A stretch of DNA of 24,782 bases from a virus. Position numbers and translations under genes: made by a program. The stretch is from positions 1 to 24,782 of IMG/VR virus record IMGVR_UViG_3300035430_000194, one strand, 5' to 3'. Under the pieces are notes generated by a model that saw only the letters and a list, made by a program, of their open reading frames with translations, was not told the origin of the DNA and did not search any database. The number at the start of each line of letters is the position of its first letter. Positions within the stretch are counted from its first letter, which is position 1. This document shows, in pieces, positions 1-24,782 of the stretch.

Positions 1-2
1 GT

Positions 3-1979
3 ACGAGTAGTAAATTCAAGACAAGAATGTTTGGCCTAACTCAGGATGAAGAAGGGCTAAACAAGTTAGTTCGCGCTATCTACGGTGAAGCGGTAGACGA
101 TCCTGAGATTGAGAAGTTTGCCAAACAGTGGCTCGACCTAACCGATGAGATACGTGCAGACTTTAATGCGCGTGGCGGCTCTATCTCTAAGAATGAGCGG
201 TGGTTTATGCCACAAAAGCATGACGGCGTAGCCATTGAGAAGCTAGGGCGCGAGACTTGGAAAGAGGAAATCAAGCCCCTGCTAGATCGTCAGTTTATGC
301 TAGACGATACGGGCAAGCCGTTAGGTGATGCCGAATATGACGAGATGCTTGATTATGTTTATGAAACCATTACCACTGGTGGACTAAACAAAGTTAAGGA
401 AATGACCGTACCCAGAATGGGTAAGAAGCTAGCTAGGAAAGGTAGCGAGCGGCGCGTTCTGTATTTTAAAGATGCTGAATCTTGGATTGCCTACCAGAAT
501 AAATTCGGTAAAGGCGATGTCTTCACAACTTTAACAGACCATCTTAATGCATTTGCTAATGACGTAGCGTTGATGGAAAGGTTTGGCCCAAGCCCAGAGA
601 CTACCTACCAAGCATTACGCGCTATGGTTGATCGTGAGGCTAGATTGACTGGCCCACAAAAGGCAATGTCTGACGCTATTTTTAACGTGGTATCTGGCAA
701 GTTAAACCAAGGTGAATTGACTGGCCTAGCTGACTTTATGCAGACCACTAGAAACCTGTTAACTGCTGCCACATTAGGTAAGGCGTTTTTATCTGCAATA
801 TCTGACGTAGGCTTTCAGGCGATTACCGCTAAGTTTAACAACATCCCTGCGTACAAGGTGATAAGCAGACAGCTAAGTTTGCTAAATCCTACGAATGAAG
901 CAGATAGAATCTTTGCTACTAAGATTGGGTTGATCTCTGAGGCCGTGAATCGCGCTGCGGCGGCGAATAGATACTCTGATATCTACGGCACTGGTAAAAG
1001 CACAAAGGTCGCTGAATTCGTTATGAGGGCGTCTCTGCTAGAGCCTTGGACGGACATGGGTAGAAAGGCATTTGGTATGGAGTTTTCATCCATGCTGGCT
1101 GAGAACTTCGGTAAGACAGTAGACGAGTTAGACCCTATCTTACAAAACCGATTTGAAGCGTACGGGATTACGGCTGACGATTGGAATGTATTTAGAAAGC
1201 AAAAACCCGTAACGCATAAGAAGGCTAAGTTTGCCGATATGCTGCAAGAGCGTGGTGAGAAGTTTCACCGAATGGTATTGGCTGAGACTGATTACGCAGT
1301 GCCTTCACCTGACGCTAGGGTTAGAGCTATTACCACTGCTGGGCAAGGTAGGGCTACGGTGGCAGGGCAGGGCATTAGAACCATTATGATGCTTAAGTCG
1401 TTCCCTATTACTATCGCTTTGACGCATTTGCATAGGGCGGCGTTCCAGGCTACTGCTGGCCAGAAGCTGCAATACTTAGGCTTGATGATGACCACTACTA
1501 CGGTATTGGGTGCTCTAGCGTTACAGGCTAAAGATATTGCGGCAGGCCGAGAACCAAGACCAATGGACAACAAAGAGTTTTTTGCCGCGGCAATTGCTCA
1601 AGGCGGTGGCATTGGTATCTTTGGTGACTACCTATTCTCTGACGTTAACCGCTTTGGTGGTGGCCCAGTGCAAACTGCATTCGGCCCTACTGGTCAGTTA
1701 GCGGAAGACACATTCAGATTAACCATGGGCAATATCCAAGAAGCTATTAAGGGTGAGGAAACAAACATACTCGGTGAATCCGTTAAGTATGTGGAGCGGT
1801 ATACGCCTGACATATGGCAAACCCATTTATTCAAAAACGCGATGTTTGATCAAATAGAAATGTTGGCTGACCCAGATGCGCAAAGGAAGTATAATCGCAT
1901 GATGAGGAAGCGCCAGCGCGACTATCAACAAGATTATTGGTGGAAACCAGGCGAACCATTACCAGAGGCTCTACAATGA
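3..1979 (+). CDS. C-terminal part of a very large virion (internal/ejection-type) protein, partial at 5' end
   Basis: The reading frame is open from the first bases, with no stop upstream of the first Met at 27, so the true start lies outside the window. What is visible is about 658 codons, mostly polar and helical, with one clear hydrophobic stretch encoded near 1476-1530 (rich in Leu, Met, Thr, Ala) and a Gly-rich patch just after it. The extreme C-terminus is Arg-rich and ends in a WWKPGEPLPE segment. I recognise this style of C-terminus from very large virion-associated proteins of podoviruses, which lie between nozzle and fibre genes and are thought to be ejected or to carry several polyvalent domains. 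No enzymatic motif is visible here. The ATGA overlap with the fibre gene at 1976 indicates coupled late translation. The family call is inference; coding status is secure. Confidence 0.7.
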   Translation, partial: TSSKFKTRMFGLTQDEEGLNKLVRAIYGEAVDDPEIEKFAKQWLDLTDEIRADFNARGGSISKNERWFMPQKHDGVAIEKLGRETWKEEIKPLLDRQFMLDDTGKPLGDAEYDEMLDYVYETITTGGLNKVKEMTVPRMGKKLARKGSERRVLYFKDAESWIAYQNKFGKGDVFTTLTDHLNAFANDVALMERFGPSPETTYQALRAMVDREARLTGPQKAMSDAIFNVVSGKLNQGELTGLADFMQTTRNLLTAATLGKAFLSAISDVGFQAITAKFNNIPAYKVISRQLSLLNPTNEADRIFATKIGLISEAVNRAAAANRYSDIYGTGKSTKVAEFVMRASLLEPWTDMGRKAFGMEFSSMLAENFGKTVDELDPILQNRFEAYGITADDWNVFRKQKPVTHKKAKFADMLQERGEKFHRMVLAETDYAVPSPDARVRAITTAGQGRATVAGQGIRTIMMLKSFPITIALTHLHRAAFQATAGQKLQYLGLMMTTTTVLGALALQAKDIAAGREPRPMDNKEFFAAAIAQGGGIGIFGDYLFSDVNRFGGGPVQTAFGPTGQLAEDTFRLTMGNIQEAIKGEETNILGESVKYVERYTPDIWQTHLFKNAMFDQIEMLADPDAQRKYNRMMRKRQRDYQQDYWWKPGEPLPEALQ

Positions 1980-4645
1980 CAGTATCCAGCACAACAAGCC
2001 GTAACCAGTACACTGCAACCAGTGGGCAGACTGTATTCCCATACACGTTTGAACTTTTCGATAAGGATGATGTCGCTGTATTACAGAACGGCACACTCTT
2101 ATCTGAGGGTACAAACTATACCGTATCGGGCGTGGGTAATAACTCAGGCGGCAATATCACATTAGTGGTAGGTGCTACGGCTGGTGATGTCCTCACTATC
2201 TACCGCGATATGGCGTATCAACGTTTAACCGATTATCAAAACTCAGGTGACTTCTTAGCCCAAGAAGTGAACGATGACTTTGATAGATTGTGGCTAGCTG
2301 TACAGCAGAATGAACAGGGTACAGATCGAGCCATTGTTAAGCCGATTACTGACGCATCGTCTATTGATATGACTTTGCCTAGTGCTGCTGATCGTGCCAA
2401 CTCTTATCTAACGTTTGACGCTACTGGTGCGCCAAGTGTTGTGGCTGCTGGTGATCCTAGCGCCCCTGATGCGATTACACGCCAAGACTTTACTGGCGAT
2501 GGCTCTACGGTTATCTACACTCTAGCAAGCGCCCCAGGTGCTGCTGGCGCTGGTGTAATGATCTTTATTGACGGCATTCAACAAGACAAAGACAGCTACA
2601 CAATTACGGGTACGACTCTGACATTCTCAGAAGCACCCCCATTAAACTCGAACATTAACCTAGTCCAGCTTAAGGCGACCAGTATCGGTGAAGCAGACTC
2701 TGCCTCGGTAACCTATATTCCTGCGGGCACTGGTGCTGTACAGACTTCGGTACAGAGTAAGTTAAGAGAGACTGTATCAGTTCGCGACTTTGGCGCTGTA
2801 GGTGATGGCGTAACGGATGACACTGCGGCTATTCAGGCGGCTTTGGATAGTGGCCTTAAAAATATTATATTCCCAGCCGCTACTTATAAAATAAACAGTG
2901 CTGTAAATATCCCACAAACAGATAATTTGACTCTGGATTTAATGGGATCAACCATTGAAATAAACGGCGGTTATTCGGCCTTTCAGTATGTAGATGCAGG
3001 ATCAACCAGTATCAATATCACATCCAATGATATAGTTCGCGGTAGGAATTATTTTATTTGCAACTCATCTTCCGATGCATCTAATTTTTCTGCTGGTGAT
3101 TTAATTTTAATTAAGACAACTACATTATGGTATCAAGACGATAGAGGCTCAACATATAAAGGAGAGCTGCAACTTGTTGAGCGTGTTAGCGGCTCTACTG
3201 TTTTTATTCAGGGCGAAATGTATGATGTTTATGATACCGCCACAGATACAATTAGTGTTCAAAAATTAAACTCAATAAACAATTTCTGTTTAAAAAATGG
3301 AACTATTTATAACAACCGAACATCCGCACAAAATGGTGGATTAAATCTTTATAGCCTTATAAATCCAATTATTGACAATCTTGTTATTGATAACCATTCG
3401 ATAATAGGTTTGCAATTAAAGCAGTGTTATTCAGGCATTGTTCAAAATTGCAAAATTACTAGAAGCAATGATGCGGGTACAGGTTATGGCATTGAATTGT
3501 CTAACTGCACCAATACGAAAGTTTACATGAGTTATTTTAATAACTGTCGACGCGGGGTTGATTTGTCTGGTATTTATCCTAGCCATGTGTGTGAAGTTAT
3601 TGGCAATACTGCTGAGGGAAGCGGTGTGGATACAACTGGCGCAGTAATGACCAGCAACTCTGGCCAATCTGGATTTGGTTCACATGCTCAATCTGTTGGT
3701 GGAGTATTTAAAGATAACAAGATTATCAACTGTCGTTATGGATTTAACTCTCGTGGATTTGATGAGCTTATTCAAAACAACCTGATGTATGGCCGTGGAG
3801 AGTATTTTGTAGCATCGACATTTGGTAGCAATTTAACCGTTGATGGCAATGTTTATTTTTCTACAGAATTAGAACAGGCCACCACTGGTAGTGACGACTC
3901 ACAAAATAGACTCCGCAGTTTTTTCCTTAGATACATGAAAGATGGAATGGGGTCAATTTCTATTACAAATAATATTGCTGATAAAACTGAGCAAGCATTT
4001 GTTACGCTTTACAATTCAAACACTGCTGGTGATCCATTTGATCGAATTGATATAAGTGGAAATACGGCAAAATTTATTGCTGGATCAGGAATTAGTGGAA
4101 CAAACGAAGTATTCTTTGTTGAGAACTACGATACGTCAAAATCTTTTGAATTAAGAAATTGCAGGTTTATCAATAACCAGGTTGGTCGAGTTTCCTCGAC
4201 AAGCGCATATTTAATGTTCTCAACTGGGATTGATATTAATATTAATAGAACAACTTCGTGTATTGTTGAGGGACTTCCTTTATCAAACTCAACTATAGAG
4301 GTTTATTCTGGTGGTGGAACTTTGTCGTCAATAACAAGTAATTTGTTTGCTGACATTTTAAATGGCAGAACGCATATATATGGTTATCTTAAATTTACTC
4401 TATCTGGCGGCCCATCTCTAACTAGAATAAACAATCTTCCTGATATGGTTGAAGGCGAAAGATTTAGAACACCTATTATTACAGATAGCACTTTATTTTA
4501 TGGCGGCTATAGTGGAACGACTACTGCCGAACAAGAGCTTAGATTGTCAGATAATGTTGGTGTAATTTCTGGAACCATACCAGATGGAACCTATCAGATT
4601 GGTGTTGATTATTCATTTAGAAACGTTGTAAACGGCTATTACTAA
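1976..4645 (+). CDS. Tail fibre/tailspike with T7 gp17-like anchor and pectate-lyase-like beta-helix
   Basis: This 889-residue protein starts at the ATG inside the ATGA overlap at 1976; an earlier in-frame ATG at 1937 lies well inside the preceding gene. Residues 1 to about 115 (SRNQYTATSGQTVFPYTF onward, then a LTDYQNSGDF segment) match the anchor domain that attaches T7-type fibres to the tail. A second short beta-domain (residues about 165-235) follows. Then comes the YIPAGTGAVQTSVQSKLRE linker and the DFGAVGDGVTDD cap that opens a right-handed beta-helix of the pectate_lyase_3 type. The remaining 600 or so residues are rich in Asn, Ser, Gly and Ile, as expected for stacked coils, and should carry receptor binding or depolymerase activity. 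Base composition turns clearly AT-rich right after the cap (about 2855 onward), suggesting the distal part was exchanged. Substrate cannot be read from sequence. Confidence 0.9.
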   Translation: MTVSSTTSRNQYTATSGQTVFPYTFELFDKDDVAVLQNGTLLSEGTNYTVSGVGNNSGGNITLVVGATAGDVLTIYRDMAYQRLTDYQNSGDFLAQEVNDDFDRLWLAVQQNEQGTDRAIVKPITDASSIDMTLPSAADRANSYLTFDATGAPSVVAAGDPSAPDAITRQDFTGDGSTVIYTLASAPGAAGAGVMIFIDGIQQDKDSYTITGTTLTFSEAPPLNSNINLVQLKATSIGEADSASVTYIPAGTGAVQTSVQSKLRETVSVRDFGAVGDGVTDDTAAIQAALDSGLKNIIFPAATYKINSAVNIPQTDNLTLDLMGSTIEINGGYSAFQYVDAGSTSINITSNDIVRGRNYFICNSSSDASNFSAGDLILIKTTTLWYQDDRGSTYKGELQLVERVSGSTVFIQGEMYDVYDTATDTISVQKLNSINNFCLKNGTIYNNRTSAQNGGLNLYSLINPIIDNLVIDNHSIIGLQLKQCYSGIVQNCKITRSNDAGTGYGIELSNCTNTKVYMSYFNNCRRGVDLSGIYPSHVCEVIGNTAEGSGVDTTGAVMTSNSGQSGFGSHAQSVGGVFKDNKIINCRYGFNSRGFDELIQNNLMYGRGEYFVASTFGSNLTVDGNVYFSTELEQATTGSDDSQNRLRSFFLRYMKDGMGSISITNNIADKTEQAFVTLYNSNTAGDPFDRIDISGNTAKFIAGSGISGTNEVFFVENYDTSKSFELRNCRFINNQVGRVSSTSAYLMFSTGIDININRTTSCIVEGLPLSNSTIEVYSGGGTLSSITSNLFADILNGRTHIYGYLKFTLSGGPSLTRINNLPDMVEGERFRTPIITDSTLFYGGYSGTTTAEQELRLSDNVGVISGTIPDGTYQIGVDYSFRNVVNGYY
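2786..2854 (+). repeat. Beta-helix cap coding segment, paralogous to 5082-5150
   Basis: This 69-base stretch encodes the same 23 residues (starting DFGAVGDGVTDD) as 5082-5150 in the second spike gene. By eye the two copies differ at nine positions, all third-codon and all synonymous. Similarity ends abruptly on the 3' side, where both genes become AT-rich and unrelated. The segment could serve as a recombination joint for swapping distal spike domains. Confidence 0.85.
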
Positions 4646-5025
4646 TGACCCTAAAAGACTTCACAGAAAAATTCGTCTACAAATACGATCCATCGTATGA
4701 CCAGTGGCGTATTCTCCCTGCTGATGATCTCAGTGGGGATTGTGAGGACTTTAGCCTTTCCGTCCTATACTACGTTATCTGCAATGAGTCTTTATTAGCC
4801 TTCTGGTATCAACTTATTTTTGGTAAGGCTAAAATACATTATGTTGATAACAATGGTGGTCACGCTGTTCTACAATGGGACGGTAACTACATAGACAATT
4901 GGACGAAAGACTGGGTAACTAAAGAGCACATGGAATCACTAGGCCATGTGTTTCACAAGCGAGATTATTTATTTTACCAAGTAGCATTAAAGATGCTGTA
5001 CACAAAGATTAGAGGGATATTCTGA
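4645..5025 (+). CDS. Transglutaminase-like (BTLCP-type) cysteine peptidase-like protein
   Basis: This 126-residue protein is set between two spike genes with TAATG (4643-4647) and TGATG (5023-5027) overlaps. It contains GDCEDFS with Cys33, GGHAVL with His73, and YIDNW with Asp84/Asn85. That is the order and spacing of the Cys-His-Asp triad in bacterial transglutaminase-like cysteine proteinases. A hydrophobic patch at residues 50-60 (LLAFWYQLIFG) separates the Cys and His parts. There is no signal peptide. Seen: the three motifs and the genomic position. Known: this fold cleaves peptide or isopeptide bonds in other members. Inferred: it may mature or trim a spike, act on cell-wall peptide or capsule during entry, or be a catalytically retained structural fold. 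The target is unknown. Confidence 0.7.
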   Translation: MTLKDFTEKFVYKYDPSYDQWRILPADDLSGDCEDFSLSVLYYVICNESLLAFWYQLIFGKAKIHYVDNNGGHAVLQWDGNYIDNWTKDWVTKEHMESLGHVFHKRDYLFYQVALKMLYTKIRGIF

Positions 5026-6389
5026 TGGCATTAACGAAAGCGCATAACCGTATGATTGAAGGTGCGGCAGTTAACGTAAAGGACTTTGGTGCTGTTGGAG
5101 ATGGCGTAACGGATGATACTGCTGCAATACAGGCTGCTTTGGATAGTGGTGCTGGAATAGTAAAAATTCCTTCTGGCACTTATTTAACTGGTGCTTTATC
5201 AATAAGCAATGGGTTAAATCCAACAATTGCGGGAGATGGCCCAAAAAATACTGTATTAAAAGCAAGTGGAAATATATCAGCTTTACTTTCATTTGATTGT
5301 GAAAGCCATGCCTTATCAGCGTTTGGTGGTGGCGCTTTAGGTTTAAGTATCAACATGAATGGTTATACTGGAACAGCAATTAATATTGTTGGGTGGAAGG
5401 GTGCGCTATTCGATTCTTTAAACATAACGGTGACTAATGGGCAGGCGATTCGTATTACCCAAGCGGACACAACTGTATCGGATAACAGAGAGCCAATATT
5501 AAATCAATTCAAAAGAGTTAGTGCTTCTACCGCATCTGGCGTTTGTGTTTTATTACGTGCTAGAGATGTTTCAAATGGCGCTCCTCAAGTTGCAAATATT
5601 TCATTTGATACTTGTCAATTTAGTTCTGATGATGCAAGCGTGGTTAAATTTCAACTTGATTCAACATCTATCACAACCCCTGCAATTCAACGTATAACAT
5701 TTATATCATGCAATGCGTTTATAAAAGCCAATGATAAAACAGGGTATTACTTTGAATGCCTAGATTCTGATGGAGTTATAGGTAATATTTCTTTTAATGG
5801 CTGTCACGCTGAAGCATCGCCAACAACATCACCAACTGGAACATTCGGCCTTTATTTCTCAAACGTTACTGGCGGCACTATTTCTGCAATAAATTACAAC
5901 GGTGAGCTTGCTACTGCGACTCGATACGCAAAATCAACCAATGGAACATTTAACGCAATAACAGTAACAACAACGAAAGAAGCAAAAGCCTTTACGATGG
6001 TAGGCGAGGCTTTAATTGAAGAGCTTACTAATAATCCATCGTCTTTGATTATGCGAGCTGGTGATTCCATTGATCAAAATGTTGAGATTGATTTAAGAGA
6101 TAAAAGCGGTATCACAAAATGGACTGCTGGCAAAAGAGCAAATGGTAATTTTGAAATTAGAGATGGCTCTGGAAATATAAGAGTTCAAATTTTATCTACT
6201 GGATTAGTTTCTGTTTATGGTAATGCAGGAAATAAGTTAGCTGATTTTTATAACAGCGGGCTTGTGCAGATTACCAATGATTTTACTGTACAAGGTACGG
6301 CTGTAAAATTCACAAACCTTCCAACATCTAGCTCTGGATTACCTGCTGGGTCGGTATGGAATAACTCTGGTGTTTTGAACATTACCTAA
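5025..6389 (+). CDS. Second beta-helix tailspike (pectate-lyase-like), without T7-type anchor
   Basis: This 454-residue protein begins with only about 18 residues before the DFGAVGDGVTDD cap and beta-helix, so it lacks the T7 gp17-like anchor of the first spike. The middle is Asn/Ser/Thr/Gly-rich beta-solenoid. The C-terminal 130 residues change character and end in a TNLPTSSSGLPAGSVWNNSG hairpin of the sort found at the ends of many marine phage fibres, probably a trimer tip. Without its own anchor it probably docks on the first spike or the nozzle through its short N-terminus, as in branched two-spike systems. It shares the cap with the first spike but not the distal sequence. It may bind or degrade a second surface glycan; the substrate is not identifiable. 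Confidence 0.88.
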   Translation: MALTKAHNRMIEGAAVNVKDFGAVGDGVTDDTAAIQAALDSGAGIVKIPSGTYLTGALSISNGLNPTIAGDGPKNTVLKASGNISALLSFDCESHALSAFGGGALGLSINMNGYTGTAINIVGWKGALFDSLNITVTNGQAIRITQADTTVSDNREPILNQFKRVSASTASGVCVLLRARDVSNGAPQVANISFDTCQFSSDDASVVKFQLDSTSITTPAIQRITFISCNAFIKANDKTGYYFECLDSDGVIGNISFNGCHAEASPTTSPTGTFGLYFSNVTGGTISAINYNGELATATRYAKSTNGTFNAITVTTTKEAKAFTMVGEALIEELTNNPSSLIMRAGDSIDQNVEIDLRDKSGITKWTAGKRANGNFEIRDGSGNIRVQILSTGLVSVYGNAGNKLADFYNSGLVQITNDFTVQGTAVKFTNLPTSSSGLPAGSVWNNSGVLNIT

Positions 6390-6396
6390 GGTAGCT

Positions 6397-6675
6397 ATGT
6401 CTAAATCACTACTAAAACGTATCGGAGTGTCTGGGTATAATTCCCCCAAGCGCACCCCTAATCACCCTACAAAATCTCATGTTGTTGTAGCGAAAGAAGG
6501 TGATAAAATTAAAACCATACGTTTTGGTCAACAAGGCGTAAGTGGTTCACCTAAAAGAGAAGGTGAGAGTGATGCGGCCAGAAAGAGGCGCGAGTCTTTT
6601 AAGGCTAGGCACGCAAAGAACATAGCCAAGGGTAAGATGTCTGCGGCATTTTGGTCGGCCAAGGAAAAATGGTAA
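6397..6675 (+). CDS. Small basic phage protein, KARHAKNIAKGKMSAAFW family
   Basis: This 92-residue, strongly basic protein starts seven bases after the second spike, with an AAGG site five bases before the ATG. The C-terminal half (ESFKARHAKNIAKGKMSAAF onward) resembles a small protein that recurs in marine phages, usually near tail or lysis genes and without assigned function. Lys/Arg content suggests nucleic-acid or DNA-packaged association, but no catalytic motif is visible. The gene overlaps the next by TAATG at 6673-6677. The family resemblance is from memory and the function is unknown. Confidence 0.75.
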   Translation: MSKSLLKRIGVSGYNSPKRTPNHPTKSHVVVAKEGDKIKTIRFGQQGVSGSPKREGESDAARKRRESFKARHAKNIAKGKMSAAFWSAKEKW

Positions 6676-6827
6676 TGAGAAAGCCAAAGAAAGGGTTGTA
6701 CTACAACATCATGAAGAAGCGCGAGCGCATAGCTGGTGGCTCTGGTGAACGTATGCGTAAGCCAGGCACAAAGGGCGCACCAACTGCCGCTGATTTTAAA
6801 GCTGCCGCTAAGACGGCTAAGAGGTAA
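6675..6827 (+). CDS. Small basic phage protein (50 aa)
   Basis: This 50-residue protein starts within the TAATG overlap at 6673-6677. It begins MRKPKKGLYYNIMKKRERI, continues with a Gly/Ser turn, then RMRKPGTKGAPTAADFKAAA and a Lys-rich end. This pattern (a GLY-N-I start, R.KPG.KGAPTA in the middle) is a very common tiny protein in podoviruses and cyanophages, generally placed beside fibre or lysis genes. Function is unknown. It is highly positively charged and has no hydrophobic segment. The short intact frame, the coupling and the recognisable pattern make it a confident gene. Confidence 0.75.
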   Translation: MRKPKKGLYYNIMKKRERIAGGSGERMRKPGTKGAPTAADFKAAAKTAKR

Positions 6828-6830
6828 CCC

Positions 6831-7082
6831 GTGGAACAATCCTTTATCAACATGCTTGCTGGCGCTGTCTCGGTCTTATTCGGATGGATACTTAAGACGG
6901 TATGGGACGCAGTTAAAGACTTACAGAAAGCCGATGACGAGCTTGTTGAAAAGGTAAATAAGATTGAGGTCTTGGTTGCTGGTGAATACGTTAAGCGCGA
7001 AGACTTCAAAGCCGATATGGACAGACTGTTTAACAAGCTGGATGCGATAGATAAGAAGCTCGATAGCAAGGCTGATAAGTAA
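6831..7082 (+). CDS. N-anchored coiled-coil protein, possible lysis accessory or inner-membrane spanin-like protein
   Basis: This 83-residue protein starts at a GTG with an AGAGG site six bases upstream. Residues 6-22 (INMLAGAVSVLFGWIL region) form one membrane segment. The rest is a charged heptad-like helix (LQKADDELVEKVNKIEVL, then MDRLFNKLDAIDKKLDSK) predicted as coiled coil. It immediately precedes the holin (TAATG overlap at 7080-7084). The topology of one N-terminal anchor and a coiled-coil body resembles an i-spanin, but it is short for Rz, and no lipobox-bearing partner is visible. A holin partner or regulator is the alternative. Confidence 0.65.
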   Translation: MEQSFINMLAGAVSVLFGWILKTVWDAVKDLQKADDELVEKVNKIEVLVAGEYVKREDFKADMDRLFNKLDAIDKKLDSKADK

Positions 7083-7483
7083 TGGTTCTTGAGATGCTTA
7101 TCAACCCCATCGCCGGGCTATTAGATAAGTTTATCCCTGACGCTGACGAAAAGGCTAGGTTGGCGCATGAGATAGCCACACTAGCAGAGAGGCAAGCCCA
7201 TGAGATTGCTAAGGCTCAGATCGCAGTTAACAACACTGAAGCTGCACATAAGTCACTGTTTGTCGCAGGCTGGCGTCCAGCAACTGGCTGGATATGCGCT
7301 AGTGGTCTCGGTTTTAATTACATCGTTGTCCCTTTGGGCAATTTTTATTTGGCTGTGTCTGGCAATACTATCGTTATTCCAAGCCTAGACTTAAGTGAGA
7401 TGTTGCCTGTATTAATGGGCATGCTTGGCCTTGGTGCGTATCGAACGTATGAGAAGACAAAGAAGGTAGCGAGAGAAAGCTAA
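7082..7483 (+). CDS. Holin of the 3-TM gene-transfer-agent-release type
   Basis: This 133-residue protein has a charged N-terminal helix (residues about 15-55), then the GWRPATGW signature (residues about 66-73) and hydrophobic segments around 72-90, 92-100 and 110-122, ending in a basic tail. This matches the holin family described for gene-transfer-agent release (three TM segments, GWRP motif). It would collect in the inner membrane and open holes for the lysozyme encoded 120 bases downstream. It overlaps the preceding coiled-coil gene by TAATG and the next small gene by TAATG at 7481-7485. A second Met at 7094 is an alternative start. Confidence 0.85.
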   Translation: MVLEMLINPIAGLLDKFIPDADEKARLAHEIATLAERQAHEIAKAQIAVNNTEAAHKSLFVAGWRPATGWICASGLGFNYIVVPLGNFYLAVSGNTIVIPSLDLSEMLPVLMGMLGLGAYRTYEKTKKVARES

Positions 7484-7608
7484 TGCCATTACTCAAGGGT
7501 AAGTCTCAAAAGAAAGTATCCAAGAACATTAAGACGCTATTGTCTGAAGGCTACCCACAAAAGCAAGCGGTAGCTATCGCCATGTCTAAAGCTGGTAAGA
7601 AAAAGTGA
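7483..7608 (+). CDS. Small basic phage protein (41 aa) between holin and lysozyme
   Basis: This 41-residue protein starts in the TAATG overlap with the holin and ends in a GTGA overlap with the lysozyme (7605-7608). It starts MPLLKGKSQKKVSKNIKTLL and ends with PQKQAVAIAMSKAGKKK. It belongs to a very widespread, Lys-rich tiny phage protein family (MPL.KGKS...SKNI....G.PQKQAVAIA), possibly DUF6496; the DUF number is from memory. Function is unknown. Its placement inside the lysis cassette is shared by many phages but does not prove a lysis role. Confidence 0.8.
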   Translation: MPLLKGKSQKKVSKNIKTLLSEGYPQKQAVAIAMSKAGKKK

Positions 7609-8015
7609 AACGCCTAATCGCCATGCTACAAAGGCATGAGGGTCTGCGCCTAAAGCCTTACAAGTGTACCGCTGGCAAGCTCTCTATCGGCTACGGTCGC
7701 AACCTAGATGATATGGGTATTAGCGAAGTTGAGGCGATGGTTATGCTTCGCAATGATATCGAGCAGTGTTATCAAGAGCTAGAAATGTTTTCGTGGTTTT
7801 CTGATCTTGACCAAGTGAGGCAAGAGGCGTTGGTTGATATGCTGTTTAACCTTGGCCTGCCTACATTCCTAGAGTTTAAAAAGACTCTAAAGTTTGTGGC
7901 CGAAGGTAAGTATTCTCAAGCTGCTGAAGAAATGCTCCGCTCCAAGTGGGCTAACCAGGTTGGAGACAGAGCAAAGGAACTAGCATACATGGTGGACACT
8001 GGATGCTATATGTAA
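7605..8015 (+). CDS. GH24 (T4-type) lysozyme / endolysin
   Basis: This 136-residue protein starts at a GTG within the GTGA overlap. It degrades peptidoglycan by cutting MurNAc-GlcNAc bonds. The family motif E-(8)-D/C-(5)-T is present as Glu12 (RHEG), Cys21 and Ser27, followed by IGYGRNLDD. The usual Asp/Thr are therefore Cys and Ser; Cys at the second position is common in phage endolysins, whereas Ser for Thr is less usual. There is no signal peptide or SAR segment, so export through the upstream holin is expected. The last ten bases overlap the stop of the convergent HNH gene. Confidence 0.93.
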   Translation: MKRLIAMLQRHEGLRLKPYKCTAGKLSIGYGRNLDDMGISEVEAMVMLRNDIEQCYQELEMFSWFSDLDQVRQEALVDMLFNLGLPTFLEFKKTLKFVAEGKYSQAAEEMLRSKWANQVGDRAKELAYMVDTGCYM

Positions 8016-8389
8016 CTCTGGGGTTTGTACTCTGGGTCTTGCTCTAGCTTTCTGTATTCTTCTCGGTAGTGTTTAGCTACATCCTTCCTGACCTGTTCAT
8101 TGGCCTTAAGAATTCCGTTAGACTTTTCTTGCAGTATCTCTAAATGACTCTCACCGAAGTACTGACTTAGCCATTTAACGAAGGTTGTTGGGTTCTCGGT
8201 CATATGTCTATGGCATCCACTACACATACAAACAGCATTCATTAAATCCCATCGTACACTTTTCTTTCGTCTACCGTGGATATGGCAACACTCTAGTCTA
8301 AGGTCTGACCTATGGCAGTGCTCGCAGTATCCCTTGAACCTGACAACATCACTGAACCATTTGTCCGCTGCATCCCTGCGTATCGCCAT
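8006..8389 (-). CDS. HNH endonuclease-like protein with zinc-binding cysteine pairs
   Basis: This 127-residue protein uses the Met at 8389, which sits six bases after a GGAGG site; an upstream in-frame Met at 8419 lacks a site. The HNH core reads CHIHGRRKKSVRWDLMNAVC then CSGCHRHMTE, with His36/His38, Asn51 and His60 as candidate metal and catalytic residues. CEHC (Cys22, 25) and CSGC (Cys56, 59) form a zinc knuckle. A charged helical tail follows. It is the last gene of leftward block C and ends head-on against the lysozyme gene. Such HNH proteins accompany phage recombination or replication modules; a homing role is not suggested because it is co-directional and coupled with its neighbours. 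Confidence 0.85.
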   Translation of the reverse strand: MAIRRDAADKWFSDVVRFKGYCEHCHRSDLRLECCHIHGRRKKSVRWDLMNAVCMCSGCHRHMTENPTTFVKWLSQYFGESHLEILQEKSNGILKANEQVRKDVAKHYREEYRKLEQDPEYKPQSYI

Positions 8390-8546
8390 CTTTATCCTCC
8401 ATTGTCCACTTCTTCTCACGCCCGACTGCTGGCGCGAAAGTTAAACAGCCCTCACACATCCAGCCTTTCAGCCTGAAGTTTTCGGTTGCTGTAAATATCT
8501 CAGTCATCTGTTGGTTGCAATCATCACACACCATTATCGCGATCAT
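8349..8546 (-). CDS. Small zinc-ribbon-like protein
   Basis: This 65-residue protein starts at the ATG at 8546, six bases after GGAGG. Two cysteine pairs (CDDC at 7-10 and CEGC at 31-34) predict a zinc ribbon. The tail is acidic and polar. It overlaps the upstream DUF3310 gene by 23 bases and the downstream HNH start by 41 bases, in different frames, so all three are probably co-translated. No enzymatic motif is visible; a DNA- or protein-binding role is inferred only from the ribbon. Confidence 0.7.
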   Translation of the reverse strand: MIAIMVCDDCNQQMTEIFTATENFRLKGWMCEGCLTFAPAVGREKKWTMEDKDGDTQGCSGQMVQ

Positions 8547-8748
8547 TCCTCACCTCCTCAATTAAAAACTCCAAGTAGTGCTTTGCTTTCAGTAAGTCGT
8601 CTAGTCCATTCTTGTCTCGCCATCGACTAACATACTTAATGACATTGCCTTCGCAAAAACTTAGCTTATTAGCCATAATGTATTCAATAGGCTGAATGCC
8701 TTTGTTTTTATAGTGGCTGCCGCCGATCTGGTAATCCTTTGCGCTCAT
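8524..8748 (-). CDS. DUF3310 family protein
   Basis: This 74-residue protein starts in an ATGA overlap with the phosphoesterase gene, with an AAGGTGAG site just upstream. It contains the family pattern: SHYKNKGIQPIEYIMANKLS, then FCEGNVIKYVSRWRDKNGLD and LLKAKHYLEFLIEE. Such proteins are widespread in phage genomes and are sometimes labelled nucleotide kinases, but this copy has no P-loop and is a single helical domain, so that label is not supported here. Genomic context (nuclease, phosphoesterase, annealing protein) fits nucleic-acid or nucleotide metabolism. Confidence 0.88.
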   Translation of the reverse strand: MSAKDYQIGGSHYKNKGIQPIEYIMANKLSFCEGNVIKYVSRWRDKNGLDDLLKAKHYLEFLIEEVRNDRDNGV

Positions 8749-9911
8749 ACACTCACCTTGAATCGACTATGCTCACCTGCTTCTTTGTGCAGTAATACGC
8801 TGGTCATTGATCTGCTAGATCCGTAACCACTGGCGGCGTGCCAAGCGTCTTGGGACGGTAGAACATTCCAATGTTCCAGGAGCATACCACCGATTTCTTG
8901 CGCTTGTTTATGATGTATATGGCCGAGCCATGCGAAACGATGCTTAGACTCACCCCATTCTTTCGCCAGATTCCGAGTAACCGATTCATAAATTCTTTGA
9001 GCATTAATCCTATCTCCATGGTGCAAAGCTATTAAGTTATCACCCCACACAAAGTGCAGGAATTTATTGTAATTATCAAACGTCTTAACCCTTGGCTCAG
9101 ACTCGTAATACATCTTGAGCATCTCGTTTAACCACAGTGAGGCATCGGGATCGTGGTTACCGCGCACATTAATAATCCAAACCTCATCGTGCGACTCTAG
9201 CATCCGAGTCACCAGGCGCTTATACAGTTGACCTGCTCGGTTGATAATGCGTCCAGCCCTACCATCCACATCTAAGGGCGTGTCGTTACCCGTAGTACCC
9301 TTTAGACTATTGGCATGAAAGAAGTCACCTAGGTTAATAAGGCATCCTGTCCCTGCGTGGTTGCTGGCGTGTGCCAATGTATCTACTGCGTTAAACAATG
9401 TAGTGCAGGCGATGTCTAAATCCCAAGCAGGCCCACCAGTTTCGGGAGGCCATGCAAGCATACCCAAGTGATGGTCACCCAGTAGATAACAGGCCAATAG
9501 ATCGTTGTCTTTCTCATGCTTTGGTTTCTTGGTGGGCTCTGCCTTACCCTGAACGTCTTCTATTAAACCTTCTTTGAAGTCTTCTAGCGCCTGCTGGAAC
9601 ATGCTTTCAGTATCAGCTTGGCTTTTTACCCACTGGCCTACTGGCTTGCCTTCATCGTTATAGTAAGTTGATATACCTTTAATGGTATGGCCTAGCGGCA
9701 CAGTGTGGATCATGTCGTGACTGGGTGAGTAGCCTTGCCTAACTGCTGCTAGGTTTACTTTTTGCAGGTGGCGCTCAACTGATCGCTCTCTAATTCCTAG
9801 TTTGTGTGCAACCTCGGCATTGCTCATGCCTTTAATCTTGCAATCAACTAATTCTAACTGTCGATCTGTATAGCAGTATTGTCTTATTGCTTCCCACTCA
9901 TGCTTCATCAT
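8745..9911 (-). CDS. Helix-turn-helix / calcineurin-like metallophosphoesterase fusion
   Basis: This 388-residue protein has two parts. Residues about 10-55 form an HTH of sigma-region-4/LuxR style (TDRQLELVDCKIKGMSNAEV, then LGIRERSVERHLQ). Residues 140-388 carry the metallophosphoesterase motifs in order: GDHHLG (Asp146, His148), GDFFH (Asp196), GNHD (251-254), HHGD (297-300) and GHIHHK (330-335), which bind two metal ions. The enzyme should hydrolyse a phosphodiester. In phages this arrangement is often called an oligoribonuclease-like or exonuclease-like protein, but the substrate is unproven. Start is ATG 9911 or the adjacent ATG 9908, behind a G-rich stretch. It is the longest early gene here and lies in block C next to DUF3310. 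Confidence 0.88.
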   Translation of the reverse strand: MMKHEWEAIRQYCYTDRQLELVDCKIKGMSNAEVAHKLGIRERSVERHLQKVNLAAVRQGYSPSHDMIHTVPLGHTIKGISTYYNDEGKPVGQWVKSQADTESMFQQALEDFKEGLIEDVQGKAEPTKKPKHEKDNDLLACYLLGDHHLGMLAWPPETGGPAWDLDIACTTLFNAVDTLAHASNHAGTGCLINLGDFFHANSLKGTTGNDTPLDVDGRAGRIINRAGQLYKRLVTRMLESHDEVWIINVRGNHDPDASLWLNEMLKMYYESEPRVKTFDNYNKFLHFVWGDNLIALHHGDRINAQRIYESVTRNLAKEWGESKHRFAWLGHIHHKQAQEIGGMLLEHWNVLPSQDAWHAASGYGSSRSMTSVLLHKEAGEHSRFKVSV

Positions 9912-9921
9912 AGGCCACCCC

Positions 9922-10248
9922 CTACGTTTGCGCCCTGTTAGCTGCTCGCTCTGAGGCCTCTACAGTGCGCCATGCGTCAATGTATGCTTGGGCGGCATGA
10001 TAGCATACCTTTGCCTTTATAGCCTCTGTACGGGCTTCTATGGCGGCCTGACGCGCCTCTTTGTATTCGTAGTCGTCTTCGGCTCTCATGTCTGCTTCGG
10101 ACACACCACACCCTGAGTCTTTATGTTGTAGTGCGATCTTGGCTTTGACCGATTTAAGACTACCTTCAAGAAGGTTAGCGGCCTGTTCCTTATCAGCCCA
10201 GTCCGTCCCTACTCTAACGAGCTTTTCGTAAACGCTTTGCGGATTCAT
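9922..10248 (-). CDS. Helical protein of phage recombination modules, function unknown
   Basis: This 108-residue, almost entirely alpha-helical protein is rich in Ala, Glu and Lys. The C-terminal pattern ARQAAIEARTEAIKAK then AQAYIDAWRTVEASERAANR resembles a small protein frequently found beside annealing proteins, SSB and HNH nucleases in tailed phages. No catalytic or metal-binding motif is seen. Start ATG 10248 has only a weak GAGA site. It lies in block C, ten bases upstream of the phosphoesterase gene. Coiled-coil mediated assembly is possible; the function is unknown. Confidence 0.75.
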   Translation of the reverse strand: MNPQSVYEKLVRVGTDWADKEQAANLLEGSLKSVKAKIALQHKDSGCGVSEADMRAEDDYEYKEARQAAIEARTEAIKAKVCYHAAQAYIDAWRTVEASERAANRAQT

Positions 10249-10268
10249 ACGCTATCTCTACGTGTTTT

Positions 10269-10643
10269 CTAACTAGTGGCCTGTAACATTCGGGCACGCT
10301 TGCTAACATCTCGCGCCGATTGTCCCGCGATTTCTCTCGGATAATCTCTAGCGCATAAGTCCTCGGCCACTTCACTAATCCACCTTTGTCTTAACATTTT
10401 ACTGCCAGGCTTTCTAAAACGTACAACATGGTTTTGCACTACTCTATCAACTAATCCTTGTGATTGCATCTCTATTAGCAATTGTGAGATTCGTTGCTTA
10501 GTCGTAATCCTCTGCGCTGGCCCGTCTAATCGGTTTAATCTATCGAGCATATCTGAGGCGGTAAACTCATCACCCATTTGATAGACTTGGGTAGACATAA
10601 TCTGCGCGATTTGTTCGCTGGTTGTACCGTTCTTACGCGTCAT
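10269..10643 (-). CDS. Winged-helix-like DNA-binding protein, function unknown
   Basis: This 124-residue basic protein uses the ATG at 10643, which overlaps the end of the upstream gene by 11 bases; a Met at 10655 is an alternative but lacks any ribosome site. Residues about 25-75 (EFTASDMLDRLN, ITTKQRISQLLIEMQSQGLV, then NHVVRFRK) read as a winged helix: helices followed by a beta wing. The tail is Arg-rich. Together with the coupled upstream gene it may form a split replication initiator, with DNA binding here and the O-like domain upstream. That pairing is inference from position and overlap. Confidence 0.65.
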   Translation of the reverse strand: MTRKNGTTSEQIAQIMSTQVYQMGDEFTASDMLDRLNRLDGPAQRITTKQRISQLLIEMQSQGLVDRVVQNHVVRFRKPGSKMLRQRWISEVAEDLCARDYPREIAGQSARDVSKRARMLQATS

Positions 10644-10986
10644 ATGCCTGCCCATATTTATTGGTGAAGTACTGGCGCATCCGTTCTTTGACTGCGCCTT
10701 CTAGCCAACTGATGTCTGTAAGTTCGTCCAGATTTGATCTATCACGTACTGACTTCTTCTGATTGCTTTTAAACGGCGAAGACCCGCCTCGATCTTGCGC
10801 GCGCGCCAGCCAAGAATTGACGAATCGCTTAATCCCCGCTTGAGTCTTTCGCTTCTTGGGATTGGCATCGAGCCAACTCTCCATCTTCGACAACTCCGCG
10901 AAAACGTCAACGGCTGGATAGGTCTTCTGCCATTGTATAATGTCTGCTTCATCTGCTTCCCACTCCTCTCCAGTATTTAAGATCAT
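10633..10986 (-). CDS. Replication-initiator (O-like) C-terminal-domain protein
   Basis: This 117-residue protein has the pattern WQKTYPAVDVFAELSKMESW then LDANPKKRKTQAGIKRFVNS and WLARAQDRGG. That pattern is usual at the C-terminus of phage replication-initiation or replisome-organiser proteins. In those proteins an N-terminal DNA-binding domain precedes it. Here the segment stands alone, starting at ATG 10986, and a separate winged-helix gene follows with an 11-base overlap. It would recruit host replication machinery at the phage origin. No helicase or polymerase gene is visible in the window, consistent with reliance on the host. The family call is from memory of the motif. Confidence 0.6.
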   Translation of the reverse strand: MILNTGEEWEADEADIIQWQKTYPAVDVFAELSKMESWLDANPKKRKTQAGIKRFVNSWLARAQDRGGSSPFKSNQKKSVRDRSNLDELTDISWLEGAVKERMRQYFTNKYGQAYDA

Positions 10987-10997
10987 CTAGTCACCAC

Positions 10998-11276
10998 TCA
11001 TAAAAGCCAGTTAATTTTTAGGGTGCGATGAATTTTGATTAAATCTTTAAAGTCGAAATCGCAGTAAGCGCAATCAATTAGTGAGACTGTAATCCCTTGC
11101 TCATCGAATACTTCAGAGATTGAGATTGCTGCAAACCCCTCATCTCCATCGGTATATAAACATGTGCTTTGGTCTTCGTTGAATCTAAAATCAGCAGATA
11201 GTGTTTGAGTCCATAATCTGATTTCATCGTGATCGTTAAACCCAAATTCTTTTGGTGCTAAATTTTCTGCTTTCAT
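10998..11276 (-). CDS. Hypothetical acidic protein
   Basis: This 92-residue acidic protein starts at ATG 11276, inside an ATGA overlap with the winged-helix gene and eight bases after GGAG; a GTG at 11285 is the weaker alternative. Its composition (many Asp, Glu, Phe; alternating hydrophobic strands such as GFAAISISEVF and ITVSLIDCAY) suggests a small alpha/beta fold. There is no recognised motif. Its position at the head of block C, next to DNA-binding and replication genes, is the only functional hint. I do not recognise the family. Confidence 0.7.
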   Translation of the reverse strand: MKAENLAPKEFGFNDHDEIRLWTQTLSADFRFNEDQSTCLYTDGDEGFAAISISEVFDEQGITVSLIDCAYCDFDFKDLIKIHRTLKINWLL

Positions 11277-11476
11277 AATTTCCACTCCGCAATTTTTACT
11301 TTTTCACCGTAGCGATTAAGGATAGTTTTAAAACCTGTCTGTATCTGATGGCCTTTATTTCTTAACTCAGATATCCGTGCTGGCGCCTCAAGGATTCCTA
11401 GATTATCCCAGGCGTTTAATCGGGTCAGAGTTTTCCCTTCCTTCAAGTATTCTAGGATTCTATCTTGTTGTGTCAT
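11273..11476 (-). CDS. Winged helix-turn-helix protein (HTH_39-like)
   Basis: This 67-residue protein starts at ATG 11476 behind a strong GGAGGGAG site. The sequence DRILEYLKEGKTLTRLNAWD then LGILEAPARISELRNKGHQI and a two-strand wing ending IAEWKL matches the phage winged-HTH pattern in which an ARI.ELR recognition helix is followed by an N.YG.....W.L wing. It probably binds DNA as a transcription or replication accessory factor. It is the second gene of block C and overlaps the next gene by ATGA. Confidence 0.8.
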   Translation of the reverse strand: MTQQDRILEYLKEGKTLTRLNAWDNLGILEAPARISELRNKGHQIQTGFKTILNRYGEKVKIAEWKL

Positions 11477-11491
11477 AACTCCCTCCAGAGT

Positions 11492-11665
11492 TTAGTGCAA
11501 TGTACTAACGTCTTTCTGCTGCATGATGATTTCGGTTAACAGGTAACTTAAATCCTCATATTCAAGTGATGTGAATAGATCAACACCGTCATCGGTAATT
11601 AAGATAGAGACGTAATCAGTGTCTTTGTCTTTCATACCATTAACAATCTTTTCATAAATATCCAT
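11492..11665 (-). CDS. Small acidic hypothetical protein (57 aa), first gene of block C
   Basis: This 57-residue frame begins MDIYEKIVNGMKDKDTDYVS and ends with MQQKDVSTLH. It has a moderately placed AAGGG site about nine bases before the ATG at 11665. The sequence is acidic with alternating Ile/Val/Leu (SILITDDGVDLF), typical of a compact alpha/beta fold, and contains no Cys. It ends 15 bases before the winged-HTH gene. There is no recognised family. It is called a gene because of the intact frame, the ribosome site and the tight spacing. Confidence 0.6.
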   Translation of the reverse strand: MDIYEKIVNGMKDKDTDYVSILITDDGVDLFTSLEYEDLSYLLTEIIMQQKDVSTLH

Positions 11666-11683
11666 CCACACTTACCCTTTTGA

Positions 11684-11697
11684 TGTCCTATCGGACA
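11684..11697. promoter_or_regulatory. Inverted repeat TGTCC-tatc-GGACA in the block C leader
   Basis: Perfect five-base arms flank a four-base spacer about 20 bases upstream of the first block C start codon. It could be an operator for one of the HTH proteins or a small hairpin in the leader next to the ribosome site. Short arms mean chance occurrence is possible. Confidence 0.35.
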
Positions 11698-11811
11698 ACA
11701 ATAAGTTAATTAGTAATGACGAGCAATGATTACCGTATCGAATCTTGACATCTATTCCCGTTACCTGCTCTCGGCACTGGGAGGCGCATCATGGAGAGGG
11801 TCAACTCCGCT

Positions 11812-11833
11812 CCGAGGTTCTTCGGTTCCTCGG
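11812..11833. repeat. Hairpin with CCGAGG/CCTCGG arms
   Basis: Six-base GC-rich perfect arms surround a ten-base centre that itself contains TTCGG. No T-run follows on either strand, so it is not a typical intrinsic terminator. It would lie in the 5' leader of a block C transcript starting upstream of it. Confidence 0.35.
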
Positions 11834-11949
11834 CCTAACGCCCGATAATCTCTGCGATTCAATGTTGTAGATAGGTAGGGTCTTTCTTACACTTACTACA
11901 TCGTTGATCTCGCACTTCAATGATACTCCCCCGCACCCCTCCAGTGCAA

Positions 11950-11965
11950 GCCCCCGAAAGGGGGC
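11950..11965 (-). terminator. GC hairpin terminator after block B
   Basis: GCCCCC and GGGGGC arms with a GAAA loop on the plus strand (TTTC on the minus) start nine bases beyond the stop of the Cro/CI-like gene. The stem is strong, but on the minus strand it is not followed by a clear T-run, so termination may be partial or factor-assisted. On the plus strand the following CACCTTTAATT is only slightly T-rich. Confidence 0.6.
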
Positions 11966-11973
11966 ACCTTTAA

Positions 11974-12162
11974 TTACTCTATCGTTACCTTTAGATTTAA
12001 TCCCAAAGCTGTGCAAATTTCCCGAAGGGTTGATAACTTAATATCCGTAGCCTTCCGATAATTACTCACGGTTTGGGGGCTAACGCCCAGACGTTTGGCT
12101 AGCTCACGATTACTGACACCAGCCTTGGTCTGTGCGATCCTTATCTCTTGGCCTATGTTCAT
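11974..12162 (-). CDS. Cro/CI-type helix-turn-helix regulator
   Basis: This 62-residue protein starts at ATG 12162, one base after the stop of the SSB-like gene (TGA-T-ATG), so it is probably translated by re-initiation; upstream in-frame Mets at 12189 and 12186 lie inside that gene and have no ribosome site. The sequence is one HTH_3 domain: IGQEIRIAQTKAGVSNRELA, then KRLGVSPQTVSNYRKATDIK and a closing helix. It has no oligomerisation or RecA-cleavage domain, so it resembles Cro or a short regulator rather than a full CI repressor. It is the last gene of block B before a hairpin terminator. Candidate operators are the repeats in 13853-13978. Confidence 0.85.
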   Translation of the reverse strand: MNIGQEIRIAQTKAGVSNRELAKRLGVSPQTVSNYRKATDIKLSTLREICTALGLNLKVTIE

Positions 12163-12163
12163 A

Positions 12164-12421
12164 TCAGAAAGGCAGATCAAGGTCATCAAAGTCTGGCTCT
12201 ACAGTTTGCTGTGCTTTCTGTACGGCCTGCTGAGCGACTTGCTGCTTAGGGTTGACCGATAGGCTTAGAAACTTCTGGCCTTGCTTAGACACCTTCGTCC
12301 AGGCGCTGACATAGTATTCAACGCCTCCGACATTTAAGCTGCCCGTCATATCTGGGTGCTTCTCTGATTTCTTTTCCCGTGCAGGAAAAATGGCGCCCGA
12401 GTTTGTATTGTCGTATTGCAT
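12164..12421 (-). CDS. SSB-like single-stranded-DNA-binding candidate with acidic tip
   Basis: This 85-residue protein starts at ATG 12421 behind AGGAG at six-base spacing. It begins MQYDNTNSGAIFPAREKKSE, followed by a strand-rich core (GSLNVGGVEYYVSAWTKVSK, then FLSLSVNP) similar to small DUF736-type or OB-like phage proteins. A Gln-rich linker follows, and it ends in DFDDLDLPF. The acidic tail with terminal Pro-Phe resembles the tip by which bacterial SSB recruits partner enzymes. It lies directly after the ERF gene, where SSB genes often sit. The role, coating ssDNA during annealing or replication, is inferred. Confidence 0.7.
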   Translation of the reverse strand: MQYDNTNSGAIFPAREKKSEKHPDMTGSLNVGGVEYYVSAWTKVSKQGQKFLSLSVNPKQQVAQQAVQKAQQTVEPDFDDLDLPF

Positions 12422-12422
12422 G

Positions 12423-13058
12423 TTACGCTCCTGTTGCTGTTCTAAATTCTGGGCTTTTCATAATCGCCCGTTCTTCTGTGGTGAAACATCCACCCTTGCT
12501 AGGCGCTCTCCATATGCCCATTTTCTCGTCTTCCGTGAGTTCGTCCCAGGCTTCTTTGGCCATGACTAGATCGCCAATCTCAATGCCTGTTTTAATCGCC
12601 TCGATGCTATCCGCCAACTGATCGACTAGCTCGGCGTATTCATCCTTTACCGTTGATTGCTCACCGTTACGTAATACCGCTGCCTCCGCGTCATCATCGA
12701 CCGCAGGGATACCGAACAGGGCTTGTAAAGCGTACCGTCTTGCGTACGTAATCGCGCTACCTGCTGCTTGTGGATCGCCCTTAACCATGGGTAAGGTAAA
12801 CTCGTGCTCTAGCCACTGGCCTGAGGTGTGCATTAGGCGAGTGACTACACCGATTGAGTTACCATCACGGTGCGGCAACTGTACGTAACTAAGACCATTG
12901 TCAAAGCATGGTTGCTTGATTGCCTTGATCACGCTTGTAAGGTCTGCGTAAGACGATTTGAAGAAAGGGTTGGCGCTACCTTTAACAGCGCCCCCCATTG
13001 CTCCCTGTGCTGCACACAAGGCTAAAGATAACTTCTCTAGTGATTCACTTGATTTCAT
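12423..13058 (-). CDS. erf: ERF-family single-strand annealing protein
   Basis: This 211-residue protein starts at ATG 13058 behind GGAGGG. It matches the ERF pattern: AANPFFKSSYADL-type segment (NPFFKSSYADL at 30-40), HTSGQW near 77-82, and GDPQAAGSAITYARRYALQA with LFGI near 94-117, followed by the acidic DDDAEAA. ERF proteins anneal complementary single strands and promote phage recombination, including circularisation or concatemer formation. The C-terminal 80 residues are less conserved and acidic. The gene is coupled upstream by ATGA (13055-13058) and is followed one base later by the SSB-like gene, forming a recombination module. Confidence 0.9.
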   Translation of the reverse strand: MKSSESLEKLSLALCAAQGAMGGAVKGSANPFFKSSYADLTSVIKAIKQPCFDNGLSYVQLPHRDGNSIGVVTRLMHTSGQWLEHEFTLPMVKGDPQAAGSAITYARRYALQALFGIPAVDDDAEAAVLRNGEQSTVKDEYAELVDQLADSIEAIKTGIEIGDLVMAKEAWDELTEDEKMGIWRAPSKGGCFTTEERAIMKSPEFRTATGA

Positions 13059-13327
13059 AACTTACCCTCCATTGCTTTTAATACCGCGCCACTGAAAGCA
13101 TCCAGTATCGCATCGAACGCCTTGTCGGAATCGTTAGACTCCCAGGCATATAAGATCTTGTCTAAATAATCGTCCATGTTAGCCACATACTCACCGACCA
13201 CAATCTCGGCCAATAGCGTTTTGTTCTCGCGTGCCAAGTCTAGGATGCGCAACTCTGCACACTCTGGGCAGACAGTGTGATTAGTGATTAAAAGTTCCTT
13301 ACCGCAGTAATGGCAGTCTTCATGCAT
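13055..13327 (-). CDS. Zinc-ribbon hypothetical protein
   Basis: This 90-residue protein starts at ATG 13327, about eight bases after GAGGG; upstream Met codons lie inside the previous gene. The N-terminus has CHYC (Cys5, 8) and CPEC (Cys20, 23), a four-Cys zinc ribbon, followed by an acidic helical domain (LLAEIVVGEYVANMDDYLDK and so on). It overlaps the upstream gene by eight bases and the ERF start by ATGA. It may be an accessory factor for recombination or transcription; no family is recognised. Confidence 0.72.
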   Translation of the reverse strand: MHEDCHYCGKELLITNHTVCPECAELRILDLARENKTLLAEIVVGEYVANMDDYLDKILYAWESNDSDKAFDAILDAFSGAVLKAMEGKL

Positions 13328-13481
13328 TTTTGTGTCCCTCGCATTCAAGTTCTGAATATCGCTCTGCAAAGCCAGCTAGGTAGTCTGGGTCATTGTCGAG
13401 CGGGTTGGTGTAAAGTTCAGCGTCAACGTAGCCACACCATCGTAGCCACTCTGCATATTCAACTTGTGTTAGTTCATCCAT
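13320..13481 (-). CDS. Small acidic hypothetical protein (53 aa)
   Basis: This 53-residue protein starts at ATG 13481 with GGAGGG eight bases upstream; a longer frame to 13508 would not use this site. It is acidic and aromatic (YAEWLRWCGYVDAELY, then DPDYLAGFAERYSELE). It overlaps the following zinc-ribbon gene by eight bases. No motif or family is recognised. It is a typical small early phage gene by spacing and signals. Confidence 0.65.
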   Translation of the reverse strand: MDELTQVEYAEWLRWCGYVDAELYTNPLDNDPDYLAGFAERYSELECEGHKNA

Positions 13482-13532
13482 AGTGTGTCCCTCCAGATCA
13501 CAACTCAAGATTAATGATTTACTTATATAGTG

Positions 13533-13697
13533 TCAAACAGTTTTTTTATGTTTGTTAGATTTTGTTTCGCAATCTTTGCAGTAGTGCTCTACGTCTTTGT
13601 GTCGTAAACCGTAAGCCATGATAACCCTGCACCCATTACAGAGTAGCGCGCCAGCACCGCCATTAAATTTGACGATTGCGTGCCTGTACTCTTTCAT
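13533..13697 (-). CDS. Small zinc-ribbon protein (54 aa)
   Basis: This 54-residue basic protein starts at ATG 13697, behind AGGAGGGTGAG and inside an ATGA overlap with the preceding small gene. Two cysteine pairs, CNGC (20-23) and CKDC (40-43), predict a four-Cys zinc ribbon with a Lys-rich tail (KSNKHKKTV). It may bind DNA or RNA. No family is recognised. The gap of about 50 bases to the next gene holds nothing else that I can see. Confidence 0.7.
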   Translation of the reverse strand: MKEYRHAIVKFNGGAGALLCNGCRVIMAYGLRHKDVEHYCKDCETKSNKHKKTV

Positions 13698-13852
13698 GGC
13701 TCACCCTCCTGCTCACTTAACTTCTTATCTATGTAACTCAAATTATCGTGACCTTGTAGGTCTATGATCCGTTGCTCCAATAGCTTAATTCGCTCATACA
13801 AGCTATCAACACACTCACAATGGTCTAGGTCTGTGCAGTCTGATCCGCTCAT
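13694..13852 (-). CDS. Small coiled-coil-like protein (52 aa), first gene of block B
   Basis: This 52-residue protein starts at ATG 13852, six bases after GGAGGG. The N-terminus has DCTDLDHCEC (three Cys and a His), then an amphipathic helix LYERIKLLEQRIIDLQG suggestive of a short coiled coil. It is coupled to the next gene by ATGA. The sigma-70-like promoter at 13880-13907 lies just upstream, so it is the leader gene of block B. Function is unknown. Confidence 0.68.
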   Translation of the reverse strand: MSGSDCTDLDHCECVDSLYERIKLLEQRIIDLQGHDNLSYIDKKLSEQEGEP

Positions 13853-13879
13853 CACTCACCCTCCAAGGTTTAAAATTAG

Positions 13880-13907
13880 ATTATATAGTTACCAAAAGGT
13901 ATACCAA
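13880..13907 (-). promoter_or_regulatory. Sigma-70-like promoter for block B, with possible operator
   Basis: On the minus strand, TTGGTA (13902-13907) and a perfect TATAAT (13880-13885) are separated by 16 bases. GGTATACC, itself a palindrome, and a nearby GGTAAC form two related half-sites over the spacer, which could be bound by the Cro/CI-like protein of this block. The start codon at 13852 lies about 28 bases downstream of the -10. Confidence 0.65.
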
Positions 13908-13926
13908 TTGGCGCATATATAAACCA

Positions 13927-13959
13927 CTCGCTTATTGTGTTGTGCTGTTGTTCGCTTAT
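13927..13959. repeat. Direct repeat TCGCTTATT x2
   Basis: TCGCTTATT occurs at 13927-13935 and 13951-13959, 24 bases apart, upstream of the block B promoter and next to a perfect palindrome. It may be paired regulator sites or part of an iteron-like region; two copies are too few to decide. Confidence 0.4.
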
Positions 13960-13960
13960 T

Positions 13961-13978
13961 AAGTGCAGTTATCTGCAC
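13961..13978. promoter_or_regulatory. Perfect palindrome AGTGCAG-TTAT-CTGCACT, likely operator
   Basis: Seven-base perfect arms around a four-base centre sit about 55 bases upstream of the block B -35. The form is that of a dimeric HTH operator. It could also be a hairpin at the end of block A read on the minus strand, but no T-run follows. Confidence 0.5.
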
Positions 13979-14087
13979 TGGTGCTAAAATTGGGACTGTC
14001 TTTTGGTTGGCCACGGCGCAGTCATTCCGTAATGTCTAAAATCTGTTACTTTGTGTACACGTATTCGCCTCATGTACGAATTCAGGC

Positions 14088-14113
14088 ACACTTTAATGCG
14101 CCACATAAAGTGT
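14088..14113. repeat. Inverted repeat ACACTTTA...TAAAGTGT after block A
   Basis: Perfect eight-base arms with a ten-base centre lie 21 bases beyond the stop of the last block A gene. It could be a weak transcription end signal for block A or a protein site. No U-run follows on the minus strand. The rest of 13979-14133 shows no gene. Confidence 0.45.
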
Positions 14114-14133
14114 CGCGATTACTCTTTCCTGCG

Positions 14134-14340
14134 CTAGTCTTCGATGTAATCTTCAAACATGTCTTGCTTCACTGGGTCTATGTAGTCGGCCTCAAAGTAG
14201 CTGACCCGAGGCACCAGGCTAACAGGTGCTACCGCTTCCTCAACCCATGACGCATAACTGGCGTGCTCGTTATCGGTATACACACCGAGTATATACTCAC
14301 TCTGTCCTGTGTTCTTTTGCACCATCTCTACTACGTACAT
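14134..14340 (-). CDS. Small acidic hypothetical protein (68 aa), last gene of block A
   Basis: This 68-residue protein starts at ATG 14340 behind GGGAG at about seven bases; an upstream Met at 14367 has no site. It is acidic and rich in aromatic and Val residues (MYVVEMVQKNTG, then EYILGVYTDNEHASYASWVE and a DPVKQDMFEDYIED end), with no recognised motif. Its 5' end overlaps the HTH gene upstream by 44 bases in another frame. Function is unknown. Confidence 0.6.
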   Translation of the reverse strand: MYVVEMVQKNTGQSEYILGVYTDNEHASYASWVEEAVAPVSLVPRVSYFEADYIDPVKQDMFEDYIED

Positions 14341-14578
14341 CGCTATGCTCCCAAAAAGAATAGCCATACAGCTCAGCGGCTCTCATGTACCTTCGTAATG
14401 TCTGCTCTGATACACCATGGATCAAAGCTAAGTTTTCATAGTATACGCCTTTGTTTACTAATTCAAAACATTCTGCGATTTGTTCAATCGTTAGTTTAGG
14501 TTTAAAGGGCGCTGCCTTTTTTGGCTTTGCCCTCTTTTTGGCTGGGTACTTCCGCACTAAGTAATCGCGCAGATCCAT
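14297..14578 (-). CDS. Helix-turn-helix protein with basic N-terminus (93 aa)
   Basis: This 93-residue protein starts at ATG 14578 in a TGATG overlap with the preceding HTH gene, with GGAG nine bases upstream. Residues 14-28 are Lys/Pro-rich (AKKRAKPKKAAPFKPK). Residues about 30-70 form an HTH (LTIEQIAECFELVNKGVYYE, then LALIHGVSEQTLRRYMRAAE). The overall form is that of a small DNA-binding regulator of resolvase/transposase-HTH style without a catalytic domain. It is coupled directly with another small HTH protein, which suggests a regulatory pair. Confidence 0.72.
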   Translation of the reverse strand: MDLRDYLVRKYPAKKRAKPKKAAPFKPKLTIEQIAECFELVNKGVYYENLALIHGVSEQTLRRYMRAAELYGYSFWEHSDVRSRDGAKEHRTE

Positions 14579-14733
14579 CAGAAAATGCTCCGATAGATCA
14601 TGCCGTGACGGGCGCGATAGATTGTATTCTTGTGAACGCCATACTCTTTAGCCTGCTGCTTGTCAGTCTTGCCGTATCTATTAATGCGAATTGCCCGAAC
14701 TTGCTCGGGCGTTAACTTGTAATTTCTTTTCAT
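14578..14733 (-). CDS. Small helix-turn-helix protein (51 aa)
   Basis: This 51-residue protein starts at ATG 14733, one base after the stop of the methyltransferase-like gene (TAA-C-ATG), with a GGGGA site. The sequence is essentially one HTH: MKRNYKLTPEQVRAIRINRY, then GKTDKQQAKEYGVHKNTIYR and ARHGMIYRSIF. The LT.EQVR.IR....T....A...GV....I..AR.G..Y... pattern is also seen as the DNA-binding part of homing endonucleases and in small phage regulators. There is no nuclease domain here, so a stand-alone DNA binder is likely. Confidence 0.75.
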   Translation of the reverse strand: MKRNYKLTPEQVRAIRINRYGKTDKQQAKEYGVHKNTIYRARHGMIYRSIF

Positions 14734-14734
14734 G

Positions 14735-15319
14735 TTATCCCCACTGTTCTGCCATAGCGTCCGCAATGCCTTGATAGGTTTTGCTTCGCAGCTTCCATCG
14801 GTCATCGCTTGGGCCTAGTTTGTTTTGTCCGCTTGGTGTTTGGTTTGCTCTGCGCGTTCTGTCGTCCCCTTCGAGCCTGTTTGTCTCAACAAGTGGTGCC
14901 AGGTTTTTCAGCCACAAACAGGTTTTCTTGCTCGCATCATCGCCAAACCACCAAGGCTGAATAATCTGATCTGGCTTGCGGATTCTTGAGCTGATGCAGC
15001 TAACGGGATTCTCCAAAGCAATTCGCTCAATTGGAGCTGCAAGAAGCAATCGCACAAAGTCTAGCGCCTCCTCTGTCTTTTCTGCTCGGCCTTCTATGCG
15101 CTTGTTCCAATGAAGGCCAGACACGGCCAGATAAGTACAAGGTGGGTGGGCGATCATTAAATCCCAGCCATCGCAAAGAACATCCCTCACATCGCCTTGA
15201 TAATGGTTGGGTGAGCTATCATCTGCGGGCAACAGGTCGCAAGAAAGCGCGTAATGTCCGCGCCTTCTGAATGCCTCTCTCACTGTGCCGCTATACTCGC
15301 AAGCTACTAATACTTTCAT
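14735..15319 (-). CDS. DNA C5-cytosine methyltransferase-like protein
   Basis: This 194-residue protein starts at ATG 15319 in the two-base gap after a small membrane-protein gene; the frame is open further upstream but those residues overlap that gene. The Rossmann-like start is MKVLVACEYSGTVREAFR. AHPPCTYL holds the PPC motif (59-61) with the candidate catalytic Cys61. ALENPVS carries ENP (103-105), similar to motif VI ENV. WFGDDASKKTCLWLKNL follows, and SKTYQGIADAMAEQW lies at the end. It is much shorter than standalone C5 enzymes and lacks an obvious target-recognition domain. It may modify phage DNA against restriction or be a degenerate relative. This compact family recurs in phages. 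Confidence 0.78.
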   Translation of the reverse strand: MKVLVACEYSGTVREAFRRRGHYALSCDLLPADDSSPNHYQGDVRDVLCDGWDLMIAHPPCTYLAVSGLHWNKRIEGRAEKTEEALDFVRLLLAAPIERIALENPVSCISSRIRKPDQIIQPWWFGDDASKKTCLWLKNLAPLVETNRLEGDDRTRRANQTPSGQNKLGPSDDRWKLRSKTYQGIADAMAEQWG

Positions 15320-15321
15320 AA

Positions 15322-15471
15322 TCACAACCCCAGCCAAGCGCCAGCCAGACCGATGCCGCCGACCACCATAAAGAATACTGCGCCGATTGACCAAAGCGCG
15401 TTCTCGATAAACTCGCGGCGTTTGCGGATTCTAATTTGCTCGTAAGTTTCTGCCATAGGTTTCTTTTTCAT
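15322..15471 (-). CDS. Small single-pass membrane protein (49 aa)
   Basis: This 49-residue protein starts at ATG 15471 in an ATGA overlap with the preceding gene, with AAGGA nearby. The N-terminus is basic (MKKKPMAETYEQIRIRKRRE). Residues 24-48 are hydrophobic (ALWSIGAVFFMVVGGIGLAG), making one membrane segment with the basic side predicted inside. It ends two bases before the methyltransferase-like start. It could be an early inner-membrane effector such as a superinfection or host-takeover factor. No family is recognised. Confidence 0.68.
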   Translation of the reverse strand: MKKKPMAETYEQIRIRKRREFIENALWSIGAVFFMVVGGIGLAGAWLGL

Positions 15472-15650
15472 AGTCCTTGCGCCTTATCTAGTGATAAAAA
15501 AAAGTGTGTTTCTTCAACTGCGTTTTCGTCCGTGATCCCAAGTTGCGCCAAGGCTGCGCCGTCTTCTAAGAAGTCCAACGCCTCCTGAGTGCTCAGGCCA
15601 GTAATGGCCTCAAGGATTAAGTCTTTCTGTGTCTCGTGTGTTGTGCTCAT
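15468..15650 (-). CDS. Small acidic hypothetical protein (60 aa)
   Basis: This 60-residue acidic helical protein starts at ATG 15650, six bases after GGAGGG. It reads MSTTHETQKDLILEAITGLS, then TQEALDFLEDGAALAQLGIT and an acidic end. There is no recognised motif. It is coupled by ATGA to the small membrane-protein gene. Acidic small early proteins of phages often bind host proteins, but nothing here identifies a target. Confidence 0.68.
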   Translation of the reverse strand: MSTTHETQKDLILEAITGLSTQEALDFLEDGAALAQLGITDENAVEETHFFLSLDKAQGL

Positions 15651-15672
15651 GTTTTACCCTCCGTGGCCGCGC

Positions 15673-15870
15673 TTATGCGGCCTGCTCTCTAAAGTGGAAT
15701 ATTGCTGCGATTGCGCCATCCATAAACTGTTTTAGATCTTCTTCGTCGATGTATAGCTTGTAAAGCTGATCTTCGGTTGCCCAGAAGCGATCAACTGTTT
15801 TGTCTAGTCCAAAGAAGCGCACACCAGTTTTGATATGCGCGAATCCGTCGTTAAATGGTTTGGTATTCAT
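15673..15870 (-). CDS. Hypothetical protein (65 aa)
   Basis: This 65-residue protein starts at ATG 15870 with a GGGGC stretch a few bases upstream. It is rich in aromatic and acidic residues (GFAHIKTGVRFFGLDKTVDR, then DQLYKLYIDEEDLKQFMDGA). There is no Cys pair, membrane segment or known motif. It lies between two other small block A genes on the same strand. Function is unknown. Confidence 0.62.
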   Translation of the reverse strand: MNTKPFNDGFAHIKTGVRFFGLDKTVDRFWATEDQLYKLYIDEEDLKQFMDGAIAAIFHFREQAA

Positions 15871-15879
15871 GGCTGCCCC

Positions 15880-16134
15880 TTAAGAGTAAGTTACTTGTTC
15901 TTGGTAATGCTCGTCCAACACGTCAAGGATAGTGTCGGCTTGCCACTCTGCGCCATCGGGCGTAGTCGCTGGAAGCGCTCGCAATATCTCGTAGACTGCT
16001 TGTGTCTTGGTGCATACGTGATAAACAACAAGCTCTGCTTTCTCCGATATTAAGCTGTACAAGCTCTCATCATTGTTTAGCCAAAGAGCAGTGTTCCAGT
16101 GATTGTATGATTCGTAACCGTTGTATGTTTGCAT
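15880..16134 (-). CDS. Small phage protein, ALWLNNDESLY (DUF7249-like) family, first gene of block A
   Basis: This 84-residue protein starts at ATG 16134, six bases after GGAGGGG. The N-terminus MQTYNGYESYNHWNTALWLN then NDESLYSL is a recurring phage pattern (NG...W..ALW..NDE.LY), which I associate with DUF7249 from memory. The rest is helical and acidic (LRALPATTPDGAEWQADTIL, then VLDEHYQEQ). It is the first gene after the strong leftward promoter at 16181-16210, so it is probably expressed immediately on entry. Function is unknown. Confidence 0.75.
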   Translation of the reverse strand: MQTYNGYESYNHWNTALWLNNDESLYSLISEKAELVVYHVCTKTQAVYEILRALPATTPDGAEWQADTILDVLDEHYQEQVTYS

Positions 16135-16156
16135 TGTTTACCCCTCCAGGTATTGT

Positions 16157-16171
16157 GGCTCCCCGTGAGCC
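16157..16171 (-). promoter_or_regulatory. Leader hairpin GGCTC-acggg-GAGCC in block A
   Basis: Perfect five-base arms lie in the predicted 5' leader, between the promoter and the ribosome site at about 16141-16148. A small stable leader hairpin of this kind often protects or tunes phage mRNA. The bases could also be coincidental. Confidence 0.4.
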
Positions 16172-16180
16172 GTTGAACAC

Positions 16181-16210
16181 ATAATATAAATAAACCTTTT
16201 AACGTGTCAA
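16181..16210 (-). promoter_or_regulatory. Strong sigma-70-like promoter for leftward early block A
   Basis: On the minus strand a perfect TTGACA (16205-16210) and TATTAT (16181-16186) are separated by 18 bases in AT-rich DNA; a TATATT two bases closer is an alternative -10. It points into the leader of the first block A gene and is the best consensus promoter in the window, suggesting host RNA polymerase starts early transcription here. Confidence 0.75.
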
Positions 16211-16229
16211 ATCTTTTTTATATATCAAT

Positions 16230-16257
16230 TTGTCATAAGGTTTGCGGTTTATATAAC
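16230..16257 (+). promoter_or_regulatory. Sigma-70-like promoter for the rightward packaging/structural genes
   Basis: TTGTCA (16230-16235) and TATAAC (16252-16257) are separated by 16 bases and lie back to back with the leftward promoter. ATATAAC (16251-16257) and GTTATAT (16274-16280) form an inverted repeat ending right before the GGAGG site at 16281, so it could be an operator or an RNA fold near the ribosome site. Confidence 0.55.
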
Positions 16258-16291
16258 TAACCTATAAAATTTGGTTATATGGAGGTAAACT

Positions 16292-16444
16292 ATGGCAGAC
16301 TTAAGACACAAGCTAGATAAAGACACACGACAAAGACACTTTCCCGAGTATGACGGTGGCAAGGGTTCAAAGCCAAGAAAGAGCACACAGGAAAGCCGCG
16401 ATAAGTTCAAAGCTAATTACGACAAGATAAACTGGGGTAAATAG
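16292..16444 (+). CDS. Small hydrophilic protein (50 aa) preceding terminase genes
   Basis: This 50-residue protein starts at ATG 16292, six bases after GGAGG. It is highly charged (MADLRHKLDKDTRQRHFPEY, then DGGKGSKPRKSTQESRDKF and a NYDKINWGK end), without hydrophobic segments. A small protein with this kind of start and INWGK-like end often precedes terminase in podoviruses; this is from memory and has no known function. It ends one base before the small terminase gene. It is the first gene of the rightward transcript. Confidence 0.7.
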   Translation: MADLRHKLDKDTRQRHFPEYDGGKGSKPRKSTQESRDKFKANYDKINWGK

Positions 16445-16445
16445 A

Positions 16446-16736
16446 ATGGCTGCTACTAATGCTGCAAAGCAAAGATCAATGCGCCAAGAGCAGTTGAGAG
16501 AGCTGATTAGTAAAAAGGGACTAGTTCAGAAAGTTCTTGATACAGCGCAAAAAATGGATGAGCAGGGGGCTAGCCTAGAGGCTAATGAGCTGCAGGCCAT
16601 GAAAGCCAGTGCTGACATACGTTTAAAGCTGATCAATAAGTACCTGCCCGATATGAAGACACAAGAAATCACTGGTGCTGATGGTGATGCCTTGGTTGTG
16701 TCGCTGATTAAAAAGCGCTTCGATGGTGCTGAGTAG
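16446..16736 (+). CDS. terS: Terminase small subunit-like protein
   Basis: This 96-residue helical protein starts at ATG 16446. It contains KGLVQKVLDTAQKMDEQGAS, then LEANELQAMKASADIRLKLI and NKYLPDMKTQEITGADGDAL, a pattern recurring in small proteins upstream of podovirus large terminases. Its coiled, helical nature and direct coupling to the large subunit (TAGTG overlap at 16734-16738) support a DNA-recognition or ring-forming role in packaging. An N-terminal HTH is not clear, so the assignment rests on context and pattern. Confidence 0.72.
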   Translation: MAATNAAKQRSMRQEQLRELISKKGLVQKVLDTAQKMDEQGASLEANELQAMKASADIRLKLINKYLPDMKTQEITGADGDALVVSLIKKRFDGAE

Positions 16737-18196
16737 TGCCAACCGTTGAGTACCACCTGAAACCCCAGGGGCAAGTGCTGCAGGCGTTCGCCGATTGCCG
16801 AGAGCGTAACTCTTTTATTATGGGGCCGCTGGGTTCAGGCAAGACAGTACAGACTATCCTCAAACTTTTTGACCTAATGTGCGAGCAGGCGCCAGTTAAG
16901 AGTGAGCAACATCCCAATCATGGTGTGCGACTCTCTCGCATCATCGCGGCACGTAATACCTATTCAGAGCTATTCAGCACGACAATCAAGGACTGGATCG
17001 AGATACTCGGCGACTTGGGTGAGTTTAAACAAGGTAACAAAGAACCGCCTACGCATCGCCTATCGTTTGGGCTGGATGATGGTACGAGTGTTCGGTGTGA
17101 AGTTATCTTCATTGCGTTCGATAGGCCCGATCACGTTAAGAAAGCAAGGGGTATCCAAACGACATGGGTATGGCTGAATGAGGCCAAAGAGCACAGCAAG
17201 GCCGTAGTCGATATGCTTGACCTACGTGCTGGCCGATACCCCAGTCCGAAAGAAGGCGCCAGACCTACACACTATGGGATTGTTGGTGACTCGAACGCGC
17301 CAGACGAGGATCATTGGTACTATAAGCTAGCAGAAGAAGAAAGACCCGAAGGCTGGGCATTCCATCGTCAACCAGGCGGTGTGTTCAAGGATGGTGATCA
17401 ATGGCGTGTAAACCCCGATGCTGAGAATCTCGATAACCTACCCACTGCTTACTACCACCGAGGTCTACAAGGTAAGACCGATGACTGGATCAAGGTTAAC
17501 CTAGCCAATGAGTACGGCTTTGTCAGTAGCGGCAAGCCAGTTCATCCGATGTACGTTGATTCGGTACACTGCCAGCCTATCGACTTCACGCCATCACTTG
17601 ATATCCCGATCATCCTCGGCTTTGATTTCGGTCGTACACCTGCATGTGCTTTCTTACAGCGTACAAGTATGGGCAGGTGGGTGTGCTTCGATGAGTTCTG
17701 TCTGACTGACTCAGGTGCGGTAGACTTTGCGCCACAACTCAAAAGGTACATTGATGCTAATTACCCCAACCACAAGTTCAAGGGCTGGGGTGACCCATCG
17801 GGCGACAACAAAAATCAAGCGAACGCCGATACACCTTTTAAGATCATTAGGGCTGCAGGTATTCCCTGTTCACCGACTAGCACGAACGACCCTGCGATGC
17901 GAAGGGCTGCACTTGAGATACCCATGAAAGAAAACTGCATGGATGGCAAGCCAAGGTTTCATGTACTGCCCAAGGCTAGGATGATACGCAAGGGCTTACA
18001 GGGTGGCTTCTGCTATCGGCGCATTCAGGTGTCTGGTGATCGCTACACTGATGAGCCAGACAAGAATGAATACAGTCACCCCGTAGAAGCTCTCGAATAC
18101 GCGCTACAAGGCGAAGGGGAAGGCAGGCAAGCGCTGACTAGGGCGCAAGGCTTTGATCGTCCTACAACAGCGAGGGTGGCTTTCAGTGTCTTCTGA
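16736..18196 (+). CDS. terL: Terminase large subunit (packaging ATPase/nuclease)
   Basis: This 486-residue protein starts at a GTG in the TAGTG overlap. The Walker A is GPLGSGKT (residues 30-37). The Walker B region is TTWVWLNEA (142-150) with Glu149 as the catalytic carboxylate and Asn148 where Asp is common. The nuclease domain opens with LGFDFGR (Asp297) and includes GWGDPSGDNKN near residue 360 and a late DEPDKNEYSHPVEALEYAL segment. It powers DNA entry through the portal and cuts concatemers. The length is usual for the family. Packaging type (headful or site-specific) cannot be decided from the window, though the apparent circular map fits either a circularised assembly or headful packaging. 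Confidence 0.95.
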   Translation: MPTVEYHLKPQGQVLQAFADCRERNSFIMGPLGSGKTVQTILKLFDLMCEQAPVKSEQHPNHGVRLSRIIAARNTYSELFSTTIKDWIEILGDLGEFKQGNKEPPTHRLSFGLDDGTSVRCEVIFIAFDRPDHVKKARGIQTTWVWLNEAKEHSKAVVDMLDLRAGRYPSPKEGARPTHYGIVGDSNAPDEDHWYYKLAEEERPEGWAFHRQPGGVFKDGDQWRVNPDAENLDNLPTAYYHRGLQGKTDDWIKVNLANEYGFVSSGKPVHPMYVDSVHCQPIDFTPSLDIPIILGFDFGRTPACAFLQRTSMGRWVCFDEFCLTDSGAVDFAPQLKRYIDANYPNHKFKGWGDPSGDNKNQANADTPFKIIRAAGIPCSPTSTNDPAMRRAALEIPMKENCMDGKPRFHVLPKARMIRKGLQGGFCYRRIQVSGDRYTDEPDKNEYSHPVEALEYALQGEGEGRQALTRAQGFDRPTTARVAFSVF

Positions 18197-18518
18197 GGTT
18201 TACATAGTCTTCACCGAGGACAGCGGGCACTGGTGGTCGCCTTTCCTGCATCCGATTATTCAGCATTGTTATGTGCTGATACCTGATAGGGGGCGCTGGA
18301 TCGTCTACGGTAAGACTGAGCAATACTTTGATCTTTTTACTTTAGATGACCAACCCTTTAAACTAGAGCGAGTTATTGTTGTAAAGGCAGAACGCAAACA
18401 AACAAAGCGCAGTCTATTCATGCTGAACACGTGTGTGGGCCATGCGAAACAGATACTAGGGATAAATGATCCGTTTATCCTTACACCCTATCAACTCTAT
18501 AAGAGGCTGAAACCGTGA
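18186..18518 (+). CDS. Candidate permuted NlpC/P60-like (papain-fold) protein between terminase and portal
   Basis: The start chosen is GTG 18186, which overlaps the terminase end by 11 bases and has an AGGGTGG site about six bases upstream; ATG 18153 is further inside terL without a better site. The 110-residue protein reads EDSGHWWSPFLHPIIQHCYV, where His27 precedes a strand, then a beta-rich part, then NTCVGHAKQILGINDPFILT with Cys83 at a helix start, and ends TPYQLYKRLKP. The order His-then-Cys is that of circularly permuted papain-fold (YaeF/LRAT-like) proteins. The family assignment is inference; activity (amidase/peptidase) is unproven. It is coupled to the next gene by GTGA. Confidence 0.55.
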   Translation: MSSEVYIVFTEDSGHWWSPFLHPIIQHCYVLIPDRGRWIVYGKTEQYFDLFTLDDQPFKLERVIVVKAERKQTKRSLFMLNTCVGHAKQILGINDPFILTPYQLYKRLKP

Positions 18519-18841
18519 AGAAACCAAAGGCACCTAAGAAGTCGGCACAGGAAGTAGCAGTAGAGCGCCGTCAGACTATCATGCTCGACAAAGAAATCGA
18601 GGAACAAGAAGATCGATTCCGCGCTATGTCACGCGGTAAACTGGGCAAGGCCAGCCTATTAGGCGGTGCGCCTAGAACACGTGCTGAAGCTGCAGGGCGT
18701 GGTGCTACTGCTGGTGGCGGTGGTGCTACTGGTGGCCGCACGTCTATGGTCGGTGGCATTTCGTCTATGTTCGGTGGCGGTATGTTTGGTGGCTCATCTG
18801 CTAGATCGGGATCATCGGCTGGCGCTACACAGCAAAGGTAA
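18515..18841 (+). CDS. Gly-rich protein preceding the portal, function unknown
   Basis: This 108-residue protein starts at a GTG in the GTGA overlap at 18515. The N-terminal half is charged and helical (VERRQTIMLDKEIEEQEDRF, then RAMSRGKLGKASLLGGAPRT). The C-terminal half is low-complexity Gly/Ser/Ala/Met (GGISSMFGGGMFGGSS). This kind of protein (LDKEIEEQE...RGKLG+ASLLGG) recurs between terminase and portal in podoviruses. It may be a head-assembly or minor structural protein. No catalytic motif is visible. Confidence 0.78.
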   Translation: MKKPKAPKKSAQEVAVERRQTIMLDKEIEEQEDRFRAMSRGKLGKASLLGGAPRTRAEAAGRGATAGGGGATGGRTSMVGGISSMFGGGMFGGSSARSGSSAGATQQR

Positions 18842-18847
18842 AAAATC

Positions 18848-20410
18848 ATGCAAATACCTGATCACTTGGGATCGTTTAACGACATCGTAACCCGTGAGAA
18901 AAAAGCGTTTGATAGTGAAGCCATGTGGCATACGCAATTGTCTGACGTGTACGAGTACTTCTTGCCTCAGCGCAACTTATTCGACCGTGAAGATAAAGGC
19001 CAGAAGAAGATGGATCGCATTTTCGATTCCACTTCACTGACCGCTATTCAACAGGGCGCTAGCAAGTTACAGGAAAACATCGCACCTATTTGGGCGCGTT
19101 GGGCTACGTTCCAACCGAGTGAGCAGGTACTCAAGCTGTTAGAGACTGGTGACTATGGTGTAAGCGAAACCGATATACGCGAGAATCTAGAAAGCCAGGC
19201 GGAAATAGTCTTTGACTATATCAACCGTTCCAACTTCGGCACTCAGTTCTACGAGGCTGCCTTAGACTTGCTGGTCGGCACTGCCACCTTGCGGATAGAT
19301 GAGACAGACGAGGACGATATGCCGTTTGTCTTTCACGCTATCCCACAGAAGGGTATCGCTTTTGAAGAAGGCCCATGGGGTACGATTGAAACCCACTGGC
19401 GACGAATGAAGGTTAAAGCCCGATTACTTGAGCGCATGTACAAAGGGTTTGAGCCGAGCGAGAAGATCGCCAACCTGATCAAGTCTTCACCTGATAACGA
19501 AGTCGGCGTGCATGAAGGCGTCATGTACTGCCCGAAGATGAAACGCTACTACGGAATGTTGTGGTGCGATGGTGAAGATTCGATCTCATGGTTTGAAGAC
19601 TTCGGTGTCACCTCGCCTTGGGTAACTGGTCGATACACGAAAGTAGCTGGTGAAGTTCGCGGTCGTGGCCCTGCTATGCAAACCTTGCCTGACGTCCGTT
19701 CGCTGAATAAAGCTAAAGAGTTTGTACTGCAAAAGGCTGCCATTGATCTAGCGGGAATGTATACAGCCACAGATGATGGTGTAACCAATCCTTACAACAT
19801 CACTATCAGCCCAGGCATTGTTATCCCCGTAGGTTCGAACAACACAAGCAACCCGTCTATCCAGCGTTTAGACACTGGTGCTAACTTACAGCTAGCGCAG
19901 TTCGAGATCATGGAATTGCAGAACGCTATCAAGGTGGCGCTGTTTAATGATCTGCGTGATCCTACTGGCCCTGTTCGCTCTGCTACTGAGATTGCGATCG
20001 AGGCGAGAGAGTTAGCTAAGCGTATTGGTTCTGCGTTCGGCCGATTGCAGACCGAGGTGCTTGTACCTATTCTCAAGCGTGTTGTATCTATCCTGACTCG
20101 TAGGGGCTTGATCACGCCTTTACAGCTAGAAGGTAGGGACGTAGACATTAAGTTCACCAGTCCACTAGCACGTGCTCAGGATGCTGAAGACCTAATGGCT
20201 GTACAGCAAGCCGTTCAGTTTGTGCTAGGTACTGCTGGTCCTGAACAGGTGATGATGGCGTTTAAGACTGAAAACTTCGGTACATGGGCGGCTGAGAAGA
20301 CGGGTATGTCTAGCGAGTTAGTGCGGTCTGAATCTGAGAAGCAGCAGATCATCCAGGCTGGTGCTCAAGCTGCGCAGATGGGACAACAACAACAACAGGC
20401 GGTTGAATGA
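18848..20410 (+). CDS. Portal protein (head-to-tail connector type)
   Basis: This 520-residue protein starts at ATG 18848 after AAGG. It matches the T7-style head-tail connecting protein family: MWHTQLSDVYEYFLPQRNLF near the start, STSLTAIQQGASKLQENIAP then WARWATF, TGRYTKVAGEVRGRGPAMQT and LPDVRSLNKAKEFVLQKAAI in the middle, and DPTGPVRSATEIAIEARELA with KRIGSAFGRLQTE in the crown/stem part. It ends in a Gln-rich tail. It forms the dodecameric ring at the capsid vertex through which DNA passes. ATGA overlap with the next gene at 20407. Confidence 0.94.
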   Translation: MQIPDHLGSFNDIVTREKKAFDSEAMWHTQLSDVYEYFLPQRNLFDREDKGQKKMDRIFDSTSLTAIQQGASKLQENIAPIWARWATFQPSEQVLKLLETGDYGVSETDIRENLESQAEIVFDYINRSNFGTQFYEAALDLLVGTATLRIDETDEDDMPFVFHAIPQKGIAFEEGPWGTIETHWRRMKVKARLLERMYKGFEPSEKIANLIKSSPDNEVGVHEGVMYCPKMKRYYGMLWCDGEDSISWFEDFGVTSPWVTGRYTKVAGEVRGRGPAMQTLPDVRSLNKAKEFVLQKAAIDLAGMYTATDDGVTNPYNITISPGIVIPVGSNNTSNPSIQRLDTGANLQLAQFEIMELQNAIKVALFNDLRDPTGPVRSATEIAIEARELAKRIGSAFGRLQTEVLVPILKRVVSILTRRGLITPLQLEGRDVDIKFTSPLARAQDAEDLMAVQQAVQFVLGTAGPEQVMMAFKTENFGTWAAEKTGMSSELVRSESEKQQIIQAGAQAAQMGQQQQQAVE

Positions 20411-20682
20411 GTTGGGAACAATTAGAAGTAAACCAGAAAGACGCCGAAGCAAAGAAGGCAGAAATAAGAGAGAAGCAAGTAGAGTTAGCAAAGGCGTATA
20501 GTCGGTGCTTCTCTACTGAAGACGGTTTTAAAGTACTGGAGGACTTACTCAACCGCTTTGTCATGGATAACGGCACTGACTTCAACTCGCAGAACATCGA
20601 GTATGAGGCGGCCTATCACAATGGCGAGGCGGGAGTGGTTAAGTTCATTATTCACTTAACGAAGCAAGCGGAAAAACTATGA
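20407..20682 (+). CDS. Bbp19-like phage protein
   Basis: This 91-residue protein starts in the ATGA overlap with the portal gene. The N-terminal third is a charged helix (KDAEAKKAEIREKQVELAKA). The rest carries the pattern YSRCFSTEDGFKVLEDLLNR, then DFNSQNIEYEAAYHNGEAGV and VKFI, which is that of the Bordetella phage BPP-1 Bbp19-like small protein found just after portal in related podoviruses. The family is recognised from memory. Function is unknown; a head-assembly role is inferred from position. Confidence 0.8.
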   Translation: MSWEQLEVNQKDAEAKKAEIREKQVELAKAYSRCFSTEDGFKVLEDLLNRFVMDNGTDFNSQNIEYEAAYHNGEAGVVKFIIHLTKQAEKL

Positions 20683-20990
20683 GCGAAACAAAGCGTGGCC
20701 GTAAGCCAAAGCCTAAATACGAAATTGTTTGTGAATATGTGGAGCCATTGAAAAAGGTTGGCTTTAATTTTGAGTGGCTTGATAACCTACACAGCGAATA
20801 TGGGTTCACTAAATTTGAGTACGTGCATAAATTCCAGGCGTTCAGGTGCTATAAAGACGAAAAGCATCTGGACTGGATCGACATCAACGACCTATCACTG
20901 TTAAACGGTGGTCGGAATCTCGTTGTAATCCTGCTCAAGCATGGGCGGGTCAGTCCGAAAAGGGCTGTTATTCAATATAAGTGGAGATAA
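20679..20990 (+). CDS. Small basic protein (103 aa) upstream of scaffold
   Basis: This 103-residue protein starts in an ATGA overlap. The N-terminus KRGRKPKPKYEI is an AT-hook-like basic segment. The remainder is aromatic-rich (EYVEPLKKVGFNFEWLDNLH, SEYGFTKFEYVHKFQAFRCY, then DWIDINDLSLLNGGRNLVVI). No enzyme motif is seen. Position between the Bbp19-like gene and the scaffold suggests a virion or assembly role, but DNA binding via the basic end is also possible. I do not recognise the family. Confidence 0.7.
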   Translation: MSETKRGRKPKPKYEIVCEYVEPLKKVGFNFEWLDNLHSEYGFTKFEYVHKFQAFRCYKDEKHLDWIDINDLSLLNGGRNLVVILLKHGRVSPKRAVIQYKWR

Positions 20991-20993
20991 ATT

Positions 20994-21740
20994 ATGGAAC
21001 AGGCCGTAGAGAGTAACGATGTTACACAAAACGACACCCTGACCTCACTGGTGGACGCTGCTGAGCCACAGCTGGGAGAGGGTGAGTACTTTTTAACCGA
21101 AGGTATTAAGGGCACAGGGGACACTCCCGAGTGGTTTAAGGCTGACAAATACAAGTCAATTGCTGACCAGGCTAAAGCGTATACCGAATTAGAGAAGCGC
21201 TTTGGTGGGTTCAAGGGTGCGCCTAAAGATGGCTACCAAGCACCCGAAGGTATCGAAGCTGACGATGCGCTATTTGCTGAGCTAAAGACGTTTGCCGAAG
21301 AAACGAACATGTCTCAGGACGCATTTGATCGTGCATGGGAGATACTGCAAGCCCAGTCTGAAGCGGTCGAGGAAGTATCACTCGAAACTGAGATGGCCAA
21401 GCTAGGTGACAATGCCACTGGTCGCATCAAGCACGTTGAGCAGTTCATGAAGAACAACCTAGACCCTGATACCTATGAGCGCCTTCGTTATGCTGTTAAC
21501 AGTGCTGAGTCGGTCGAATTGGTCGAGGCCTTGATCAAGTCCACTGCGCCAGCCAAGCTACCTATTGACGGTGTTGTACAGCCAGGTGGTATTACTTGGC
21601 AGGATATTGAGGCTGAGATGTTTAAGAAGGATGACAATGGCAACTTCTTGCGCTCTGTTGATCGCAACCATGAATCCAAGATTCAGCGCATGATGAAAGA
21701 ATTTGGAGGGGATCGTCCTTATTCTAAAACCATTGGGTAG
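20994..21740 (+). CDS. Capsid scaffolding protein
   Basis: This 248-residue acidic helical protein starts at ATG 20994, directly before the capsid gene. The N-terminal half has EGEYFLTEGIKGTGDTPEWF, then KADKYKSIADQAKAYTELEK, RFGGFKGAPKDGYQAPEGI, a hallmark of podovirus scaffolds. A helical middle and a basic C-terminus (ESKIQRMMKEFGGDRPYSK) would bind the capsid protein. It guides procapsid assembly and is removed before or during packaging. A structured gap separates it from the capsid gene. Confidence 0.9.
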   Translation: MEQAVESNDVTQNDTLTSLVDAAEPQLGEGEYFLTEGIKGTGDTPEWFKADKYKSIADQAKAYTELEKRFGGFKGAPKDGYQAPEGIEADDALFAELKTFAEETNMSQDAFDRAWEILQAQSEAVEEVSLETEMAKLGDNATGRIKHVEQFMKNNLDPDTYERLRYAVNSAESVELVEALIKSTAPAKLPIDGVVQPGGITWQDIEAEMFKKDDNGNFLRSVDRNHESKIQRMMKEFGGDRPYSKTIG

Positions 21741-21741
21741 T

Positions 21742-21769
21742 TTGTTTTCTTATAGCTAAATGTTATTAT
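21742..21769 (+). promoter_or_regulatory. Possible promoter for the capsid transcript
   Basis: TTGTTT (21742-21747) and TATTAT (21764-21769) are separated by 16 bases, immediately after the scaffold stop. If active, transcription would start near the first hairpin of the capsid leader. The -35 is imperfect. Confidence 0.4.
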
Positions 21770-21771
21770 TG

Positions 21772-21887
21772 ATCTGTCGGATACCCATTCTTGGCCTGAC
21801 AGATTATTTAAGGTTGTAGGCTGACCGAATCTGTCGGGCACTCAGTCGAAAACTTCTTAAAAGCACTATTGGAATGGTTCCAAGTGC
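21772..21887 (+). promoter_or_regulatory. Structured leader of the capsid gene with alternative pairings
   Basis: ATCTGTCGG occurs at 21772-21780 and again at 21829-21837. Between them CTGACAGAT (21796-21804) can pair with either copy (nine pairs including one G-U), so the two hairpins exclude each other. A third hairpin follows at 21863-21887: TTGGAA/TTCCAA arms with a TGG loop, extended by GCAC/GTGC with a two-base bulge. The capsid ribosome site (GAGGA) follows at about 21909. It may be an RNA control element or a set of protein sites. Confidence 0.55.
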
Positions 21888-21920
21888 ATTGAGTTATTTT
21901 GACAATATGAGGAATTTATC

Positions 21921-22754
21921 ATGTCAACTAATTTATCTGCTGTAGCGGTAATTGAATTTGACAGTATGGTCAAACAAGCCTACCAAGGCATGGGCCAACT
22001 AAAGAATGCAGTAACCGTCCGTAACAATGTTGTAGGTGATACCTACAAATTTCGCCGCATGGGCAAAGGTCTTGCTAACCAGAAGGCTTCTTCTGCTGAT
22101 GTAACCCCAATGGATGTTGCGCACGAGTTCAAGGTAGCCACTTTGGCTAACTGGAATGCTCCTGAGTACACCGACATCTTTGACCAGGCTGAAGTTAACT
22201 TCGATGAAAAGCAAGAGCTTGCTAACGCAATTGCAGGTGCTTTGGGTCGTCGTACTGACCAGCTTGTCATTGATGCTATGGATGCCTCAACTCCGCTGAC
22301 TACTGCTATTGCCGCAGGTGGTACTAACCTGACGATGGCTAAAGTTATCGAAGCTCAGGTTGCACTTCGTGATCAAGGCGTGCCTAGCACTGAATTGTTT
22401 GCTGCTATTGATGCAAACGGTTTGGGTGGGTTGTTGAACGATGAGAAAGCAACTTCTGCTGACTATCAGGCTATCAAGGCTTTGGTCTCTGGCGAAATCA
22501 ACACTTTGTGCGGATTTAACTTCATTGTTATCGAAACTCGCGCCGAAGGTGGTTTGACTGTAGCAACTAACATCGTTGACTCTTGGTTCTTCCAGCGTCC
22601 CGCTGTTGGTCTTGCTATCGGTATCGACATGAAGACTGAAATTAACTACGTACCTGAGAAGACTTCTTGGCTCTCTAACGGTATGTTAAAGGCTGGCTCT
22701 GTCGTTCGCGACGAAGGTGGTCTGGTTAAAGTTCAGTACGATCGAACTGCTTAA
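21921..22754 (+). CDS. Major capsid protein
   Basis: This 277-residue protein starts at ATG 21921, seven bases after GAGGA. The pattern is that of the small HK97-fold capsid proteins of podoviruses: MVKQAYQGMGQLKNAVTVRN and DTYKFRRMGKGLANQKASSA early, DVAHEFKVATLANWNAPEYT DIFD-type strand (given here in two parts), ALGRRTDQLVIDAMD in the spine region, then an axial domain with FIVIETRAEGGL and DSWFFQRPAVGLAIGIDMKT. It forms the icosahedral shell. It has its own leader and is followed at once by a strong terminator, fitting high-level expression. Codon use here is highly biased toward GCT, GGT and AAC-type codons. Confidence 0.93.
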   Translation: MSTNLSAVAVIEFDSMVKQAYQGMGQLKNAVTVRNNVVGDTYKFRRMGKGLANQKASSADVTPMDVAHEFKVATLANWNAPEYTDIFDQAEVNFDEKQELANAIAGALGRRTDQLVIDAMDASTPLTTAIAAGGTNLTMAKVIEAQVALRDQGVPSTELFAAIDANGLGGLLNDEKATSADYQAIKALVSGEINTLCGFNFIVIETRAEGGLTVATNIVDSWFFQRPAVGLAIGIDMKTEINYVPEKTSWLSNGMLKAGSVVRDEGGLVKVQYDRTA

Positions 22755-22762
22755 TAGCACAA

Positions 22763-22786
22763 GGGGGCTTCGGCCCCCATTCTTTT
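22763..22786 (+). terminator. Intrinsic terminator after the capsid gene
   Basis: GGGGGC and GCCCCC arms with a TTCG tetraloop are followed by ATTCTTTT, nine bases beyond the capsid stop. This is the clearest rho-independent terminator in the window. The tail genes downstream must rely on read-through or antitermination, or on a promoter I cannot see. Confidence 0.9.
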
Positions 22787-22798
22787 AAAAGGTGAGTT

Positions 22799-23356
22799 AT
22801 GGCTTCTAAGATAGACCTAATTAGTAATGCTCTCATTCTAATTGGCGATACCCCTATCAACTCCCTTACTGGTGGTACTCGCGCACAGCAAGTGGCATCG
22901 AACCTGTACGACAATATCGTGCAGAATGAATTGACTAAACATCGCTGGGGCTTTGCTAAGAAGAAAGCTCAATTGTCTTTGACTACTGATGTGCCTGTCG
23001 ATGATGAGTGGAAAAGCATATATCAATTGCCCACTGATCTGCTGTTTCTAATCAAGCTGTACCCGTCTACGAATTACGCCCTGTACGGTGACAAGGTTTA
23101 CACCGATACAAAGGATGCGCTGTACGCTGATTACATTTACAACGTCCCTGAATCTGAATGGCCTGTATACTTCTCTAAGATGATTGAGTATGCGCTGGCT
23201 AGAGACTTCGCAAGTTCTATTCGTGATAGTGATTCTGCTAGACAGACAATGTCGGCTGAATACATTAACCAATCACGCATGGCTCGATACACTGATTCCC
23301 AACAATACCCCGTGGTGCCTGTAGCGTCTAACCCATTCGTCAATGTGAGGTTCTAA
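22799..23356 (+). CDS. Tail tubular protein A (gp11-like gatekeeper)
   Basis: This 185-residue protein starts at ATG 22799 behind AGGTGAG. The pattern MASKIDLISNALILIGDTPI, then ASNLYDNIVQNELTKHRWGF and AKKKAQLS, followed by WKSIYQLPTDLLFLIKLYPS, is that of T7 gp11-type tail tubular protein A. It forms the ring between portal and nozzle. The end is a loop-rich tail (YPVVPVASNPFVNVRF). The TAATG overlap with the next gene at 23354-23358 shows coupled translation. Confidence 0.93.
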   Translation: MASKIDLISNALILIGDTPINSLTGGTRAQQVASNLYDNIVQNELTKHRWGFAKKKAQLSLTTDVPVDDEWKSIYQLPTDLLFLIKLYPSTNYALYGDKVYTDTKDALYADYIYNVPESEWPVYFSKMIEYALARDFASSIRDSDSARQTMSAEYINQSRMARYTDSQQYPVVPVASNPFVNVRF

Positions 23357-24009
23357 TGTTTAATGATGACCATTTCTCACATGTAGGCGGGGCATCTAGC
23401 GCACCTAGACTTTATACCTATGAGACCACAGAAGACCGCACGATTGTATTAGGTTCAGGTTACTTCAACCAGGCTTACACTAAGCTGCAAGTTAAAGACC
23501 TAATCATTGTTAACAACTCGACTGAGGTTTACACAGCTAAGGTTACTGCGGTCTCTAAGAACAGTGTGACGGTGGCTAAAACGTCATTCCTAGATCGGGA
23601 ATACGCTTACTACTATTTGGATACAGAAACCATACTCGCCCTAAATGATGATGGAGTGACGTATACCCAAGTACCCAATATGAGTGCTAATCCTGTACGT
23701 GACTTTACGATTGATGGCGATACTTTAACGTACACGGGTGTTGGTGGTCTGTTTCAGTTTGTTGGCTCAGTGGATATGAGTTCACAGAAAGTCGCCGATG
23801 TAACCATTGCCTTGTCTATTAACGATGTGATTAGCCCTCAGTCTATTGTTCGCTCGTTTACGTCTGCGAATAAGAGAGGCTCTGCATCGTCTAACGGGAT
23901 ATTCCAGGTTAACTCTGGCGATGAGTTCAAGGTGATGATGAAAGGCGATGGCACTACGTCATTGGTGGTTGATATCTTCTCTATGAACATAACCTTTATG
24001 GAAGTCTAA
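23356..24009 (+). CDS. Beta-rich tail-region structural protein, function unknown
   Basis: This 217-residue protein is set between gatekeeper and nozzle genes with TAATG overlaps at both ends. The first 75 residues (RLYTYETTEDRTIVLGSGYF, then LKVKDLIIV-like strand LQVKDLIIVNNSTEVYTAKV) form a small beta-domain common in phage structural genes. The last 110 residues (FQFVGSVDMSSQKVADVTIA, then SGDEFKVMMKGDGTTSLVVD) resemble a jelly-roll/TNF-like knob as found in head fibres and fibre tips. It may be a head-fibre, tail-ornament or receptor-contact protein. The fold is read from the strand pattern only. Confidence 0.7.
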   Translation: MFNDDHFSHVGGASSAPRLYTYETTEDRTIVLGSGYFNQAYTKLQVKDLIIVNNSTEVYTAKVTAVSKNSVTVAKTSFLDREYAYYYLDTETILALNDDGVTYTQVPNMSANPVRDFTIDGDTLTYTGVGGLFQFVGSVDMSSQKVADVTIALSINDVISPQSIVRSFTSANKRGSASSNGIFQVNSGDEFKVMMKGDGTTSLVVDIFSMNITFMEV

Positions 24010-24782
24010 TGGCTAAGTCTAGGTTCATTCAAAGTACATTTGTAAGCGGTGCATTATCCCCACTGTTAAAGGGTCGCATTGACTTACAGCAGTACTACCA
24101 AGGTGTGGAGACTGCTAGGAATGTGGTCATTGTTCCACAAGGTGGCATGAAGCGTAGGGCTGGTACTGAGTACATTGACACTGCTTTAAGGGTTCTAGGG
24201 TATTACGCTACTACACCAACCACACCCAACGGTGGTACTGGCGCTAACCTAATCGACTTTGATGATTCTACGGTATCCGCAACCACTACGGGCGTCAGTA
24301 CTACGAATAACTACGTGGTAGCTCAGTATGATCTAGGTGCCAGCCCTTCTAATGCTGCCGTATTCATTGATGTTCGCGGGATTCTATTAAGCTCAGGTAC
24401 GTCTAGCGAGTTTGATGTTGAGTATTCAGACGATGCCTCGGCATGGACTAAGGTTGCTGACATTCCCCTAATTGGTAGTAATGCACAAAACTTTAGATTC
24501 TCTGCTAGTGGAGTGCATAGATATTGGCGTGTAGTCCGTGTGGGTACGACTGATCTAGGTACTGCCACGGTTACAATGTCTGGCTTTGTTGTTCGGATTG
24601 AAACCGCTACTCGGTCGAGCGTGAAGCTATTAGACTTTAGTGTAGAGGCTGACCGTCATTACCTATTAGCTCTAACTGATCGCAATATTCGAATCTTTAA
24701 TTACAGCGGTACGATGGTGGCCAATATTGAGGTGCCATTCCTATCTGCTGAAGTGTCTGATGTTCGGGATACTCAGGTTGGA
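24009..24782 (+). CDS. Tail tubular protein B (gp12-like nozzle), N-terminal part, with discoidin-like insert; partial
   Basis: The frame opens at ATG 24009 (TAATG overlap) and runs without a stop for 258 codons to the window end. The start, RFIQSTFVSGALSPLLKGRI, then QQYYQGVETARNVVIVPQGG and MKRRAGTEYI, is the classic nozzle N-terminus. SVKLLDFSVEADRHYLLALT near the end is the first blade typical of the family. Between them lie about 110 extra residues with VAQYDLGASPSNAAVFIDVR, then SSEFDVEYSDDASAWTKVAD and FSASGVHRYWRVVRVG. That reads as an F5/8 type C (discoidin-like) beta-sandwich insert, a fold that often binds carbohydrate. The remainder of the gene is outside the window. Confidence 0.88.
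   Translation, partial: MAKSRFIQSTFVSGALSPLLKGRIDLQQYYQGVETARNVVIVPQGGMKRRAGTEYIDTALRVLGYYATTPTTPNGGTGANLIDFDDSTVSATTTGVSTTNNYVVAQYDLGASPSNAAVFIDVRGILLSSGTSSEFDVEYSDDASAWTKVADIPLIGSNAQNFRFSASGVHRYWRVVRVGTTDLGTATVTMSGFVVRIETATRSSVKLLDFSVEADRHYLLALTDRNIRIFNYSGTMVANIEVPFLSAEVSDVRDTQVG

Follow-up and report, generated by a model that had tools for sequence, protein, structure and literature searches.

The proportion of capsid to scaffold in tailed phages is usually ascribed to the strength of the promoter and of the ribosome site. Amino-acid biosynthesis attenuators follow a 1:2/2:3 segment logic, and in translational riboswitches of the SAM-II type an alternative helix covers the Shine-Dalgarno (SD) site. 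The translational operator of gene 32 in phages T4 and RB69 is a pseudoknot of ~28 nt plus UUAAA repeats, and it is bound by gp32 (PMC535899). The window analyzed here is a stretch of 24,782 nt from a 24.8-kb IMG/VR virus record, in which the capsid gene of an aquatic phage appears to be preceded by a so far undescribed RNA switch that would control shell production.

The capsid leader and its predicted promoter

The capsid leader of the window is flanked by an ORF that occupies the scaffold position (20994-21740), for which the PHROG search gave no match, and by the gene of the major capsid protein (21921-22754; phrog_3437 major head protein, E 2.2e-53); all features given here are on the plus strand. 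In annotated relatives, the gene preceding the capsid gene is named capsid assembly or scaffolding protein. The SD sequence GAGG was read at 21909-21912, 8 nt before the ATG at 21921. A search with the capsid protein gave 80 relatives, and two further outlying capsid queries were added. The leader set consisted of 68 distinct capsid-anchored sequences, 66 of them correctly anchored, and the element was present in all 66; the leader was ~145-182 nt long in nearly all relatives whose contig extends far enough upstream. Some of the pair counts given below rest on sequences chosen by a motif-favouring regular expression, and the presence test was repeated on the capsid-anchored leaders. Elsewhere in the window, a 68-bp repeat (2786-2853 and 5082-5149, 88% identical) was observed within two genes with pectate-lyase-like domains, which suggests a duplicated tail-spike module.

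The element was found in many viral contigs (at least 116 pattern matches); among the matches listed, 115 lie ahead of a capsid start, and the remaining one is truncated where its contig ends. The R1 model gave one copy, at the capsid gene, in each of 18 related phage records (27-35 kb), with a single extra match, a weak one of 20 bits, in one of them. No convincing copy was obtained from 84,980 prokaryote genomes, where four pattern matches were chance-like, and a DNA search of isolate phages gave no match. When the Rfam 15 covariance models were applied at the gathering cut-off, no match was obtained for the window or for eight divergent relatives (best chance E 0.89), and SAM_alpha reached a chance-level score only, on the opposite strand (E 4.9). 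The sequence-only reading had known of no described element of this form upstream of a podovirus capsid gene, and this holds for Rfam and for the searched literature, most subscription papers lying outside it.

An extended -10 promoter element, TGTTATTAT (21761-21769; consensus TGnTATnAT), was kept in the capsid-anchored distinct leaders, with the variant TGGTATAAT in one relative, L103. A good -35 is missing from the window, and a simple promoter scan omitted the extended -10 element because of the poor -35; the L057-type leaders carry TTGACA upstream of the -10 element. From 5′ to 3′, the relatives show TGnTATnAT, six variable bases, a purine, UCRG and ~80 conserved bases. The purine at the +1 position was found in 66/66 distinct leaders, while the preceding six bases vary. 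This layout matches an extended -10 promoter with a transcript predicted to start at the purine, which in the window is G21776, 7 nt past the hexamer as inferred from the sequence. The upstream arm had been placed by the sequence-only reading at 21772-21780. Its GUCGG (21776-21780) is conserved as RUCRG, but with +1 at G21776 the preceding ATCT (21772-21775) would be promoter spacer and not RNA, barring read-through from upstream. Methylophilales phage MEP301 is without an RNA polymerase gene (PMC8024684), which fits host-type promoters; PF00940 (phage-type RNA polymerase) gave 0 matches in 18 related records, and the control likewise gave no match.

Two competing folds and the ribosome site

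Segment 1 (GUCGG, 21776-21780) forms the 5′ arm of hairpin I and pairs with 21796-21800. Pairing comparisons identified segment 2 (CCUGACAGAU, 21795-21804; consensus CCYGAYAG) as a shared arm, which can be either the 3′ arm of hairpin I or the 5′ arm of a long hairpin, P1, its partners being the RUCRG of the RNA 5′ end or the downstream CURUCGGG. Segment 3 (AUCUGUCGGG, 21829-21838) is the 3′ arm of P1 in fold 2, and its UCGG (21834-21837) pairs with CCGA (21825-21828) in fold 1. The upper part of hairpin I (21785-21794) pairs CCA (21785-21787) with UGG (21792-21794) and showed compensated changes by inspection: the closing pair is A-U in the window, G-C in L020, U-A in L018 and C-G in L057, and the variants UCC/GGA and UCUC/GAGA were seen in L337 and L435, respectively.

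The sequence-only reading had located ATCTGTCGG at 21772-21780, CTGACAGAT at 21796-21804, the identical copy of ATCTGTCGG at 21829-21837 and a further hairpin at 21863-21887, and these coordinates proved exact. Its main claim, that the central segment pairs with either partner in a mutually exclusive way, was borne out in 38 diverse cores aligned without structure, with 0 broken cells and with double-sided changes. Both of the computational checks that it had proposed were run: in the relatives both pairings were kept, each with double-sided changes, and the RNA of 21760-21910 folded better than its shuffles (z -3.1; 2/200 as good).

All eight pairs of P1 were unbroken in the 38 sequences, with double changes at 4 pairs. 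Segment 1:2 was paired in 59/59 cores, some of these pair counts coming from the motif-favouring selection, and its pairs vary in type (+1:Y6 as G-C, A-U or G-U; R4:Y3 as G-C, G-U or A-U). When the register was slid by one base, pairing fell to about 30-50% for P1 and segment 1:2, and the GGCUGA:UCAGUC helix described below likewise scored far above its slid registers. Furthermore, a tree-based null was constructed by dropping the observed changes per column at random on the tree in 2000 runs; P1 came out unbroken in 0/2000 runs, segment 1:2 in 1-21/2000 and GGCUGA:UCAGUC in 3-10/2000. The support for segment 1:2 is modest, the weakest of the tested helices, its 3′ arm being under constraint from P1 as well and the +1 base having to be a purine in any case. 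At the spacer, a separate observation was made in the window (21772-21776) and in L337, representing two lineages: segment 1:2 is lengthened by 4-6 pairs, as it is in 8/59 cores with ~1 expected, so that read-through transcripts would favour fold 1. A pattern search for compensated variants returned 1 true record among 22 matches, namely the already known L284 contig (IMGVR_UViG_3300017914_000909). This most divergent leader of the type described here (type A) carries P1 as CCCGATGAT/ATCATCGGG and the further arms GACTGG/CCAGTC and AGCTG/AAGCA, and has lost the SD arm. Two other pairings were tried and rejected, that of the 5′ end UCGG with the loop CCGA, which is broken in L077, L336 and L337-type variants, and a long-range GGAUACCC:GGGUAC pairing, which is broken in GGGCAC variants.

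The sequence-only reading had overlooked a conserved hairpin (21811-21855) and the connection of this hairpin with the ribosome site. This hairpin II belongs to fold 1 and is built from AGGUU (21811-21815) with AACUU (21851-21855), GGCUGA (21819-21824) with UCAGUC (21842-21847) and the apical helix CCGA (21825-21828) with UCGG (21834-21837), with a GYAC bulge at 21838-21841 that is GCAC or GTAC in 59/59. The GGCUGA:UCAGUC helix was unbroken in the 38 diverse sequences, with double changes at two pairs; the compensated form is GACUGG:CCAGUC in L284, while L429/L435 show A-U. In a fixed five-base test, AGGUU:AACCU retained its full 5 bp in 58/58 relatives versus 15% in shuffles, a version that took the best helix in any register being uninformative. 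The CCR:YGG of hairpin II is compensated in L336 as CCAA:UUGG.

Fold 1 thus consists of hairpins I and II and fold 2 of P1, which excludes both hairpins since each of the two gives up an arm to it: hairpin I its 3′ arm, hairpin II the 3′ arm of its apical helix. On the core, fold 1 and fold 2 lay close together, with a computed mean difference of 2.0 kcal/mol over 26 sequences, and the core energies of the two folds in the window were -21.5 and -22.2. When the whole transcript was computed, fold 2 came out ahead by a mean of 6.5 kcal/mol, to which the SD helix contributes. Compared with shuffles, the fold energies were not exceptional (median p about 0.08). The AGGUU/GGCUGA pairing together with P1 would form a pseudoknot. 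An H-type pseudoknot as the sole fold is possible but not required; fold 1 accommodates these pairs in nested form, and two nested folds of similar energy account for all pairs.

The link to translation is predicted from the arm AACUUC (21851-21856; AACCUC in relatives), which is able to cover the SD site instead. Predicted AACCUC:SD pairing averaged 0.62, against 0.11 in the shuffled control, and was the higher of the two in 41/44 distinct leaders, a count to which the window does not belong and whose exceptions include L004 and L006, close to the window. In this subclade the arm is AACUUC and SD pairing is weak (G-U), and therefore the reading is less sure for the window alone than for the family. 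The SD-covering helices differ among subclades, being GCCUACAAAAC...GUUUUGAGGGU in L008 and CCUU...AAGG in L115. The place is occupied in the subclade of the window by a strong unrelated hairpin (21863-21887), a lineage-specific spacer between the switch and the ribosome site; it does precede the ribosome site as the sequence-only reading had it, but the ~148-nt leader class lacks it and the other leaders have something different there, so it is not a part of the design in most relatives. Comparison of the leaders established that an RNA with two mutually exclusive predicted folds, hairpin II included, is conserved directly after the promoter and that most relatives have an SD-complementary arm.

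Proposed mechanism and rival readings

The three-segment design had been called typical of attenuators and other RNA switches. The mutually exclusive 1:2 and 2:3 helices agree with this, but no intrinsic terminator-like site was found in 21500-22100, which makes a switch at the level of translation the better fit. The suggested role of the leader in capsid output is plausible, because one predicted fold covers the SD site in most relatives. A dedicated host-type promoter would start the capsid mRNA at G21776. Fold 1 would combine hairpin I, in which segments 1 and 2 pair, with hairpin II, the latter keeping AACYU locked away and so the ribosome site open. In fold 2, segments 2 and 3 pair as the long hairpin P1; P1, which may displace hairpin I during transcription, would dismantle hairpins I and II and free AACYU to cover the ribosome site; such SD pairing would repress translation. 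A phage protein, the capsid protein or an assembly partner, could bias the choice of fold and so exert feedback or timing control. The candidate trigger is probably a phage protein, which we prefer on two grounds: among the matches listed the element is confined to the capsid gene, and its type changes between clades. With moderate confidence, we read the leader as a 5′-terminal bistable RNA that would regulate translation of the capsid gene in a protein-biased manner and so serve feedback or timing. Points against this reading are the weak SD arm in the subclade of the window and its loss in L284, the modest support for segment 1:2, fold energies that do not stand out from shuffles, and the preference for fold 2 on the full transcript.

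Structure sets in directly at the predicted +1, which is the right spot to block 5′-dependent decay, and capsid mRNA must be abundant; a structured 5′ end could thus shield the message, its alternative folds being no switch. We consider this unlikely, since protection alone would call for neither conserved loops nor a second unbroken set of pairs on the same strand nor a conserved complement of the SD site. A riboswitch aptamer is usually, if not obligatorily, present before several genes of one pathway. Among the matches listed, the element is confined to the leaders of capsid genes in a single phage group, with none at a metabolic gene, and neither a convincing copy in prokaryote genomes nor an Rfam match was found; a metabolite-binding riboswitch with fold 1 as its aptamer is judged quite improbable on these grounds, in spite of the compact RNA, its highly conserved unpaired bases (AUA, GYAC), its two-state expression platform and the precedent of riboswitches in some marine phages (PMC9004378).

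The bistability could also be that of a ligand-free folding timer or start-site selector, which would act by co-transcriptional folding, temperature or the difference between read-through and promoter-initiated transcripts. In favour of it, the window RNA from 21776 is predicted to fold as P1 and, with four more 5′ bases, as two hairpins, and extra upstream pairing of at least 4 pairs was seen in 8/59 cores. The upstream extension is nevertheless missing in 50/59 cores, so start-site choice cannot be a general principle, and the chance of such a timer or selector appears slim. That the primary sequence is strongly conserved would also suit a DNA element, such as an operator, packaging or replication site. 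Against this, compensated changes keep the pairing, strong conservation begins at the predicted +1, and other clades bear different structured RNAs at the same place; we give a DNA site hardly any credence.

Other capsid leaders and known systems compared

Two other leader types were found at the same gene position, and by inspection both directly follow a -10-like box. Type M, a dissimilar structured RNA from relatives of MEP301 (MW452941.1, L082:2844-2998), was seen in L203-L282 (e.g. L244:1051-1200) with ~100 nt after the -10-like box; it has 24 pairs, 18 with double-sided changes, and no Rfam match, and its GGCNNACC/GGCCC motif is present twice. It resembles type A in gene position, in the -10-like box and in a 5′ hairpin of the GG-(C)AUA-CC/GG-C-CC kind. 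A weak likeness of AUACC/GGCCC to the core of the synthetic theophylline aptamer was dropped, the motif being too short to mean anything. Type S, the third structured capsid leader, was seen in relatives of Dunaliella virus SI2 (NC_023841.1, L083:883-1018), in L474-L524, as CAAGATGCAGACCC...GGCACCCGG...AAGGCCCTCGATC...AACCTTGAAGGAG; its CAAGG:CCTTG is exchanged for TTGG:CCAA in L506. Type S shares with type A the gene position and a CCUU arm complementary to CAAGG and to the SD site. The covariance models of the leader types gave no cross-match and their helices differ, so homology is not claimed. The regions upstream of the capsid gene in L526 (494-599), L531 and L532 possibly hold further structured leader types.

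It is conceivable, though we put it forward only tentatively, that aquatic podovirus-like phages carry a superfamily of 5′-terminal bistable leaders, with three or more dissimilar types, that sense the need for capsid synthesis and adjust it, possibly by reading free capsid or scaffold protein. If true, such a superfamily of sensor leaders would mean that head assembly in tailed DNA phages is under feedback at the level of translation. A conserved RNA with two states, placed where the capsid mRNA is predicted to start, points to active control of this step, and with no Rfam family and two other leader types in relatives it would introduce a new group of RNA regulators in widespread aquatic phages.

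Among the described systems, amino-acid attenuators likewise have a shared middle segment that pairs with either neighbour; unlike them, the capsid leader has no terminator found, and its control would act on translation. One described translational riboswitch is SAM-II (PMC1273637). Riboswitches of this kind are also compact 5′ UTR RNAs whose mutually exclusive helices expose or hide the ribosome site, but the present element has a phage capsid gene as its context and probably no metabolite ligand, and no Rfam riboswitch model matched at gathering score. Ribosomal-protein autogenous leaders (rpsO; PMC8470358) offer the parallel of a structured leader of a highly expressed structural protein with a possible feedback site; here the gene is another one, there is no Rfam match, and the protein site is putative. 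The T4/RB69 gene 32 operator (PMC535899) differs in that no bistable arms are described for it and its gene codes for a ssDNA-binding protein, not a capsid protein. Like the leader described here, it is a folded element of a phage mRNA leader 5′ of the ribosome site, and it lets a phage protein repress its own translation, with protein binding that is established there and predicted here.
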